A stretch of 64,000 bases of DNA from Alistipes sp. GTDB taxonomy: Bacteria; Bacteroidota; Bacteroidia; Bacteroidales; Rikenellaceae. The DNA is taken from positions 1 through 64,000 of the forward strand of contig JAGBAX010000023.1 in assembly GCA_017938765.1 (NCBI GenBank). Reading direction: 5' to 3'. Of this stretch, positions 1 to 64,000 are shown in pieces; positions within the stretch are counted from its first letter, which is position 1, and the number at the start of each line of letters is the position of its first letter. A model generated the notes under the pieces. That model had not been told where the DNA came from and did not search any database. It saw only the letters and a program-made list of their open reading frames with translations. Both the position numbers and the translations under genes were made by a program.

Positions 1-1
1 C

Positions 2-415
2 CATCTGCGCACGCCAGAGTTGATATACCATATCCTTAGCTCAGAGGGAAGTTGTATGCGAAGCAAACTGCTTCAAGGGGCAGATGTAGACCAGGTGAAG
101 TTTAGGAGTTGTATCTACGACAACATACTGAAGGAGAACACTATTGAGACCCTTGCACAGCAGACTCACCGCTCTCTAACATCGTTTAAGAAGGGGTTTT
201 CAAGGGCCTTTGATACCTCGCCGCACAAGTGGTTTATAGAGCAGCGATTGCAACTTGCCAAGACGCTCCTCTACACGAGCGACAAGACCGTCTCGGAGAT
301 AGGCAACCACTGCACCTTTACCAACACATCGCACTTTATCCGCCTCTTCAAGCAGCGTTTTAACATTACGCCCTACGCCCTAAAGAAGCAGATACAAGGC
401 AAAAAAGAGGAGTAG
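2..415 (+). CDS. AraC-family transcriptional regulator, C-terminal part (cut by window edge)
   Basis: The reading frame is open to the left edge, so the start lies outside the window; the in-frame TTG at position 20 is not a convincing start. The visible part is the DNA-binding half of an AraC/XylS regulator. A first helix-turn-helix (IETLAQQTHRSLTSFKKGF) is followed by the recognition region and the family signature around the second one (VSEIGNHCTFTNTSHFIRLF, then FNITPYALKK). The N-terminal sensing domain is not visible, so no ligand can be suggested. It ends 3 bases before the convergent DUF1349 gene. The family assignment is firm; the role is unknown. Confidence 0.9.
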   Translation, partial: HLRTPELIYHILSSEGSCMRSKLLQGADVDQVKFRSCIYDNILKENTIETLAQQTHRSLTSFKKGFSRAFDTSPHKWFIEQRLQLAKTLLYTSDKTVSEIGNHCTFTNTSHFIRLFKQRFNITPYALKKQIQGKKEE

Positions 416-418
416 TGT

Positions 419-1066
419 CTACTGATTTTTCTTGAGCCACTCAAGGCGGCGGGCATCTGGTAGGTGCTTGATTTCAAAGTTTGTGAAGGTTGCTTTGAAG
501 CCATTGCCATCGGGGCAGGCCGCCATCATACCGACCATAACGGGGGTGTTATCCTCAAGCCAGCAGTTGCGCATCATTGTATATTTCTTGTCGTCAAAGG
601 AGTAGAAAATCTCCACTGCATCAAGGCGTCTTACAGCCTTAATCCACATAAAATCAACGGGTTTGTCAAGCTCAATAACGCTCCAGTCACTTGTGTGGTG
701 GGTGACAACGGTGCTTAGGTTATACTTGCCATCAACAAACTCAATGCCCGCCTTGATATAGTTTTCCTTGTCTATGCGAAGCATCAGTCCCGCTTGGTCA
801 AAGCGCACCTTATAGTCGCCCGAAATCTTTACCTTAACCTCAAACTCGCCACCGCGCAGAGTGTAGAGAAATGGGGCGTCGTCAACGGTAAATCCGTAGT
901 GAGAGATACGCCAGTAGTCGCTCTGCGGCGTTACATCCATTGTAAGAGTTCCACCATTAATCTCCCAACTCTCAGGCTCGTTAAACCACTGCATACGCTC
1001 AAGGGTCTGGGCAGATAGTGTTATTGTGGCAAAAGCAAGAATAAGCGTAAAAATGATGCGTTTCAT
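419..1066 (-). CDS. Secreted DUF1349 (YesU-like) protein
   Basis: This 215-residue protein starts with a clear signal peptide (about residues 1-19, cleavage after LSAQ), so it is exported. The rest matches the DUF1349 beta-sandwich fold (concanavalin/lectin-like): the core contains GLMLRIDKENYIKAGIEF, a WIKAVRRLDAVEIFYSFDD strand pair, and a late MVGMMAACPDGNGFKATFTN segment typical of the family. DUF1349 proteins resemble sugar-binding or glycan-processing proteins, but their chemistry is not established. Its start lies just left of a palindromic double promoter shared with the HNH gene on the other strand. No lipobox is seen, so it is probably soluble in the periplasm or released. Confidence 0.85.
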   Translation of the reverse strand: MKRIIFTLILAFATITLSAQTLERMQWFNEPESWEINGGTLTMDVTPQSDYWRISHYGFTVDDAPFLYTLRGGEFEVKVKISGDYKVRFDQAGLMLRIDKENYIKAGIEFVDGKYNLSTVVTHHTSDWSVIELDKPVDFMWIKAVRRLDAVEIFYSFDDKKYTMMRNCWLEDNTPVMVGMMAACPDGNGFKATFTNFEIKHLPDARRLEWLKKNQ

Positions 1067-1087
1067 ATCTAAATATAATTATGTTTT

Positions 1088-1105
1088 GTATCTTTGCAAA
1101 GATAC
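1088..1105. promoter_or_regulatory. Palindromic divergent promoter (two overlapping -7 boxes)
   Basis: GTATCTTTGCAAAGATAC is a perfect 18-bp palindrome containing the Bacteroidetes -7 box TATCTTTG on each strand (1089-1096 on plus, 1104-1097 on minus). It lies between the divergent DUF1349 and HNH-like genes. The two boxes abut, so polymerase could occupy only one at a time. I see no clear -33 TTTG at the expected distance for either. Confidence 0.55.
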
Positions 1106-1152
1106 ATCTTTGTTTGTAAAGATGCAATGGATAAGGATTGTTTTTATAGACT

Positions 1153-1596
1153 ATGGCAAAGAGAAAGATTGTTGCGACAAAGATAGAGCCTGACATCTGC
1201 TTTGAGTGTGGTGCTCCTGCGTATACGGACCACTTTGTTGTGCCGCGCTCAATGGGTGGTACAAAGACTATCCCCCTTTGTTATGCCTGCTACGAGAAGG
1301 TTCATACCCCTTGTGGTCAGCGTACTGACAGGAGGGCTGAGAGTGTGAGTGTTGAGAGTGTGGAGGTAAAGAGTGCCATAGGCAAGACGAAAGATCATCC
1401 GCTGAACATCTTTTTCTGGATATATGTTACCAAGTTTGAGGAGCGCGAGGGTCGCCTGACGCGCAGCTGTAGTAAAAGATATCAGAAGCTCGCCGATGAG
1501 CTGAATGCCCTTGGTCAGATGACCGCCACTGGTCAGCCCTACACCGCCTCATACTGCAAATTCTTAGTGGCCCAGATGCGCTCCAAAAAGCTTTAG
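1153..1596 (+). CDS. HNH-like zinc protein with a recombinase-like C-terminal segment
   Basis: This 147-residue protein has an N-terminal treble-clef/HNH-type module: CxxC (CFEC, about residues 17-20), then DHFVVPRSMGG, PLCYAC and a terminal His (KVH). The order Cys pair, DH, PRS-GG, Cys pair, His is that of HNH nucleases, but the usual Asn of the motif is replaced by a Pro/Leu stretch, so activity is doubtful. The C-terminal third (ADELNALGQMTATGQPYTAS) resembles the helical segment of serine-recombinase-type proteins (LN..G..T..G..). There is no signal peptide, so it is cytoplasmic. It is transcribed from the palindromic promoter at 1088-1105. DNA binding or cleavage is inferred only from motif order. 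Confidence 0.6.
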   Translation: MAKRKIVATKIEPDICFECGAPAYTDHFVVPRSMGGTKTIPLCYACYEKVHTPCGQRTDRRAESVSVESVEVKSAIGKTKDHPLNIFFWIYVTKFEEREGRLTRSCSKRYQKLADELNALGQMTATGQPYTASYCKFLVAQMRSKKL

Positions 1597-1623
1597 AATT
1601 AGAACAACTAAACCAATATTAAA

Positions 1624-2361
1624 ATGAAACGTTACATTTTATTTGTGTTGGCGCTTACACAGTGCCTATTTGCAGGAGCAAAGCAGTGGGAGCTTAAGAC
1701 CTCGTCTATGCGAAAAATCGTGTTTGAAATACCAGACGAGTACAACTGCGTTAGCAGCAGTGACTCATCAAAGGAGCAGTTGCGCTATATTTTTGACAAG
1801 GGTAATGGGCAGATGGTGCAGGTGCATATGGTAGATGTTGAAAATCTGGATATTGAGAAGGCAAAAGGGGCACCAGACACAGTTGTTGTACCACCGTTTG
1901 GCGATTATAAAATCCTTGACAGCAAGGTTTTAGATGAGGGCGTTGTCAGCCGAGTAATTACTATCAGCAACAATGGCTCGCAGGTTAGAGTCTATGCAAG
2001 CTTTTTTGAGTGTGGCGTATTTACAGTGAGCTACATTAGTCCAGATGGGGATTTTGCAGAGGCTGACATCTTGGCACAGAAGAGCGAGTCTAAGTTTATG
2101 TGGTGGTCTTTCCTTGGTATAATAGTGATGGTTGTTATCGCCTCTATACCTGGATTTATTATTGCATCAGCAGTGGAGTATTTCAAGTACAACCGTGCGC
2201 GCTTCTGGACACGGTTTATCGTTGCATTGCTGATTATACTGGCTGCGGCAATCGTTGTGCCAATGTTCTTTGAGATTAGTTTCTTAAAGGTGCTGATAAT
2301 AGGAGTTGTCTGGACGGCGTTTTTATGCCTCTGTGTTAAGTACGGAATAACAATTGTTTAG
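1624..2361 (+). CDS. Hypothetical membrane protein with signal peptide
   Basis: I do not recognise the family. The 245-residue protein begins with a signal peptide (RYILFVLALTQCLFAGA), then an extracytoplasmic domain of about 135 residues with alternating strands, and three predicted membrane segments near residues 158-183, 197-217 and 221-240. The layout suggests an anchored periplasmic domain with a compact membrane bundle. The gene follows the HNH-like gene by 27 bases on the same strand and may share its transcript. Its end overlaps the convergent DUF1294 gene by a few bases, so neither has room for a separate terminator. Confidence 0.7.
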   Translation: MKRYILFVLALTQCLFAGAKQWELKTSSMRKIVFEIPDEYNCVSSSDSSKEQLRYIFDKGNGQMVQVHMVDVENLDIEKAKGAPDTVVVPPFGDYKILDSKVLDEGVVSRVITISNNGSQVRVYASFFECGVFTVSYISPDGDFAEADILAQKSESKFMWWSFLGIIVMVVIASIPGFIIASAVEYFKYNRARFWTRFIVALLIILAAAIVVPMFFEISFLKVLIIGVVWTAFLCLCVKYGITIV

Positions 2362-2618
2362 AGAAAGTAGAACAGAATAATTACCTGCGCAATAAAAATT
2401 GCAGGTAGACCATATCTAAACTTGGCGTGCATAGTCTTGTGGTGCCACACCCTCATACCACACCACGCACCTATGCTACCACCAACAAGGGCAAGGAGCA
2501 TCAAGGTACTCTCAGGTATGCGCCACTTGCCCTTTTTAGCTTTCCACTTATCAGCGCCAAAAGCAAAGAAGGCGACAATGTTTATTACCAGCAGAAATGT
2601 AACCACAAGTTGAGTCAT
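2358..2618 (-). CDS. DUF1294 family small membrane protein
   Basis: An 86-residue integral membrane protein of the DUF1294 family. The family signature is visible in order: an N-terminal hydrophobic helix, FGADKWKAKKGKWRIPEST (basic, substrate-unknown loop), LLALVGGSIGAWCGMRVW, the charged HHKTMHAKFRYG turn and a last hydrophobic helix ending FYFL. I start it at the ATG at 2618; an in-frame TTG 18 bases upstream would add six residues but looks like a weaker start. The function of the family is unknown. It follows the S41 protease and small anchored protein on the same strand, probably as the last gene of that cluster. Confidence 0.85.
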   Translation of the reverse strand: MTQLVVTFLLVINIVAFFAFGADKWKAKKGKWRIPESTLMLLALVGGSIGAWCGMRVWHHKTMHAKFRYGLPAIFIAQVIILFYFL

Positions 2619-2644
2619 AGTAGCACTCTTTAACAAATCTGTGT

Positions 2645-2842
2645 TTAAGGAAGAACTTGCAGTGAGTCACAAGGTATTGAGTCGCAGGGGTTTATGGCCT
2701 CTGACGGCTCAATATCTTTTTTGTCTGTTTGCTCTATGTATTGCATCAGCACAGAGTGTGACCTTGAGCTATTGAGAGCCGCAAATGTCACTGCAGCAAC
2801 AGTGGCGATAAGAAGTAGTATGCAGAGAGTCTTTTTAATCAT
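2645..2842 (-). CDS. Small single-pass membrane protein
   Basis: A 65-residue protein beginning MIKKTL at 2842 (an ATG three codons upstream at 2851 is also possible). Residues 3-24 form one hydrophobic segment (LCILLLIATVAAVTFAAL) that could be a signal anchor. The short tail is acidic and carries two CDS motifs (NPCDSIPCDSLQVLP), giving two cysteines five residues apart. It overlaps the end of the S41 protease gene by 8-17 bases, suggesting translational coupling. No family is recognised. An accessory role with the protease is only a guess from the overlap. Confidence 0.55.
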   Translation of the reverse strand: MIKKTLCILLLIATVAAVTFAALNSSRSHSVLMQYIEQTDKKDIEPSEAINPCDSIPCDSLQVLP

Positions 2843-4454
2843 TGTTTTCAAGTGTTTTTATGGCTGTGAGCAGCGCGTTGTCAATAGGGCAGATAAAGTA
2901 GTAGAAGGCGCTACTGTCAAACTCCGAGTTGCGAGCGATATAGGCGCGTAGCTGGCTCTCCATAATCTTGCGCGAAGTTGCTATCTGCTTATAATTTGGT
3001 TTCACACCGCTCTTTGCAGCGTAAGAGACAAATCGGTCAAACATCCCCTTGTCGGCATTAAACATATGCTCAAGGTCCTTCAGGCTCTTGGCGGCATTCA
3101 GCTCACGGCGGTGAGCGTCGGCATACTCAATAGTGTAGCGGTAGAGTATATTGCGACCCGAAACCTCAAGGTAGTACTTGCTCATATTGGTCGTATCAAG
3201 CGGAATAAAGATGTCCGGCATAATACCACCACCGCCATAGACAACCTTACCCTTTGGCGTTGTAAACTTAAGCGAGTCGGCAAAGTGGATGCTATCGGCA
3301 GAGAAGAACTCGTTGTGGTTGTAGCGATTGACAATATCCATATGGTAGCCCTCCTCGTCGCCAGCGGTGTATGGCTTCTGAATAGAGCGACCTGTAGGTG
3401 TGTAGTACTTAGCCACCGTCAGACGCAGCGCTGAGCCATCCTCAAAAGGAATCTGAGACTGAACAAGACCCTTGCCAAATGAGCGACGTCCGATAATTGT
3501 TCCTCGGTCGTTGTCCTGCAGCGCGCCAGCCAAAATCTCGCTTGACGAGGCACTGCTCTCGTCTATTAGCACAGCAATCTCAATATCTGTAGCACTGCCA
3601 CTGCCGTCGCTGTACTGGCGTATGCGCTGCTTGTGGCGGTCCTCGGTATATACAATCAACTTTCCGCGCTCAAGGAACTCATTGGCGATAAGTATTGCCT
3701 GGTCAAGGAAGCCGCCAGAGTTACCACGAAGGTCAAGGATAAGCCCTGTCATACCCTGCTTGCGGAGGGTATCTACAGCGCTCTTAACCTCGCGGAATGA
3801 TGTGCGTGCAAACTGCGAGAGACGGATAAATCCCACCTTGTCGGTCATCATCATCGCCGCCTCAACGCTATTGAGCGGAATAGCGTCACGAGTAACTGTT
3901 ACAACAACTGGCTCTGAGATATCCTTGCGCTCAAGGGTAAGGTCTACCTTTGTGCCACGAGGACCTCGCAGGCGCTTCATAACCTCTGTCTGGGAGATTT
4001 TCTGTCCAGCGATAAGGGTGTCGTTCACCTTGATGATTCTGTCGCCAGCCAAAATACCCGCCTTCTGACTTGGGCCCGATGGGATAACATTGAGGATAAT
4101 AACCGTATCGGTAGCCATATTAAAGACCACACCAATGCCGTCAAACTCACCCTGCAGAGGCTCTTCAACCTGCTTAAACTCGCGCGCAGGAAGGTATGCA
4201 GAGTGGGGGTCAAGCTTCTCAAGTATTGCAGGGATAGCAAGCTCGGCAAGAGAGTCTTGGCTGATTGGCTCAATATAGTCACTACCGATGTAGCTCACAA
4301 CCTTTGTGAGCTTATCGTTCATGTGCGAGCCAATAAGGAAATTTATCTGACCCTCAGTCAGTTGCCTGCCATTTCTGTGTCCGAAAACCCATCCCGCGAA
4401 GAAGATGGAAACTACAATCAGAACAGGAAGGGCATACCTCTGCAAATACTTCAT
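2835..4454 (-). CDS. S41 family C-terminal processing peptidase
   Basis: A 539-residue periplasmic serine protease of the CtpA/Tsp family. An N-terminal membrane anchor (residues about 8-24) is followed by the S41 N-terminal helices with LDPHSAYLPA, a PDZ domain (about 90-180, with GIGVVFNM and GPSQKAGILAGDRI) and the catalytic core. The catalytic serine lies in the SSASSSEILAGAL box (about residues 300-309) and the lysine general base in FGKG (Lys328), the dyad of this family. These enzymes cleave exported proteins near their C-termini after PDZ recognition. It is followed by a small anchored protein and a DUF1294 gene and preceded, after 9 bases, by a DUF3078 gene, so the four genes probably form one operon. 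Confidence 0.93.
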   Translation of the reverse strand: MKYLQRYALPVLIVVSIFFAGWVFGHRNGRQLTEGQINFLIGSHMNDKLTKVVSYIGSDYIEPISQDSLAELAIPAILEKLDPHSAYLPAREFKQVEEPLQGEFDGIGVVFNMATDTVIILNVIPSGPSQKAGILAGDRIIKVNDTLIAGQKISQTEVMKRLRGPRGTKVDLTLERKDISEPVVVTVTRDAIPLNSVEAAMMMTDKVGFIRLSQFARTSFREVKSAVDTLRKQGMTGLILDLRGNSGGFLDQAILIANEFLERGKLIVYTEDRHKQRIRQYSDGSGSATDIEIAVLIDESSASSSEILAGALQDNDRGTIIGRRSFGKGLVQSQIPFEDGSALRLTVAKYYTPTGRSIQKPYTAGDEEGYHMDIVNRYNHNEFFSADSIHFADSLKFTTPKGKVVYGGGGIMPDIFIPLDTTNMSKYYLEVSGRNILYRYTIEYADAHRRELNAAKSLKDLEHMFNADKGMFDRFVSYAAKSGVKPNYKQIATSRKIMESQLRAYIARNSEFDSSAFYYFICPIDNALLTAIKTLENND

Positions 4455-4463
4455 ACTTTGCTA

Positions 4464-5561
4464 CTACTTGTTCTTAAATGTATAGCTCAGACCAACACCC
4501 AGAACAATCTGTGTCTGCAGTGAGCGGCACTGAGCCTTGTTGTAGTACATCTGGAAGTAGAACTGTGTAGAGAAGTACTTTGTAGCCTTGATGTCTACGG
4601 TGTGCTCCCAACGTACGTTTGGTGCGATATGCTCAAGGTTGAGCTTCTTATTCTCGCCAGTCTGCTGGTTAATCTCATTAATCCAGCCGTAGAATGAGTA
4701 GAATGTAGTGCGGTAGCGGAACATCTTGCCAAATGTGCGGTCAAAGTCTACCTGCACAGAGGAACCTCCCTCATATCGTGAGCTACCATTAGCAAATGTA
4801 AGACCGTATGCATATGGGGTCTTCTTCTGCTCCTCAGTCAGCTGATCGGCCTGTGAAAACTCTATGCCAAACTTGTCAAAGAAGAACTGATTCTTTACCG
4901 ACTGGCTTGTTACATAAGTAGCACTGAGTGAAATAGGCGAAACATTAACCTTTACTGGGAACTTAGGTTTTGGACAAACATAAGTAAAACCGAGTGAGAG
5001 GTTGAGGTATGCAGGGGCAAAGAAGCGGCTGATGCGCTGACTGCTGCCATTGATACCATTTGCAAACTGTGAACGCAGGCTACCGATAGCACCAAAGTTC
5101 CACTGGTCTGAAATCTTGTATGCTGGCGCTGTAGAGATAAACCACTCATCCTGACTCTTAGTCCACTCCTTGGCCTTGTTTGTCACACCGAGCTTACCGG
5201 TAATCTTGTTATCAATGGTAAACACTCCCTTCTTGTAGTTGTGTGTAAAGAGGAAGTTTGCAATGCCCGTGATAGAGTTTGTTGAGCCATTTACGCTCTG
5301 CCACTTGCTGTTGAAGTTTGTCAGTGAGCCAGTGATACCCGCATTTACCTCAATAGTGTTTCTCTCCTTGCGGATTGCGGCGCGCTCAGCTCTACGCTGC
5401 GCATCGCTTGAGTGGTAGTCAACCTTTACCTGCTCGGTCTTAACCTTGTCGGTAAAAGTTGCCTCAGTCTTTGGCGTAGCACCAGTAACGGATACCTGAG
5501 CAACGGCTGTTGATGCTGAAAATAGTACTGCTAAAATAGTTAGGGTGTAAAATCTCTTCAT
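4464..5561 (-). CDS. DUF3078 family outer-membrane-type protein
   Basis: A 365-residue exported protein with a signal peptide (cleavage near AVAQ, residue 22). After a short charged region (SDAQRRAERAAIRKERN) the sequence is a run of amphipathic beta strands ending in an aromatic-rich strand (IVLGVGLSYTFKNK), a typical outer-membrane beta-barrel end. The architecture and strand pattern match the DUF3078 family common in Bacteroidetes. Its function is unknown. On the minus strand a TATATTTG box lies just upstream of the start, marking the likely promoter of the leftward cluster that continues into the S41 protease. Confidence 0.85.
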   Translation of the reverse strand: MKRFYTLTILAVLFSASTAVAQVSVTGATPKTEATFTDKVKTEQVKVDYHSSDAQRRAERAAIRKERNTIEVNAGITGSLTNFNSKWQSVNGSTNSITGIANFLFTHNYKKGVFTIDNKITGKLGVTNKAKEWTKSQDEWFISTAPAYKISDQWNFGAIGSLRSQFANGINGSSQRISRFFAPAYLNLSLGFTYVCPKPKFPVKVNVSPISLSATYVTSQSVKNQFFFDKFGIEFSQADQLTEEQKKTPYAYGLTFANGSSRYEGGSSVQVDFDRTFGKMFRYRTTFYSFYGWINEINQQTGENKKLNLEHIAPNVRWEHTVDIKATKYFSTQFYFQMYYNKAQCRSLQTQIVLGVGLSYTFKNK

Positions 5562-5671
5562 AGTATCTATATTTTTTGCAAATATACGAATTTATTACAA
5601 AATGAGAATCTACTTAACACATTTCCGACTATTTTCTGCTACAACAGCAGCTCCTTTCTCAGTTGGTCCTG

Positions 5672-6067
5672 CTACGAAACCCTTATATATGCTCCATATT
5701 TGCGAAAAGTTTGTATTCTAGACACCTGACAATTTATCTCTCTGCAAACTTGCTTTGCCACAGAATATGAATATGATATCGGTAGCTCAACTTTGAACAA
5801 CCCATTGATTACTCCCCACTTATTACCCTTGCGTACGCATATATTGTCGTCGTATGATGTAAACTCTCTATCATACTGGTCAAAAATAGGCACACACTCT
5901 ATTTTATACGTTTCCCAGTTGACAAAACCAATCTTATTCCCTACACGCACAGGCTGTATGGGAAACATTCTAAGTTTTATGTCAGGATGTATTTTCTTCA
6001 ATCGTTTAAGGTCGCTTATAAGCTCAGCTAAACTCTCATACGATAATATCTCCTCCGTCTTTACCAT
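5672..6067 (-). CDS. WG-repeat-like small protein
   Basis: A 131-residue cytoplasmic protein without signal peptide. It contains two stretches resembling WG repeats, VGNKIGFVNWETYKIECVP and KGNKWGVINGLFKVELPISY: a Lys/Asn-K-x-G-(F/V)-(V/I)-N core followed by a hydrophobic strand. The N-terminus (EEILSYESLAELISDLKRLK) is helical. WG repeats are probable protein-binding modules with no single function. It is divergent from the WYL regulator and separated from it by about 137 bases that hold the WYL promoter. Whether it belongs to the neighbouring retron locus is unclear. Confidence 0.55.
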   Translation of the reverse strand: MVKTEEILSYESLAELISDLKRLKKIHPDIKLRMFPIQPVRVGNKIGFVNWETYKIECVPIFDQYDREFTSYDDNICVRKGNKWGVINGLFKVELPISYSYSVAKQVCREINCQVSRIQTFRKYGAYIRVS

Positions 6068-6136
6068 GTCTCATAATTTTACTGCAAAGAAGGGATATTG
6101 TTACGAAAACTATATTCGCAGGAAGAAAAATTTTTA

Positions 6137-6144
6137 TACCTTTG
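6137..6144 (+). promoter_or_regulatory. -7 promoter box of the WYL regulator gene
   Basis: TACCTTTG matches the Bacteroidetes TAnnTTTG box and lies about 60 bases before the WYL start codon. The shared 37-bp element begins three bases after it, so a protein bound there would cover the transcription start. Confidence 0.55.
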
Positions 6145-6146
6145 TT

Positions 6147-6183
6147 GCGAACATAGAGTGCGCAAAGAGTATTTTTCTTTGCA
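6147..6183 (+). promoter_or_regulatory. Putative operator, copy 1 (upstream of WYL gene)
   Basis: This 37-bp stretch matches 7273-7309 at 30 of 37 positions by eye, including an unbroken GAACATAGA, a TGCGCAAAG block and the terminal CTTTGCA. One copy precedes the WYL gene and the other precedes the retron RNA. A repeated element placed at two promoters, one of them that of a DNA-binding protein, is the expected arrangement for an autoregulating repressor or activator. The binding itself is inference. Confidence 0.6.
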
Positions 6184-6204
6184 GTCATAAAAATAGCGGA
6201 TAGT

Positions 6205-7227
6205 ATGGTAAAGAAGAATGCAATAATGAGATACAAAATATTGGACTCACTCTTATCTAACAGAAATCACTATTACACTATTACAGACCTTGTTGATAAG
6301 GTTAATGAAGCGCTGGAGTTAGATGGCATGGAGCCGGTGAGTCGTCGTTGCATAGAGAAAGATCTCAATGCTTTGGAGTGTGCACCTTACGATGCAGACA
6401 TAACTCGTGATTGGAAGAATGGTCGCAAGTATATAAGGTATGGAGAGGCTGGTTTTTCAATTTTCACAAAGAAACTGTCGGATGATGAGGAGAATTTGCT
6501 ATCCGAAGTACTGAATACTTTGGGGCAGTTCAGCGGACTTAATAACTTTGAGTGGCTTGAGTGTTTAAAGAGTCGCCTTGATATCAAGGAACACCGCCAA
6601 ATTATACAGTTTGACAGTAATCCCTATCTTCAGAATAGTACCTTGTTGGGTGGTCTTTTTACTGCGATATCCAACGAACAGGTGTTGAATCTAAAATACC
6701 ACACCTTCTCAAATCCGCAGATTAGAGAGGTGGTTGTCCATCCATATCTGTTGAAACAGTACAACAAAAGATGGTTTTTGTTGTGTGGCGCAGAAGATGA
6801 GACTATACTTACCTTTGCAATAGACCGTATTGATGATTTTGAGCTTTTACCACATATTAAGTATATCTACCCTACGGATGAGCTAGGGGACCGATTTGAC
6901 GATATTGTGGGTGTGACTTTGTATAACAACAAACCCATTGAAGATATCCTTTTGTGGGTGTCAGTGGCCGAATACCCGTATATTACCACAAAACCTTTGC
7001 ATGGTTCACAGAAAGAGGTTAAAAATGAGCAACTTATTGAACTACGGGAAAAATATGCTACGTTTGGCGACGGTCATTTTATTAGACTGAAGTGCGTGTT
7101 AAATGTTGAACTTGAGCAGCTGCTTATGTCACATATGGACCAGGTTGTAGTACTTGAGCCAGAGGTGTTAAGGGAGAAGATTGTGCAAAAAGTGGCAAGT
7201 CTACAAAAATTATATGGACTTAAATAG
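6205..7227 (+). CDS. WYL-domain transcriptional regulator, probably controlling the retron
   Basis: A 340-residue WYL-family regulator. The N-terminal winged helix-turn-helix occupies about residues 8-75 (ILDSLLSNRNHYYTITDLVD, SRRCIEKDLNALE). A linker leads to the WYL domain (about 150-235), where the ligand-sensing strand reads QYNKRWFLLCG in place of the literal WYL triplet, and FAIDRIDDFEL follows as usual. The C-terminal part fits a WCX domain. WYL proteins bind nucleotides or nucleic acids and often control defence genes such as BREX and CBASS. Here the gene directly precedes a retron and shares a 37-bp upstream element with it, so it most likely regulates itself and the retron transcript. 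A TACCTTTG box at 6137 drives it. Confidence 0.9.
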   Translation: MVKKNAIMRYKILDSLLSNRNHYYTITDLVDKVNEALELDGMEPVSRRCIEKDLNALECAPYDADITRDWKNGRKYIRYGEAGFSIFTKKLSDDEENLLSEVLNTLGQFSGLNNFEWLECLKSRLDIKEHRQIIQFDSNPYLQNSTLLGGLFTAISNEQVLNLKYHTFSNPQIREVVVHPYLLKQYNKRWFLLCGAEDETILTFAIDRIDDFELLPHIKYIYPTDELGDRFDDIVGVTLYNNKPIEDILLWVSVAEYPYITTKPLHGSQKEVKNEQLIELREKYATFGDGHFIRLKCVLNVELEQLLMSHMDQVVVLEPEVLREKIVQKVASLQKLYGLK

Positions 7228-7272
7228 TGCAAAATAAATTTTGTATTAACTTTGCAGAGAGAATAGTTACCT

Positions 7273-7309
7273 GAGAACATAGACTGCGCAAAGTCTATAT
7301 ACCTTTGCA
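7273..7309 (+). promoter_or_regulatory. Putative operator, copy 2 (upstream of retron RNA)
   Basis: This is the second copy of the element at 6147-6183. It contains the inverted repeat ATAGACT-gcgcaa-AGTCTAT (7279-7298), which is complete here and degenerate in copy 1. It occupies the -33 to -7 region of the retron RNA promoter, so a bound regulator would compete with polymerase or position it. Confidence 0.6.
7300..7307 (+). promoter_or_regulatory. -7 promoter box of the retron transcript
   Basis: TACCTTTG matches TAnnTTTG and lies about 17 bases before the first retron inverted repeat, giving a predicted RNA start near 7313. A second box (TAACTTTG near 7248) lies upstream and could add a longer transcript. 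The operator copy covers the region where a -33 element would be. Confidence 0.6.
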
Positions 7310-7312
7310 CCA

Positions 7313-7572
7313 GCAAAACAAACAAAAGCGTTCTTTGAGTATCATATTGAGATGACATTTTGATTGAGCCTCTCGTATTGTTGAGGCAAGCCGGAGGAGG
7401 AAACTCCAAAGGCAAAAGGGATATCTGTTATAAGGTGAGAGTATTACAAAATGTAATATGTAGTGTCTTGTATCTTATTCTAGTGATATTTACTTTTTCT
7501 TTTGATTTTGCAAATCAAATTCATAGACAAGTATAGAAAAGAAATCTTAATAAATACTCAAGAACGCTTTTT
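7313..7572 (+). ncRNA. Retron msr-msd non-coding RNA
   Basis: The 354-base gap between the WYL gene and the reverse transcriptase holds a retron-type RNA. Its ends carry the a1/a2 repeats: AAAAGCGTTCTTTGAGTAT (7324-7342) and ATACTCAAGAACGCTTTT (7554-7571), complementary over 18 pairs with one bulged base. After a1 come two msr-like hairpins: GCCTC/GAGGC (7368-7387) and GGAG/CTCC closed by GCC/GGC (7390-7413). A candidate branching G is in the AGC at 7367-7369. An msd-like imperfect rod follows: ATATC/GATAT (7421/7485), ATAAG/CTTAT (7430/7474), and an apical TATTACA/TGTAATA stem. Another perfect hairpin, TTTGATTT/AAATCAAA, is at 7501-7519. The a1/a2 pairing and position are seen directly; the msr/msd border and branch point are inferred. 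Confidence 0.8.
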
Positions 7573-7581
7573 ATATAAATT

Positions 7582-9102
7582 ATGGAAAGATCAGAAATAC
7601 ATTATCAAGCATCGGGTGTAAAAACAACATTAGACCTCGCTCAGCTTTTGAGCGAGATTAAGGAGGATGCGCTTGGTATAATAAAAGCACGAGCTTTCCA
7701 AGAGAAGCAGATTACCTATTATTGCAATCCGAAACGAACAGACCGCAAACGATATATTAACTTCACAATTCCTAAAAAGAGTGGTGGAGAGCGTACTATT
7801 TCTGCTCCAGTACGCGGTCTCAAATCAATATTATTCTCGCTAAATACTCTGCTACAAGCCTTATATGAGCCATCAAAGTATGCAATGGGGTTTACTCAAG
7901 GTCGTTCAGTCGTTGATAACGCTAAAATACATATAGGACAACGCTATATATATAATATAGACCTAAAAGATTTCTTTCCCAGTATTGACAAATCTCGTGT
8001 TTGGAAACGACTAACACTGCCACCATTCAATTTCAATAGTGACATTGCCCATACAATTGCCGGTTTGTGTACTATGCGTATTGTTGAAGATGGTAAAGAG
8101 CGATTTGTTCTACCGCAGGGCGCTCCGACATCTCCGATTCTCACTAATGCTATTTGTGACACTTTGGACCGTCGTTTAGGTGCTGTGGCAAAACGATTTG
8201 GTCTACGATATAGCCGTTATGCTGATGATATTACATTCAGTAGCATGCACTATGTATATGGCAAGGATAGTGAATTCATCAAGGAGTTGCATCGTGTTAT
8301 CAAGAGCCAAAACTTCACTATCAACGAGAGCAAAACCCGTTTACAGTCTCTTGGTTATCGCCAAGAAGTCACAGGTGTGATTATTTCTGACAAAATCAAT
8401 GTAGCAAAAAGATATACACGCGAGATTAAAACTTTGTTGCATATATGGGACAGATATGGATATATGGCTGCTTGCGAAAGTTATACCAAGTCCCATCATG
8501 TCAAAAATGATAACTTTAAACGAGTGGGTTATCCAAAGTTGGAGTCGGTGATTGCTGGCAAGTTGCAGTATATGAAGATGGTCAAGGGCGCTGAGGATGC
8601 GGTATATCAGACCCTGCAAACAAAATTCAGCACTCTTGTTAAAGGCATTAAGAAGATTGAGTTTACGATAGGTGGTAGAGATATCGCATACTTGCAGACA
8701 ATGACTCGTGAGCAGTTTAGAAAGGAAAAACTTGCAGATATCACAATTGATGCCACGAATAAGGTTGCCTATTATGAGTTTGGCGACCAGAAGCATAATA
8801 TTGTCATAAGCCGTTCTATTTCGGAAGACATTTTGTCGCAACTTGCAACCAGTCCAGCAAACGATGAGTGTTGGAATAAGTATCGCATTTCTCTATGTGA
8901 AAATAATAATGTGCAATTCTATCTGTTGCACAAGTGCTTTAAAGAGAGAAAATTCAGGGTAAGGACTGATATAAAATTGGAGGATATTGATAACATATTT
9001 ACTTATCTTGACTCCCCCAACAACAGAAATGAAAATAACAAAATAACCGATAAGAAATCTTCTAATATTTTTGAAAGGGTGATAGGATGGCTAAGGAGAT
9101 AA
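7582..9102 (+). CDS. Retron-type reverse transcriptase
   Basis: A 506-residue reverse transcriptase. The fingers/palm core spans about residues 50-270: KKSGGERTISAP, the retron-type N-A-x-x-H motif (DNAKIH, 112-117), NIDLKDFFPSI with the first catalytic Asp (Asp127), LPQGAPTSP (177-185), the catalytic YADD (213-216) and the VTG motif (263-265). NAxxH and VTG separate retron enzymes from other bacterial reverse transcriptases. It would copy the msd part of the RNA encoded just upstream into a branched RNA-DNA molecule. Residues about 355-480 form an extra C-terminal region I cannot assign. The gene overlaps the next one by 16 bases, indicating translational coupling. Confidence 0.95.
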   Translation: MERSEIHYQASGVKTTLDLAQLLSEIKEDALGIIKARAFQEKQITYYCNPKRTDRKRYINFTIPKKSGGERTISAPVRGLKSILFSLNTLLQALYEPSKYAMGFTQGRSVVDNAKIHIGQRYIYNIDLKDFFPSIDKSRVWKRLTLPPFNFNSDIAHTIAGLCTMRIVEDGKERFVLPQGAPTSPILTNAICDTLDRRLGAVAKRFGLRYSRYADDITFSSMHYVYGKDSEFIKELHRVIKSQNFTINESKTRLQSLGYRQEVTGVIISDKINVAKRYTREIKTLLHIWDRYGYMAACESYTKSHHVKNDNFKRVGYPKLESVIAGKLQYMKMVKGAEDAVYQTLQTKFSTLVKGIKKIEFTIGGRDIAYLQTMTREQFRKEKLADITIDATNKVAYYEFGDQKHNIVISRSISEDILSQLATSPANDECWNKYRISLCENNNVQFYLLHKCFKERKFRVRTDIKLEDIDNIFTYLDSPNNRNENNKITDKKSSNIFERVIGWLRR

Positions 9103-10028
9103 AGAAAAGCATATTTGCTCGCATCTGGCAAAAGTTGCTAAATACATTAGGGGTATCTAAAAAGAATGATAGCTCAAAAACCAAGCTTGCATCAAGTGAT
9201 GGCGGGCAAGATGGCGTTGATAAGTCATCTGTTACAACAGAAGAGACACCTGCACCTCGGTTGTCAAACGTAGAACAAACCACATCGGAGATTTTAGAAA
9301 GAGTTAGGACAATTGAAGAATACCTTGCATTAGGCAGTGAGATTTCTAAAAAAGTCAAACTTATTGACTATTCATTTGTCAAGAACAAAGAGGTTAGGTC
9401 TGTGCTAGAATCTGACTTAATAGAAATGTGGCGATGTCAATTAGGTGTAAGGGGACATAAGAAAGAATTTAATCAATTTTGCTTATATATTCAAATGCAA
9501 ATAGAGAAGTTATTGCGTTACTATTACGACCAACGATTTGGTGGCGATGAATCTCTTATTATTGACCATCTTAACAAAATAAACAAACCGACATATCATT
9601 ATTCGAGCATTAACTACCAGTGGGTATTGTATGCATTTGGAAATGAATTTTCCAAGACATATGGTATAAGTACGGATATATTAGACGCTGTGCGCATGCT
9701 GCGAAATAGCGTTATACACAATAGCGGCATGTCAGAATTGTCTAGAGACTTTGTAACCGCTGTACTTGATAAGGCAAAGCTGTCTAGTGTAGCCTTACAT
9801 GAGTTCTTAGGCCACAATGTGTCTATTAATCCAAAAGCAAAATTTAATATAAGTTCTGTTATAGATGGTAATAGCAAATTTAGTGGTTATAAGAGTGTAG
9901 ATATCAGTAAGTTTAATAGATGTGTTAAGTTGAAGATATTAAAAGAGGATAGACCTTTTGATAAGATTATAGATGAACTCATAAAATGGTGCAACGCAAT
10001 ACAATCTGAATTAAAAAATGTCTACTAA
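9087..10028 (+). CDS. HEPN-like protein, candidate retron effector
   Basis: A 313-residue cytoplasmic protein. An N-terminal amphipathic helix (KKSIFARIWQKLLNTLG) is joined by a low-complexity Ser/Asp/Thr linker (about residues 25-60) to a helical domain. Within that, MLRNSVIHNSG contains RN-x3-H (Arg206 to His211), the signature of HEPN ribonucleases, preceded by a helix rich in aromatic and charged residues (YIQMQIEKLLRYYYDQRF) that fits the first HEPN helix. HEPN enzymes cleave RNA and serve as toxins in abortive defence. The start lies inside the reverse transcriptase gene (16-base overlap) and its end overlaps the next gene by 11 bases. The RNase role is inferred from one motif and the context; the rest of the protein is unrecognised. 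Confidence 0.65.
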   Translation: MAKEIKKSIFARIWQKLLNTLGVSKKNDSSKTKLASSDGGQDGVDKSSVTTEETPAPRLSNVEQTTSEILERVRTIEEYLALGSEISKKVKLIDYSFVKNKEVRSVLESDLIEMWRCQLGVRGHKKEFNQFCLYIQMQIEKLLRYYYDQRFGGDESLIIDHLNKINKPTYHYSSINYQWVLYAFGNEFSKTYGISTDILDAVRMLRNSVIHNSGMSELSRDFVTAVLDKAKLSSVALHEFLGHNVSINPKAKFNISSVIDGNSKFSGYKSVDISKFNRCVKLKILKEDRPFDKIIDELIKWCNAIQSELKNVY

Positions 10029-10308
10029 TATTTTTGAAAACGCAAAGATATACCCATCTTCTTGGATGCAGGGATTTACACGGCCTTTTAATGATAGCGA
10101 GGTACAAATGGTTAAATCTTGCAAAGTGGTTGCAGGATACTACTCGTTATTGTTGGAGTGCAAGTTGTGCAATGGCAAGAGGTACTCTATTCCAATAACA
10201 AAGGATTCCGATGCATATATCGGCTTTGTTCCAGACATAACTAAAGCTAAACTTGTTGAATTTGAGCGAGGCGAACAAAGATGTATTAAGGTCAGAATAA
10301 AACTCTAA
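10018..10308 (+). CDS. Small third protein of the retron operon
   Basis: A 96-residue protein with no recognised domain. It is rich in beta-prone segments (VAGYYSLLLECKLCNGKRYSI) and contains two cysteines close together (ECKLC), possibly a metal or structural site. It has no signal peptide or membrane helix. Its start overlaps the HEPN-like gene by 11 bases, and a 12-bp terminator follows its stop codon immediately, so it is the last gene of the retron operon. It could be an antitoxin, an adaptor between the reverse transcriptase complex and the effector, or part of the effector. Confidence 0.6.
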   Translation: MSTNIFENAKIYPSSWMQGFTRPFNDSEVQMVKSCKVVAGYYSLLLECKLCNGKRYSIPITKDSDAYIGFVPDITKAKLVEFERGEQRCIKVRIKL

Positions 10309-10333
10309 AGAAGTAAGAGATTCTTACTTCTTT
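10307..10333. terminator. Bidirectional terminator after the retron operon
   Basis: AAAGAAGTAAGA and TCTTACTTCTTT form a perfect 12-bp stem with a 3-base loop, followed by further T's. It starts inside the stop codon of the 96-residue gene and also ends the convergent repeat-protein gene. Confidence 0.75.
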
Positions 10334-11025
10334 TTTCTTTGATAGAGATTAATAAGCTCGTACAAACTCATTGTTTCTCCATTTGCCATATGGCAAGTGG
10401 GGTTTACCGAATGGTTGCCATCAGGGTTATGAAAAGAATTTACCTCAACAATCTCTTGAGGGATATTTAGTATCTCCTTTAACTGCTTACAATCATAGAA
10501 GGCATTTGTGCCAATCTTTAGCAACGATTTGGGCATTACAATACGCTCCACTGTTGTATTTTTAAATGCACAATTGCCTATTTGTCTTACACCATTTGGT
10601 ACTTTGTACTCGCCACTTCTTGCATTAGGGTATGCAACAAGTTCTTTTTTACTCTTGCTGAACAAAACGCCATCAATGTCGCAATAGTTTTCATTCTCTG
10701 GATCAACAACAATCCTCTGGAGGTTTGTGCACTTCCAGAAACACCACTTAATATGCCTTATACTTTTGGGAATATAAATCTCCACAATGTCTCTCACAAA
10801 ATCAAATGCCCCACGATTTATTGCGATTACTTTAAGTTTAGTTTTGTTGTTGGCAAGAATAAACTCTGGTATCTCAATCACTTCAGCACCTGCAATATCG
10901 TGTGCTGGTTGTTTGCTGTGGTATAAAACACACTTGGCAAATACACCACAAGTGTACACAATAGTCGCTTCACTCGCACTCTCATTCTCTTGAAAAACTA
11001 AACCGTTATACTTCATATGCACCAT
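10324..11025 (-). CDS. BspA-type leucine-rich repeat protein
   Basis: A 233-residue protein with several BspA/LRR_5 repeats: IEIPEFILANN, GAFDFVRDIVEIYIPKSI, CFWKCTNLQRIVVDPEN, VPNGVRQIGNCAFKNTTVER and IVMPKSLLKIGTNAFYDC. Each has the family pattern of an I-x-I-P-x-S/x-V strand followed by I-G-x-x-A-F-x-x-C. There is no signal peptide, unlike most exported BspA-like proteins, so it may act in the cytoplasm. A clear repeat count is difficult because the first and last units are degenerate. It is convergent with the retron operon and shares its terminator; there is no sign that it belongs to that system. Confidence 0.8.
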   Translation of the reverse strand: MVHMKYNGLVFQENESASEATIVYTCGVFAKCVLYHSKQPAHDIAGAEVIEIPEFILANNKTKLKVIAINRGAFDFVRDIVEIYIPKSIRHIKWCFWKCTNLQRIVVDPENENYCDIDGVLFSKSKKELVAYPNARSGEYKVPNGVRQIGNCAFKNTTVERIVMPKSLLKIGTNAFYDCKQLKEILNIPQEIVEVNSFHNPDGNHSVNPTCHMANGETMSLYELINLYQRKKK

Positions 11026-11168
11026 AAATTAATTTTACCACAAAGATAGACACATATTACGAATATTATGTTCGTATTAGACCGAAAAAAGTTAATAACT
11101 AAAAAATGGACTAATGTGCTGTTTTCTTAAAAATAAAATATATCTTTGTGCAAGATAAAGACCTACCT

Positions 11169-11903
11169 ATGAAAAAGATTTTACTGTTTACACTTGCTGC
11201 GGGTATGTTGCTGTGTGGGGCTTCGACAGCATCGGCACAGCTGCTCAAGGGGGCCAAGCCCTATCTTACACCTGATGAGTTACCCAATATGGTACATTGG
11301 CTACCAGAGCCGCCCGCTGAGGGTAGTGCAGCCTTTGAGTATGACATTGTGCGCTATGGTTGGGGTAAGGAGCAGCGCAAGGATAGCTCTCGTCGTGAGC
11401 GCGCTATTCGTCACGCGAGCATTGACCCTGTAGTTATCTGTAGCCACTTTAACGAGGCTATGGGCATAGAGATATCCCCAGAGAGGACCCCTCAGATTTA
11501 TCGTCTGCTGCTTGACGGCATGGAGACGGCAAACAACATCTCACTAAAGCCAAAGAAGCACTACAACCGTCAGCGTCCATTCAGCCGCTTTGATGAGCCT
11601 ACATTGGTGCCAAAGGCGGAGGCTGCACTGCGCAAGAATGGCTCTTATCCATCTGGTCACACCATTATTGGCTTCTCGGCAGCCCTTTTGCTTTCGGAGA
11701 TTAACCCTGCGGCGGCAGATGCGTTGCTCAAGGAGGGCTATGAGTGTGGACAGAGCCGAATTATTACGGGCTACCACTGGCAGAGTGATGTAGATGCGGC
11801 TCGCCTTGCTGCGGCAGCAGCCGTAGTGGCTATGCACAACTCAAAGGAGTTCTGCAAGCAGATGAAGCGAGCAAAGAGAGAGTTTTCCAAGATTAGCAAG
11901 TAG
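11169..11903 (+). CDS. Periplasmic PAP2 (class A-type) acid phosphatase, copy 1
   Basis: A 244-residue exported phosphatase of the PAP2 superfamily, like class A non-specific acid phosphatases. After a signal peptide (ending STASAQ) the three catalytic motifs are present: KHYNRQRPF (K-x6-RP), GSYPSGHT (PSGH) and SRIITGYHWQSDVD (SR-x5-H-x3-D). They bind and transfer phosphate from organic monoesters. I place the start at the ATG at 11169; the in-frame GTG at 11148 lies inside the promoter box TATCTTTG (11141-11148). A closely similar gene follows after 5 bases, so the two are a tandem duplication and an operon. Confidence 0.9.
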   Translation: MKKILLFTLAAGMLLCGASTASAQLLKGAKPYLTPDELPNMVHWLPEPPAEGSAAFEYDIVRYGWGKEQRKDSSRRERAIRHASIDPVVICSHFNEAMGIEISPERTPQIYRLLLDGMETANNISLKPKKHYNRQRPFSRFDEPTLVPKAEAALRKNGSYPSGHTIIGFSAALLLSEINPAAADALLKEGYECGQSRIITGYHWQSDVDAARLAAAAAVVAMHNSKEFCKQMKRAKREFSKISK

Positions 11904-11908
11904 CAACA

Positions 11909-12643
11909 ATGAAAAGGTTTTTGATTTTCGCTCTCCTGCTCCTTGGAGCGGTCTTTACACTCTCGGCACAAGAGGATTATAAGGATGCTGTTCTCTACTT
12001 TCAGCCTGAACAGATGCCCGATATGAAGCAGTTTTTGCCAGGCCCACCCGCTGAGGATAGCGAGGCGTTTAAGTACGACCTTGCCGTATATGAGCTTGGC
12101 AAGAAAATTCGCGCGACAGACCAAGAGGCTGCCAAAGCTGCTCAAGCGCAGTCTGACAACCGTCTTGGTAACCTCTGCAAGCAGTTTAGCGAACCTTTCG
12201 GTATGGAGATTTCTGCCGAGAAGACACCAGAGATATACCTACTTCTGCGCGACGGCGTGATAACATGTGTGAAGAGCATTATCGGTCCGAAGGAGTACTA
12301 CCACCGCACACGCCCATTTGCGTACCATAAGGAGGGTACGCTGATGCCCGACCGTGAGGGTATGCTACACCAGAATGGCTCCTTCCCATCGGGCCACACC
12401 CTGCGAGGTTGGACTACAGCGCTGCTTCTGCTTGAGATTAACCCCGATAGAGCAGAGGAGCTCCTCGCGCTGGGCTACCAGTATGGTCAGAGCCGCGTAA
12501 TATCTGGCTACCACTGGCAGAGCGATGTAGACGCCTCGCGCCTTGTCGCGGCTGCTGCCGTAGCAAAACTGCACACCTCACCCCGCTTCTGCAAGCAGAT
12601 GAAACGCGCCCAGCGCGAGTTCCAACGATTAACCAAGCGATAG
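11909..12643 (+). CDS. Periplasmic PAP2 (class A-type) acid phosphatase, copy 2
   Basis: A 244-residue paralogue of the preceding gene, with a signal peptide (ending TLSAQ) and the same three motifs: KEYYHRTRPF, GSFPSGHT and SRVISGYHWQSDVD. The bodies align from end to end, including the shared LP-GPPAE segment and the C-terminal FCKQMKRAQREF. Both catalytic His residues and the Asp are kept, so it should be active. The tandem arrangement suggests duplication followed by divergence in substrate choice. It ends before a spacer with short inverted repeats (GGCCAATGGCTAACGGCCAA) preceding nadB. Confidence 0.9.
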   Translation: MKRFLIFALLLLGAVFTLSAQEDYKDAVLYFQPEQMPDMKQFLPGPPAEDSEAFKYDLAVYELGKKIRATDQEAAKAAQAQSDNRLGNLCKQFSEPFGMEISAEKTPEIYLLLRDGVITCVKSIIGPKEYYHRTRPFAYHKEGTLMPDREGMLHQNGSFPSGHTLRGWTTALLLLEINPDRAEELLALGYQYGQSRVISGYHWQSDVDASRLVAAAAVAKLHTSPRFCKQMKRAQREFQRLTKR

Positions 12644-12690
12644 TTCATCTAAAAGGCCAATGGCTAACGGCCAACAGCTAATAGCTAAAT

Positions 12691-12721
12691 TTTGCGTTTT
12701 CGTAAATTTTAGCTATTTTTG
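12691..12721 (+). promoter_or_regulatory. nadB promoter
   Basis: TTTG, a 19-bp spacer, then TATTTTTG (12714-12721) is a near-ideal Bacteroidetes promoter 24 bases before the nadB start codon. Confidence 0.7.
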
Positions 12722-12744
12722 TGGCTACATAATACCATAAAGCA

Positions 12745-14304
12745 ATGAAGAGCGATTTTCTGGTAATTGGTTCCGGCTCGGCAGGGTTGAGCTTTGCGCT
12801 AAAGGCGGCAGAGCATGGAACGGTGACTATTGTCACAAAGGGAGAGCTTAATGAGTGCAACACTAACTATGCTCAGGGCGGTATATGCTCGGTGACTTAT
12901 CTTCCCGACACTTTTGAGAAACATATTGAGGATACGCTTGTCTGTGGCGCGGGAAAGTGCGACAGAGAGGCTGTAGAGCTTGTTATCCGCAACGCTCCAC
13001 AGGCGGCTAAGGACCTTATTGCGTGGGGAACAAACTTTGATAAGAGGGAGGATGGTACATTTGACCTGCATCGCGAGGGTGGTCACTCGGAGCACCGCAT
13101 TCTTCATCATCAGGACCTTACAGGCGCCGAGATTGAGCGCGCGCTGATTGAGAGTGTAAAGGCTCATCCAAACATCACTCTTCTTGAGCACCACTTTGCC
13201 ATTGACCTGCTCACACAGCACCATTTAGGCGAGATTGTTACCCGTCACACAAGAGGTTTGGCATGCTTTGGTGCTTATGTTTTGGATACAGATACCGACC
13301 AAATAAAGACAATCATTGCAAAGTTTACGATTGTCGCTGCGGGTGGTTGTGGTAATATCTACAACACAACAACAAACCCAACGGTAGCTACGGGCGACGG
13401 CATTGCTATGTGCCACCGCGCAAAGGCGATAACAAAGAATATGCAGTACATACAGTTCCACCCAACGGCACTCTATCACCCAGGTGAGCGCCCTTCGTTC
13501 CTCATCACAGAGGCTATGCGTGGATATGGAGCAATATTAAAACTGCAAAATGGCAAGGAGTTTATGGATAAGTATCATCCGATGAAGTCTCTTGCTCCGC
13601 GCGATGTTGTGGCTCGCTCTATAGACCACGAGCTAAAGATTCGCGGCGAGGAGTTTGTCTACCTTGACGTTACCCACATGCCAGCCGAGCAGACAAAGAC
13701 CCACTTCCCAAATATATACGAGAAGTGTCTCTCTATAGGCATTGATATCACCAAGCAGATGATTCCAGTATGTCCTGCGGCGCACTACTGCTGTGGTGGC
13801 GTTGTTGTGGATAGCAATGGAGAGTCGTCAATTCGCCGACTATATGTCATTGGCGAGAGCTCCTGCACAGGTCTACACGGCGCAAACCGTCTGGCGTCAA
13901 ACTCACTTACCGAGGCTATTGTCTATGCCGACCGCGCAGCTAAACACGCGGTGGCACATCTGGGCAAGGTTGATTTCCAGGAGGGTATTCCAGATTGGGA
14001 CTTTGAGGGTACTGCTGAGGCGGAGGAGATGGTGCTTGTGCTTCAGAATCGCCGTGAGTTGCAGGCAATTATGTCCAACTATGTGGGTATTGTCCGCTCT
14101 AACCTACGCCTTGAGCGCGCGATGAAGCGACTTGCTATCATCTGGCAGGAGACCGAGGGGCTCTATAACCGCACAAAGCCTTGCCGAGAGCTGTGCGAGC
14201 TGCGAAATATGACAGCTGTTGCATACCTTACAATCAAGCAGGCCAAGGAGTGTAAAGAGTCTGTGGGACTGCACTACACGATAGATTATCCGCCAGTAAA
14301 GTAA
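12745..14304 (+). CDS. nadB: L-aspartate oxidase
   Basis: A 519-residue flavoprotein that oxidises L-aspartate to iminoaspartate, the first step of NAD synthesis from aspartate. The N-terminal FAD site is [18 protein letters not shown], the [20 protein letters not shown] region, [20 protein letters not shown] and the CGGV / [16 protein letters not shown] segments are all characteristic of NadB and distinguish it from succinate dehydrogenase. Length is normal. It is monocistronic by appearance, with its own promoter at 12691-12721 and a terminator at 14321-14350; nadA and nadC are not next to it. Confidence 0.95.
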
Positions 14305-14320
14305 CAGCGAAGAGTGAGAA

Positions 14321-14350
14321 AATGTCAAGCAAAAGGGCTTGGCATTTTTT
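14321..14350 (+). terminator. Terminator after nadB
   Basis: ATGTCAAGC and GCTTGGCAT form a 9-bp stem with a 6-base loop, followed by a T run. It separates nadB from the prfC promoter. Confidence 0.75.
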
Positions 14351-14398
14351 GTTTTTCAAAATATTGCCTATTGTTGCGGTTATCTCTACTAAAATTAG

Positions 14399-14406
14399 TA
14401 TTTTTG
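14399..14406 (+). promoter_or_regulatory. -7 promoter box of prfC
   Basis: TATTTTTG lies 33 bases before the ATG at 14439. It supports that ATG over the upstream in-frame ATG at 14322, which lies within the preceding terminator. Confidence 0.6.
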
Positions 14407-14438
14407 CAGCCGCTAGTAAGCTAATAGACAAACAAGAT

Positions 14439-16022
14439 ATGACTTTACAGGAAGAGATTACAAGAAGACGAACATTTGCCGTTATCGCCCACCCAGATGC
14501 TGGTAAGACGACCCTTACCGAGAAGTTGCTCCTCTTTGGAGGCGCTATACATATCGCAGGTGCGGTAAAGAGCAACAAGATTAAGAAGGGTGCAACATCT
14601 GACTTTATGGAGATTGAGCGACAGAGAGGTATCTCGGTGGCTACATCTGTAATGGGTTTTGAGTATAAGGATATAAAGATTAACATCCTTGATACCCCAG
14701 GTCACGAGGACTTTGCGGAGGATACATACCGTACACTTACGGCCGTAGACTCTGTAATTATCGTTATTGACGGCGCAAAGGGTGTTGAGTCCCAGACTCG
14801 CAAGCTGATGAATGTCTGCCGTATGCGTAACACCCCTGTAATGGTCTTTGTAAATAAGCTTGACCGCCCTTGTAAGGACCCATTTGATTTGTTAGACGAG
14901 ATTGAGAACGAGCTGCAGATACGTGTGCGCCCACTCTCTTTCCCTATCTCAAGTGGACCTACATTTAAGGGTGTGTACAACCTCTATGAGCACAATATCA
15001 ACCTCTTTACCTCTGACGAGCGACAGACTGCTGACGCTACGACAGTTCAGATTGAGGATATCTCTTCGCCAGAGCTTGACACCCTTATTTCGAAGCGATA
15101 TGCTACCCAGCTACGCGATGATATTGAGCTTGTTGAGGGCGTATACGAGCAGTTTGAGCGCGAGCAGTACCTTGCAGGTCGTTTAGCGCCAGTATTCTTC
15201 GGCTCGGCGGTAAATAACTTTGGTGTGCGCGAGCTTTTGGAGTGCTTTATCCGCATTGCTCCATCGCCACGCCCATCTACAACGCAGACTCGCAATGTTG
15301 AGCCTGCTGAGCAGAAGCTCACTGGATTTATCTTCAAGATTCACGCCAATATGGACCCTAACCACCGCGACCGTATCGCCTTTATGAAGATATGTTCTGG
15401 TGTGTTTGAGCGTAATAAGAACTACCTCCACGTGCCAAGTGGTAAGAGTATGAAGTTCTCCTCTCCAACAGCCTTTATGGCGGAGAAGAAGTCGGTTATA
15501 GACTTTGCATACCCTGGCGATATTGTCGGCCTGCACGACACTGGCAGTTTTAAGATTGGAGATACCTTTACCGAGGGCGAGAAGCTCAAGTTTACGGGTA
15601 TACCGTCGTTCTCTCCAGAGCTGTTCCGATATATTGAGAATGCCGACCCTATGAAGTTTAAGCAGCTTGCAAAGGGCATTGACCAGCTTATGGATGAGGG
15701 TGTGGCACAGCTATTTGTTTCATCGCTCAATGGTCGCAAGATTATCGGTACGGTGGGTGCTCTGCAGTTTGAGGTTATTGAGTACCGCCTTGAGCATGAG
15801 TATGGTGCAAAGTGCCGCTGGGAGCCTATATCAATACACAAGGCTTGCTGGATTGAGAGCGACAATGCCGAGCAACTTGCCGACTTCAAGCGCCGCAAGC
15901 ACGCCAATATGGCTGTAGACAAGCATGGCCGCGACGTCTTCCTTGCCGATACGAGCTACTCGCTTGCCCTTGCGCAGGAGAAATTCCCTGATATCCGCTT
16001 CCATTTTACATCGGAGTTCTAA
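14439..16022 (+). CDS. prfC: Peptide chain release factor 3
   Basis: A 527-residue translational GTPase that removes release factors 1 and 2 from the ribosome after termination. G1 is AHPDAGKTT, the switch region contains [15 protein letters not shown]3 is DTPGHEDF and G4 is NKLDRP. Domain II contains [17 protein letters not shown] and domain III the [13 protein letters not shown] segment, both typical of RF3 rather than EF-G. The start at 14439 gives the usual RF3 length; the longer frame from 14322 would add a hydrophobic stretch that overlaps the nadB terminator and lies upstream of the promoter. Confidence 0.95.
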
Positions 16023-16075
16023 GATAGAAAGAGGCTGACTAAAACATCCGTAAGGGTAGTAGTCAGCCTCATCTT
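16021..16075 (+). terminator. Terminator after prfC
   Basis: GAGGCTGACT (16031-16040) pairs with AGTCAGCCTC (16061-16070); the outer AAGAT and ATCTT add five more pairs. The loop is 20 bases. There is no strong T run, so it may serve mainly as a 3'-end stabiliser. Confidence 0.55.
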
Positions 16076-16096
16076 GTGCTAGCCATTAAAATAAAT

Positions 16097-16441
16097 CTAA
16101 CGTTTCGATTCTACAACAAAATCATATCGGCTACACGCTTTTTTGCCTGTGTATTTCTCATCACACCAAAAATGCACAGTTACGGATGGTTCATCTTTCG
16201 TTAATCGTACATGCTTCATAGCCTTGTCTGTCAGCCAAGTAAAATCTGTAATATGGTTTGCAGGACGAACACCTACCATAAAACCATTAGGATATTGACT
16301 AAATGCACCCGCTTTTGCTGAGACTGTAACTATTGCACAATCAGGTCTTTGTTCTACATTGGATACATAGGCATATCTATCTTCTGCAAATGCATTTAAT
16401 GAAAATAATGTCATTGCTAAAATAACTAATATCTTTTTCAT
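16097..16441 (-). CDS. Small secreted hypothetical protein
   Basis: A 114-residue protein with a signal peptide (KKILVILAMTLFSLNAFAE, cleavage after AFA). The mature part of about 95 residues has two cysteines (one in HFWCDE, one in KKACSRYDF) that could form a disulfide, and beta-prone segments (DCAIVTVSAKAG, SVTVHFWC, RYDFVVESKR). I do not recognise a family. The ATG at 16441 is preferred; one at 16447 would add two residues. A 48-residue lipoprotein-like gene lies directly upstream on the same strand, so the two are probably co-transcribed. Confidence 0.6.
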   Translation of the reverse strand: MKKILVILAMTLFSLNAFAEDRYAYVSNVEQRPDCAIVTVSAKAGAFSQYPNGFMVGVRPANHITDFTWLTDKAMKHVRLTKDEPSVTVHFWCDEKYTGKKACSRYDFVVESKR

Positions 16442-16464
16442 AATCAAAATGTTTTTAATGTTAA

Positions 16465-16611
16465 TTAAAGATCGCTATAATCACCTGTTGAGCCAGCGTA
16501 GTACCCTTTTTTGAAGGATTCAATATCTTCGGGAGTGCAAGAAGTGCAAATTACACCAATTGTTAGTGCCCCAATAAGCATAATAACAACTTTTCTTAAA
16601 ATACTTTTCAT
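16465..16611 (-). CDS. Small lipoprotein-like peptide (48 residues)
   Basis: A short open frame starting at 16611 encodes MKSILRKVVIMLIGALTIGV followed by ICTSCTPEDIESFKKG and a tail ending YAGSTGDYSDL. A basic N-terminus, a hydrophobic segment and a Cys after TS, as in Bacteroidetes lipoproteins, suggest an exported, lipid-anchored peptide. The mature part would be only about 24 residues with a Gly/Tyr-rich end. It lies 23 bases upstream of the secreted protein at 16097-16441, on the same strand. No family is recognised. Confidence 0.5.
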   Translation of the reverse strand: MKSILRKVVIMLIGALTIGVICTSCTPEDIESFKKGYYAGSTGDYSDL

Positions 16612-16696
16612 TAACTTATAATATTATGAAATTCCTACTCACTTAACGGCTTTTCAGATTCTCCGTGTTCCATTGTGTTTGGGTTGGGTATGCACA

Positions 16697-16942
16697 AAAA
16701 AAAGCGTGGAACTTTTAAATATTCCCCGCTTGTGGTGTCTGGCATAACCATGATAGAAGAATAGTATAAAAGCCCACGACTACACGTGAGCATTTCAACT
16801 ATTATACCCCTCCATCACTTAATTAGTTGCCAGACTGTCAAGCGGAAAGAATAATGTTAAAACACTTTTTCCTAATATGTCTAAAATGTGCGTACCTTAA
16901 TACGCTAATTCTTCATAGGCAAATTCTATTTTTTGTTTTACT
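16697..16942 (-). ncRNA. Structured small RNA, possibly 6S-like
   Basis: On the minus strand a strong promoter (16949-16980) precedes about 245 bases without an open frame. The RNA would contain a short hairpin (GCGTA/TACGC) and then a long rod: CAAGCGG/CCGCTTG (16839-16845 with 16726-16732), TGCCAGA/TCTGGCA (16828-16834 with 16738-16744), TTATAC/GTATAA (16802-16807 with 16764-16769) and CGTG/CACG at the tip, with large internal loops between. A terminator hairpin (16704-16729) followed by eight T's on the minus strand ends it. A rod with a wide central bubble and own promoter is the form of 6S RNA, but I cannot confirm that identity. Confidence 0.5.
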
Positions 16943-16948
16943 ATGTTA

Positions 16949-16980
16949 CAAAAATAGTAATTTATTTTGATTGTGCAAAA
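16949..16980 (-). promoter_or_regulatory. Promoter of the minus-strand small RNA
   Basis: Read on the minus strand: TTTTG, a 19-bp spacer, then TATTTTTG. This fits the Bacteroidetes consensus and predicts a start near 16942. Confidence 0.6.
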
Positions 16981-17136
16981 AATGTATTAATAAATCGTTA
17001 TCGTGAGAACCGCAGACTCGTGGCTATCTTCTACTTTATTTTTTGAACATCTGCTTTTAGAGATTATGTGTGTGGGGGGCTATGGATAATAGGGTATTAA
17101 TAGTTGTCCTATTTTATTTGCCCTATACCCCTACTC

Positions 17137-17168
17137 TTGTTACTAAAAACTTTTAACGTTTAATTTTG
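17137..17168 (+). promoter_or_regulatory. Promoter of the plus-strand small RNA
   Basis: TTG (17137-17139), a 21-bp spacer and TAATTTTG (17161-17168). The only thing downstream on this strand before the convergent kinase gene is a pair of hairpins. Confidence 0.5.
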
Positions 17169-17173
17169 CAAAA

Positions 17174-17250
17174 CTGATAGACCTCTCTGGCTTTTAGCCA
17201 GAGACTAATAAAAGGGGATGACTAATTTACTTTTTATCATCCCCTTTTGT
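17174..17250 (+). ncRNA. Putative small RNA of about 77 bases
   Basis: Downstream of the promoter at 17137-17168 there is a perfect hairpin, CTCTGGC-tttta-GCCAGAG (17185-17203), and then a terminator stem, AAAAGGGGATGA with TCATCCCCTTTT (17210-17248). No open frame of useful size is present. Promoter, hairpin and terminator within 115 bases suggest a trans-acting small RNA. The terminator is palindromic and also serves the kinase gene, which is the main reason for caution. Confidence 0.4.
17210..17248. terminator. Bidirectional terminator beside the nucleoside kinase gene
   Basis: A 12-bp perfect stem, AAAAGGGGATGA / TCATCCCCTTTT, with a 15-base loop. It lies four bases past the kinase stop codon. 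Confidence 0.75.
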
Positions 17251-17251
17251 G

Positions 17252-18922
17252 TTAATACTTAAAGCTACTGCCACCGACAAACTCGCGCAGCACTGAGTCA
17301 AGCGGAATTTCGTCTGGTGCGATTGGCACGAAGTTATCAAGGAACTCCAGCAGGCGATGAGCCTCGCCGTACTCTGGAACGGTATCTGGAATCTCGCGCA
17401 GGATAGGCTCTACGATAGGTCGTATAACGCCAAGCTCATAGAAGAGCGAGGTATTAACCATAACATCGGCATTCTCCTGATAAGGGAAGATATGCTTCTC
17501 CTCGCCACGGCGTACGCTTGGCCAGCGAGCGATAGTGTTATATGCGTTATTTCCGCGAGTGCGGTAGTCGCGTGTAATACGGCGCAGCAGGCGGTTATCT
17601 GTCGTATGGATGCGAGTAATGTTATCCATAGCTACCGATGTGAAGCAAGAGAGGTAAATCTTAAACTTCAGTCGCTCCTCAAGGGCAGGTGTAAGACGCG
17701 GGTTGAGCGCGTGGATACCCTCCATAATCAGTACAGAGCGCTCGTCTAATTTCAGCGGCTGATCGTGCCACTGGCGAGTGCCTGTGATAAAGTCGTAGCG
17801 CGGAATCTCAACACTCTGGCCATCAATAAGCTTTTTCAAATCATCATTCAGACGAGCAAGGTCAAGAGCCTCAAGAGCCTCGTAGTCATAATCTCCATTC
17901 TCATCCCTCGGAGTATTTGCGCGGTCTACAAAGTAGTCGTCTAACGAGATGAGTACTGGGTGCAGACCAAGCACGCGCAGCTGTATACCTATACGCTTTG
18001 CCGATGTGGTCTTGCCACTTGACGATGGGCCAGAGATAAGGATAACCTTAGCCCCACGCTCGCGGTTGGCCGCGTAGATTTTGTCTGCAATAAGAGAGAA
18101 TTGTCTACCATGAACAGCCTCGGCAATCTTAATTAGCTCGCTTGTATCTCCCTGCAGTATTCTGTCGTTCAGCTCGCCCACTGTAGGTACGCCCACAACA
18201 TCCATCCACTCGTGGAACTGGTGGAATAGGCCTGCCATCTTGTCGGCCTTAGGCACTCTACCCAGTCGCAGAGGAACAGTGCGGTCTGGCATAGCAACAA
18301 AAAATCCCTCGTTGTATGGAATAATGGCAAAGTTGTCTACATAGCCACTTGTTGGTGCAAGAGCGCCGAAGAAGTATCCGATTGTCTTTCCCATATAGTA
18401 GACATTGCTATAGAGGCGCGGTCTTGAGCGGAGCAGGGTAGCCTTATCGTTATATCCCGCCTCCTCAAGTTTGGCAACAATATCTGCTGTAGGCTCCTTG
18501 TGTCGCTCAATAGGGATATTCTCCGCCGCTATCTCGCGCACTTTTTGCTCAAGGGCTATGCACTCCAGCTCGCTAAAGGACTCTTTACCCTCCGCCTCAC
18601 AGTAGTAGCCAGAGCCAACAGAGTGGCGGATATGGAATGGATAGTCGGCAAAAAGCTCTGCCATAGCCCGCTGAAGTAGAAAGGCTACGGTGCGCTGATA
18701 TACACGATGTCCCTCAGAGTGCGAAATATCTATAAATCGCACCGAAATAGGGGTGTAGACGCGATAGTTCAGCTCCTTGAGGCGGTTGTTGACATACGCA
18801 GCAAGCACTGGATAGCTGTGTTTGAGAGCCAAACTCTTTGTCAGCTCCAGAAGAGTTGTACCCATCTGCACCTCAATGTGCGAAGCGGTATTCTCGCAAT
18901 AGACTTTGATATTGTTATCCAT
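17252..18922 (-). CDS. TGS/SAD-fused nucleoside kinase (uridine kinase-like)
   Basis: A 556-residue fusion typical of Bacteroidetes. An N-terminal TGS-like domain (about 1-65) and a threonyl-tRNA-synthetase second-additional-domain-like region (about 70-230) precede a phosphoribulokinase/uridine kinase domain. The P-loop is GPSSSGKTT (298-306), followed by LISLDDYFVDR and PRYDFITGTRQW, both usual in uridine kinases, and the LIMEGIHALNP strand. It probably phosphorylates uridine or cytidine with ATP/GTP; the synthetase-derived part lacks an obvious role and may regulate the enzyme. It is divergent from the 5'-nucleotidase gene, so the two could act in opposite directions on nucleosides. Confidence 0.88.
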   Translation of the reverse strand: MDNNIKVYCENTASHIEVQMGTTLLELTKSLALKHSYPVLAAYVNNRLKELNYRVYTPISVRFIDISHSEGHRVYQRTVAFLLQRAMAELFADYPFHIRHSVGSGYYCEAEGKESFSELECIALEQKVREIAAENIPIERHKEPTADIVAKLEEAGYNDKATLLRSRPRLYSNVYYMGKTIGYFFGALAPTSGYVDNFAIIPYNEGFFVAMPDRTVPLRLGRVPKADKMAGLFHQFHEWMDVVGVPTVGELNDRILQGDTSELIKIAEAVHGRQFSLIADKIYAANRERGAKVILISGPSSSGKTTSAKRIGIQLRVLGLHPVLISLDDYFVDRANTPRDENGDYDYEALEALDLARLNDDLKKLIDGQSVEIPRYDFITGTRQWHDQPLKLDERSVLIMEGIHALNPRLTPALEERLKFKIYLSCFTSVAMDNITRIHTTDNRLLRRITRDYRTRGNNAYNTIARWPSVRRGEEKHIFPYQENADVMVNTSLFYELGVIRPIVEPILREIPDTVPEYGEAHRLLEFLDNFVPIAPDEIPLDSVLREFVGGSSFKY

Positions 18923-18983
18923 AGTATTGAAAATTTTACCTCTTCAAAGATAGTAATTTTTATGCAACTCTGCAAAATTTTTG

Positions 18984-18991
18984 TACCTTTG
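18984..18991 (+). promoter_or_regulatory. -7 promoter box of the 5'-nucleotidase gene
   Basis: TACCTTTG, 18 bases before the ATG at 19010. I see no good -33 TTTG. Confidence 0.5.
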
Positions 18992-19009
18992 CGATATAAA
19001 TAGTTAGCA

Positions 19010-20431
19010 ATGAAAAAGATAATAGCACTACTTGTCACCATCGCAACACTTGCGGGTATACTTTTCTACCGCTCAAATATTCACGAGCGAGAGCTGGTCG
19101 TTCTCTCTACAAACGACATCCACGCTGTTATTGACAACTTCCCAGAGTTCGTTACAGCAGTAAATCTCTGCCGAGATACAGTCACTACACTTCTTGTAGA
19201 TGGTGGCGACCGCTGGACTGGCAACGCCTTTATTGACCGCGTGGAGGGCCGACTGCCCATCATTGAACTGATGAACCACGCCGGCTATGATGCCGTAGTG
19301 GTCGGTAACCACGAGTTTGACAAGGGCCCTGCAGTGCTTCAGGGGGCGATAGATTATGCCCATTTCCCGACACTCTGCGCCAATATGCAGAGCAATAATC
19401 CTGCCCTAACAACTCCACAAGGCTCTACAACAATCAAGACCCGCAACGGCATAAAAGTCTTTATTGCGGGTGTTGTGACAAACTACGACAACGGCCACCC
19501 AGATGGTAGCGACGATGTCTTTGAGGGGCTGGAGTTTTCTGACCCTATGGAGGCGGCCAAAAGTGAGCTTGAGAATCGCGGCAATGCCAATATTGCCATT
19601 CTGCTCTCACATATGGGCGATGATAAGGACATCAAGTTCGCAAGCGAAAATAGCGGCTACGATATGATTGTTGGCGGACATACGCATATGCGCGTGGATA
19701 CCCTTGTCGGCAAGACATCTATCGGTCAGACCGAGCGACTGCTCAGCCTGCTTGGTGTGACTCGCATTCGCCTGAAGGGTAATAAGGTTGTCAGCCTTGA
19801 TTACGAAAATATCTCCTTTGATGGCTACGCTGAGGATAGCGCTACACGAGAGATTGTGGACCGCATTGAGAATGACCCAGTGCTTGGCGCTGTCGTTGGA
19901 CAACTTGCCGACTCGGTAACCCATACGGGCTTTGCAAATATGGTTACTAAGGTTGTTGCTAAGGCTACAAAGGCAGATGTTGGCTTCTACCACTACGGCG
20001 GTATCCGCCTGCGTAAACACGCTGCAGGGGATATTAAACTGGCTACAGTATATAATCTTGAGCCGTTTGAGTCAAAAATTCATACTATTACGATGACCCC
20101 AGCGCAGATGCGACGGATGATTATCACAAAGTTTAACGACACTAAAAATAGCAAGGAGTCCCACCGTGTAGACCTCTTCAGCACCACCCCTTATACCATT
20201 ATTGTAGATGAGCGCGGCGAGGCTACGGATGTTCTCTTCCCAAAACTGCGCGAGAACCGCAAATATCGCGTTGCACTCTCGGACTATGTAGGCAAAAAAT
20301 ATGAGGATATCAAGGGCGAAAACCATACAAAACACGATATTTTGGTTGTTGACCAGCTACTCAAATACCTCAAAGAGTCGCCAGTAACCCCAATAGATAA
20401 CCAACCGCACCAAAAAATAGTAAAACGATAA
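19010..20431 (+). CDS. 5'-nucleotidase / metallophosphatase family protein
   Basis: A 473-residue exported or anchored protein with an N-terminal hydrophobic segment (residues 3-21). The metallophosphoesterase domain shows STNDIHAV (first metal ligands), DGGDRWTGNAF, VVGNHEFDKGP (GNHE box), LLSHMGDD and VGGHTHMRVD. A 5'-nucleotidase C-terminal domain follows (about 295-450) with YNLEPFESKIHTITMTPAQM, which binds the nucleoside. It should hydrolyse nucleotides or UDP-sugars in the periplasm. In many Bacteroidetes the two domains are separate genes; here they are fused as in UshA. Residues after about 455 are a short unstructured tail. Confidence 0.9.
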   Translation: MKKIIALLVTIATLAGILFYRSNIHERELVVLSTNDIHAVIDNFPEFVTAVNLCRDTVTTLLVDGGDRWTGNAFIDRVEGRLPIIELMNHAGYDAVVVGNHEFDKGPAVLQGAIDYAHFPTLCANMQSNNPALTTPQGSTTIKTRNGIKVFIAGVVTNYDNGHPDGSDDVFEGLEFSDPMEAAKSELENRGNANIAILLSHMGDDKDIKFASENSGYDMIVGGHTHMRVDTLVGKTSIGQTERLLSLLGVTRIRLKGNKVVSLDYENISFDGYAEDSATREIVDRIENDPVLGAVVGQLADSVTHTGFANMVTKVVAKATKADVGFYHYGGIRLRKHAAGDIKLATVYNLEPFESKIHTITMTPAQMRRMIITKFNDTKNSKESHRVDLFSTTPYTIIVDERGEATDVLFPKLRENRKYRVALSDYVGKKYEDIKGENHTKHDILVVDQLLKYLKESPVTPIDNQPHQKIVKR

Positions 20432-20506
20432 CTATCATACTATCAACCACTTGTAAAGGTGTGGCGACAAGCTTGCGATAATTTTTTAATTTTTTTCACA
20501 AAAAAG

Positions 20507-20538
20507 TTTGCAAGAATAAAATATTTGCTCTATCTTTG
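20507..20538 (+). promoter_or_regulatory. tRNA-Gly promoter
   Basis: TTTG, a 20-bp spacer, then TATCTTTG (20531-20538), about 48 bases upstream of the tRNA. Confidence 0.65.
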
Positions 20539-20585
20539 CACTCGCAATCAGGAAAAGGTTGCATTTCCGGAGCGGAAGTCTACAT

Positions 20586-20661
20586 GCGGAAATAGCTCAG
20601 TTGGTAGAGCACAACCTTGCCAAGGTTGGGGTCGCGAGTTCGAGTCTCGTTTTCCGCTCCA
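20586..20661 (+). tRNA. tRNA-Gly (anticodon GCC)
   Basis: The acceptor arm GCGGAAA pairs with TTTCCGC, the D arm contains AGCTCAGTTGGTAGAGC, the anticodon stem-loop is CAACC-TTGCCAA-GGTTG (anticodon GCC) and the T arm contains GTTCGAGTC. The mature part is 73 bases (20586-20658) and CCA is encoded. A partial copy of its 3' part lies 220 bases downstream. Confidence 0.95.
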
Positions 20662-20669
20662 AAAGCCAG

Positions 20670-20699
20670 AAAAGGTCGAGAAAACATCTCGACCTTTTT
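20670..20699 (+). terminator. Terminator after tRNA-Gly
   Basis: AAAAGGTCGAG and CTCGACCTTTT form an 11-bp stem with a 7-base loop, followed by T's. Confidence 0.8.
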
Positions 20700-20785
20700 C
20701 TTTTCTGCCTTTTGGTATATGTTACCTATCCCCCAAACCCCCTTTCTGTAAAGGGGGCTTATGGAGCGGAAAGCGTGGTTTGCAC

Positions 20786-20820
20786 GAGCGACCCCACGCT
20801 CCCCTCTCAGGGGGTTAGGG
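20786..20820. repeat. Dispersed GC-rich repeat, copy 1
   Basis: GAGC(G/A)ACCCCACGCTCCCCTCTCAGGGG recurs at 46030-46065, 25 kb away. It is preceded here by another palindromic segment, CCCCCTTT-ctgt-AAAGGGGG (near 20742). It looks like an intergenic repeat of the REP/BIME sort rather than a gene. Confidence 0.6.
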
Positions 20821-20861
20821 GGTGTAAATATAGTTCGCGATAAATGCCCGCGAATGCGGGC

Positions 20862-20875
20862 TCGAGTCTCGTTTT
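20862..20875 (+). repeat. Partial copy of tRNA-Gly 3' part (possible att scar)
   Basis: TCGAGTCTCGTTTT is identical to 20640-20653 within the T arm and acceptor stem of the tRNA. Duplicated tRNA 3' ends are typical att sites of tRNA-targeting integrases. Only 222 bases separate the two and no integrase is nearby, so this would be a scar. Confidence 0.4.
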
Positions 20876-20879
20876 GAGC

Positions 20880-21011
20880 CTAATCGAGGCGGGCAAGATT
20901 GACACAACGCCACTGATTACGCACCGCTACAAACTTACAGATATCGGGGCTGCGTACCACCTGTTTGAGAACAAGTTGGACGGAGTGATTAAGGTGGCGG
21001 TAGAGCCGTAG
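20880..21011 (+). pseudogene. C-terminal fragment of a zinc-type alcohol dehydrogenase
   Basis: The last 43 codons of a medium-chain dehydrogenase remain: LIEAGKIDTTPLITHRYKL, then TDIGAAYHLFENKLDGVIKV and a TAG stop. This is the usual end of Zn-dependent alcohol or sorbitol-type dehydrogenases (the T-P-L-I-T-H-R and A-Y-x-L-F-E motifs). There is no upstream coding part: homology begins right after the partial tRNA copy at 20862-20875. The rest of the gene was evidently lost in a rearrangement at this point. Confidence 0.75.
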
Positions 21012-21022
21012 GAATAAATGAT

Positions 21023-21472
21023 ATGAAGATATATAAGTTTGCAAAAATTTCGGCACGATGTTTCCCAACTATTGCCGACTTAAACAACCCTTGGATTTTT
21101 CCGGCGGATGTCGCTGTGGTCATAAGTGTAACGCCCCACTATGAGGCAAAAATAGTGGATGCCTTAAAAGTAAAAGGTATTGATTTTTACCATTATCCGC
21201 TTGAAGAGGAGGTTGATGACATAGGTTGGGAAAATATAAAACAAGCAGTAGAGATACTCCTCCGCTATGATAAGGAGGATCAAAGAATGATTGTTCATTG
21301 TGATTTCGGGCAACATCGCAGTCGTTTGGTTATTGAGGCTTTTTACTATGCAAAATATGGCGAACACCTTCAAGACGTGTATAAAGGCTTTGCAAATCAC
21401 TTGATATACGATTGTATGTCGCATTATTTACCTGAATTATCAGTTGTGGAAAAAGAGTTGCAAAAGTTATGA
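21023..21472 (+). CDS. Dual-specificity/tyrosine phosphatase-like protein
   Basis: A 149-residue cytoplasmic protein. It contains the cysteine-phosphatase signature HCDFGQHRSR (H-C-x5-R-S) at about residues 92-101, after the MIV strand, and an upstream acidic segment (PLEEEVDDIGWENI) where the general acid loop would lie. The length fits compact bacterial dual-specificity phosphatases. Its substrate could be a phosphoprotein or a phosphorylated sugar or nucleotide. The stop overlaps the ATG of the next (broken) gene by four bases, so the two were once an operon. Confidence 0.75.
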   Translation: MKIYKFAKISARCFPTIADLNNPWIFPADVAVVISVTPHYEAKIVDALKVKGIDFYHYPLEEEVDDIGWENIKQAVEILLRYDKEDQRMIVHCDFGQHRSRLVIEAFYYAKYGEHLQDVYKGFANHLIYDCMSHYLPELSVVEKELQKL

Positions 21473-21660
21473 TCGACCACCTTTTACAACCACTGATTTG
21501 CGAGCGTTTCATTGCAGATGCGCGGTATCGGAAGGGGCATTTGCGAGTGGTGAATGCATTACCCGAAAGGCGTGTATTGGGGGCTTCATTTGCCAGAGAT
21601 AAAGCAGATCGCAAAGAGGCTCGCACGCGAAGGTGGCGAGGTTGTGTTGCCAGATGGAAC
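21469..21660 (+). pseudogene. 5' part of an AlkD-type DNA glycosylase gene, frameshifted
   Basis: The frame begins with an ATG overlapping the phosphatase stop and reads MIDHLLQPLICERFIADARY, RKGHLRVVNALPERRVLG. At a run of five G's (21579-21583) the protein shifts frame; deleting one G restores LGLHLPEIKQIAKRLAREGG, a typical N-terminal helix of DNA alkylation repair (AlkD, HEAT-like) proteins. Homology stops near EVVLPDG, about 21640, and the sequence then runs into a T8G8 tract. The missing remainder, beginning AFEAVPSES, resembles the fragment at 53180-53768. The assignment of each half to AlkD is moderate; that they are one gene is inference. Confidence 0.6.
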
Positions 21661-21712
21661 GTGTCAAATTTGCATCAACGGAACCGAGGAGACTTGTTGC
21701 AGAAATAATATC

Positions 21713-21728
21713 TTTTTTTTGGGGGGGG
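21713..21728 (+). repeat. Homopolymer tract T8G8
   Basis: Eight T's followed directly by eight G's, downstream of the broken alkD-type fragment. Such tracts slip easily in replication and sequencing. Confidence 0.9.
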
Positions 21729-21787
21729 TAGGCGTAAACATCTCGGATAAAAAGAGACAAGAAGAATACCCAAAATCCATTATCATT

Positions 21788-21826
21788 ATTTAGAGATGTG
21801 GGGTAATTTACCCCACATCTCTAAAT
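21788..21826. repeat. Perfect 39-bp palindrome (19-bp arms)
   Basis: ATTTAGAGATGTGGGGTAA and its exact complement are separated by a single T. It lies between the alkD-type fragment and the end of the convergent catalase gene. It may terminate transcription from both sides, but the long perfect arms and lack of a T run are unusual for a terminator. Confidence 0.8.
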
Positions 21827-21885
21827 AAACAGTCTAATATTTCCACACATTAAAAGTATTATCGTAAATACACAAGCCCTTTAAT

Positions 21886-23388
21886 CTACCTCCAATCCCA
21901 CGCTGGATGGGCTGGATCTTCGGCTATGAGGGCCTCCGAGAGCAATAGCCCCAAAGCCTTGGCTACTCCCTCTCCATACAATGGGTCGGCGCGGTGGCAG
22001 TTGCGGATATGTCGCTGTTTGATAAAGAGTTCCGCATCGCCCATTGCGCGTGCTGTATTCTCGCAAGTAGCTCGCTGATCCTCCGCAGACATCAATCGCC
22101 ACAGCTTGCCCGGCTGTGTATAATAGTCGCTGTCGAGTTCGCGCTCGTCGTAGTTATAGACCTCGCCAGAAACCGCCAATGGTGGCTCTTTCAAGGCTGG
22201 GGAATCCTTCCACTCGCCATAGCTATTTGGCTCGTAGCCTATCGTGCGTCCAGCGTTATCGTCGGTCCGCATCTGGCCGTCACGGTGGTAGGAGTGGAAT
22301 GGGCAACGAGGGCGATTTACGGGTATCTCGTGGTGGTTCACGCCCAAGCGGTAGCGTTGCGCATCGCCATACGAAAAGAGGCGTCCCTGCAACATCTTGT
22401 CGGGCGAAAAACCTATGCCGTCGATGATATTCATCGGGTTGAATGCCGCCTGCTCTACCTCGGCAAAGAAGTTCTCGGGGTTGCGGTTGAGCTCCAAGAT
22501 ACCCACATCGTGCAGTGGAAAATCTCCGTGATACCACACCTTCGTAAGGTCAAACGGATTGATGTGATACACCTTCGCCTGCTCCTCGGTCATCAGCTGC
22601 ACCTGCATCTGCCAACGAGGAAAATCACCCCTCTCAATCGCCTCGAAAAGGTCGCGCTGATGCGACTCTCTGTCCTTCGCAATCACAGCCTCCGCCTCGG
22701 CATCGGTCATATTCTTGATGCCCTGCAAGGTGCGTAGGTGGAACTTCACCCAAGTGCGACGATTGTTGGCATCGATAAAGCTATATGTGTGACTACCAAA
22801 GCCGTGCATATGGCGGAACGAGGCGGGAATACCTCGTGGCGACATCGTAATCGTCACCTGATGCAACGCCTCGGGGAGCAGCGTCCAGAAGTCCCAGTTG
22901 CTGTTTGCCGAGCGCATACCTGTGCGAGGGTCACGCTTAATGGCGTGGTTGAGGTCGGGGAATTTCAGCGGGTCACGCAGGAAGAATACGGGCGTGTTGT
23001 TGCCCACCAAATCCCAATTGCCCGTATCGGTGTAGAATTTCATTGCAAAGCCACGAATATCTCTCTCGGCATCGGCTGCACCACGCTCACCCGCCACGGT
23101 CGAGAAGCGGACAAAACAAGGGGTCTGCTTGCCCACCTCAGCAAAGATGGAGGCGCGAGTGTACTTTGTAATATCGTGTGTCACGGTGAATATGCCGTAT
23201 GCCCCCGAGCCTTTGGCGTGCATACGGCGTTCGGGAATGACCTCGCGGTCGAAGTGGGCTAACTTCTCGGTAAGCCACGGGTCTTGAAGTGTTACAGGGC
23301 CTCGCACGCCTGCGGTTTGTGTGTTCTGATTATCAGCAATCGGGCGACCATTCTCGGCTGTTAGGTGTTTTTTGTCGTTCTGTGTCAT
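21886..23388 (-). CDS. katA: Haem catalase
   Basis: A 500-residue small-subunit catalase that converts hydrogen peroxide to water and oxygen. The catalytic His57 lies in [13 protein letters not shown], the distal Asn in VGNNTPVFF, and the haem-ligating Tyr in [20 protein letters not shown]. The C-terminal part ends normally (residues 440-500). There is no signal peptide, so it is cytoplasmic. It is divergent from the CatA-like gene. Its end faces a perfect 39-bp palindrome. OxyR-type control is common for catalases, but no binding site was identified. Confidence 0.95.
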
Positions 23389-23468
23389 AGTGAGAATTTT
23401 AAGTATCTACCTTTATATTCCCAAAATTGTGCCACATCATTATTGGTTTTATAGTTGCAAGTTGAGAC

Positions 23469-23501
23469 TTTTGTTCCTTTGCAAAGAAATTATTAATTTT
23501 G
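23469..23501 (+). promoter_or_regulatory. Promoter of the CatA-like gene
   Basis: TTTTG, a 20-bp spacer and TAATTTTG (23494-23501), 27 bases before the ATG. Confidence 0.6.
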
Positions 23502-23527
23502 CGACCCTTTATTAAAAAATTAGAGGT

Positions 23528-24145
23528 ATGAGAGAGATAAATCCAAAAGAGACAACCCGTGCCTACGCCTTTGAAATGTGGATGCAGGCACCAAATCCGA
23601 TGGTGACATTTTTCAAGACGCTCAATGTGTCGCGTCTTGTAAAGATTAGCCGCAGGAAAGGTCTGAAATTCAATATGTTGATGTGCTACTGCATCGGCCA
23701 TGCTGCCAGCGCAGTTAAGGAGTTTTATATGCTGCCCGTGGGTGGCAAGTTGATGCAGTTCGACTCTATTGCCGTAAATACCATTGTTGCCAATAGTGCG
23801 GGCGAGGTAAGTTCGTGCGACATCCCTTTTAGTGAGGATTTAGCGAAGTTTAATAGCGACTACTTGCGCCTCACCAAGCAGGTGGCTGAGAGCTGCACTG
23901 ACTTTGACCTCTCGGGGCAGAGTATGGTTATCGGCACCTCGGCATTGGCGCAGTATGAGATTGATGGCGCGGTGGGAATGTATAGCGGCATTTTCAACAA
24001 TCCGTTTATGATTTGGGGCAAGTATAAGCACGGCCTATTCAAGACCACGCTGACCGTATCGTTCCAATTCCACCACACCCAGATGGATGGTGCGCACGCT
24101 GCTCTCTTCCTCAGTCGTCTACAGGCAGAGATAGATCGTTTATAA
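23528..24145 (+). CDS. Chloramphenicol acetyltransferase-like (CatA-type) protein
   Basis: A 205-residue protein of the type A chloramphenicol acetyltransferase fold. The catalytic H-H-x-x-x-D-G motif is FHHTQMDGAHAA near the C-terminus, with the general-base His and structural Asp both kept. The N-terminal FKTLNVSRLVKISRRKGLKF and LMCYCIGHA segments also match. Such proteins use acetyl-CoA to modify small molecules. The sequence is divergent enough that chloramphenicol may not be the natural substrate, so resistance should not be assumed. No mobile element is attached, and the neighbour is catalase. Confidence 0.75.
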   Translation: MREINPKETTRAYAFEMWMQAPNPMVTFFKTLNVSRLVKISRRKGLKFNMLMCYCIGHAASAVKEFYMLPVGGKLMQFDSIAVNTIVANSAGEVSSCDIPFSEDLAKFNSDYLRLTKQVAESCTDFDLSGQSMVIGTSALAQYEIDGAVGMYSGIFNNPFMIWGKYKHGLFKTTLTVSFQFHHTQMDGAHAALFLSRLQAEIDRL

Positions 24146-24206
24146 CCACCACGCAGTCACTTATTTAGCTATCCCGAAGATACTATTTTGCCTTAGCCAA
24201 GGCGCA

Positions 24207-24240
24207 AAAAAACAGACCCCAAGAGAGTTTCTTGGGGTCT
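24207..24240. terminator. Terminator of the GH27 operon (minus strand)
   Basis: AGACCCCAAGA and TCTTGGGGTCT form an 11-bp stem; seven T's follow when read on the minus strand. It ends the leftward glycan operon. Confidence 0.8.
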
Positions 24241-24260
24241 ATAGTTGTATAGGGTTTGGA

Positions 24261-25913
24261 CTACTTTGCGTAGGTTACCTTATTGGTGTAGCGTTTGTCG
24301 CTATTGCCTGGATAGACCTTAAGAAGGGCTACACCGTGAGGAGCCACCTCGGTGGTAAAGCGACCCTTGCCGGTATCGTCTGTAAGGTGACCGACGTCCT
24401 TTTGACGCCATAGGTCACGAACAGTACGAGTGCCGTCATAGAGGCCGAGCATACGTGGGTTGATGCTAATCTTTGCTGGCTTATCGCCCTTATTGAAGAG
24501 ACCAACAGCCAAAGAGCCATCCTCCAAGTGCTTAACATAAATTACCTGTGAGTTGTCCTTCTTGCGCCATACAGGTACTGCGTGCAAGCCAAGTGGATCC
24601 TGATTTACCTCGATAACCTCGTCGTTTGAGAGCAGCGAGAGTGTAAAGTCGTCAAGACGAGCCATATCACAGCCGATAAGCAGCGGTGAAGCGAAGAGTG
24701 CCCAAAGGCTCATATGTGTATACTGCTCGTCAGCTGTAAGCTTTGTATAGTGGAGTTTAGGACCCCAACCTACAAGACCAACAACAAGCATATCTACATC
24801 AGGCCAAGCACCTGGACGGCAGAATGGAATCCACTTATCCTGAGAGAAACCAATACTGCTAATACTCTTCCAAGTATCGCGGATATCGCCTGTAGTACGC
24901 CAGCACTCAGCGTTATCCATAAAGAATGGAGCATCTGCAAGTGGAGCAGAGTTGGAGAGTGAGAGTACGATATCACGCTTTACAGAGCGCAATGCCTCGA
25001 AAGCCTCCTTAGTGTGGTAACGGGTATTTGGATTCCAATCGTACTTAAGGTAGTCAACGCCCCAATCGGCGAACTGCTTAACATCGGCCTCGATAAATGA
25101 GTACTCGCCGTGGATGTAGTACTCCTTACGATCCTGCCAGTAGTTAGCATCCGGAGTGTTCTTCTGGTAGCGGTAGTGCTCATTGTGCAGACCATCCTTA
25201 ATCCACTGGTTTACACCATCGGCATTGTCCGAATAGCTACCGATATGCGCAGCATATGTACCAACCCAAGGCACAGTGTAGATACCAAGCTTAAGACCCA
25301 TATCGTGAATCTCCTTGCTCAGAGCCTCCATATCAGGGAACTTAGTGTTAGGCTGGATAGCGTTGTACTTACCGCCACGCTGACCCTGCCATCCATCGTC
25401 GATGTTGATATAGCTCCAGCCGTGGTTGATAAGGCCTGAGCTAACCATTGCGCGTGCAGATGAGAGCACCTGCTCCTGAGTCACATCACGAGCCCAGCAG
25501 TTCCAAGAGTTCCAACCCATTGGAGGGGTCAGAGCCAGCTTATCGCCTACAACAATGCGAAGCTCACGCTCATATGTACCCTTGTCGTTGGTAGCCTTGA
25601 GCATAATGTGATATGTGCCCTCCTTCTTGAGTGTACCAGAGATGCGACCTGTCTTCTCGTCAAGTTTCAGACCCTTAGGAAGACCCTCGGCAGAGAATGT
25701 CATCGGGCGGTCACCGGTTGCTGCAATAGTATAGATGCAAGGTGAGCCTGGGCGCAGACCAAAGACCTTTGCGCCATTGATGTGCGGAGTTGCAGCTGGC
25801 TTTGGAGTGAGGATATATGCCGACAAGTCGGGAATCTCCACCTCTGCAGGCTGCTGTGCCGCTACGGTATTTAACACCATAGCAAAAGCAAGTAGTGCAA
25901 TGAGTTTTTTCAT
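24261..25913 (-). CDS. GH27 alpha-galactosidase with N-terminal Ig-like domain
   Basis: A 550-residue exported glycoside hydrolase that removes terminal alpha-galactose. The start at 25913 (KKLIALLAFAMVLNTVAAQ) gives a clean signal peptide; the ATG at 25952 would add 13 residues and overlap the upstream gene. A putative Ig-like module (about residues 45-120, GLPKGLKLDEKTGRISG) precedes the GH27 barrel: PPMGWNSWNCW, YINIDDGWQ, the nucleophile Asp in DYLKYDWN and the acid/base Asp in RTTGDIRD. A C-terminal beta-sandwich ends the protein. It is the last gene of the operon that starts with SusC, so alpha-galactosides or alpha-galactose-capped glycans are likely targets. Confidence 0.93.
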   Translation of the reverse strand: MKKLIALLAFAMVLNTVAAQQPAEVEIPDLSAYILTPKPAATPHINGAKVFGLRPGSPCIYTIAATGDRPMTFSAEGLPKGLKLDEKTGRISGTLKKEGTYHIMLKATNDKGTYERELRIVVGDKLALTPPMGWNSWNCWARDVTQEQVLSSARAMVSSGLINHGWSYINIDDGWQGQRGGKYNAIQPNTKFPDMEALSKEIHDMGLKLGIYTVPWVGTYAAHIGSYSDNADGVNQWIKDGLHNEHYRYQKNTPDANYWQDRKEYYIHGEYSFIEADVKQFADWGVDYLKYDWNPNTRYHTKEAFEALRSVKRDIVLSLSNSAPLADAPFFMDNAECWRTTGDIRDTWKSISSIGFSQDKWIPFCRPGAWPDVDMLVVGLVGWGPKLHYTKLTADEQYTHMSLWALFASPLLIGCDMARLDDFTLSLLSNDEVIEVNQDPLGLHAVPVWRKKDNSQVIYVKHLEDGSLAVGLFNKGDKPAKISINPRMLGLYDGTRTVRDLWRQKDVGHLTDDTGKGRFTTEVAPHGVALLKVYPGNSDKRYTNKVTYAK

Positions 25914-25945
25914 AATTGTTTTCGTTTTAGTATTAGTTAAATATT

Positions 25946-27697
25946 TTACCATTCATTCTCTGATGCAGGTATCGGATTACGGGTCATATCCTTGGTTGCA
26001 AAGTCGCCCCACACCTCTGAAAAGTCGGTGGTAAGGGTGCTGCACTCCATAGTCTTACGCTTACCGCTCTTATCTACGGCGCGGATTGTAAATGGAGCAT
26101 TTTTATCTGCCAACTTACCCTTATAGAGGTGCTTGGTAGAACCTCTATAGCCGTCACTTGTGGTGCCCAAAACCTCTAAAAACCAATAGGCTACCCACCA
26201 CTCGCGCTCTGCGATTTTTGACATTGTAGCCACCTGCTTGCCATTCTGCCACAGGGTCACATCCCAATCTCCGTGCTCAATATTCCAAATATTGGCAATG
26301 ATATATCCAGGAGCAGACCAGCTATACTTCGAGTAGTAGTTCTGTTTTGCAGACTTGCTCTGATTCAAACGAGGGTCATAAAATGTCTGACCACCATCGT
26401 ATGCACGAATCTGCATATCAGGATCATAGCCCGTAGCCTTGTAGTACCAATCCTTAAGGGTGTTGCCGCTAATAGTATAGACACCATAGCCATTTGGCGT
26501 ACCATCTACACAGACGGTAGAGTGCCACATACCACCACACACAGCTCCGTGGATATGCTCATATATCTTCTTACCATTTACGGTATGAATCCAGGTTGCC
26601 TGCTTATGAGTGTGACCAATCAGCAGATGCACCTCCTGATACTCAGAGAGCAGATTGAGCACCTTCTGACGATAACGCTCATCGGAGTGGTTACCGCCCT
26701 TACCATCACGGAATGGGATATGAACGCAGAGAAGTACCATCTTATCCTTTGGCACATACGAAAGATCCTGCTTGAGCCACTCAAACTGCCAATCGTAGAA
26801 GCCTGCAGCATACTCATAGTCCTCACCCGGAGGAGGTGTCTCGCCGTGCAGAGCGTTATCCATAACAACGATATGGGTATCACTACGGCTAAACGAGTAG
26901 TTCTGCGGGCCGAAGTACTTGTGAAAGTTCTCGACGCTCTTCCAATACGAAGTTGTATTGCTATGGTCGTTTGGCGACAGCTCGTTCAGGTGGTCGTGGT
27001 TACCCATACAGTGCAGATACTTAACCTTGCGGTTGGTAATTGACTGACGGATTCCCAGCCACATTGCAGTGTTATTCTTGTTTGTAATATCGCCAAGCGT
27101 TATGGCGTACGGATTTACAAGATTTGGCACAAGCGCATCAATATCGGGTACAGTCTCATTACGGAAGCGCTCAACATCGTTTGCATCGTGTACCTGAATA
27201 TCTGCAAGTGCGAGCAGCGTGAACTGCGTCTGCTTGCCACCAGGCAGCAGCTCAAGGGTAAAGTCGTGAGTATACTTCTGGCCCTCGGCAACCGTAAAAC
27301 GCTTGTAGAAGGTGGCGTGGTTACCATTATCTACAGGTATCTCATACTCCGCTGGCACGCTGAGGTAGACCATATCTGAGTGCTCGTCGCGAACAAGCTG
27401 GTAGACACCATTTTTATCCGTCTGCACGCAGGTAAAGCCGTCGCTGACAACAACGCCCTCGATACCCTCGCCACTCTGCTTATCTTTAACAACGCCATAG
27501 AGAGTAGTCGACTCGTCCAACACCGTGCCGTTAACAACGACATCATCCGTATCATCCCACTTACCCTCTTCATCCTCCTTCTTATCATCCTCAGTCTCCT
27601 GCTCTTGGTCAGGTTTTGGTGGCAACGGAAGACCCTTCTCGCAACTTGTAGCTGTGATTGCGAAGGCCAGAAGGAGCATCAAAAATAGTTTTTTCAT
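25946..27697 (-). CDS. Calcineurin-like metallophosphoesterase lipoprotein
   Basis: A 583-residue lipoprotein (lipobox ending ATSC at residue 19) with an acidic linker (about 30-55). An N-terminal beta-sandwich (GVVKDKQSGEGIEGVVVSDG) is followed by a metallophosphoesterase core: LALADIQVHD, TLGDITNKNN, MGNHDHLNELS, the VHIPF strand and IGHTHKQ. A C-terminal domain starts near 410. This N/catalytic/C order is the Bacteroidetes MetallophosN-MetallophosC arrangement. Metal-binding residues are all present. It is followed by the GH27 gene and preceded by the DUF1735 lipoprotein gene. A larger paralogue lies at 39430-43005. A phosphodiester or phosphomonoester on the target glycan is a plausible substrate. 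Confidence 0.88.
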   Translation of the reverse strand: MKKLFLMLLLAFAITATSCEKGLPLPPKPDQEQETEDDKKEDEEGKWDDTDDVVVNGTVLDESTTLYGVVKDKQSGEGIEGVVVSDGFTCVQTDKNGVYQLVRDEHSDMVYLSVPAEYEIPVDNGNHATFYKRFTVAEGQKYTHDFTLELLPGGKQTQFTLLALADIQVHDANDVERFRNETVPDIDALVPNLVNPYAITLGDITNKNNTAMWLGIRQSITNRKVKYLHCMGNHDHLNELSPNDHSNTTSYWKSVENFHKYFGPQNYSFSRSDTHIVVMDNALHGETPPPGEDYEYAAGFYDWQFEWLKQDLSYVPKDKMVLLCVHIPFRDGKGGNHSDERYRQKVLNLLSEYQEVHLLIGHTHKQATWIHTVNGKKIYEHIHGAVCGGMWHSTVCVDGTPNGYGVYTISGNTLKDWYYKATGYDPDMQIRAYDGGQTFYDPRLNQSKSAKQNYYSKYSWSAPGYIIANIWNIEHGDWDVTLWQNGKQVATMSKIAEREWWVAYWFLEVLGTTSDGYRGSTKHLYKGKLADKNAPFTIRAVDKSGKRKTMECSTLTTDFSEVWGDFATKDMTRNPIPASENEW

Positions 27698-27711
27698 AGT
27701 TTATAGTACAA

Positions 27712-27732
27712 AATGGGGGCACTACCCCCATT
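27712..27732. terminator. Intra-operon hairpin
   Basis: AATGGGGG and CCCCCATT form an 8-bp stem with a 5-base loop, between the DUF1735 and metallophosphoesterase genes. Without a long T run it may lower or stabilise expression rather than terminate. Confidence 0.5.
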
Positions 27733-27762
27733 AAAGGGGCGTGCCTCCATAGTAGTTATTAA

Positions 27763-29163
27763 CTAATCTGCAAGTTTAACCTCGAGGACATTAAACTCGG
27801 CAATATTTGCATACTGCGCAACTGTTGTATTACGAGTGCAGTTGGTAACACATACGCGAACATACTGCACATTTGCGTCACCTGTAAACTCATATGTAAA
27901 CGGACCTACCATAGCCTTATCACCGCCACACTGTGCAATGTGGTCGAATGATGCTACTCTGTACCAATCGTAGCCATCAGCAGATACCTGGATATAACCA
28001 GCAATGAAGTCCTGATAGTTACGACGGGTAATCTCAACACCGACAAGGTTGTGCTCAGCCTCAAGATTCCAAGCAACGATATACGGATTCTCCTTAGAGC
28101 AGCTGATATTCTCCGCAATAAACGAAGAGGTGTTATAACCAGAGTGCCAGTAGGTGGATACATCGCCGTCAATCATATGAACATAGTTATTGTTTGTGGC
28201 AGTTGTATTACCGTGAGTAGAGTTACACTCCCAAAGTGACCACTTGTTGCGACGATCACCGGCGTCAACAATTGTAGGCACTACACCATCCTGTTGTAGG
28301 TGGATGAGCATAAACTGATTATCAGCGTTGATTACATAGTTCTCTGAGTTAGCGGTAAGCACAATCGGAATAGAACAACGATATGTGTTTGTCGGGAGCT
28401 TTGACAAATCTACGCGAAGAGTAAGCTCGAGCTCCGACTCACCAGCCAAAAGTACCGGCTCACCAACAATCTCGAAAGCATCCTGTGGACAAGCCTTCAG
28501 GTAGCTACCATCACCGAAGCGGTTAAAGGCAGCAAGAGATGTATCCAGAGTGACATTGCAATCCATCGGGTTGTTAAACGGAACGGTTACGGTGAGCTTC
28601 TTCTCATACACATAAGCCGAAGATGAAGACCACTTAACAGTCTCCTGACGGTTTGGCATAAAGAAGATCTCTGCAGGCAACATTGTCGGAGAGACAAGCA
28701 CAACAGACTTGCTCTCGTTAATATTGCTCTCAGAAGAGATGCGCAAAGGCACTACATAGTTGTGGTCTGCTGGCAGTGCTGCGATAGTATCGTAGTCAAA
28801 ACCAACCTTTATAGGTGCTGTACGAATATCGCTTGTAAGGTTTACAGTCTGGTTAACCAACCAATATGTACCCTCTGTAAGAACCTGATATGATGTGCCA
28901 TTTGCAGCATTGTACTCGTCAATAGCGATTGGATCAATAGCCACATTTACGACAGCATCAGCCGCAAAGTAACCACTGCGGTGGATATTTACCACAGCTG
29001 TAGGCTCGTGGTCGAGGTCATAGAACTCAGCAACCTGGAAGCCATCCTTTACGATGTACACATACGGCTCTGTGAGATTTGCATCGCGATTATTCTCGCA
29101 CGCCACTGTACCCAACATCAGTGCAGTACAGATAGCAATATATAATTTTCTCATAAATCTCAT
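27763..29163 (-). CDS. DUF1735 / discoidin-domain surface lipoprotein
   Basis: A 466-residue lipoprotein (TVACENNRDANL, modified Cys at about residue 23). Residues about 30-150 match DUF1735, with the HRSGYFAADAVVNVAIDPIA and NYVVPLRISSESN segments. The C-terminal third (about 310-460) is an F5/8 type C (discoidin-like) carbohydrate-binding domain: the middle reads HSGYNTSSFIAEN, WNLEAEHNLVGVEITRRNYQ and DWYRVASFDH. Such proteins sit beside SusC/SusD and bind the glycan at the cell surface, like SusE/SusF. No catalytic residues are expected. Confidence 0.82.
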   Translation of the reverse strand: MRFMRKLYIAICTALMLGTVACENNRDANLTEPYVYIVKDGFQVAEFYDLDHEPTAVVNIHRSGYFAADAVVNVAIDPIAIDEYNAANGTSYQVLTEGTYWLVNQTVNLTSDIRTAPIKVGFDYDTIAALPADHNYVVPLRISSESNINESKSVVLVSPTMLPAEIFFMPNRQETVKWSSSSAYVYEKKLTVTVPFNNPMDCNVTLDTSLAAFNRFGDGSYLKACPQDAFEIVGEPVLLAGESELELTLRVDLSKLPTNTYRCSIPIVLTANSENYVINADNQFMLIHLQQDGVVPTIVDAGDRRNKWSLWECNSTHGNTTATNNNYVHMIDGDVSTYWHSGYNTSSFIAENISCSKENPYIVAWNLEAEHNLVGVEITRRNYQDFIAGYIQVSADGYDWYRVASFDHIAQCGGDKAMVGPFTYEFTGDANVQYVRVCVTNCTRNTTVAQYANIAEFNVLEVKLAD

Positions 29164-29184
29164 AGTTTAATATTTATCAATCTA

Positions 29185-31077
29185 CTAATAGAATGGATTT
29201 TGTGTAAGGTTAGTCAAACGATCAACCTCTGACTGGTAGAATGGCAACAGATACTGACGCTTTGTAAATACGCGAGTACTTGGGTTGTTACCACCATCGT
29301 GAGGAATTACTGTACGCTGCCAGAAGCCTCCTGTCTTAGATGAGCTTGTTGCAGTTACATTCATACCATATACATTACCAGCATCCTCAACCTCAGAGAG
29401 AAGGTTTGTACGGGTATCGAAGTAGCGATGGTTCTCGAAGTTGAGCTCAATCTGACGCTCACGAAGGATATACTTCTTCAGACCCTCGTATGTATTTGCA
29501 TCAGAGTAGATTGTCTCAATATTAGGCACGCCAGCACGAGTACGAATACGGTTGAGCTGAGTCAGCGCGTCAGAGATGATATAGTTACCAACACCTGCAT
29601 TTGCAGCCTCATTTACAGCCTCTGCATAGTTCAGAAGCACCTCTGCATAACGGAACAACGGCCAAGTAATAGCCTCCCAAGTTGTAGAACTTGCATTCTT
29701 GGTGTCGTAGTTAGGGTTAGCAAACTTATATGGCAGGTAACCTGTTACAGAGTAGTTATCAGAAGTACCTGAGTATGAGTTACCACCGCGGTGCATAGTA
29801 ATCTTAACTCTGTTTGAGCCACCAACCCAAGTGAGGTTGTTCCAGAATACTGACATATAGAATCGTGGCTCACGACCAACATACATCTTAAAGGTCTCCT
29901 CACGGTTTTTCAAAACTGGGTGAGTAAGATACTCAAAGCCGCTCTCTGAATAGCCAGACTGCTCATCGATAATCGGAGCACCGTCAGAGTAATAACCTGT
30001 AATAGGATAGCGACCATTCTCCATAGCGAATGCGTCAACCAGCTTCTGAGTTACAGCAACACCACCATAAGCACGACCACCAACACCCTCAGGAGTTGTA
30101 GCTACGCGCCAGTTGTAAGAGTTGTTCTGACGAGCAAAGATAAGCTCCTTGTTCCAACGCTCAACAAACACCTTCTTCCAGCTCTCATATGGAGTACCGG
30201 CGTTCTCACCTACGATCTCGTAGAGGTGGAGATTCATAAGATCCTCAGCAGCCTGCGCAGCCTTAACCCACTTATTAGGGTCGTAAGTCTGTGGAAACAG
30301 ATCTTTGCCGTAGTAGTTCTTTATGCCTGCATACATTGGATTACCATTGTAGAGCGGACGAGCAGAGTAGAGCAACAGACGAGCCTTAACTGCCATAGCA
30401 GCACCCTTTGTTGCACGACCAAGCCACTCATCTGGCTGAGTAAGCGGAAGATCCTCTGCAGCGCGATCCAACTCACCACATACCCACTCAACGCACTCAT
30501 CCCAAGTGTTACGGTCGATGTCACGAAGCTCCTCGCTTGTATAGTCTGCACACTCCTCACCAAGAATAGGCACCGGACCATACATACGCATCAGACAAAA
30601 GTAGAAATAACCGCGAAGGAAACGAGCCTCTGCGCTCCACTCCTCAACCTGCTCTGGAGTAAGCTCCTTACAGCGGGTTATATTCTCCATAAAGTAGCTC
30701 GCCTCACGAATACCCTTCCAGTACAAAGAGTAGTTCTTTGTGAGGAAAGATGAACTTGATACAGATGGGTTGCTTGATACCATCCAAGAGTCGTTGTTAA
30801 AAAGGCGGTGCCAACGGTTACCGAACGAAACTGTACACTCATCTGAGCAAGCCTCCCAAATATTGCTCTGGCCAGATGGGTCAGTCTCGTTGTTAATCCA
30901 CGAGTATACATTTATCAGATACTGGCGAGTGGTCAGCATCTTCTCAAAGATGTTCTCTGATGTCATCGGCTCATCTGGCTGACGATTAAGCCACGCATCG
31001 CAGCTCACCATACTGAGCGAGAGCAGAGAGATTACTATTAAAATATATTTTTTCATAATCATAATTGTTTTAACCAT
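29185..31077 (-). CDS. SusD/RagB nutrient-binding outer-membrane lipoprotein
   Basis: A 630-residue surface lipoprotein. The likely ATG is at 31056, giving MKKYILIVISLLSLSMVSC with a normal lipobox; an upstream ATG at 31077 overlaps the SusC stop. The body has the SusD pattern: N-terminal TPR helices (WNRQPDEP region, AEARFLRGYFYF, RLLLYSARPLYN), a central variable part, and the C-terminal RYAEVLLNYAEAVNEA, LTQLNRIRTRAGVP and LRERQIELNFENHRYFD segments. It forms a lid on the SusC barrel and captures the glycan. It immediately follows the susC-like gene. Confidence 0.95.
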   Translation of the reverse strand: MVKTIMIMKKYILIVISLLSLSMVSCDAWLNRQPDEPMTSENIFEKMLTTRQYLINVYSWINNETDPSGQSNIWEACSDECTVSFGNRWHRLFNNDSWMVSSNPSVSSSSFLTKNYSLYWKGIREASYFMENITRCKELTPEQVEEWSAEARFLRGYFYFCLMRMYGPVPILGEECADYTSEELRDIDRNTWDECVEWVCGELDRAAEDLPLTQPDEWLGRATKGAAMAVKARLLLYSARPLYNGNPMYAGIKNYYGKDLFPQTYDPNKWVKAAQAAEDLMNLHLYEIVGENAGTPYESWKKVFVERWNKELIFARQNNSYNWRVATTPEGVGGRAYGGVAVTQKLVDAFAMENGRYPITGYYSDGAPIIDEQSGYSESGFEYLTHPVLKNREETFKMYVGREPRFYMSVFWNNLTWVGGSNRVKITMHRGGNSYSGTSDNYSVTGYLPYKFANPNYDTKNASSTTWEAITWPLFRYAEVLLNYAEAVNEAANAGVGNYIISDALTQLNRIRTRAGVPNIETIYSDANTYEGLKKYILRERQIELNFENHRYFDTRTNLLSEVEDAGNVYGMNVTATSSSKTGGFWQRTVIPHDGGNNPSTRVFTKRQYLLPFYQSEVDRLTNLTQNPFY

Positions 31078-34000
31078 TAGAATACGAGGGTTGCGCCGAT
31101 ATTATAAACTCGGTTGTTTGGATATCCTGCAGCACCTGTCTGCAAATCTGGATCCCACAGCTTAAATGGAGCAAATGTGAGAAGATTTACACCTGATACA
31201 TAGATACGCAGTCTGTCGATGTGCGCACGAGCAGTGAGGCTCTTAGGCAGGGTGTAACCAATCTCTGCATTCTTCAATCGGATATAACGACCATCAACCA
31301 TCCAGAATGTAGATGCCTGATTGTTATTGGTGTTAGAACCAATGGTCAAACGAGGATACTTAGCATCGCGGTTATCCTCTGTCCAATAGTTGCCATATAG
31401 GTCGGCAAATACATTTGAGTGACGAGTCTTAGTAGCGATAAATGGCTGAGTATAAGAGTTGTTGATAAAGAAGTTTACATTATCAATACCCTGGAAGAAG
31501 AGTGAAACATCAATACCCTTCCAACGAACTGAAGCACCAAAACCGTAAGAGATCTCTGGTACATCTGGGAAACCGATAGGCTTCTTATCGTAGTCATCAA
31601 CAACACCGTCACCATTGATATCAACATATCGGATATCACCAGGCTTAACCTCACCAAACTTCTGTGTTGGCCAAGCGTCAATCTCCTCCTGGCTCTGGAA
31701 CAGACCATCTGCGACAAGGCCGAATGTCTGCCAGTTACTCTGACCGATGCGGTTCTGGTAAGCGTACTCCCACTCCGGTTGGTCATTGTCAAGGATTGTG
31801 TTGTGTGCATAGGTGAAGTTTGCACGAGCAGTAACATCTACCTGACCAATCTTCTGGTGATAGTCGAGTGATGCGTCGATACCGCGGTTGTGCATCTTAC
31901 CAACATTAATCCAAGGCTTATTTACAAGACCTGCAATCTCAGGGATTGATGAAGACTGGAGGAAGATACCGCTACGATTCTCATCGAAGTAGTCAACCTG
32001 AACCTTAGCCTTGCCAAAGAATGACATATCGACACCAACATTGAGTTTGCGAACAGTCTCCCAACCTACATTAGGGTTTGGATAGTCACCCAGACGGATA
32101 CCTGTATACTTAGTGTTAGATGAACCGAAGTAGTAGTCATAACCGCTATCGATAGTCTCGAGATAGATGAAACGACGGCCGCCACCAATCTGGTCATTAC
32201 CTACAAGACCGTAAGATGCCTTGAACTTGAGCAGGTCGATAACCTCCTTAGCAGGCTCAAACCACTCCTCGTTTGACATAGCCCAACCAAGAGCCACTGA
32301 TGGGAAGAAACCGAAACGGTTACCTGGAGAGAAGTTCTCAGAGCCGTTGTAACCGAAGTTACCCTCAACAAAGTAACGGTTTGCATAGTCATAAGTTACA
32401 CGACCAGCGATACCCTGATTACGGTATGGCAAGAACTTATCCGGATCGGTCTCTGATGAGTTAACAAAGTTCTTTTGAGAGTGCTGATAGAGGAACAGCG
32501 CACCTACTGAGTGCTTACCAAATGTACGAGAGTAATTGATAGATGCCTCCATATATACTGTACGACGACTATTGCTGCTCTTGCTCAGGCTAAGGCTCTC
32601 CTCTCCCACAACAGTTGGGGTCTTGATAAGGTTACCCTCATCATCACGACCTGAAGCCATATACTGTGGAGGGGTCTTAGTACGAGCTACATGCTGGTAG
32701 TTCATCGCATCGAATGCAAACTTAAGGTTTGCAGTAAGGCCTGGGGTAATCCAGCTACCGAAGTCCTGATTGAGGTTAACGGTAGAGGTTGCTGTATTCC
32801 AGAACTTCTCACGATAACCCTTCTGAGTCAGAAGCACATATGGGTTAGCACCATCGTTATCTGCAGGACCTGCAAGAGTTCCATCAGAGTAGTAGAGTGG
32901 ATATGCAATCGGAATAGTATTGAGTGCATATGACCAGATGCTGCTGGTATCGCCACCTGGCTCATTCTTGCGCTCGAATGATGTTCCGAGGTTAAAGTTG
33001 AGCTTTGTGTGCTTAAATACCTGTACATCTACATTTGAACGGAAGTTATAACGACGATAGTATACAGATGTGTCATAGTTCTTCATATTATCCACCTGGA
33101 ACAGACCATCCTCGTTATAGAATGCGCCAGAGATGTAATACTTAGCAATATCACCACCACCGCTAACGCTTACATTAACCTTCTCATTCCAAGAGAGGTT
33201 CTTGTAGAGGGTATCAATCCAATTTACATTTGGATAGAGGTCTGGGTCAACGCCTGATGCAATCTTCTCGATAGTCTCTGGAGAGTAGATCATACTACCA
33301 GAAGCCTCGTTGTACATCTCAGCATACTGAACGCCATTAACCATCTCAGGAACCTTTGTAGGCTGAATAAGACCACCCTCGATAGAGAGTGAAACCTTTG
33401 GCTTACCTGCGTCACCGCTGCGGGTTGTAATCATAACAACGCCGTTTGCACCACGCACACCATAGATAGCTGTTGCAGACGCATCCTTAAGGATACTCAT
33501 CTCCTTAATATCGTCTACATTCACAAGATCCATATCACGCTCAACACCATCAACCAAAATAAGCGGAGTCTTTGTATCGCCGAAGGTCGAGATACCACGA
33601 ATCCAGAAGGTCGAACCGGCACCCGGCTCACCTGAACGCTGTACAGATACAACACCTGCCAGCTGACCTGCGATATTACCAGAGAGCTTTGCTACCGGAG
33701 CGCGCAGATCGTCAATTGCTACAGAAGAGATAGCTCCGATAACACTGGCCTTCTTCTGTGTACCGTAACCCACAACAACCACATCCTCAACCTGGGTTGC
33801 AGCTTGCTGCATACGGATAGTCATATCTGTAGTTACATCGCGCACGGCCATCTCTACATCCTGATAACCGATGAACGAAACAACAACTACAGCAAGGGCA
33901 TTGTCGCACTTGAGGCTAAACTTACCATCAATATCTGCAGAGGTACCGATAGTGGTATTCTTAACCCACACTGATGCACCAATTACAGGCTCGCCGGTAA

Positions 34001-34403
34001 TGTCGTCAATAATACGACCAGAGAGCACTCTCTCCTTGTTCTGCTGTGCTGTTGCAGCTGTAACAGTCTGAGTCTCCTTCTTTGACGGCAGAAGCACGAT
34101 GTCATTCTGGCTGATAACATAAGTCACGCTCTTGCCGGAAAGTGCGGCACTGAGCAGGCTCTCAACACTCTGAGCGCCAGCCGGAACCGAGATTGAGATG
34201 TCATTTGGCAAATTGCCTGACCACGAAAAGCGGTAGCTGCTACTTGCCTCAATCTTCTCAATAAGCTGCTTTAATGTCTTAGCACCCGATGCGTCAATCT
34301 TGGCAGTACTCTGCGCGCTGACCTGACAAATCGAGATGCTTAACATTAGGCATACGACAACAAGTCGCAAACCCTGTTTAAGTAGATTTTGTCTCATAAG
34401 CAT
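31077..34403 (-). CDS. SusC/RagA TonB-linked outer-membrane transporter with STN domain
   Basis: A 1108-residue TonB-dependent transporter. After the signal peptide comes a secretin/TonB short N-terminal (STN) domain (about 40-110, SGAKTLKQLIEKIEASSSY), then a carboxypeptidase-like domain (about 125-190, GRIIDDITGEPVIGASVWVK), the plug with the SusC box VVVGYGTQKKASVIGAISSV, and a 22-strand barrel ending NIGATLVF. The STN domain is found in transporters that signal to FecR anti-sigma factors, and fecR lies directly upstream. It therefore both imports the glycan with SusD and reports its presence, switching on its own operon. Confidence 0.95.
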   Translation of the reverse strand: MLMRQNLLKQGLRLVVVCLMLSISICQVSAQSTAKIDASGAKTLKQLIEKIEASSSYRFSWSGNLPNDISISVPAGAQSVESLLSAALSGKSVTYVISQNDIVLLPSKKETQTVTAATAQQNKERVLSGRIIDDITGEPVIGASVWVKNTTIGTSADIDGKFSLKCDNALAVVVVSFIGYQDVEMAVRDVTTDMTIRMQQAATQVEDVVVVGYGTQKKASVIGAISSVAIDDLRAPVAKLSGNIAGQLAGVVSVQRSGEPGAGSTFWIRGISTFGDTKTPLILVDGVERDMDLVNVDDIKEMSILKDASATAIYGVRGANGVVMITTRSGDAGKPKVSLSIEGGLIQPTKVPEMVNGVQYAEMYNEASGSMIYSPETIEKIASGVDPDLYPNVNWIDTLYKNLSWNEKVNVSVSGGGDIAKYYISGAFYNEDGLFQVDNMKNYDTSVYYRRYNFRSNVDVQVFKHTKLNFNLGTSFERKNEPGGDTSSIWSYALNTIPIAYPLYYSDGTLAGPADNDGANPYVLLTQKGYREKFWNTATSTVNLNQDFGSWITPGLTANLKFAFDAMNYQHVARTKTPPQYMASGRDDEGNLIKTPTVVGEESLSLSKSSNSRRTVYMEASINYSRTFGKHSVGALFLYQHSQKNFVNSSETDPDKFLPYRNQGIAGRVTYDYANRYFVEGNFGYNGSENFSPGNRFGFFPSVALGWAMSNEEWFEPAKEVIDLLKFKASYGLVGNDQIGGGRRFIYLETIDSGYDYYFGSSNTKYTGIRLGDYPNPNVGWETVRKLNVGVDMSFFGKAKVQVDYFDENRSGIFLQSSSIPEIAGLVNKPWINVGKMHNRGIDASLDYHQKIGQVDVTARANFTYAHNTILDNDQPEWEYAYQNRIGQSNWQTFGLVADGLFQSQEEIDAWPTQKFGEVKPGDIRYVDINGDGVVDDYDKKPIGFPDVPEISYGFGASVRWKGIDVSLFFQGIDNVNFFINNSYTQPFIATKTRHSNVFADLYGNYWTEDNRDAKYPRLTIGSNTNNNQASTFWMVDGRYIRLKNAEIGYTLPKSLTARAHIDRLRIYVSGVNLLTFAPFKLWDPDLQTGAAGYPNNRVYNIGATLVF

Positions 34404-34424
34404 TTAATTTATAGTGGTTAGTGT

Positions 34425-35408
34425 TTATCTGTCGATAATTATTGCATCACCATCTCTGCGGAACGATGTACCTGTTGTCAAGGTCACAATCTTAAGGGTG
34501 TGATCCAGCAGATTACTGCGGTCAATAGTTCCCGTAAACTTGATGTTCTCCATACGGGCATCAGTAAATGAGATGCGGCAATTGTATACCTGCTCAAGGG
34601 TGTTGACAACTGTACCTAAAGGCTCAGCATCGAAGAATCGCTTGCCAAAGACCTCAAGCTCTGCATCCACCTCGATAATATTCACACGGCGGCTACCCTT
34701 GTCGTAGACAACCTTCTGATTAGGCTTAAGGGCTACATTGTGGCTATGGGTCGAGAAGTCGATAGCTCCCTGAATAAGCACCGCCTCGATATTTGAGCAA
34801 TCAGAGTATGCCTTAAAATGAAACTTGGTACCCTTGACAATAATCTCAGCACCCTTTGCCGTAACGGTAAATGGCACGCCCTCCATCTTGACAACATTAA
34901 ACACCGCCTCACCATCGAGTTTTACCTCACGCTTCTTGGTAAAGTTAGAGTTAAAGGCGATACTCGAGTTAGCCTTAAGCTCTACGGTAGATTTGTCGGG
35001 CAGAACGATGACCTTCTGCTGGCCTGCGTCAGCAAAAATCTCACACATCTCTCCCCTATCTCTAAACATAAAGAATGAGCCCACGATAATCATACAGGCA
35101 ACTATCGCTGCACTATATCGGAGCACCTTTGTTGTCAGTTTCTTTGTTACATTTGCCTTCTGCTCGCTATCGCGCTTGGCAATACGCTGCTTAAATGCGG
35201 CCAGCGATGCTGCGGGGTCAATATCCTTGACTGCTGCGGTCATATCGTGTAGCTTGACCACATAGTACAACTGCTCGAGGCTACGGCGATTCTCCTCCGA
35301 CTCATCGTACCACTGCTCAACCTGAGCCATCTGCTCTGGGTCGAGCTTGCCATCGATAAAATCGACAAGCATAGCCTCGGTTATCTCAGTTAAAGTCTCT
35401 GTTTGCAT
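34425..35408 (-). CDS. FecR-family anti-sigma factor
   Basis: A 327-residue inner-membrane regulator. The cytoplasmic N-terminal part (about 1-90, helical, DGKLDPEQMAQVEQWYDES) would bind the sigma factor; a single membrane helix (about 93-113, SAAIVACMIIVGSFFMF) leads to a periplasmic FecR domain (VIVLPDKSTVELKANSSIAF, GEAVFNVVKMEGVPF). The C-terminal STN-like DUF (DAEPLGTVVNTLEQVYNCRI) is the part that contacts the transporter. It lies 21 bases upstream of the susC-like gene and is divergent from the sigma gene, a common arrangement. Confidence 0.93.
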   Translation of the reverse strand: MQTETLTEITEAMLVDFIDGKLDPEQMAQVEQWYDESEENRRSLEQLYYVVKLHDMTAAVKDIDPAASLAAFKQRIAKRDSEQKANVTKKLTTKVLRYSAAIVACMIIVGSFFMFRDRGEMCEIFADAGQQKVIVLPDKSTVELKANSSIAFNSNFTKKREVKLDGEAVFNVVKMEGVPFTVTAKGAEIIVKGTKFHFKAYSDCSNIEAVLIQGAIDFSTHSHNVALKPNQKVVYDKGSRRVNIIEVDAELEVFGKRFFDAEPLGTVVNTLEQVYNCRISFTDARMENIKFTGTIDRSNLLDHTLKIVTLTTGTSFRRDGDAIIIDR

Positions 35409-35554
35409 ACCTATATTATATTACCTATAATTTATATACAACTTAATAACTATTATTCCTACTTCAATTTCAACATAAAACTTTTTTCACCATTTTAGGT
35501 GATTTTTGTTGCCCATATTATGCCTTTTCGTTTTGTTATTAGTAAAAATTTGAC

Positions 35555-35562
35555 TATATTTG
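35555..35562 (+). promoter_or_regulatory. -7 promoter box of the ECF sigma gene
   Basis: TATATTTG is only four bases before the first ATG at 35567. If this box is used, transcription starts at or after that ATG, so translation would begin at the ATG at 35615. Confidence 0.45.
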
Positions 35563-35566
35563 CAAT

Positions 35567-36142
35567 ATGCTGAACGACGAGTTACATAACAACACAGCCA
35601 ACTCTGATTGCTTTATGGGCGATACAGATTTTGACTTTGATACCATATACACAAGCTGCTACAAGGGGCTTGTGGCATATGCTACTCGTTATGTCGATAT
35701 TGAGGAGGCGCAGAATATTGTGCAGGACACGATGATGTGGCTGTGGGACAATAAGCAGACCATCATCCCAGGCAAGTCTATCAATGCCCTACTGCTGCGC
35801 ATTGTCCGCAATAAGGCCCTCAATAATATCAAGCACAACACTGTCCTTTCAAGAGTTCATAAGCAGATTGAGAATTCGCTGCGCGAGCAATTTGAAAACC
35901 CCGATCTTTATATGTCTGTAGAGCTTACTGAACTACTTGAACAGGCTCTTCAAAGGCTGCCCGAAAATCTGCGCGAGACATTTATCCTAAGTCGCGTAGA
36001 GCGCCTGAGCTACAAGGAGATAGCCGAGCGATTAGACATTACCGTCAAGGCCGTTGACAATCGTCTTTCGCGCACAATGAAGATTCTCAAACACGAGCTT
36101 AAGGATTATCTTCCGCTACTGCTATTCTTACTGGATTTGTAG
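35567..36142 (+). CDS. ECF RNA polymerase sigma factor
   Basis: A 191-residue sigma-70 family factor of the Bacteroides ECF expansion. Region 2 contains LVAYATRYVDIEEAQNIVQD (the core-binding and -10 helix), followed by TMMWLWDNKQTIIPGKSINA; region 4 contains LPENLRETFILSRVERLSYK and EIAERLDITVKAVDNRLSRT (the recognition helix-turn-helix). It is expected to drive the SusC/SusD operon when FecR releases it. The first ATG is very close to the promoter box, and a start at 35615 would give a normal 175-residue factor. It is divergent from fecR. Confidence 0.93.
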   Translation: MLNDELHNNTANSDCFMGDTDFDFDTIYTSCYKGLVAYATRYVDIEEAQNIVQDTMMWLWDNKQTIIPGKSINALLLRIVRNKALNNIKHNTVLSRVHKQIENSLREQFENPDLYMSVELTELLEQALQRLPENLRETFILSRVERLSYKEIAERLDITVKAVDNRLSRTMKILKHELKDYLPLLLFLLDL

Positions 36143-36205
36143 AACAACAAAGGGGTTAGCACCAAAGCCAACCCCTCCCTAATATAAGCTCTAAAACCTA
36201 AAAAC

Positions 36206-36240
36206 AAAACTGTTTGCGATGGTTAGTCGCAAACAGTTTT
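36206..36240. terminator. Bidirectional terminator after the sigma gene
   Basis: AAAACTGTTTGCGA and TCGCAAACAGTTTT form a perfect 14-bp stem with a 7-base loop. It serves the sigma gene and the convergent surface-lipoprotein gene. Confidence 0.85.
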
Positions 36241-36246
36241 TCATTA

Positions 36247-39075
36247 TTACTCAAGCACTACGCCGCCCTCAGCAATTACGAATGATGATACCTCAAGTGT
36301 GCCATTAGCTACCATCTGGTCACGACCTACGAGGAAGCTACGCTCTGCAATCTGCTCTGCAGTTACAGCCTCACCATTAACGGTTGTTGTAGACTTAACA
36401 ACGCAAGGGGTGATTGCACCAACAGTTGCAGAGGCAGTATTAAGCCATGTATCACCCTGAAGAAGACCGAAGTTGTTATTACCCCCGTTATAGTTTACGG
36501 CACAGTTGATCTCAAGACCATTCCAAGTACAGTTGCTATTGTTCAAACGAGATGCAACAGCACTAATGTGTACAAGGCCTGTACCAGCATTGTTAACAGT
36601 TACATTACCAAGGCTCTTGCAATTGTCGAAGTTGTTGCAATTTGTACCAACAAGACCACCGATGCAAGACTCAGCCTTCAAAGCACCGAGGAGCGATACA
36701 GCACCCTTGTTTACGCAGTCAGTCATAGTACAACCACCCTTGTAGTAGTTACCAACAACACCACCAACGCCAGCGTGTACCTCAGCAGCACCAGTATTAT
36801 TAAAGGTTACAGCACCAGTGTTAACGCAGTTTGTTACATCAACAACTGATGTCTCAATATCAGCTACGATACCGCCCAGATAAGAGCTCTTACCAGCTGC
36901 AGCAGATGTGTTGAAGGTAATAGCAGCAGTGTTAGTACAGTTCTCAACAGTACCAGGCTTTGTAATCTTAGCAGCGATACCACCAATCTGTGCACCGCAC
37001 GCACCAGTACCAGGAGTAGTCATTGTAATCTCACCAGTATTGTGGCAGTTAAGGATTGAGATATTACCATCAGTAGCGATAGCTACAAGACCCGCAACAT
37101 TGTGAACCTGGTTACCTGAAGCTGTAAAGTCAACCTGAATCTCACCAGAGTTTGTACAATCAGATACTGTCATAGCAGGGGTATTGACGCAACGACCAGT
37201 AATACCAGCCAAACCAACCCAGTAACCGAAGTCAATGTTGTCAATAGTAAGAGTACCAACATTGTGGCAATCGGTAAAGTCGCCAGAAGATACGCCAGCG
37301 ATACCTGCCATATAGAGAGTTGGATTAATCTGCTCAGTATCGGTTGAGAAGGTAACGCTACCGTTATTCTTACAAGAGATAACCTTAGCGTGAGTTGCAC
37401 CAGCTACACCACCATAGTGGAACTGCGCGGCCTGTGAAAGACAGCAGTAAGATACCTTACCATTGTTAACACAATTCTCAACAATACAATAGTACGCCAA
37501 CTTGTTATTTTTAGCAGAATTGTAGACCTTACCAGCAGAACCGATAACACCACCAACAGATGTAACCTTCTCATTTGCACCCACATTGAGTGAAATATCA
37601 CCATTGTTAACGCAGTTGAATACACCACCGGTACTTGTCTCAGAGTGTGGCAGGTAAGAACCTACAACACCACCTAAGTACCACCAACCATTCTGATAAC
37701 CGCCAAAGGTAAGCTGAATCTTACCGTTGTTTACGCAGTTCTCAACGCGAGCGTTCTTGTGGGTTACATAGTCCGTGTCAGAATCTGGGTCACCAATAGT
37801 AGTTCCACGAGTCAGAGTCTGACCCATTGCACCAACGATAGCACCGATAAAACGGTTCTTCTGTACCTTCAGAGTAGTATCCTCAAAGGTAATATCAGCA
37901 TTGTTAGTACAGCCGCTAACAGTACCGAGGTTTGCCATTGCGATATAACCACAAGCAAGTACTGCTGTGCTTGAAAGATCAACAGTAAACTGACAGCTCT
38001 TATCAAGAACGATATTCTTAATAGTACCATAGTTCTCATAGATAAGACCCGCAGATGCAGTCCAGTTCTTGATTGCATAGCCCTGACCATCGAAAGTAGC
38101 ACCATCGTAGAGGTATGCCTGAACGCCGTCAAGAACAATATCTGTCATATTGATATCGTTACCCAGCTTAATTGTACCCTTGAAGGTGTTATCAGCAGCA
38201 AGAGTGGTCTCGAGGAGGGTCTGCAGATCAGCAGCAGAGTTAATTACAATCTCGTTAGATGCCTTACCTGCGAAAGTAAGCTCTGGCATAGTTACCAGAT
38301 AGCCATCGCCAAGGTTGATACCATTTGCAGTATAAGCTGTGCGGCTCATAGCAGTAAGGTCAGAACCTACAACCTTAATCTCGAAACCGTTTACATACTC
38401 GCCAGAAGGAACTGCGATATAAACAACAGCCTTACCGTCAGTAATAGGCACATTAGTCACGGTAACAAAGTCCTTACCAGCACCAGCTACAGGGCTAATC
38501 TCTGCACCCTGATAGTCAACGCTAAACTTACCAGAGATAGCGCGACCAGAGAGTGATGTAAGGGTGATAGAGTTAAATGCAGCAGTAGCCTCAGAGCCCT
38601 GAGCAATAGTGAGCTTAATGAAGCTAAGCATATGCTGAAGGTTAACCATATCTGCAGTAGCAGTGTAACCGGTCATTACAGCCACGCCCTCAGCAAATGA
38701 ACCTGCAGTGTATGCCTGCGAGGTAGCAAGTTCGAGCTGACCCTCTGCGTTAAGTGCATTTGCAGGATAGATAACATTGTAAGGAGCAGTAACATCTGCA
38801 ATAGTAAATACTGCAGAGCTCTTGCCTACATACTGCTCAGCTACAGCCTCAGAAGCTGTGCCATTAACAGCAATCTTATCGCCAGCAGACCAAAGTACCT
38901 GGTACTTATCGCCAACAAAATCACCCAAATAGGTTCTTGCCTGCTCATCAAGGCTAACGCCCAAGATAACTTTGTTACTCAAATCTGGAGTGTTGTTCTC
39001 TACAATCGGATCATTAGAACAGCCAACGGCCAGCATACCCAATGCCAAACCGAAAATAAGTGATAATCTCTTCAT
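36247..39075 (-). CDS. Fimbrillin-like surface lipoprotein with GLUG-type repeats
   Basis: A 942-residue lipoprotein (lipobox LAVGC, Cys19). Residues about 25-270 resemble the fimbrillin/Mfa-like beta-sandwich (SNKVILGVSLDEQARTYLGD, DKIAVNG, HMLSFIKLTI). From about 300 to 860 there are many GLUG-type repeats of a roughly 30-60-residue unit, each with a V-(x)-N-C-x-N-x-G core and a G-G-(V/I)-(A/V)-G turn (NCVNNGKVSYC, NCTNTAAITFN, DCVNKGAVSLLGAL). The end resembles a tail ending VVLE. Repeats of this sort build beta-helices in adhesins. It sits between the sigma gene and the second metallophosphoesterase gene and may be a surface adhesin or glycan binder. Confidence 0.8.
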   Translation of the reverse strand: MKRLSLIFGLALGMLAVGCSNDPIVENNTPDLSNKVILGVSLDEQARTYLGDFVGDKYQVLWSAGDKIAVNGTASEAVAEQYVGKSSAVFTIADVTAPYNVIYPANALNAEGQLELATSQAYTAGSFAEGVAVMTGYTATADMVNLQHMLSFIKLTIAQGSEATAAFNSITLTSLSGRAISGKFSVDYQGAEISPVAGAGKDFVTVTNVPITDGKAVVYIAVPSGEYVNGFEIKVVGSDLTAMSRTAYTANGINLGDGYLVTMPELTFAGKASNEIVINSAADLQTLLETTLAADNTFKGTIKLGNDINMTDIVLDGVQAYLYDGATFDGQGYAIKNWTASAGLIYENYGTIKNIVLDKSCQFTVDLSSTAVLACGYIAMANLGTVSGCTNNADITFEDTTLKVQKNRFIGAIVGAMGQTLTRGTTIGDPDSDTDYVTHKNARVENCVNNGKIQLTFGGYQNGWWYLGGVVGSYLPHSETSTGGVFNCVNNGDISLNVGANEKVTSVGGVIGSAGKVYNSAKNNKLAYYCIVENCVNNGKVSYCCLSQAAQFHYGGVAGATHAKVISCKNNGSVTFSTDTEQINPTLYMAGIAGVSSGDFTDCHNVGTLTIDNIDFGYWVGLAGITGRCVNTPAMTVSDCTNSGEIQVDFTASGNQVHNVAGLVAIATDGNISILNCHNTGEITMTTPGTGACGAQIGGIAAKITKPGTVENCTNTAAITFNTSAAAGKSSYLGGIVADIETSVVDVTNCVNTGAVTFNNTGAAEVHAGVGGVVGNYYKGGCTMTDCVNKGAVSLLGALKAESCIGGLVGTNCNNFDNCKSLGNVTVNNAGTGLVHISAVASRLNNSNCTWNGLEINCAVNYNGGNNNFGLLQGDTWLNTASATVGAITPCVVKSTTTVNGEAVTAEQIAERSFLVGRDQMVANGTLEVSSFVIAEGGVVLE

Positions 39076-39107
39076 CTCTTCTTCTTTTTTTAATTTGACA
39101 TTAGTGA

Positions 39108-39254
39108 TTAATAGGCTACCTCGTCATCCCACTCGCCCTCGATAGGTGTGAGGCCATAAATTCCTGCACTCTGAGCAAAGCCCTGCTCGCAGTGAATGCA
39201 ATGATTCTCCAATACGGGTGCTATATAAGCCCCCTTAGTGTAGATTTTTGTCAT
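39108..39254 (-). CDS. Small 48-residue peptide upstream of the GLUG lipoprotein
   Basis: An open frame starting at 39254 encodes MTKIYTKGAYIAPVLENHCI, then HCEQGFAQSAGIYGLTPIEG and a tail EWDDEVAY. It lacks a signal peptide and contains two nearby cysteines (C19, C22). It ends 33 bases before the start of the 942-residue lipoprotein on the same strand, so the two are probably co-transcribed. Short peptides starting M-K/T-K-I-Y-x-x-P/A occur beside surface-protein genes in Bacteroidetes, but I know no established role. Confidence 0.5.
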   Translation of the reverse strand: MTKIYTKGAYIAPVLENHCIHCEQGFAQSAGIYGLTPIEGEWDDEVAY

Positions 39255-39384
39255 AATGGTTAGATATTAAGTTATTAAAATTGTTTGTTTGCCTTCAATA
39301 CCTTGGTTACATATATTCATACAACTCAAGCGACTCTTTTCCTCTGCGATTTATAAAGATTTTTTTCGCCCCACTCATCCATAC

Positions 39385-39416
39385 AAAAAAAGTGTGCCCT
39401 TTCGACACACTTTTTT
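39385..39416. terminator. Terminator of the large metallophosphoesterase gene
   Basis: An A-run, GTGTG-(9-base loop)-CACAC and a T-run form a U-rich stem, AAAAAAAGTGTG / CACACTTTTTT. It is symmetric and works on either strand, but the gene ending here is the minus-strand one at 39430. Confidence 0.75.
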
Positions 39417-39429
39417 ACTATTTTACGGA

Positions 39430-42400
39430 CTACATTACCGAGTAGTCGTAGTCGCCCGTAATATCTGAACAGGTGTAGACATTACCCCACTGGTCTGTAG
39501 CCTCTACCTTAATAGTCTTTGCATTAGGGTTTTTCAAATTCCATTTATACATATGGTAGTTGTCCTTATAATTACCCGAGTGCTTGCTGTCATCCTTAGG
39601 ATCACCAAGACCCAACACACCAGTGTGGTATGCAACAATCCACCAATCAAGACTCGAAGAGGTGCTCGGCTTGCCAGGATTATTTGGATCTGGGCTATAC
39701 TTCGATGGGCCCGAGTTGCTCTTCGCCATTTTGGTCATTGTGCCCACATATGAGCCATCCTCGTAGACCTTAATCTTCCAGCTGTCGTCTGCGTTGAAGA
39801 TATTGGCAAGGATAACATTCGCACCGTGCTGCAGAGCGATATGGTCATACTGACCGCCACAGCGGAGATTACCTCGATAGAGGCGCATCTGATACTTAAC
39901 ATCGTTAATACCCGCATTGACACCCTTGTAGTACCAATTAGTCATCTTATTGCCCTCAATCTCGTAAACACCATAGCCATTTGGTGTGCCGTCAGCATTG
40001 AAATTAGACTTCCAGAAGTGACCACACACAGCACCGTGATTATGCTCGTAAATAGCCTTACCATTGACTGTCGAGGTGGTCGGATGGTTGGTCATTCGGT
40101 GGTGGTGACCAGACATAATGTGCGCATCCTTAAATTGGCTCAGTAGGCCTAAAATATTCTGCACATTCGACTTTGTCGAGTTCTCGATAGAGCAGTGCAC
40201 GCAGAGGATAACCATCTTATCCTTAGACACTTGCGCAAGATCTTGCTTAAGCCACTCATACTGAGCATCGAGGAATCGTGGATCGCCATAATGATCCCAA
40301 GACTTACCATCATACCAGAGCATATTACGCATACAAACGATATGAGTATCGCCTCTATTCCACGAGTAGTTAATAGGTCCAAATACCTTCTCAAATGAAC
40401 GCTGAATCTTGAGCTGGAACTCCAAATCCTGATAGCCCGAGCAAGGCAGCGGATTTGCCTCATCAAATATAAATGCGTAGTCGTGGTTACCCATAGTCTG
40501 GAACACAGGCATACCTATCTGATCCTTCGCCATAGCTGCGCGCAGAGACGGCATAATACCCTCACAGTTGCGTGTACCCTGCGAGTATGCCACATCTCCC
40601 AGTGTCACGCCATAGCAAGGAATACCCTTCGACTTTGCGTGAGCAACAATATCCGGCACACTCTCATTCTTGAAGCGATTAATCTGCGAAGTATTTGCAC
40701 ACTGAACATCAGCAAAGCAGAAGAGGGCAAACTTACTCTCCTTAGCCGCCATCTTTGTCAGCGTAAAGTCGTATGTTGTGGTCTGCTCGCTATACTTTGC
40801 AAAGAAGCAAGGCTGGCCGTAGCTGTTAATCGGCACCTCGCAATCCTCTGGTACTGAGTAGTATATATACCAAGTCTCCTTGTGTGGCTTAATCGAGTAG
40901 TTACCATTGGCATCGGTCACCACGCAGCTAAAACCATCACTTACAACAACACCCGCTGCAGGTGTGCCATCGCTGTAGCTGATAGTACCAGTAACCACAG
41001 CCGCGTCAACACTCTCGACGATGACTGTCACATCATCAAGCAAGAATCGGTTTGTGTCGGTTGCTGAGGCACGATTGCCACCAATGGCTATACGGCTTGT
41101 AGACTGCACATTATTAAGCGTCACGCTGTACTCTTTCCAGTCAGAGCTGCGCTCGCCATCAAGGGTAAGGGCCTTCTTCTCACCCTCGCTTGTATAGCTA
41201 ATCTTGTTGTTGCTTGCTATTGAGGTGCCGTTAAGCACCTTTACAACAATATCCTTCTCGGCTACATTGATATCCTTGCCCACATCGCCATAAGGTGCCG
41301 CCTTAAACTTAACAGTCACCTTGGCTTTTGTGCCGGCAGGGATTCCCGAGAGCATTGGCGTTACAATAAATGATCGGTTGCCAGATGTACCAATCTTGGC
41401 ATAACCAGGACGGGCACTTACAGAGCCGCCATTGGCACCATCCTTGCCACCAATCCAGCCCCAATCCTTTACGCCCATATCATCAATCAACCCTGCAAGG
41501 GTGTTAAAAAGTCCCATCTCAATATTGGCTGCCGATGGAATATATGCTGCCGAAGCACCTGAAATACCATCAGCCTCCCAATCAAGGGCAATCTCACCCT
41601 TCAAATCAGCACCCTCAAACGAGGTGAGCGTACCTCTGTCATCGCGCGAAACTCCCGACGCGCGAGCCGTAATATCACCGCCATAGATAAAGCTGCCAAA
41701 GTTTTCAAACAGCACTATATCACCAGGCTTTGTGTATGCAAAACTCTTACTTGCAGCAACTGCCTTCTCTGTGGTAACCTTCAGTGGCTCAATGGTTTGC
41801 TTAGAGTCTGTAAGGTTGTAGATGTGAATATAGTAGTCTGTCTGAGGAGTAAGTCCCGCAAAGATAAATCGCGGTGGACAGATCGACATATTAAACAACT
41901 TCTCGCCCTTGATTACCGCTGCGCTATATACCAACTTTGAGCACTGTTCATCGCTAAAAATAGCCACCTTGTACTCCTTTGTGATATCGACGGAGTAGTC
42001 ACCATTGGCATTTGGATATATCTGCGAGAGGTAGTCAATATTCTGCTTGTTACAGCTCCACGCAACGGCAATAGTTGTGTCGGTAGCTCGCACAACGTCC
42101 ACAAAGATGTCGCTCTTGGTGATATTTGCAACTAAATTCTCCTCGATTATAACATCACTCTGAGCCTTAATACCCTCAGGGCGGATATTAGTCTCAAAGA
42201 CACCCTCAAGACAGTATACCTTGATATTCAAGCCCTTGCTATACTCTGCAGCAGGTATACAGAATGTAATGCTCTTGCCCGCAGCACTCAGCACCTGCGA
42301 GTTGCAGTCGAGCGATAATGACTTCACAGCACCCTCCTCGGCAAACTTAAGGTTCATATCCGAGGTGGTAAATGTCGCCGATGTACCCCACAGAGTCTCG

Positions 42401-43005
42401 CCATTGTTACCCGCAATATTTATGCGACGAAGTGTCACATCTGCCTCATTCTCAGGAAGGGCGATGTGCAACTTGACGATCAGCAGCGGATTGGTCATAG
42501 TAAATGACTCAGTAGCATCCTCCCACACACCGACGAGCAGCGGTAGGTTGAGCTTGTCGTCAAAACTTGGGCTCTGAGACTCCAACGATAGGTTGAATGT
42601 TCTATTGCCCTCACGGCCACCTGCCACATCGGCAGACTTAGGCTGAAAGTATGGGTATACAGAGTATGTCTCCCTACCCTTGGTGATTGAGCGACCCGAT
42701 GCGGCCTTGAAGTAGGCACTCGCACCCTCGATAGTCGACGGGTCGATTGTAGACTTAAAGTTGGTAATCGCCGAACCATTGTACGAGAGCACCAGCATAT
42801 TATCACCAGCCTTCCAGGTTGGGGCATTGTCACTCTTAAGCTGCGCTCGCGAGAGCTCTGGCGTAGCAATTGTAGCCACAAAACGGCTCACACCCTCGCT
42901 CTCAACAATCGGATTATCCTCTCCCTCATTAGGACCCTTCTGGCAACCAATAAATGCCAACATCGTAGCAGTAGCTACTAACGATGTAAAGATTTTAAAA
43001 CTCAT
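39430..43005 (-). CDS. Large multidomain metallophosphoesterase lipoprotein
   Basis: A 1191-residue lipoprotein (lipobox AFIGC, Cys21). The N-terminal part (about 35-300) is fimbrillin/Mfa-like (SRFVATIATPELSRAQLKSD); then come a fibronectin III-like region (about 305-420) and a jelly-roll carbohydrate-binding-like region (about 430-690). The C-terminal half is a metallophosphoesterase like the one at 25946: VVSDGFSCVVTDANGNYSI, LFCFADVQCAN, TLGDVAYSQGT, MGNHDYAF, LCVHCS and SGHHHRM, plus the C-terminal domain. All metal ligands are present. The two proteins share even the FKNESVPDI and VNGKAIYEHNHGAVCG segments, so they are paralogues. Confidence 0.85.
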   Translation of the reverse strand: MSFKIFTSLVATATMLAFIGCQKGPNEGEDNPIVESEGVSRFVATIATPELSRAQLKSDNAPTWKAGDNMLVLSYNGSAITNFKSTIDPSTIEGASAYFKAASGRSITKGRETYSVYPYFQPKSADVAGGREGNRTFNLSLESQSPSFDDKLNLPLLVGVWEDATESFTMTNPLLIVKLHIALPENEADVTLRRINIAGNNGETLWGTSATFTTSDMNLKFAEEGAVKSLSLDCNSQVLSAAGKSITFCIPAAEYSKGLNIKVYCLEGVFETNIRPEGIKAQSDVIIEENLVANITKSDIFVDVVRATDTTIAVAWSCNKQNIDYLSQIYPNANGDYSVDITKEYKVAIFSDEQCSKLVYSAAVIKGEKLFNMSICPPRFIFAGLTPQTDYYIHIYNLTDSKQTIEPLKVTTEKAVAASKSFAYTKPGDIVLFENFGSFIYGGDITARASGVSRDDRGTLTSFEGADLKGEIALDWEADGISGASAAYIPSAANIEMGLFNTLAGLIDDMGVKDWGWIGGKDGANGGSVSARPGYAKIGTSGNRSFIVTPMLSGIPAGTKAKVTVKFKAAPYGDVGKDINVAEKDIVVKVLNGTSIASNNKISYTSEGEKKALTLDGERSSDWKEYSVTLNNVQSTSRIAIGGNRASATDTNRFLLDDVTVIVESVDAAVVTGTISYSDGTPAAGVVVSDGFSCVVTDANGNYSIKPHKETWYIYYSVPEDCEVPINSYGQPCFFAKYSEQTTTYDFTLTKMAAKESKFALFCFADVQCANTSQINRFKNESVPDIVAHAKSKGIPCYGVTLGDVAYSQGTRNCEGIMPSLRAAMAKDQIGMPVFQTMGNHDYAFIFDEANPLPCSGYQDLEFQLKIQRSFEKVFGPINYSWNRGDTHIVCMRNMLWYDGKSWDHYGDPRFLDAQYEWLKQDLAQVSKDKMVILCVHCSIENSTKSNVQNILGLLSQFKDAHIMSGHHHRMTNHPTTSTVNGKAIYEHNHGAVCGHFWKSNFNADGTPNGYGVYEIEGNKMTNWYYKGVNAGINDVKYQMRLYRGNLRCGGQYDHIALQHGANVILANIFNADDSWKIKVYEDGSYVGTMTKMAKSNSGPSKYSPDPNNPGKPSTSSSLDWWIVAYHTGVLGLGDPKDDSKHSGNYKDNYHMYKWNLKNPNAKTIKVEATDQWGNVYTCSDITGDYDYSVM

Positions 43006-43075
43006 AACTATCTTGTATTTCCTTAGTATACTTATATATATACAACTAAGCAGCCCGAAATCCTTTTATTGTAAA

Positions 43076-43534
43076 TCAGGGCAATATAAGACAGGGAGTT
43101 GAGCTGGTAGAATAGGTAAAATACAGGGTCGAGAGTTGGCTCGTGTTGTCAAATGGGGCAAAGACAAGTTCAGAGGCGAGGTTGGCGGTTGCCCAATTAC
43201 GAAGTTGAGAGTTGCTATATGAGTGGCGGGAATAGTTGCGGAACGAGACGAAGAGAAGTCGACTTTCATCGTAGGCCACTTGCAGATGTGCAGGAATTTT
43301 GCGATATAACGAGCGGCCGAGAGTCACCACTACAGAGCAGCCGTGAGCGAGCAAAACATCCAATACTGCGCGTTCAATTGGAGAGTGAAATCCGCTGATA
43401 ACAACCTTGTCAGTCCGTGCTATTTCGTGCGCCCAACAAGTGGCCAACTCGAGAGCCTCGGGTGGTGCATTACGCGAAGCAAAGAAGGCCACTAAAGGCC
43501 TGTCTAACAACTCCTTATTTCCGGATAAGTCCAT
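43076..43534 (-). CDS. Short DprA/SLOG-like protein
   Basis: A 152-residue protein resembling the Rossmann (SLOG) core of DprA: LVAFFASRNAPPEALEL (in place of the usual GSR), TDKVVISGFHSPIERAVLDV (GxxxGID-like helix), GCSVVVTLGRSLYRKIP and SELVFAPFDNTSQLSTL. DprA loads RecA on incoming single-stranded DNA, but full DprA is more than twice as long, and the key glycines of the nucleotide loop are altered. SLOG-fold proteins also sense nucleotides in defence systems. It stands alone, 71 bases upstream of the large lipoprotein gene on the same strand. The role is uncertain. Confidence 0.6.
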   Translation of the reverse strand: MDLSGNKELLDRPLVAFFASRNAPPEALELATCWAHEIARTDKVVISGFHSPIERAVLDVLLAHGCSVVVTLGRSLYRKIPAHLQVAYDESRLLFVSFRNYSRHSYSNSQLRNWATANLASELVFAPFDNTSQLSTLYFTYSTSSTPCLILP

Positions 43535-43559
43535 AAAAAAAGCGCAGGCTACTGCATCA

Positions 43560-43820
43560 ACTTATCCCGTACTCAGGCCTTGGCTGCCCACAAAACGAAT
43601 AAGCAACACAGACAGCCCACGCCGGAGATATATCGCACACACCGAGCCAAAGCCGGTGGTAAGGATATACACCAAACGCGGACATCTGATTGCGTATCTT
43701 CAAGAGTATTTAAAACCGCCAAGTTTGGATACTGAAGATTACGACAATAAAATGTCAACTAATATGTACGGCATCACGACCAAGGTCGTTAGTCGTAACA
43801 AAGATAAAGATTTTTTTTGA
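43560..43820 (+). other. Unassigned coding-like segment
   Basis: An open frame on the plus strand overlaps the promoter side of the DprA-like gene and ends with a TGA at 43818-43820. Its second half (VRIYTKRGHLIAYLQEYLKP, SLDTEDYDNKMSTNMYGITT, KVVSRNKD) looks like real protein rather than chance translation, but it has no good start codon and no recognised family. It may be the 3' end of a deleted gene. Confidence 0.25.
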
Positions 43821-43929
43821 CATAGCGTTATTTTGCATGAAAACTATTTCAAGTTAGTTAGTTACAATAAATGACACTATAATGAATTATGTAAATCAAG
43901 TTTATATGCGCGTTATTACGATTTTTTGC

Positions 43930-43937
43930 TAACTTTG
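43930..43937 (+). promoter_or_regulatory. -7 box upstream of the GHKL fragment
   Basis: TAACTTTG, 22 bases before the ATG at 43959. Confidence 0.45.
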
Positions 43938-43958
43938 TAGGAGAAAAGCTATTGCATT

Positions 43959-44252
43959 ATGAGAGTTAACACCAAACAAGCGGTAAAATTATTTTTCACT
44001 AATCCTTCTTTAGAACAAGTTTTTAAGGAAGCGATAGCAAATTCCCTTGATGCTAATGCGACAAAAATAGATATTCGCATTTATATCGATTCACTTGAAA
44101 AGCAGGAAACATTACAGATCGAAATTACCGATAATGGAGAGGGTTTTACAAATGAACGATATGATAAATTCTGCGAGTTGTTAAAAGTAGAAGAAGATAC
44201 TCACAAAGGAGTTGGACGACTTGTATATTTAAGTTATTTCAATCCACATTAA
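43959..44252 (+). pseudogene. Truncated GHKL (histidine kinase/Hsp90-type) ATPase
   Basis: 97 residues of a GHKL ATPase remain. The N box is EAIANSLDANA, the G1 box is DNGEGF, and HKGVGRLVYLSYF begins the lid/G2 region; the frame then stops (NPH). Full proteins of this kind run for several hundred residues with a C-terminal transducer or effector domain, so this is a 3'-truncated gene. They include MutL, Hsp90-like and defence ATPases. Its promoter and start are intact, so a short protein could still be made. The sequence after the stop is a set of inverted repeats, not the missing gene. Confidence 0.65.
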
Positions 44253-44272
44253 CACTAAAAAATAGTACCGTT

Positions 44273-44359
44273 CGGGTATAATATGTAAATATTTTCACTA
44301 TATTTATACCCGATAGGGTTGATTCTGGTCAATAAGTATGGGTATTATACCCTATCGGG
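44273..44359. repeat. Cluster of interleaved inverted repeats
   Basis: CGGGTATAA (44273-44281) pairs with TTATACCCG (44304-44312); CCCGATAGGGT (44309-44319) pairs with ACCCTATCGGG (44349-44359); GGGTAT-T-ATACCC (44340-44352) is itself palindromic. The arms overlap, so alternative foldings compete. They lie just past the truncated GHKL gene. Confidence 0.65.
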
Positions 44360-44427
44360 GATAGTTCAAAATGAGATAACTCAGGAGGATTTATTCTCAT
44401 AGAAAAGCTTATCCTACTAAAATCCAA

Positions 44428-44465
44428 ACACCCGCCTGACCATTTGAGGTTGGCGGGCTGTTTTT
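44428..44465 (+). terminator. Terminator
   Basis: CCCGCC and GGCGGG form the stem (44431-44436 with 44452-44457), with a T run after it. A similar terminator (GCCCG/CGGGC) is at 52860-52896. Between the GHKL fragment and 44569 nothing else but the repeats and a TAACTTTG box (44518-44525) is seen. Confidence 0.65.
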
Positions 44466-44568
44466 CATGTCGTAAAAATTTATTACTCAATAATTATCAA
44501 CAAATTGAAATAATTGCTAACTTTGCATAACACCATAATAGGAACAAATTTATAAACTATTAAATATT

Positions 44569-44970
44569 ATGACTAAGAAAAACCTATTCTTATTTTGTGC
44601 ACTTCTTTCAATGTTACTGGTATCTTGTGGAATTAAAGAACAAACGTGGGAGTATAAAATTGTGAAAGTAGCTGGTAAAGAAGCTGAAATTCTCGCAGAC
44701 TATGGAGCATTGTCATATGGAGATCAAACCACAATGCTAAATAAACTAGGAAAAGACGGGTGGGAACTTGTAAGTACATATACTGAAACGACTACTGCTT
44801 TCCCGAACTTCGGCAATTCGGAATATGTTACAGGTATTCGTGAAAATGTTAGAACAAGCGTAGTGAATTTTGTATTTAAGCGTCCAAGCCGAGATGAAGA
44901 AACAATTACACCGGCTAAGGTTGCTCCCATTGCAGATATCCAACAAGAGAATACACCAGAAACTAAATAA
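44569..44970 (+). CDS. DUF4177-like lipoprotein
   Basis: A 133-residue lipoprotein (lipobox MLLVSC, Cys20). The mature part starts TWEYKIVKVAGKEAEIL and continues LNKLGKDGWELVSTYTE, the two halves of the DUF4177 domain, which is a small alpha/beta fold of unknown role. A final NFVFKRP strand and a disordered Thr/Pro-rich tail follow. Its stop codon overlaps the start of the next gene by one base, so they are an operon driven by the TAACTTTG box at 44518. Confidence 0.75.
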   Translation: MTKKNLFLFCALLSMLLVSCGIKEQTWEYKIVKVAGKEAEILADYGALSYGDQTTMLNKLGKDGWELVSTYTETTTAFPNFGNSEYVTGIRENVRTSVVNFVFKRPSRDEETITPAKVAPIADIQQENTPETK

Positions 44971-45815
44971 TGAGAAAACTAAATTGGTTCGCAGCTATTT
45001 TACTATTATTTTCGTCTTGTTCAAGACATGACGAAGTAATAGCTTTATCTAAAGGATTTTTTTATTCTTTAGCGGATACTTTATATGCTAATCCCCGAGA
45101 CTATTATCCTTTATATGACTCATTAAAAGTTACCGCTAAGAGCGACATGGTAGAAATAGATGAGTCTAATATACAAGATAAAGGCGACACAATTATTGTC
45201 AAATGTTTAAACAGCTATACCTCTATTGATGGCACATTTAAACAACAGGATATATTGCTGTTTTTTAAAACGGATAATAATAAGCAATTCTATATTTGCG
45301 ATTCACAGGGTCTCATAGATTTAGATAAGAATATAAAAAAATATGGTCTTGCCACAGGAGCACTATCAAATTTGCCATTAAATGATACAGAGTTGTCTAA
45401 ACGCTGTAAAGAATTGGGAAAGATGCTGCTCTCAGAGTATCTAAGTACACATTTAATGCTATTGGAAAAGGTTAAAATTCAAAAGTGGTCTTGGGATACA
45501 AGTTATTATAGTGGAGACGCCAATGGAGAAGCTAGGGTTGTTAATAATCTCGATTTTGCCGTAGATGGTATAAAATACAAGGTAACATACTATGACAATC
45601 AAGGGAACTTTATGGCAAATGACGATGGACGCATATCCAAAACTCTATACCCTGGAGAAAAATATAATTTCACATTTTGGAGTTCGAATGCAAAATATCC
45701 ATCTAGGGCAAGATTGGAACTCGTATTCCCTGAAAAATTAATTGAGGAGATAATATTTAATAAGGAGTATACAGGTAATGAATATTATGAGCATATTAAA
45801 TCTATTACAGATTAA
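44970..45815 (+). CDS. Hypothetical lipoprotein
   Basis: A 281-residue protein with a lipoprotein signal (RKLNWFAAILLLFSSCSR, modified Cys at about residue 17). I do not recognise a family. The N-terminal half contains an SDMVEIDESNIQDKGDTIIV strand pair that could be a cystatin/NTF2-like fold; the C-terminal part (ARVVNNLDFAVDGIKYKVTY, LYPGEKYNFTFWSSNAKYPS) looks like a beta-sandwich of the FxLYD type. It overlaps the DUF4177-like lipoprotein gene by one base, and the pair probably act together at the cell surface or in the periplasm. Confidence 0.65.
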   Translation: MRKLNWFAAILLLFSSCSRHDEVIALSKGFFYSLADTLYANPRDYYPLYDSLKVTAKSDMVEIDESNIQDKGDTIIVKCLNSYTSIDGTFKQQDILLFFKTDNNKQFYICDSQGLIDLDKNIKKYGLATGALSNLPLNDTELSKRCKELGKMLLSEYLSTHLMLLEKVKIQKWSWDTSYYSGDANGEARVVNNLDFAVDGIKYKVTYYDNQGNFMANDDGRISKTLYPGEKYNFTFWSSNAKYPSRARLELVFPEKLIEEIIFNKEYTGNEYYEHIKSITD

Positions 45816-46029
45816 ATAATTTGCAAGTTAAAATAATTTTATTACCTTTGTATAAGTAATTACAGTACAGAGATTTAAGGAGGACAGAGGGCAGTATATT
45901 CCGTAGCCTAAAAACGGTCAAAATGTTGCTTCAGGGCTCAAAAGTAAACCTAAAAAATCGCAAGATTTTCAGCCCCAAAATGATGGGCGAACACAGGTTA
46001 AACTCTCGTTTGACACGATGACACGCCTG

Positions 46030-46065
46030 GAGCAACCCCACGCTCCCCTCTCAGGGGCTGGGGGT
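46030..46065. repeat. Dispersed GC-rich repeat, copy 2
   Basis: Second copy of the element at 20786-20820: GAGCAACCCCACGCTCCCCT, then CTCAGGGG and a G-rich end. The 265 bases between the hypothetical lipoprotein and the next gene otherwise hold a promoter-like TTACCTTTG (near 45848) and a small hairpin, but no gene. Confidence 0.6.
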
Positions 46066-46081
46066 ATTATTGGAGCGATCG

Positions 46082-47020
46082 TTACTCCTTGAGCCACTCA
46101 ATTGTAAGGGTGTAGGTAATATCATAATGCTCGACACCCTCGTGGTCCTCGTAACTATCTCCATTCCTGAACACAAGAGAGTTGCCAGGGGTGAGGGTCT
46201 CGGTCTTGTCACCCAATCTGATGGTTATCGCTTCGTCGGTTATCTCGGTTATACAACCCAGGAAATTCTCATAGGAGACAACTCCCCGACGAGCAAAAAC
46301 AACATCGGAGATATGCTCATCATAATCGTTACCAATACTCCAACCCTTCTTCGTCCAAACAATCTTTAAGCGGTAGTTGGTTGGCTCGCCCTCGGCCACA
46401 TTCCAGATAAAGCGCTTGCGACATTTATCAGCATCGACAATAAGAATATAGGCATTATCACTGCCTAACACGTTGTGTAACAACTCTTCTGCCTCGGTCC
46501 AATGTTCCTCAGGCTTATCGTAGCAGAGCGAAGCATAGATATCCACTATCGCTCGGCTCAATTTATTGAAGTCGCGCGCCTTATAGTAAGGAGCCGACGA
46601 CAGCAGAACAACATCCTTGCACATAGTGAAACTGCCCAAGATGGTTTCCATCTCGTTTATCAACTTAGGGCTCGCTAACAACGTATTGGCATAGAAACCC
46701 ATCATCTTGGCCTTAGACTTTGGATTGTAGCCGAGGTTCTTATGATAACACTCCTTCCAATCACGAAGGTTGTAAGCCTCGCGCTTATTGTAACAGAACA
46801 TTATCATTGGAGAGGTTGTCTCCAAGGAGTCAAAGAGGTCACTAAGGCCCGACCAGTTGTCACTAAGATCGATTGTTGGGGCCTGCTGGTGAAACTTGGC
46901 AATGATAGCATCGGCATCGTCGCCCTTGATGATCAGACCAACGGCCTTGTTGCATATATCTGCACTCGTGGCTCTGGCATTGCCACCCTCTGGATTGAAG
47001 GCTCGTATGATAATATCCAT
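46082..47020 (-). CDS. Hypothetical protein of 312 residues
   Basis: I do not recognise this family. I start it at the ATG at 47020 (MDIIIRAFNPEGG); 27 codons upstream another ATG exists but would add a stretch without similarity to a normal N-terminus. The protein is cytoplasmic, with no signal peptide or membrane helix. A helical N-terminal half (about 1-170) is followed by a strand-rich half with a KIVWTKKGWSIGNDYDEHIS segment and a late ITEITDEAITIRLGDKTET strand that looks like an SH3-like barrel. Nothing suggests catalysis. Confidence 0.6.
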   Translation of the reverse strand: MDIIIRAFNPEGGNARATSADICNKAVGLIIKGDDADAIIAKFHQQAPTIDLSDNWSGLSDLFDSLETTSPMIMFCYNKREAYNLRDWKECYHKNLGYNPKSKAKMMGFYANTLLASPKLINEMETILGSFTMCKDVVLLSSAPYYKARDFNKLSRAIVDIYASLCYDKPEEHWTEAEELLHNVLGSDNAYILIVDADKCRKRFIWNVAEGEPTNYRLKIVWTKKGWSIGNDYDEHISDVVFARRGVVSYENFLGCITEITDEAITIRLGDKTETLTPGNSLVFRNGDSYEDHEGVEHYDITYTLTIEWLKE

Positions 47021-47186
47021 AGTCGTACTGTTTAAAGATTTATAGTTGCAAATATGAGTGTTTACAAAGATAGGTAAAAACTTTGAAATAATCAACCTCA
47101 ATCGGAATTATCCTCTATACCGCACACTCAACTATCTCAATTTAGCATAGTAGCGCAAACTCCTGATGCATCATCATATCCAATCC

Positions 47187-47217
47187 AAAGCAGAGGGGTT
47201 GCCTCTGCTTTTTTTGT
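47187..47217 (+). terminator. Terminator in a gene-free stretch
   Basis: AAAGCAGAGG and CCTCTGCTTT form a perfect 10-bp stem with a short loop and seven T's. No complete gene precedes it on the plus strand, so it may belong to a lost gene or a short RNA. The 47021-47503 stretch otherwise has a second hairpin (ACGGC/GCCGT, 47352-47365, with a long T run) and no gene. Confidence 0.6.
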
Positions 47218-47474
47218 GTCGTTGTCCGAGCTTTAAGGGTATTTTGGGCTTTTGGATGGCAACTACTTGCTCAACCTAATCAGTACCGCAAAGATTACCG
47301 CCTTAGGAGGTTATATCCAAAAGTTTTTCGTATCCAGTAACCTTTGTCAAGACGGCTCCGGCCGTATTTTTTTTTGATTGTGTATGGCATAGTTACAGCA
47401 CTACTGTTACTTTATATTTATAAGATTGTTTACAAACTTTTTAACAATAACACCTCAATCTGACAAATTTTGCT

Positions 47475-47482
47475 TAACTTTG
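47475..47482 (+). promoter_or_regulatory. -7 box of the nuclease-helicase gene
   Basis: TAACTTTG, 22 bases before the ATG at 47504. Confidence 0.5.
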
Positions 47483-47503
47483 TAGAAAGTAATCCATAAG
47501 CTT

Positions 47504-49552
47504 ATGGTAAAGAGGTACTTTCATGGTGATACGATAGAGGGCTTTCTTGCAATGCCCGATACGCAGATTATTGGTATTCTAACCACTGCGCATACCTCGT
47601 TGCATGCTTCATTGCAAGGGTTGCAAAATGACGCCTGGCGCGAGGAGATTTCGCTATTGAAAGACATTCTCACTCCTTACATAGGTCGAGGCCATATCTA
47701 CTTTGAGTACACCATTCCGCGAATGGGATGTCGTATTGATGTTGTGTTGTTGCTTGATGGCGTTGTGCTCTTATTGGAGTTTAAGGCATTCAACGAGCAA
47801 TACACCAAAGCTGATATTGCGCAGGTGTGGGACTATGCTCTTGACCTCAAAAACTTCCACGAACAGAGCCATAATCGCCCGATTGTGCCGATATTGGTTG
47901 CGACCGAGGCGGTTGATGCCACCTCAGATTTTATTCCATTTGACGACAATGTTTTCTATCCGATACTAACTAATCGCGAGCTGCTCGCATCTACCATTGC
48001 GGAAGCGTTGCTATTCTGCGATGCAGACAACTCGGAAGGTGATGCACTATGGGCAATTAGCCGTTATTCTCCTACCCCGACCATTATCGAGGCGGCAAGT
48101 GCACTCTACAACAACCACTCCGTAGAGGACATCTCTCGTTCCGATGCTTCTGCCGAGAATCTAACTACCACATGTGGCTTTATCTCATCGGTTATTGAAC
48201 GCGCAAAGAGGGAGCATTTCAAGGCGATATGTTTTGTAACGGGTGTGCCGGGAGCAGGCAAGACGCTTGTCGGATTAAACATCGCCACACAGCAGTTTGA
48301 GAAGGATGATGTCGCCGTATATCTATCGGGTAACTTCCCGTTGGTGCAGGTGCTGACCGAGGCTCTTGCACGCGACAAGAAGCGTCGTATGGCGGAGAAG
48401 GGCGAGAAGATAGCTATCGGCACAGCACGTTCGGAGGTTAAGGCCTTTATACAGATGATTCACCACTACCGCGACACGTGTTTGGAGGGAACGAAGGTGG
48501 TAGATGGTCGCATTGTGGCCGATGAGGAGTATTTCCTCAATCCGAAAAACCTCAAAAAGTCATTCGTTCCGGTGGACCACGTTGCGATTTTTGACGAGGC
48601 GCAACGTGCATGGACAAAGGATGCGCTTGCAAACTTTATGAATCGCAAGAAGGGTTATCCTAACTTCCCATATTCCGAGCCGGAGTATCTGATTTCGTGT
48701 CTCGATCGCCACGATGATTGGACTGTCGTTGTATGCCTTGTGGGTGGAGGACAGGAGATCAACACCGGAGAGGCCGGCATTAGCGAGTGGATAGAATCGC
48801 TCAATCGCGAGTATAAGGATTGGCATGTGTTTATCTCGGATCGCCTACACGATGCCGAGTATGCTGCCGGTCACTCATTGGAACTATTGTCCGAACACAA
48901 GCACGTAGAGTTTGAGCCATCTCTACACTTGGCTGTGTCGATGCGCTCGTTCCGCGCAGAGAATCTTGCAAAGTTTGTACACAAACTGCTTGATAGAGAT
49001 ATTGAGGGTGCTCGTGAGGCATATCTAACATTTGACAAATACCCAATCGTACTAACACGCTCGCTTGAAAAGGCGAAGCGCTGGTTGAAGGAGCATGCAC
49101 GAGGTACGGAGCGCTACGGAATGATTGTATCTTCGCAGGCCGAACGATTGAAGCCGTTGGCTATTGATGTCCGCTTTAAGCCCGATGTGGTGCATTGGTT
49201 TTTGGATGATGCAACGGACGTGCGCTCGTCGTTCTATTTGGAGGATGTAGCTACGGAGTTCGATGTGCAAGGCTTGGAGCTTGATTGGTCGTGCGTAGTT
49301 TGGGATGGTGATTTCCGCTATACACCTAACGGTTGGTCGCACCACTCATTCTGCGGCGACAAGTGGCAGAACATCAACAAACCAGAACGCAAGGCATTCC
49401 AGAAGAACGCATACCGCGTTTTGCTCACCCGTGCTCGCCAGGGCATGGTCCTCGTTGTCCCTAAAGGCAACCCCGAAGACCCAACCCGCAGACCGGCATA
49501 CTACGACTCGACGTATGAGTATTTGAAGAAGATAGGAATAATAGTGATATAG
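47504..49552 (+). CDS. DUF2075 helicase-like protein with N-terminal PD-(D/E)xK nuclease
   Basis: A 682-residue cytoplasmic protein. The N-terminal region has a PD-(D/E)xK pattern: RIDVVLLLDGVVLLLEFK with Asp79 and the Glu92-Phe-Lys94 triad. A superfamily 1-like motor follows: Walker A GVPGAGKT (247-254), Walker B FDEAQ (364-367), then MRSFRAENL and a late LLTRARQGMVLVVPKGN motif VI. The VATEFDVQGLELDWS segment matches DUF2075. Proteins of this kind are common in defence islands and also in plasmid/phage biology. It would bind and unwind or cut nucleic acid. Codon usage is GC-richer than the neighbouring OLD-like operon. Confidence 0.85.
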   Translation: MVKRYFHGDTIEGFLAMPDTQIIGILTTAHTSLHASLQGLQNDAWREEISLLKDILTPYIGRGHIYFEYTIPRMGCRIDVVLLLDGVVLLLEFKAFNEQYTKADIAQVWDYALDLKNFHEQSHNRPIVPILVATEAVDATSDFIPFDDNVFYPILTNRELLASTIAEALLFCDADNSEGDALWAISRYSPTPTIIEAASALYNNHSVEDISRSDASAENLTTTCGFISSVIERAKREHFKAICFVTGVPGAGKTLVGLNIATQQFEKDDVAVYLSGNFPLVQVLTEALARDKKRRMAEKGEKIAIGTARSEVKAFIQMIHHYRDTCLEGTKVVDGRIVADEEYFLNPKNLKKSFVPVDHVAIFDEAQRAWTKDALANFMNRKKGYPNFPYSEPEYLISCLDRHDDWTVVVCLVGGGQEINTGEAGISEWIESLNREYKDWHVFISDRLHDAEYAAGHSLELLSEHKHVEFEPSLHLAVSMRSFRAENLAKFVHKLLDRDIEGAREAYLTFDKYPIVLTRSLEKAKRWLKEHARGTERYGMIVSSQAERLKPLAIDVRFKPDVVHWFLDDATDVRSSFYLEDVATEFDVQGLELDWSCVVWDGDFRYTPNGWSHHSFCGDKWQNINKPERKAFQKNAYRVLLTRARQGMVLVVPKGNPEDPTRRPAYYDSTYEYLKKIGIIVI

Positions 49553-49640
49553 GCCATTTATATGCAGAGAGGTGATATTTAATGTACCCAACATCACATT
49601 TCCTGATAACGCAGTTTTTAATAATACATAAAAAATAATT

Positions 49641-51299
49641 ATGAAGGATGTTAAAGTTTATATAGATCAAATATCATTTAATGATGGAAGTTCATTCAAC
49701 TTTGGTCATTCAGACATTGTTGTATTTACAGGATCCAATAACAGTGGCAAAAGTCAAGTCTTACGGGATATTAAAAGCTATTTCGCTAAGAAGGAGGCGA
49801 TAAGAGTTGTTGCATCTGACGTCAAGGCTTGGTTTGGAGGCGATATTCAAAAACTTGCAAATAAATGTATTAATAAAGATGGATACTATTACTTACATGG
49901 CATACATGTAGGAACAAAAGAAGATTTAGTATATAACTGGAATAACAGAAACGTGTCTAATATCCACAACCTATTCATAAACTACTTATCTACAGAAGAT
50001 AGGCTAAACAAAGCTAATCCAGCTAAATCGTTTAACGCACTTCTTGAGGCACCAAAACACCCAATTCAGCAGTTATACATAGATGATGAACAAGAGCTGA
50101 ATTTATCCACCTTATTCCATCAAGCATTTGGATCTGAAATTATAGTAAATCGTGGAGCCGGATCACAAATACCTATTCATATGGGAGCCAAACCTACCAT
50201 AGAAGAAGGGGAAGACCGAGTATCTCGATCTTACTTACAAAAACTTAGTCAACTTCCGCTTATTCAGAATCAAGGTGACGGTATGAGAAGTTTTACTGGT
50301 ATTCTCCTAGATGCTTTTACATCTGACTATGATATTACTTTGATTGATGAACCGGAGGCCTTTCTACATCCACCGCAAGCAAGATTATTAGGAAAGATGC
50401 TGGCGAAAAATGCACCTATAAATCGCCAGTTATTTATTTCTACGCATAGTGAGGATTTTCTAAAGGGCTTACTTGATGCGGATAATGAGAATGTGAAAAT
50501 AATTCGCATTAACAGAGAGGGTAATATCAACCATATGAGTATCCTTAATAATGACGACATAAAGAATTTATGGCAAGACCCTATTTTAAGGTATTCAAAT
50601 ATTTTAAGTGGCTTATTCCATTCCAAGGTCGTAGTATGTGAAAGTGATACTGATTGCAGATTTTATCAAGCCATCCTTTCTGCTATAAACGATGACGATT
50701 CAATCAGTCCAGATGTACTATTTACGCATTGCGGAGGCAAACAAAGGTTAAAAACTGTAATCAAGGCTTTAAAATCCCTTAATGTGAAAACAGTTGCAAT
50801 TACCGATATTGATGTTTTAAATGATAAAAAAATTTTTCAAGAAATTATTGAGACTTCAGGAGAAGTCTGGGACAATGTAGAAACACAATGGAAAATTATC
50901 AGTGAATATGTTAAATCTCAACGAGCACAATTAGACACCGAGGAAGTCAAGTCTGAGATTGATGCAATTTTTAAGACATTTAATGAACCTCAATTAACAA
51001 CTGAGATTACGAATAAGATTAAAAAAGTTATTAAAATGTCTTCAGCATGGTCCAAAGTAAAAGAGACTGGCAAAGCATTTTTTAGCGGCGATGCTTATAA
51101 AGCATTTAGTGAGCTTTATGATAGATGTAAAAGTTATGGGATTTTAATTGTACCCGTTGGAGAGTTAGAATGTTTCTATAAGCCAGATGCTAATCATGGG
51201 ACTAAATGGGTTAATAATGTTCTTGAATCTGTTGACTTAAAGAATGATGCAGAACTCGATACTGCAAGGCGCTTTGTTCGTGAAATATTAGCAATATAG
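49641..51299 (+). CDS. OLD-like ATPase with C-terminal TOPRIM domain
   Basis: A 552-residue overcoming-lysogeny-defect-like protein. The ABC-type ATPase has Walker A GSNNSGKS (31-38), a signature-like QGDGMRSF (211-218), Walker B TLIDEPEAFLHPP (Asp236, Glu237) and the switch His in STHS (269). A TOPRIM nuclease fold follows from about 328: VVVCESDTD (Glu334, Asp336, Asp338) and AITDIDVLND (Asp389, Asp391). OLD nucleases cut DNA or RNA when activated and include the Gabija GajA protein, but GajA partners with a UvrD-like helicase, whereas here a serine protease follows 69 bases downstream. It is AT-rich compared with the flanking genes, pointing to transfer. Confidence 0.85.
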   Translation: MKDVKVYIDQISFNDGSSFNFGHSDIVVFTGSNNSGKSQVLRDIKSYFAKKEAIRVVASDVKAWFGGDIQKLANKCINKDGYYYLHGIHVGTKEDLVYNWNNRNVSNIHNLFINYLSTEDRLNKANPAKSFNALLEAPKHPIQQLYIDDEQELNLSTLFHQAFGSEIIVNRGAGSQIPIHMGAKPTIEEGEDRVSRSYLQKLSQLPLIQNQGDGMRSFTGILLDAFTSDYDITLIDEPEAFLHPPQARLLGKMLAKNAPINRQLFISTHSEDFLKGLLDADNENVKIIRINREGNINHMSILNNDDIKNLWQDPILRYSNILSGLFHSKVVVCESDTDCRFYQAILSAINDDDSISPDVLFTHCGGKQRLKTVIKALKSLNVKTVAITDIDVLNDKKIFQEIIETSGEVWDNVETQWKIISEYVKSQRAQLDTEEVKSEIDAIFKTFNEPQLTTEITNKIKKVIKMSSAWSKVKETGKAFFSGDAYKAFSELYDRCKSYGILIVPVGELECFYKPDANHGTKWVNNVLESVDLKNDAELDTARRFVREILAI

Positions 51300-51368
51300 G
51301 TGCCTGTTAGAACACACATCCACTTAAGAATAGCAATTACACACTACAATTAGAAAAAATAACTAATT

Positions 51369-52367
51369 ATGAAAATAGACAGAATACCCCTATACCAAAC
51401 TTTGGAAGAACAAAGAAATTCAAAGTTGCTTATTTACTACACAAGTACAAGACAAGGGCTTGAAACCCAAATAGCCAAAGATGTATTACCCAAATTCTCA
51501 AATCAACTTGATAATATAGGAGATACAAGAAAAATTACATTGTTCCTATATACTAATGGCGGTGATACTCTTGCAGCATGGAGTTTAGTTAATTTGATAA
51601 GAAGTTTCTGCAAAGAACTTGAGGTCATTATTCCTTCTAATTGTTTCAGCTCCGGAACTCTAATGTGTCTAGGAGCAAATAAACTGATAATGACCAAACA
51701 GGCTGCACTCGGTCCTATTGACCCTAGTATCAACGGCCCACTGAATCCTATGATACCAGGTGTCCCAGATCCACATGCTAAAGTACCTGTTAGTGTTGAA
51801 TATGTAAATGCATACATAGAAATGGCAAAAAAAGATTTTGGCATAACAGATCAGAAAAATCTCACAGAAGTATTATTGCATTTATCAGAAAAAATACACC
51901 CATTGACTTTAGGACAGGTATATAAATCTAAGAGCCAAATTCAAATGATTGCACGCAATTTGATGAAATATCAAAAAATAAATAAAGAACGTACTGATAC
52001 AATTATTAAATTTTTATGTAGCGAGTCGGGCAGTCATGATTATTCTATTCGCCGAGATGAGGCTATAAATAGTCTTGGATTAAATGTAGAGAAACCAACT
52101 GATGCGTTATATGCAATAATCAAACAAATTCATGAGGATATCAGTCAAGAATTAGAGTTGGAGAATTCTTATGACCCCAGGATTTTATTAAATAATGTAA
52201 AAGGACAAAATGGATATCAATATTCATTTAGACGAGGCTTGATAGAATCCATTAGTTGTACGGATGTATTTTTAAGTGAGGGTACCTTACAAATGCATCA
52301 AGACCCTAGGACTCAACAACTCTTACTTAATGATAATAGAATTTTTGAAGGTTGGAAAAATGAATAA
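51369..52367 (+). CDS. ClpP-fold serine protease (SDH-proteinase type)
   Basis: A 332-residue cytoplasmic protein with a ClpP/SppA-like fold. TLFLYTNGGDTLAAWSLVNL has the oxyanion/binding G-G-D, and IPSNCFSSGTLMCLGANK gives the nucleophile Ser (SSGT box, about residue 95) followed by the QAALGPIDPS segment. This layout matches serine dehydratase proteinases and similar membrane-independent relatives. The C-terminal half (about 190-332) is unlike known members. It lies 69 bases after the OLD-like gene and overlaps the next small gene by 8 bases, so they form one unit. The protein is probably cut loose to destroy cell proteins when the ATPase senses infection; this is inference. Confidence 0.75.
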   Translation: MKIDRIPLYQTLEEQRNSKLLIYYTSTRQGLETQIAKDVLPKFSNQLDNIGDTRKITLFLYTNGGDTLAAWSLVNLIRSFCKELEVIIPSNCFSSGTLMCLGANKLIMTKQAALGPIDPSINGPLNPMIPGVPDPHAKVPVSVEYVNAYIEMAKKDFGITDQKNLTEVLLHLSEKIHPLTLGQVYKSKSQIQMIARNLMKYQKINKERTDTIIKFLCSESGSHDYSIRRDEAINSLGLNVEKPTDALYAIIKQIHEDISQELELENSYDPRILLNNVKGQNGYQYSFRRGLIESISCTDVFLSEGTLQMHQDPRTQQLLLNDNRIFEGWKNE

Positions 52368-52554
52368 TGACAAAAATATTTACGCTTCTTACAGCGGATA
52401 TACCCCAAGTATTCAATCAACAACAGCTGAAAAAAGTAAATATAGTGATGTATACGACATTGGTACATCATCTATTAAAACATCATTAATAGACCTGATT
52501 AAAAATAGAACCACTCCATTGTATAGTGATTATAACTATATCAATAGAGTTTGA
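52360..52554 (+). CDS. Small 64-residue protein coupled to the protease gene
   Basis: It begins at the ATG at 52360 inside the protease gene (overlap of 8 bases, ATGAATAATGA), indicating translational coupling; a longer frame from 52276 also exists but has no such signal. The sequence starts MNNDKNIYASYSGYTPSIQS and is rich in Ser, Thr and Tyr with no predicted membrane helix. No family is recognised. It could be a protease inhibitor, antitoxin or adaptor. Confidence 0.55.
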   Translation: MNNDKNIYASYSGYTPSIQSTTAEKSKYSDVYDIGTSSIKTSLIDLIKNRTTPLYSDYNYINRV

Positions 52555-52692
52555 TACATGTATAAATATCCCGTGTCAATGTAGCAAATGACTATTACCA
52601 CAAAATGATTATAAGAATCACAAGGGCTATACATAGGACTATATGATGCAATAGGGTATAATTGTTGATTATTAAGTAAAAGAGTGTATTTA

Positions 52693-52851
52693 ATGACCAA
52701 AATATCCATTCGATTTTATAATGACCGTGAGGTGCGAGCTGTTTGGGATGAGTAAAAATCCAAATGGTGGTTTTCCGTGCTTGATATCAATGGAGATGCT
52801 TGACGACCTTATACAGAATGGCTCTATAACCCTCAAAAGAGGAGAATTTAG
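52693..52851 (+). pseudogene. RhuM/Bro-N-like gene fragment with internal stops
   Basis: The first 20 codons read MTKISIRFYNDREVRAVWDE, then a TAA (52753) is followed in frame by KSKWWFSVLDI, and a TGA (52801) and TAG (52849) come after. N-termini of Bro-N/RhuM-type phage antirepressor and virulence proteins have this pattern (I-R-x-V-W-D-E ... W-x-F-S-V-x-D-I). Only about 36 residues of homology remain. The stretch 52555-52692 before it is AT-rich and empty. Confidence 0.6.
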
Positions 52852-52859
52852 AAGCCTAA

Positions 52860-52896
52860 GCTCGCCCGACCATTGAGTGTTGAGCGGGCTTTTATT
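52860..52896 (+). terminator. Terminator after the RhuM-like remnant
   Basis: GCTCGCCCG and the GAGCGGGC block form a GC-rich stem with a T-rich end; the core pairing is GCCCG/CGGGC. It resembles the one at 44428-44465. Confidence 0.55.
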
Positions 52897-52992
52897 TTAC
52901 TGAAAACCGCCTCAAAAGTGAGCGCATTTTTGATGTTTACTTTAGAGGTTTTTAGTTGCTCAAATTGGAGAAAAATGCACACTTTTTCAAAC

Positions 52993-53178
52993 TTATTTTA
53001 ATTCGTTTTCGCTCCACATTTCGCATTGGGTCATAATGGTTTCAAGGGCGGCCTCCTGACCTTCTGGTGGATATTTATATTTTTTGAGCAGTCGTTTTAC
53101 GATGCGGCGCATACCAGCGCGGGCGCTCTCCTTCATTGTCCAATCAATGGTTTTATTTGTGCGTAGAGCATCGGTCAA
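52993..53178 (-). pseudogene. C-terminal fragment of a type I restriction hsdR gene
   Basis: The 61 residues DALRTNKTIDWTMKESARAG, MRRIVKRLLKKYKYPP and EGQEAALETIMTQCEMWSEN are the typical end of EcoR124-type HsdR subunits (W-T-x-R/K-E-S-x-R-A ... V-K-R-L-L-x-K-Y-x-Y-P-P). The fragment is on the minus strand and its upstream side breaks directly into the plus-strand alkD-type fragment, so the rest of the gene was deleted. It is unlike the end of the intact HsdR at 60298-63432, so it comes from a different system. Confidence 0.8.
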
Positions 53179-53179
53179 T

Positions 53180-53768
53180 TCGCGCGTTTGAGGCGGTGCC
53201 GAGTGAGAGTCTCTGTTACGAGGAGACCGTCATTTGGGGCTATCTTATCAACCTCGAAAAGTGTTCGCTCGATGAGCGTTTGGCGATGCTCAGTCGCTAT
53301 GTGCCCGTGCTGGATAATTGGGCGGTGTGCGACTCCTACTGCGCTCACGCAAAGTGGATGGCGCGTGCAGATAAGTCGGCTTTGTGGGCGTTTTTGGAGC
53401 GTTGGTTTGACTCCGAGCGCGAGTTTGAGGTGCGCTTTGCGGTAGTTGTTGCGATGTGCTATTTCCTCAACGAGGGGTGGCTCGACAAGGTTTTTGAACG
53501 CATCAATAGGCTTGATTTCGGGCGCATAAAGTCGAAGTATAAAACCGTCAAAGGCAAGCCAAAAGTGGCACAACAAGGCACTGTGTAGAGCGCGGAGCCG
53601 TACTATGTGCGGATGGGCGTTGCGTGGCTGTTGGCGACTGCGTTGGCGAAGTTCTCCGATGCAACGAGGGTGTTTGTCTGCTCGTCAAACCTACCTGCTG
53701 ATGTAGTAAAACTCTATATCCGCAAAGCCCGCGAGTCGTTCCGCACACGCACGGTCAAGGCGGTGTGA
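53180..53768 (+). pseudogene. 3' part of an AlkD-type DNA glycosylase gene with an in-frame stop
   Basis: From about 53184 the frame reads AFEAVPSESLCYEETVIWGY, then LINLEKCSLDERLAMLSRYV, DNWAVCDSYCAHAKWMAR and FEVRFAVVVAMCYFLNEGWL, the middle and later helices of the DNA alkylation repair (AlkD) family. A TAG at 53586-53588 interrupts, after which the same frame continues SAEPYYVRMGVAWLLATALA to TGA at 53766, the usual AlkD end. A Gln codon changed to TAG would explain it. The beginning (about 70 residues) is missing, with an hsdR fragment joined on the opposite strand. The missing part resembles the fragment at 21469-21660. Confidence 0.8.
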
Positions 53769-53855
53769 TTATTTCATATAGCCTTATATTAAACATAATT
53801 TTACCAGAATTTAGGAAGCAAACATACTGAGCGATACGTCAAGGTTTGCGAGAGG

Positions 53856-53885
53856 AGAGAAAAAGTTTCGGCTTTTTCTCTTTTT
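53856..53885 (+). terminator. Terminator before the type I operon
   Basis: AGAGAAAAAG and CTTTTTCTCT form a 10-bp stem with a TTTCGG loop and a following T run. Confidence 0.8.
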
Positions 53886-53901
53886 ATTTCATAATATTTT
53901 A

Positions 53902-53909
53902 TAACTTTG
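53902..53909 (+). promoter_or_regulatory. -7 box of the type I operon
   Basis: TAACTTTG, 26 bases before the XRE gene. It is the only promoter-like box between the terminator at 53856 and hsdM. Confidence 0.55.
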
Positions 53910-53934
53910 TGGGAAATGATTAAATACTTTCTAT

Positions 53935-54126
53935 ATGAATCGCATAAAAGAGGTGCTCGAAGAGCGCGGAATTAAACAAACTTGGCTAGCTGAGAAGTTG
54001 GGCAAAAGTTTCTGCATGGTGAACTCTTATGTATGCAATCGTCGTCAGCCTAGCCTCGAAGTACTCTTCGAGATAGCCAAGATTTTGAATGTTGATCCCA
54101 AAGATTTAATTGCGAATAAGGAGTAA
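53935..54126 (+). CDS. XRE/Cro-type regulator of the type I system
   Basis: A 63-residue single-domain helix-turn-helix protein. The five-helix XRE fold is visible as EVLEERGIKQTWLAEKLGKS (helices 1-2), FCMVNSYVCNRRQPSLEVL (recognition helix and turn) and FEIAKILNVDPKDLI. Such small C-protein-like regulators lie before restriction genes and time their expression, keeping the nuclease off until the methylase is made. It ends 2 bases before hsdM, in the same operon. The operator was not located. Confidence 0.88.
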   Translation: MNRIKEVLEERGIKQTWLAEKLGKSFCMVNSYVCNRRQPSLEVLFEIAKILNVDPKDLIANKE

Positions 54127-54128
54127 TT

Positions 54129-56570
54129 ATGGCAGTCAAAAAATCTGAACTATATAGCACGCTATGGAAATGCTGCGACGAGCTTCGTGGCGGTATGGAT
54201 GCAAGTCAATACAAAGATTATGTATTGGTAATACTCTTCGTGAAGTATATTAGCGACAAAAGTCGTAGTGATGCAGCATTTGATATCGAAATCCCCGAAG
54301 GTTGTTATTTTGAGGACTTTGTTGCACTCAAAGGTAATCCCAATATCGGCGAGGAGATAAATAAAAAGATGCAAAAACTTGCCGAGGCTAATCAACTTGA
54401 AGGTGTATTCGTTGCGGACTTTGACGACGAAGCAAAACTCGGAAAAGGCAAAGATAAAGTTGAAACGCTTAGCAAACTTATCGCTGTTTTTCAGAATGAA
54501 AACCTCGATTTTAGCAAGAACAGAGCAGCTGATGATGACCTTATTGGCGATGCCTACGAGTATTTGATGAAGAACTTTGCCACCGAAAGTGGCAAGAGCA
54601 AAGGTCAATTTTACACCCCTGCAGAGGTTAGCCGTGTTATGGCGAAGGTTATCGGTTTGAGCAATGCTAAAAATGGCAAGCGCACAACGATATACGATCC
54701 CACTTGTGGTTCTGGCTCGTTGCTATTGAGGGCAATGTGCGAAACGCCCGAAGGAGCCACTGTTTATGGTCAGGAGAAGGATAATGCCACTGTCGGTTTG
54801 GCGAAGATGAATATGATTCTTCACAACGAGATTTATGCCGACATCAAGCAGGGCGATACTATCAACGACCCACAATTCAAGGATGATGACCAGCTTAAAA
54901 CATTCGACTATATCGTTGCAAACCCGCCATTCTCAACAAAATCGTGGTTGAAGAGTGCAAAGGCAGAAGACGAATACCATCGTTGGGGTGAAGGTATAAA
55001 AATTGGCATCCCGCCAGAGAAGAATGGCGACTATGCCTTCTTGCTACATATCGTTCGCTCGCTGAAGCAGACAGGTTGCGCGGCTTGTATCTTACCTCAC
55101 GGAGTACTGTTCCGAGGCAATGCCGAGGCACAAATCCGTAAATACCTCGTTGCCGAGAAGCGATATATTAAGGGCATCATCGGTCTTCCTGCCAATTTAT
55201 TCTTCGGCACTGGAATCCCCGCTTGCATCATTATCATCGAGAAATCAGAGGCGGCAGGTCGTAAGGGCGTTTTTATGATTGATGCCAAGAGTGGTTACAT
55301 TAAGGACGGTGCCAAAAACCGCTTGCGTGAGCAGGATATTCGCCGTATTGTCGATGTATGGCAATCGCAGCGTGATGTGCCTCACTATGCTCGCTTTGTG
55401 CCTATGGAGGAGATTGAGCGCAACGACTACAACCTCAATATCCCTCGCTATGTTTCTGCTCCCGATACCGAGATATTGCAAGATATCGATGCTCACCTCT
55501 ATGGTGGGCTGCCTAAGCACGATATCGACCAACTTGCGACATATTGGGATGTATGCCCATCGTTGCGTAGCGACCTATTCTCGGAACATCCTTCGCGCGA
55601 AGGATACTATTCGCTCAACTGTGAACAAGATGCTATCCGTGACACCGTTTCTGCAAATGCCGATTTCCAAAAGCAGAGCGAGGTATTTAAGCATAGTTTT
55701 GCCGACTGGTGCGACAAACATCGTGGCGAACTCAACTCTCTTGTTCAGGGCTTTGCTCCCAAGACACTAATCGAACAACTCGGCAACTCTCTGTTGGAGA
55801 TTTTCAGTGCCGACAGGTCGCTTGTCGATGCCTACGATGTCTATGACAGCCTGATGAACTATTGGGGCGAGACGATGCAGGACGATTGCTATATGATTTC
55901 GTCTGGTGGTTGGACGGTGCAACTCTATACTCCACAACCCACATCTAAGAAGAACGATGACAAGAAGAAAAAGGAGAAGAAAGCAACCACCCCAGAGGAT
56001 ATTGTTTGCGACCTGCTCCCTGTGCCTATCGTTGTCGATGAGTATTTTGCCGATAAGCGCGATCTTATCATCGCAGCCGAGGAGTTGCTCTCGCAGAATG
56101 AGGCACAACTTGCCGAACTTATCGAGGAGCAGGCGGAGAACTATCTCGATGAGGACAGCTTCCCAGACGGCAAGATGACCGATGCCAATATCAAGAAACG
56201 CATCAAGGCTCTTGATAAGAAGGCAGATGCCGAGGAGCTTGCCGTGTTGCAGAAATATCTCGACCTTAAGGGCGATATTTCGCTCAACAAGAAACTTATC
56301 AAGGAGCGCAAGTACGACCTGCTTACTGCACTTTTGGTTAAGTATGCCGCCCTCTCGGAGGAGGATATTAAGCGATTGGTCATCGAGAAGAAGTGGTTTG
56401 CATCACTTGGCTCACGCCTTGATGGCGAGATGCAACGCATCAGCCAACAGCTCACCTCAAAGGTATCGGCTCTCGCCGAGCGTTACGCACAAACTCTACC
56501 TGAGATTGATGCCGAAATTGCCGACTTGGAGGCAAAAGTCGCAGCACACCTAAAACAAATGGGATATTAA
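54129..56570 (+). CDS. hsdM: Type I restriction-modification methyltransferase subunit
   Basis: An 813-residue N6-adenine methyltransferase subunit. The N-terminal helical domain (about 1-150) precedes the catalytic domain: FYTP (161-164), the SAM-binding DPTCGSGSLL (190-199) and the catalytic NPPF (265-268). The C-terminal 300 residues are an extra long coiled-coil-like helical extension (KKNDDKKKKEKKATT, then repeated E-rich helices) that is longer than in many HsdM proteins. It methylates the target adenine together with HsdS and guides the motor HsdR. It is part of the operon with the small XRE regulator upstream. Confidence 0.95.
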   Translation: MAVKKSELYSTLWKCCDELRGGMDASQYKDYVLVILFVKYISDKSRSDAAFDIEIPEGCYFEDFVALKGNPNIGEEINKKMQKLAEANQLEGVFVADFDDEAKLGKGKDKVETLSKLIAVFQNENLDFSKNRAADDDLIGDAYEYLMKNFATESGKSKGQFYTPAEVSRVMAKVIGLSNAKNGKRTTIYDPTCGSGSLLLRAMCETPEGATVYGQEKDNATVGLAKMNMILHNEIYADIKQGDTINDPQFKDDDQLKTFDYIVANPPFSTKSWLKSAKAEDEYHRWGEGIKIGIPPEKNGDYAFLLHIVRSLKQTGCAACILPHGVLFRGNAEAQIRKYLVAEKRYIKGIIGLPANLFFGTGIPACIIIIEKSEAAGRKGVFMIDAKSGYIKDGAKNRLREQDIRRIVDVWQSQRDVPHYARFVPMEEIERNDYNLNIPRYVSAPDTEILQDIDAHLYGGLPKHDIDQLATYWDVCPSLRSDLFSEHPSREGYYSLNCEQDAIRDTVSANADFQKQSEVFKHSFADWCDKHRGELNSLVQGFAPKTLIEQLGNSLLEIFSADRSLVDAYDVYDSLMNYWGETMQDDCYMISSGGWTVQLYTPQPTSKKNDDKKKKEKKATTPEDIVCDLLPVPIVVDEYFADKRDLIIAAEELLSQNEAQLAELIEEQAENYLDEDSFPDGKMTDANIKKRIKALDKKADAEELAVLQKYLDLKGDISLNKKLIKERKYDLLTALLVKYAALSEEDIKRLVIEKKWFASLGSRLDGEMQRISQQLTSKVSALAERYAQTLPEIDAEIADLEAKVAAHLKQMGY

Positions 56571-56588
56571 AAACTAAAAATAAAAGCT

Positions 56589-56816
56589 ATGACTGAACAA
56601 GAATTTTGGAATCTAATCTATAAGAAAGCTGAAAGTGAATTTAATAAGGGTTTGATTCGAAGCACATATCCTTCACATATTGCAGAACCAATGTGCAATG
56701 CAATAGATAGTAAAGATAAGGCAGAGCTATTAGATAGATTGCATAAAGAATGGCTTGAATATCAAAAACGCCAAAGCGATATCATCCAAGCATACTTAAA
56801 AATGATTGGAAAGTAA
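56589..56816 (+). CDS. Small hypothetical protein inside the type I operon
   Basis: A 75-residue helical protein beginning MTEQEFWNLIYKKAESEFNK, followed by a basic, amphipathic helix with WLEYQKRQSDIIQAYLKMIG near the end. There is no signal peptide or membrane helix. It lies 18 bases after hsdM and 12 before the next gene, so it belongs to the operon. It may pair with the downstream membrane proteins. No family is recognised. Confidence 0.6.
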   Translation: MTEQEFWNLIYKKAESEFNKGLIRSTYPSHIAEPMCNAIDSKDKAELLDRLHKEWLEYQKRQSDIIQAYLKMIGK

Positions 56817-56828
56817 TACCTGAATAAA

Positions 56829-57452
56829 ATGAAGAAAAACCTCAGTATAATACTATCGTTGATAGCTCTTATTGGAGTTGTCGTGTTGGCTGTTGTGATG
56901 GTGTGCCTTAATGTATCGCTTGCCAATGTTTCGCTCGATACTTTTATCGGCGTTATGGTAACAATGATAGGCATACTCGTAACCTTTGCTGTCGGCTGGC
57001 AGATTATCAACGCTTTGGAGATTAAAAGTAAACTTGCCGAAATAGAGAAAATTAAAGCGGATGTCAATACCCAGCAGAGCAATATTGACAAAATTGCGGC
57101 TCGTATAGCGTATGATGCTGCTGTAAACCGTAGTTATACTCTTCACAAAATTGGCGAGCATATCAAGGCTTTTGCCTGTACATTAGAGGCTATTGAACAT
57201 TGCTTGAAAATCGACGAGTACGAAGATTTGAATACCCTATTACACAACTTACAGGTTTTTGCATCGTACTCACATACTATGCGTTGCTATAAAAGCGATA
57301 GCGAAGCAATGGCAAAAGCGGATGATGCAATTAAGAAATCACCTAAATATCCCCTGATTAAAGACAAATATGAGGAGGCAATAAAAGAATATAATATGTG
57401 GTGGAAACTAATTGTTGATGATACAAAAGACCAATCATCTAAAACTAAATAA
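56829..57452 (+). CDS. Two-helix membrane protein inside the type I operon
   Basis: A 207-residue protein with two N-terminal membrane helices (about residues 7-28 and 38-58), a coiled-coil-like segment (LEIKSKLAEIEKIKADVNTQ) and a soluble helical domain (about 90-195) resembling short TPR repeats. No catalytic motif is visible. It abuts the next gene with no gap. Small two-helix proteins with a helical cytosolic domain occur among membrane effectors of defence systems, but nothing in the sequence ties this one to a known family. Confidence 0.6.
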   Translation: MKKNLSIILSLIALIGVVVLAVVMVCLNVSLANVSLDTFIGVMVTMIGILVTFAVGWQIINALEIKSKLAEIEKIKADVNTQQSNIDKIAARIAYDAAVNRSYTLHKIGEHIKAFACTLEAIEHCLKIDEYEDLNTLLHNLQVFASYSHTMRCYKSDSEAMAKADDAIKKSPKYPLIKDKYEEAIKEYNMWWKLIVDDTKDQSSKTK

Positions 57453-58481
57453 ATGGAAGTAATTATATCTGAAATATTTGCTGGATATTGTTGGTATATA
57501 GCCCTAATGCACTTTGCTCTATCTGTTGTTCTATTTTTTATAGTCAATTGGATTGGGGCAAGAGCGATTTCTGTCGGTTATATGCAAATGAATATTGTGA
57601 TACAAGAAGATACGGCTCCGGCATTTAATTTCCTTTTTAAGGTTTTGGCACCAATAGTATTTATAGTGTTATGCGCTGTAGGCTTTGAGGCAATAGGCTT
57701 AGCATCATTCAACAAAAACATATACTTTATAACCATCTTCTATTGGGCATTTCGCGTTTTATTTGTCATTTGCACAAGTCGCGGCAAATTAACAAACTGG
57801 TGGGAACAGATTATATATTGGACAACCTCCATTGGTTTGTCTTTATGGGTATATAGTTTGCTTGAAAGTGTTGAGCGAATATTACCAAGTCCACGTTCAT
57901 TGCTTGACCAATTATGGATATTGATTATAATATTTGTTTATTCAATTCTAAACAAAGTGCAAATATCAAGAGAAGGGACTATTAAACGAAAAAACAATTA
58001 TATTCTTTCAAGATATACAACTTTTAAGAAGAAGTACGATACAATTATAAAAGAGTTCTTCCATAATGATTTTTACGAGGCCCTGACCTATTCGATTATG
58101 ATATATGAAGATTTTAATCGTCCAATTATTGTTAGATGGATTGAATATCTTCGTTTTTGGATAACTCGCAAGCCCCACACATTGGGGATTATGCAGGTTA
58201 CAACCGATAAATTTATTGACAACGAAGAGTCAATAAAACAAGCAATGCAAGTTATTCATAATTTAGGAGCCGATTTTATAAAAGAATATAGTGATTCAAA
58301 ATATAGAGAATATTACACTTCTGTTTCATCGTCAGCATCTTATATTGCCCAAAAATATAATGGTGGTGGTTGGAAGTATCAAGAGGAGGTGTGGGGCATA
58401 TTCACAACAATAGAGAGTTATTACTCGAATATCAAATCGTTAATTCCAGACAAGGCAGATATTGATGATACTAAAAAATAA
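57453..58481 (+). CDS. Four-helix membrane protein inside the type I operon
   Basis: A 342-residue membrane protein. Hydrophobic segments lie at about residues 14-34, 60-84, 90-108, 120-139 and 152-165, giving four or five membrane helices, and a cytosolic domain from about 175 to 342 is rich in Tyr/Lys (RYTTFKKKYDTIIKEFFHND). No family is recognised. It starts one base after the end of the preceding membrane-protein gene, so the two are translationally linked and likely interact. The hsdS start (58483) follows its stop immediately. Confidence 0.6.
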   Translation: MEVIISEIFAGYCWYIALMHFALSVVLFFIVNWIGARAISVGYMQMNIVIQEDTAPAFNFLFKVLAPIVFIVLCAVGFEAIGLASFNKNIYFITIFYWAFRVLFVICTSRGKLTNWWEQIIYWTTSIGLSLWVYSLLESVERILPSPRSLLDQLWILIIIFVYSILNKVQISREGTIKRKNNYILSRYTTFKKKYDTIIKEFFHNDFYEALTYSIMIYEDFNRPIIVRWIEYLRFWITRKPHTLGIMQVTTDKFIDNEESIKQAMQVIHNLGADFIKEYSDSKYREYYTSVSSSASYIAQKYNGGGWKYQEEVWGIFTTIESYYSNIKSLIPDKADIDDTKK

Positions 58482-58482
58482 C

Positions 58483-60285
58483 ATGCCACAAGGATATAAG
58501 CAGACCGAGTTAGGGATAATACCCGAAGATTGGGAGGTGGTCAATTTTTGTGAAGTTGCTGACAACTTTACAGGGCTAACTTATGCTCCTGAAAATGTTA
58601 AAAATTATGGCACTTTGGTCTTACGCTCATCCAACATACAAGACGGATTTCTATGTTATGAAGATAATGTTTATGTAGATGGAATAAATATTCCAGACCG
58701 AGCCAAAGCCAAAGCTGGAGATATACTTGTATGTGTTCGTAACGGCAGTCGTAATCTTATAGGCAAAAGTGCTTTAATCAGTTCAAAAGCTCCTAAAAAC
58801 TTAGCCTTCGGAGCTTTTATGACAGTATTAAGAGCTAAAAATGGATCTCATAATATATTCATACATCAAATATGGCAGTCTGATTATATCCAAAGACAGA
58901 TAAAAGATAATCTAGGAGCAACTATTAATCAGGTAACGAATAAGGATATTAGTAGATACATTATTCCGATGCCTCCTATTGCGGAGCAGAGGGCGATTGC
59001 GGAGGCGTTGAGTGATGTGGATAGGTTGATTGCAGCATTGGATAAGAAAATCGCTAAAAAACAACTCCTCAAACAAGGTGCTATGTGCAAACTTTTATCT
59101 TTGTCAGGTAGAGGTAAAAAGTGGTTTAATGTCAGGTTGGGGAATGTCGTAAATATTCGTAAAGGCAGTATGCTTACTTCTGACAGATTTGTTGCAGGGA
59201 ATATTCCTGTAATTGCAGGAGGTAAGATTCCTGCGGGTTATCATAATGTGGCGAATAGACCTGCAAATACTATTACCATTAGTGCATCAGGCGCCAGTGC
59301 TGGATATGTAGCGTTATATAATAAGCCTATTTTTGCAACAGATTGTTCAACTATAGAACCTTGCTCAACATACGACATTCATTATATTTATCATCTGCTG
59401 AAGTATTATCAGTCAGAAATTTTTGCAATGCAGACTGGTGGTGCACAACCACATGTTCATCCATCAGATTTGAATGAGTTGCAAATACTCTATGCAAAAG
59501 ACATTGAGGAGCAACAAGCAATTGTTACGATATTAAGTGATATGGATAAGGAGATTGCCGACCTTGAAGCCCAGCGCGACAAGTACCGCCTCCTAAAATC
59601 GGGTATGATGCAAAAACTCCTAACTGGACAAATTCGTTTAGTTAAACAACAAGCGAAGATTATTCCATTGGGTGTAGAAGCTCCTGCGGTAAGAGAGATA
59701 CCTATTGATGCCCATATTATTGCAGGTCATATTGTTAATAGGTCGCACCAATCAAGGGGATGGGGTCGTACAAAGTTGCAAAAGTCATTGCATCTTATAG
59801 GCTACTGCACGCAGTTAAATCTCGGCAACGAATACATCCGCAACACAGCAGGACCAGATGACCAACAATTGATGAATTATATTGACCAAAAGTTTAGGCA
59901 ATATAGGCATGTCAATAAAGTCTGCGAGAAGTTACCCGATGGTAGAACTCATTATTCGTACACGCCTACGCCTATGATACAAGATGTAGAGATGGCGTAT
60001 GAGAAGTACCCCAAAGAGTTGCGCAAGCAGATAGATGCATTGATAGACAAGCTAAACACAATGGATTTGGCTGGTGCAGAGATGCTTTCAACGCTTTATG
60101 CCGTGTGGAATAACCGCATTATAAAGCAAGAGCAGATAACAGATGACTTGTTGATTGCTGATTTCTATGCTTGGAGCACGCACAAAGCAGATTTTGAGGA
60201 GGCACGCGTGAGAAAAGCATTGAATTATATGCGAGATAATAATATAATTCCAGTTGGCTGGGGTAAATATATTGATAAGAGGTAA
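58483..60285 (+). CDS. hsdS: Type I specificity subunit with a C-terminal extra domain
   Basis: A 600-residue HsdS. The two target-recognition domains lie at about residues 1-200 and 215-380, each followed by a conserved spacer helix (PIAEQRAIAEALSDVDRLIA and EEQQAIVTILSDMDKEIADL) that sets the spacing between half-sites. The ATG at 58483 (MPQGYKQTELGIIPEDWEVV) follows the preceding stop codon by one base, and it is the normal HsdS N-terminus. After about residue 390 there is an extra helical domain (GRTKLQKSLHLIGYCTQLNL, RNTAGPDDQQL) of about 200 residues seen on some HsdS proteins. It dictates the DNA sequence recognised by the complex. Confidence 0.92.
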   Translation: MPQGYKQTELGIIPEDWEVVNFCEVADNFTGLTYAPENVKNYGTLVLRSSNIQDGFLCYEDNVYVDGINIPDRAKAKAGDILVCVRNGSRNLIGKSALISSKAPKNLAFGAFMTVLRAKNGSHNIFIHQIWQSDYIQRQIKDNLGATINQVTNKDISRYIIPMPPIAEQRAIAEALSDVDRLIAALDKKIAKKQLLKQGAMCKLLSLSGRGKKWFNVRLGNVVNIRKGSMLTSDRFVAGNIPVIAGGKIPAGYHNVANRPANTITISASGASAGYVALYNKPIFATDCSTIEPCSTYDIHYIYHLLKYYQSEIFAMQTGGAQPHVHPSDLNELQILYAKDIEEQQAIVTILSDMDKEIADLEAQRDKYRLLKSGMMQKLLTGQIRLVKQQAKIIPLGVEAPAVREIPIDAHIIAGHIVNRSHQSRGWGRTKLQKSLHLIGYCTQLNLGNEYIRNTAGPDDQQLMNYIDQKFRQYRHVNKVCEKLPDGRTHYSYTPTPMIQDVEMAYEKYPKELRKQIDALIDKLNTMDLAGAEMLSTLYAVWNNRIIKQEQITDDLLIADFYAWSTHKADFEEARVRKALNYMRDNNIIPVGWGKYIDKR

Positions 60286-60297
60286 ATAATAAATACT

Positions 60298-63200
60298 ATG
60301 GACACAACAATCGGGGCAAAGGAGCGTGTTACGCAAAATAGGTTGATAGGGCTTTTTAGGCGTGTATTGAAGTACGCCTATCTCGGCAATTGGGAGAAGC
60401 GAGAGGGCAATAGCAATGTCGAGGAGGAGTATCTCACTGCATATCTTGTTCGTCGTGGCTACACCGACAAGGAGATACGCAGTGCCATAGCCAAACTTAA
60501 GCAGGCGGCAGGCTCGCTTGGTGGCGGACTTTACAACGCCAACAAGGAGGTCTATACCTTGTTACGCTATGGCGTGAATGTGCAGGCGGAGGTGACCGAA
60601 AAGAAGAAGATGGTACACCTTATCGACTGGGCAAACCCGATGGAGAATGATTTTCAGATTGCCGAGGAGGTAACAATACACGGCACAAGCGACCGCCGCC
60701 CCGATTTAGTCGTTTATGTCAATGGTATTGCCCTTGCGGTAATAGAGTTGAAGCGCAGCACTGTGTCCGCACACGAGGGTATTCGTCAGAATATCCGCAA
60801 CCAACAAGATGGTTATATTCCCCGATTCTTCACGACAATACAGCTCCTCTTTGCGGGGAACGACACCGAGGGCTTGCACTATGGAGTAATTAAAACGCCC
60901 GAGAAGTTCTGGCTTCGTTGGAAAGAGCCGTGTGGTGAGCCTTGTGCAAAGCCTCACTTCACAGCAGAGGAGTATCCCAATGAGTTGGACCGCAGCGTGT
61001 TGCAGTTCTTTGAGCCGGCAAGGTTATTGGAGTATATTCACGACTTCATAATCTTTGATGGTGGCGTAAAGAAGGCTGCACGACCTAATCAATATTTTGC
61101 CATAAAGGCGGCACAGCCACGAGTGCGCAATAAGCAAAATGGTATAATCTGGCACTCGCAAGGTTCGGGCAAGTCGCTAACGATGGTGTGGTTAGCACAA
61201 TGGATACGCGAGAATGTGGAAGATGCCCGTGTAGTAATCATCACCGACCGTGACGAGTTGGATAAGCAGATAGAGAACGGCTTTAAGGACGCTGGAGAGC
61301 AGATTAAGCGAGCAACGAGTGGCGACAAGTTAATAGGTATGCTCAATGCTGCCGAGCCGTGGCTTATATGTTCGTTGATACACAAGTTTGGCAACAAGAA
61401 TGATGGCGACACCATCTCGGTCGGTGGCAAAAAGGCGACCAAATCGCTTGACCTCTACCTCGAAGAGTTGGCAAAGTCGTTGCCTGCTGACTTCCGAGCA
61501 AAAGGCAACATTTATGTCTTTATTGATGAGTGTCACCGCACACAGGGAGGTATGCTCCACGAGGCGATGAAGCACATAATGGGCAACGATGTGATGCTTA
61601 TAGGTTTTACAGGTACACCATTGCTTCATACAGACAAAAAGAAATCCATTGAGACATTTGGCTCGTATATCCACAGTTACAAATTCAATGAGGCAGTTGA
61701 GGATGGCGTTATCCTCGACCTGCGCTACGAGGCTCGCAATGTGGAGCAGTATCTCGGCAAGCGAGAAAAGATAGATGAGTGGTTTGATGCCAAAACAAAG
61801 GGTTTGAGCACGGTTGCCCGTGCTGCACTCAAAGAGCGTTGGGCGAAGATGGAGAACCTGTTTAGTAGCAAGGAGCGCATAGACCGTATTGTGGCAGACA
61901 TTTGCCAAGATATGAGTACGAAGCGTGCTTTGTCGGGTGGATATGGAAATGCTATGCTTGTAGCCGACAGCATCTATCAGGCGTGTCGCTATTGGGAGGT
62001 GTTCCAATCAACGGAACTCAAAGGACATTGCGCTGTGGTTACAAGTTATGATGCAAGCACTGCATCGGTGAAAGATGAATATCAAGGCGATGGGGAGACC
62101 GAGGATCTGACAAAGTATGAGATCTACCAACAGATGATAGGCGAACTGACCGCCGAGCAGTTTGAAGCGAGGGCAAAGAATGAGTTTGTCAACCATCCGG
62201 GTGATATGAAACTCCTGATTGTAGTGGATAAGTTGCTGACAGGTTTTGATGCGCCATCCGCCACCTATCTCTATATCGACAAGAAGATGCGTGACCACAA
62301 TCTTTTCCAAGCCATTTGCCGAGTAAATCGTGTGGATAGCGAGGAGAAAGATTACGGCTATATTGTTGATTATCAAGACCTATTTGGTGCTGTCAAAAGT
62401 GCGATTGAGGATTATACAAATGGTGCATTTGACGGATACGATGCAGATGACATCAAAGGGTTGCTCACCAATCGTCTTGCAGAGGCTCGAAAAGCGTTGG
62501 AGGAGGCATTGCAGGCAGTGCACACGATGTGTGAGGTGATACATCCGCAGACAAGAGAGGCATATTTCGCCTACTTTGTCTATGCCGAGACTACACCTAT
62601 AGAGGAGCAGCAAAAGGAGTGCGAGGCAAATGCTAACAAGAGAGAGACATTCTACAAATTTGTTTCCCGCTTGGTGCGCCGATATATCGACCTTGCCAAC
62701 GAGATGGAGGCTGCTGGCTTTACAGCAGAAGAGGCGGCAGATATTAAGAAGCAGGTGGATTATTACAACGACATAAAGGATGAGATTAAGTTGAAGAGTG
62801 GCGATGCGCTGGACTTGAAGTATTACGACCCAGCAATGCGCCAGCTAATTGACAACTATGTTCGCGCAGAGGATAGTGAGAAGTTGGTCGATTTGGCAGA
62901 TATCTCATTCCTTGACTTGATTGATACGGACAGTGATAAAGCAATCGATTCGCTACCAAAGAAGATTAAGCAAAATGAGCGCTCTGTGGCAGAGGTATTG
63001 GCTGCTAATATGCGTAAGATGATTATCAGTGAACGCCCAAATAATCCAGCCTATTTTGATAAAATGTCGGAGTTGCTCAATCAACTGCTTCAAGAGCAAA
63101 AAGATGGCAAGTTACAATATAAGGAGCTTATCGGTAAGTTAATTGACAAACTCAAAGAGGCTCGCTCGACAGTAAAGGCCAAATACCCTGCATCAATTGA

Positions 63201-63432
63201 CACAAAAGGCAAGCAGTCGTTATACGATAATCTCGGTAACGATGAGGCTTTGACGCTTCGTGTTCACGACACAATCAAGGCAAATGCCCGAGATGGCTTC
63301 CGTGATATGGATGGTAGTGGTATGAAAAAGATGAGAGCGCTGCGCAGAGCCGTTGAGGGTGTATTGCAAGGCTTTGAGGCAGATAAGATAGATGATATTA
63401 TGCAAATTATAGTTGCACAAAAGGAGTACTAA
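60298..63432 (+). CDS. hsdR: Type I restriction enzyme motor/nuclease subunit
   Basis: A 1044-residue HsdR. The N-terminal nuclease has the PD-(D/E)xK triad: Asp136 (RRPDLVVY) and Glu150-x-Lys152 (VIELKRST). The SF2 motor follows: Walker A QGSGKS (288-293), DECHRTQGG (Asp410, Glu411, His413), GFTGTP and the late VDKLLTGFDAP and AICRVNRV motifs. The C-terminal part is helical and contains NLGNDEALTLRVHDTIKANA. It translocates and cuts unmethylated DNA with HsdM and HsdS. Its C-terminus differs from the hsdR relic at 52993. Its stop overlaps the next gene by one base. Confidence 0.95.
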   Translation: MDTTIGAKERVTQNRLIGLFRRVLKYAYLGNWEKREGNSNVEEEYLTAYLVRRGYTDKEIRSAIAKLKQAAGSLGGGLYNANKEVYTLLRYGVNVQAEVTEKKKMVHLIDWANPMENDFQIAEEVTIHGTSDRRPDLVVYVNGIALAVIELKRSTVSAHEGIRQNIRNQQDGYIPRFFTTIQLLFAGNDTEGLHYGVIKTPEKFWLRWKEPCGEPCAKPHFTAEEYPNELDRSVLQFFEPARLLEYIHDFIIFDGGVKKAARPNQYFAIKAAQPRVRNKQNGIIWHSQGSGKSLTMVWLAQWIRENVEDARVVIITDRDELDKQIENGFKDAGEQIKRATSGDKLIGMLNAAEPWLICSLIHKFGNKNDGDTISVGGKKATKSLDLYLEELAKSLPADFRAKGNIYVFIDECHRTQGGMLHEAMKHIMGNDVMLIGFTGTPLLHTDKKKSIETFGSYIHSYKFNEAVEDGVILDLRYEARNVEQYLGKREKIDEWFDAKTKGLSTVARAALKERWAKMENLFSSKERIDRIVADICQDMSTKRALSGGYGNAMLVADSIYQACRYWEVFQSTELKGHCAVVTSYDASTASVKDEYQGDGETEDLTKYEIYQQMIGELTAEQFEARAKNEFVNHPGDMKLLIVVDKLLTGFDAPSATYLYIDKKMRDHNLFQAICRVNRVDSEEKDYGYIVDYQDLFGAVKSAIEDYTNGAFDGYDADDIKGLLTNRLAEARKALEEALQAVHTMCEVIHPQTREAYFAYFVYAETTPIEEQQKECEANANKRETFYKFVSRLVRRYIDLANEMEAAGFTAEEAADIKKQVDYYNDIKDEIKLKSGDALDLKYYDPAMRQLIDNYVRAEDSEKLVDLADISFLDLIDTDSDKAIDSLPKKIKQNERSVAEVLAANMRKMIISERPNNPAYFDKMSELLNQLLQEQKDGKLQYKELIGKLIDKLKEARSTVKAKYPASIDTKGKQSLYDNLGNDEALTLRVHDTIKANARDGFRDMDGSGMKKMRALRRAVEGVLQGFEADKIDDIMQIIVAQKEY

Positions 63433-64000
63433 TGAAGATTATTAGCGTATCTGATATATCTGCCGAGGTCGAGTGGAAAGAGATAAAGAATGTGCATCTT
63501 ACAATCTATCCTCCCAATGCTCGTATTCATGTATCAGCCCCTTTGTCAATGACAGAGGAGGCTGTTAGACTCTTTTTGATTACGAAACTACCATGGATCA
63601 AGCAGCGTGTGTCGCAGATCCTTGACCAGAATAGACAAACTCCTCGTGAATATGTATCGGGCGAGAATCATTACTTCAAGGGACATCGTTATCGTTTGAA
63701 GGTTATTCAGCATAATGGACCTGCGAAGGTGGAGTTAATGGGTAATGAGTTTATTGTACTGTATGTTCGCAATGGTGCTACAGAAGAGCGCAGGGCGGAG
63801 ATCCTTCGCGAATGGTATCGTGCAGAGTTTAAGACATTACTCCCTCCAATGATTGCTAAATGGGAAGAAATATTAGAGGTCAAAGCAAATAAATGGGAGG
63901 TCAAGCAGATGAAAACATTATGGGGGAGCTGCAACCACAGAACACGCAATATTATTTTCAATCTGGAATTGATAAAGAAGCCTCTACATTGTATTGAATA
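63432..64000 (+). CDS. YgjP-like (M48/DUF45) metallopeptidase, cut by window edge
   Basis: 189 residues are visible up to the right edge. The start ATG overlaps the hsdR stop by one base. The sequence shows the YgjP pattern: KIISVSDISAEVEWKEIKNV (beta-hairpin), IHVSAPLSMTEEAVRLFL, KLPWIKQRVSQI, the LWGSCNHRTRNI box, and HCIEY near the end, which should lead into the zinc-binding HExxH just past the edge. Such proteins commonly accompany type I restriction operons. The substrate is unknown. The active site cannot be checked here. Confidence 0.85.
   Translation, partial: MKIISVSDISAEVEWKEIKNVHLTIYPPNARIHVSAPLSMTEEAVRLFLITKLPWIKQRVSQILDQNRQTPREYVSGENHYFKGHRYRLKVIQHNGPAKVELMGNEFIVLYVRNGATEERRAEILREWYRAEFKTLLPPMIAKWEEILEVKANKWEVKQMKTLWGSCNHRTRNIIFNLELIKKPLHCIE

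Follow-up and report, generated by a model that had tools for sequence, protein, structure and literature searches.

Retrons are antiviral systems in which a reverse transcriptase works with an RNA of its own. A 64,000-nucleotide stretch of a contig from an Alistipes sp., a gut-type bacterium (hereafter the window), holds what is probably a complete retron defence locus, composed of a WYL regulator, a retron ncRNA, a reverse transcriptase (RT), a HEPN-like effector (ORF3) and an accessory 96-residue ORF (ORF4), and it would encode a gated HEPN RNase. We will show that the pairing of this RT with a HEPN-like gene fits no retron type among those checked, and that, judged from sequence, the best reading is a retron variant not described before.

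The five parts are listed in Table 1. Their order on one strand agrees with an earlier sequence-only reading of this DNA, and so do the overlapping frames of the last three genes, ORF3 overlapping the RT by 16 nt and ORF4 overlapping ORF3 by 11 nt. The gene row described in that reading has to be amended at one point: the WYL gene and the ncRNA are about 90 nt apart, and since the element that precedes the WYL gene is repeated in this gap, the two are probably separate transcription units. A terminator-like hairpin 3' of ORF4 closes the locus (fold z −2.4; 2 of 200 shuffles equally good). There are 6 terminator-like sites in the region against a shuffle mean of 2.6, and a sigma-70 promoter scan gave 20 sites with 16.4 expected. 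In the relative L199 both flanking gene pairs are kept, with other genes between them and the retron absent, and comparison with this empty site gave no clean junction.

Table 1. Features of the retron locus in the window.
Feature	Position	Strand	Basis or remark
WYL regulator, ncRNA, RT, ORF3 (RN-x3-H protein), ORF4 (96-aa ORF)	6137..10308, in order	+	ORFs read from sequence
Operator-like element, copy 1, AACATAGANTGCGCAAAG	6150..6167	+	37 nt before WYL start codon
−7-like box by element copy 1	6174-6181	+	sequence
WYL-domain regulator, 340 aa	6205..7227	+	Pfam WYL 2.7e-11; PADLOC WYL 3.9e-20
Operator-like element, copy 2, identical to copy 1	7276..7293	+	precedes ncRNA
−7-like box TACCTTTG by element copy 2	7300..7307	+	sequence
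Retron ncRNA (msr-msd)	7320..7571, ends approximate	+	fold z, covariation
a1 arm, end-to-end stem	7324..7353	+	end pairing
a2 arm, end-to-end stem	7544..7571	+	end pairing
Retron RT, 506 aa; NAxxH, YADD, VTG	7582..9102	+	Pfam RVT_1 1.5e-20, PADLOC, PDB
RT C-terminal extension, residues 356-506	8647..9099	+	related stretch in L036, L037, weakly L038
HEPN-like effector (ORF3), 313 aa	9087..10028	+	RT-linked family, motif, weak profile matches
RN-x3-H codons, R206 to H211	9702..9719	+	RNSVIH = residues 206-211
96-aa ORF (ORF4)	10018..10308	+	overlaps ORF3; orphan
Terminator-like hairpin, 12 bp	10307..10333	. (seen on both strands)	terminator scan + fold

An alignment of six RTs shows no variation in the motifs named in the sequence-only reading, NAxxH (N113, A114, H117), YADD (213-216) and VTG (263-265). 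NAxxH (region X) and VTG (region Y) are marks of retron RTs, and the best PDB matches of the window RT are retron RTs as well. The closest PADLOC RT profiles, RT-Protease_XI (1.4e-99) and RT-TIR_XII (1.9e-94), match strongly over residues 39-360, which could mean that the lineage is a published type, or a group that the Mestre 2020 survey left unnamed, and the window only a new member of it. We consider this unlikely. Types XI and XII fuse a protease or a TIR part to the RT, and the match stops near residue 360, before that part; neither was found in the window RT by Pfam or NCBIfam, and the HEPN-like gene is separate. The NCBIfam retron cut-offs are not reached, the TIR-retron model giving 275 bits against a cut-off of 600 and covering residues 40-351 only, and PADLOC retron-effector models are absent from the matches of 42 aligned members of the HEPN-like family (best match of any kind 0.0016). 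The proposed comparison of RT relatives points the same way: the lineage, mostly Bacteroidota, is separate from the RT-TIR/RT-protease-like RTs sampled, and L207 and L208, which have the best XI/XII scores among them, branch outside it in a quick tree with midpoint root (3 of 111 rows removed as too gappy). Membership of type XI or XII was rejected on these grounds.

Turning to the ncRNA, the segment 7300-7581 folds with z = −5.7, none of 200 shuffles being as good, and its a1 and a2 arms pair with a score of 45 against 23 in the best of five shuffles. The retron RNA of the sequence-only reading is thus more than a chance fold, and it adjoins the RT start on the 5' side, with the a1/a2 inverted repeat and hairpins of a retron; the msd may lie at about 7430-7540. 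For an alignment, 26 loci whose a1 arm looked clear were chosen by eye and 24 of them aligned (L055 and L061 omitted); all 24 fold with z between −4.3 and −9.0, which is no unbiased rate because of this choice. Among the 24, 89.7% of the cells are paired against 74.2% when shuffled and 29-43% when slid, and the inner stem covaries (score 0.623; shuffled mean 0.323). In an unpicked set, the end stem beats the best of five shuffles in 81 of 93 loci and does not in the other 12. An Rfam scan gave no retron match, its single chance match lying far under the cut-off.

We now consider how regularly the HEPN-like gene accompanies the RT. Lineage loci were chosen by RT likeness (best 80 of 571 confirmed stretches); the window and L019-L117 make 100 loci, and dropping those with an RT score below 230 (L030, L032-L035) leaves 95, of which one is the window and two are duplicates, L020 (= L041) and L115 (= L028). 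The 52 viral loci L118-L169 belong to the ORF set and stand outside the locus counts. Homologues that consistently lack the HEPN-like gene, which the sequence-only reading had named as evidence against itself, are not what we found: 50 of the 95 listed loci carry the family, a share biased upward because half of query A1 (three of its six RTs, from the window, L019 and L020) is HEPN-type; in a less skewed sample of 18 RT-positive genomes, only 6 have it. A HisKin-conflict module is present in 35 of the 95, both modules together in none, and neither in ten, five of which end within 511 nt after the RT. Among the loci listed, the HEPN-like gene is beside or fused to an RT in 49 distinct cases: of 48 measured starts, 47 fall between −188 and +62 nt relative to the RT stop, the 48th (L058) lies downstream of a second RT, and in L032 the protein is fused to an RT. 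A linked gene of the kind expected in a retron is thus present, and ORF3 would have the effector role.

The 18 RT-positive genomes come from a sample of 393 genomes of the order, searched with a profile built from RT-linked members and with up to six candidates scored per genome. The HEPN-like family was found in 6 of the 393, always beside or within an RT, and not away from one. It is therefore very unlikely that unrelated genes merely happen to lie beside a solitary retron RT, a view that also has to face the identical element preceding both WYL gene and ncRNA. What favours such a chance neighbourhood is that ORF4 and the flanking genes show no link to the retron, and that, with the own genome counted, just 3 of the genus's 81 genomes have an RT relative. 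The RT has matches at 1e-40 in ten plasmid records, in no case across 80% of its length, and a genome scan with the single RT as query was unproductive.

The ORF3 family comprises 50 ORFs in RT loci among those listed, two duplicates removed. The window ORF3 has the HEPN R-x4-6-H motif as RNSVIH, with His211 where the sequence-only reading had placed it. RN-x3-H is found in 30 of the 50, the window included, RN-x2-H in 17, R-x4-H in one and neither form in two, one of which is a fragment. The profile matches of the 42 aligned members are weak, with DUF4145 in five (best 2.6e-5) and HEPN_Apea in two (best 0.0045), mixed with unrelated models of similar E-value; DUF4145 is a predicted HEPN according to PMC10799925. 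The window ORF3 gave nothing in Pfam at E up to 1, and the family profile gave no HEPN among PDB matches at E up to 10, the top ones being designed helical repeats. From the motif and the weak profile matches taken together, a HEPN identity of ORF3 is probable. Phage records searched with ORF3 gave no match, and a viral scan with a single HEPN-like protein was unproductive.

Since RN-x2-H, in 17 of the 50, is one residue short and two members have neither form, catalysis may not be general across the family. This departure from the standard spacing raises another scenario, in which ORF3 has a HEPN fold and is no RNase. Its role would then be structural or that of an msDNA-binding subunit, comparable to the type IX winged helix, and the toxic part would lie in the RT extension or in ORF4. 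The extension, for which a Pfam search gave no known domain, would leave room for this. We nevertheless find it rather unlikely, as the R206 and H211 columns are invariant in the 42 aligned rows even in the short form. The extension is moreover probably missing in many HEPN-bearing RTs, because these are only about 380-440 aa long. A search of 61 genomes gave no homologue of ORF4 in the 60 others, and phmmer --max gave none among the fetched retron loci, so that nothing in these searches ties ORF4 to the retron. Nor do they support the idea that it is a detached copy of the additional stretch which some HEPN relatives have at the C-terminus, as no homologue appeared among the fetched ORFs. Neither ORF3 nor ORF4 matched any Pfam or NCBIfam family, winged-helix ones included.

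The regulator scores 43.7 bits against the Pfam WYL cut-off of 21.8, with WCX slightly under its own. CapW is a WYL-type regulator of other defence loci. In 49 of 88 listed loci (two duplicates and five loci with less than 1.5 kb upstream omitted) the 1.3 kb before the RT include a WYL relative, and in 39 they do not; the whole 2.1 Mb genome, by comparison, has 3 WYL genes. What the sequence-only reading said of a retron, a HEPN-like partner and a linked WYL gene is borne out by comparison across loci. The pattern of the operator-like element was drawn from both copies; with up to 3 mismatches allowed, only these two match in the window (shuffle mean 0.20), and the genome has no other exact copy. 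The Bacteroidetes −7 consensus is TAnnTTTG, and related loci again show the element with a TTTGC box after it. A common upstream element scores above the best of 20 shuffles in only 17 of the 67 WYL-bearing loci listed, and none does in the other 50; in L040, L042 and L053 the element stands directly 3' of the WYL gene, with a different gene after it.

The element is a putative WYL operator, and its place just upstream of a −7-like box favours repression over activation. BrxR, a WYL regulator by a defence operon, represses from a similar pair of sites, before its own gene and before the operon, as described in PMC9122601; the BrxR operator sequence differs from the element. For these two reasons, the WYL protein is most likely a repressor that acts on its own promoter and on the ncRNA-RT-effector transcript and is removed by a signal. 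Compared with such lifted repression, the earlier suggestion of WYL raising expression in stress is the less likely one.

The only published HEPN retron found in the open literature searched is type IX, and the present pairing was not found there. In retron-Kva2 (PMC13405049), a retron RT, an ncRNA and a HEPN protein share one operon, and a HEPN dimer is kept in the RT-msDNA complex and, once triggered, degrades tRNA. The Kva2 order is given as HEPN, WH, ncRNA, RT, whereas the window has WYL-ncRNA-RT-HEPN and no recognised winged-helix gene; the 19-kDa Kva2 HEPN lacks RphiXXXH and uses H64/R122 instead, unlike ORF3, which keeps RN-x3-H. The RT_IX profile matches the window RT at 2.5e-47, far behind the top family (159.5 against 332.4 bits; 25th among the best 25 of 53 families), and the Kva2 RT itself matches the window RT at 9.3e-20, after 11 other PDB chains. 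On the RT_IX profile and the HEPN motif, type IX membership was also rejected. The suggestion of a new type thus holds for the retron types that could be checked.

The window locus and Kva2 would likely share the logic of a silenced HEPN RNase. The RT would make msDNA from the upstream ncRNA, and the RT-msDNA complex would bind and silence the HEPN-like protein. A phage product would then disturb the msDNA or the RT, and the freed HEPN dimer would cut RNA, perhaps tRNA, so that growth stops.

Beyond the window, we tentatively propose, at somewhat less than even confidence, a Bacteroidota retron chassis in which one RT/ncRNA lineage, often with WYL, takes interchangeable effectors, with a HEPN RNase in some loci and a histidine-kinase-like/inactive-receiver relay in others. 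The tree of 92 RTs (L020, L115 and L117, whose RT is cut, left out) needs at least 14 switches between the HEPN-like and HisKin modules, a rough count from a quick tree. A common N-terminal docking part in the two effectors was rejected (hhalign probability 1.1%). Effector exchange is already known in retrons from the Sda1 arrangement, also in Bacteroidota, where the usual effector is replaced by another defence module (PMC12548924); there it is a type III-A1-like RT with HipA and DUF3037, neither the window RT lineage nor HEPN.

If these readings are right, retrons would gain a class of effectors whose HEPN motif is intact, and dozens of loci could be compared for how msDNA locks a toxin, with a clear candidate operator for the WYL control of a retron. 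With that many switches, the RT-msDNA complex would be a sensor that acts as a general lock on killing or signalling modules of quite different kinds, and the HEPN-like/kinase-like swaps on one RT lineage would reveal general surfaces of the RT-msDNA complex.

The five elements that the sequence-only reading had placed in order on one strand, namely a WYL gene, a retron RNA, a retron reverse transcriptase (RT), an RN-x3-H protein (ORF3) and a 96-residue protein (ORF4), are all present on the forward strand of the window, whose source genome is of 2.1 Mb and 87% completeness. Because the terminator-like hairpin comes directly after ORF4, this ORF is probably in one transcript with the upstream genes. 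No ORF4 homologue was found in the other 60 of the 61 genomes searched or in the fetched retron loci, and by its position we regard it as a coupled accessory.

Features of the retron locus and its flanks
Feature	Position	Strand	Remark
Upstream flank	5672-6067	-	small protein, WG-repeat-like by eye; without Pfam match
WYL gene	6205-7227	+	first gene of locus
Structured non-coding stretch	between WYL gene and RT	+	
RT gene	7582-9102	+	
ORF3	9087-10028	+	
ORF4	10018-10308	+	
Terminator-like hairpin, 12 bp	10307-10333		directly 3' of ORF4; fold z -2.4, 2/200 shuffles as good
Downstream flank	10324-11025	-	BspA-type leucine-rich repeat protein (LRR_5, Pfam)

The RT matches RVT_1 of Pfam at 1.5e-20, its top PDB match is the retron RT Ec67 (1.1e-37), and the NAxxH, YADD and VTG motifs are unchanged across six aligned RTs, which bears out its assignment as a retron RT. 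The best PADLOC profiles, RT-Protease_XI (1.4e-99) and RT-TIR_XII (1.9e-94), cover residues 39-360 only, and with the TIR retron model the RT reaches a score of 275, the cut-off being 600. The nearest relatives share with it an extension (residues 356-506; 8647-9099) that has no Pfam match. By eye, the last helix of this extension (SNIFERVIGWLRR) resembles the start of ORF3 (KKSIFARIWQKLLNTLG; 9087-9150). The closest RT relatives among the matches listed are from three Rikenellaceae MAGs (L036, L037 and L038). In a 108-RT tree with SH-aLRT support only, a midpoint root and several long branches, the sampled RTs with the best type XI/XII scores (L207 and L208) branch outside the 92 lineage members, and a partial outside sequence (L218) is placed inside. 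The spread of the RT is patchy: of 393 genomes from the order, 18 have a relative at 1e-40, and of 81 from the genus, 3 have one at 1e-30, these being its own and two distant ones (35-42% identity).

The stretch preceding the RT (7300-7581) has a fold of -77.5 kcal/mol (z = -5.7) in which the ends pair, arm a1 (7324-7353) with arm a2 (7544-7571); an Rfam search gave no retron match. When the end stem 5' of the RT was compared with five mononucleotide shuffles in 93 loci among the matches listed, it scored higher than all five in 81 and was not found above them in 12. The ncRNAs of 24 loci chosen for a clear a1 arm, all with a fold z of -4.3 to -9.0 (30 shuffles per sequence), give an RNAalifold consensus of only 15 pairs (-9.2 kcal/mol), consisting of the inner end stem, the first hairpin and a 2-bp stem, with the outer a1/a2 part absent. 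In a covariation test that is favoured by deriving the structure from the same 24-sequence alignment, 89.7% of cells are paired (74.2% in shuffles, 29-43% with the partner slid), 70 cells are changed on both sides (22.6 in shuffles) and the score is 0.623 (0.323 in shuffles), with 0 of 500 shuffles as high in each case. The signal is weaker for whole pairs, 11 of the 15 having changes on both sides compared with 8.7 in shuffles (39 of 500 as high). The predicted retron RNA has a fold beyond shuffles, and its inner stem covaries in the 24 chosen relatives. Common to all 24 are TTTGA 3' of a1 and GAAA 5' of a2, and our guess for the branching G is the one at 7362, within TTTGA after a1.

An iterated ORF3 profile, run on the fetched RT loci, gave 52 HEPN-like ORFs among the matches listed; two are duplicates, which leaves 50. 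The gene starts -188 to +62 nt from the RT stop in 47 of the 48 cases measured among these listed matches; in the remaining one, a tandem pair of RT genes (L058:6992-11476), it comes 3' of the second RT. In L032 the protein is fused to the RT. Two contigs of the viral collection IMG/VR (L116 and L117) have the gene directly 3' of the RT. RT homologues do not consistently lack it, since 6 of the 18 RT-positive genomes of the order carry one, and an independent profile search of the 393 genomes found the same six only, each beside or within its RT. The suggested HEPN-type partner is in this sense upheld, the family adjoining or being fused with the RT and not being found apart from it in these genomes.

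Columns R206, H211, E140 and M114 are invariant in HEPN-like alignments of 43 and 42 rows, and the 50 family ORFs among the matches listed have RN-x3-H (30), RN-x2-H (17), R-x4-H (1) or neither (2). The RN-x2-H form (L019, L042, L061, L082 and others) is one residue under the standard HEPN spacing and is conserved in its subgroup. Pfam searches of 42 members matched DUF4145 in five (best 2.6e-5), a predicted HEPN according to PMC10799925, and HEPN_Apea in two (0.0045), together with single weak HEPN_Swt1 and Abi_C matches amid single ones to unrelated families; the window ORF3 has no Pfam match. PADLOC gave weak matches only for the family, none a retron effector, and for the window ORF3 a Csm6-like CARF model (0.009) over the motif region. 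As the motif columns are conserved but these matches are weak, the family is likely, though not proven, to be HEPN. A C-terminal extra stretch of ~55 residues, a small beta domain by eye, is seen in L041, L049, L058, L059 and L068 and is absent from the window protein.

Other RTs of the lineage have instead a HisKin-conflict protein (PF22561). In L027, where this family matches at 9.5e-53, the next two genes encode a protein of 210 aa that has no match and one of 580 aa whose receiver domain is inactive. Further examples are L024, L063, L064, L077 and others; outside L027, the kinase-like part was assigned via an L027-grown profile and the next two genes (~210 and ~580 aa) by length only. This part is fused to the RT in 15 loci among the matches listed. 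The 95 lineage loci among the matches listed, which take in the window and two duplicates and stem from a query made up half of HEPN-type RTs, comprise 50 with the HEPN-like gene, 35 with HisKin, 10 with neither (5 of which stop at most 511 nt 3' of the RT) and none with both. On a tree of 92 RTs the two modules require at least 14 switches, a rough count because the tree was built quickly and support is weak at 34 of its forks. No common N-terminal docking part was found in the HEPN-like and HisKin proteins. Retron effector replacement is already known from Retron-Sda1 (PMC12548924). In L038, the 580-aa gene (3336-5075) after an RT closely related to that of the window has no Pfam or PADLOC match at 0.01 and is possibly a third effector.

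Copies of AACATAGANTGCGCAAAG are found at 6150-6167 and 7276-7293, each with a TTTGC box just 3' of it. With as many as 3 mismatches allowed, the search pattern, derived from these two copies, has no further match in the 64-kb window (a mean of 0.20 in shuffles). Genome-wide it matches exactly at the two copies and, with 3 mismatches, at one more site, the reversed-pattern control giving two. The lineage loci among the matches listed contain 15 instances of GAACATAGA followed by TTTGC at 20-32 nt, with two each in L044, L050 and L055, and in L050 one copy is 5' of WYL and one 5' of the ncRNA. In L040, L042 and L053 the GAACATAGA element lies directly 3' of the WYL gene, 5' of some other gene. 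An element shared by the WYL and ncRNA upstream regions beats the best of 20 shuffles in 17 of the 67 WYL-bearing loci among the matches listed, the 17 holding one duplicate pair and some overlapping divergent regions; none above shuffles was found in the other 50. Of 88 loci among the matches listed, 49 have a WYL relative no more than 1.3 kb 5' of the RT (24 on the same strand, 25 on the opposite one), the background being 3 WYL genes in the window's own 2.1 Mb genome. Of the earlier idea that WYL raises expression under stress, the linkage stands, and activation is less likely than repression. Given the placement of the element, and BrxR repressing from sites 5' of its own gene and 5' of brxA (PMC9122601), we prefer that WYL would act by repression, lifted by a signal.

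The possibility of a new retron type is retained in part: the pairing was not found in the open literature, the Mestre 2020 survey aside, but an HEPN RNase in a retron is in principle no longer new, as retron-Kva2 is known. Under the same literature scope, the lineage, the canonical-motif HEPN-like family, the WYL element and the module exchange were not found, the search taking in passages of PMC8934634, PMC12548924, PMC7159879, PMC13092281, PMC12948488, PMC9122601, PMC8565338 and PMC10799925. According to PMC13405049, the HEPN dimer of Kva2 is held in an RT-msDNA-WH complex, defence is lost upon H64A or R122A, and a synthetic trigger yields smaller RNA fragments only with live HEPN; the natural trigger partly depletes tRNA-sized RNA on its own. 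This is a precedent for HEPN in an RT-msDNA complex; the window locus departs from it in the group of its RT, the set of genes and the HEPN motif.

As judged by comparison, the locus combines a retron RT, a conserved ncRNA, a dedicated HEPN-like partner and a shared element. The RT would synthesize msDNA, and the RT-msDNA complex would silence the HEPN-like protein; the WYL protein would act as a repressor. A phage would trigger the complex, and the HEPN-like protein would then cleave RNA.
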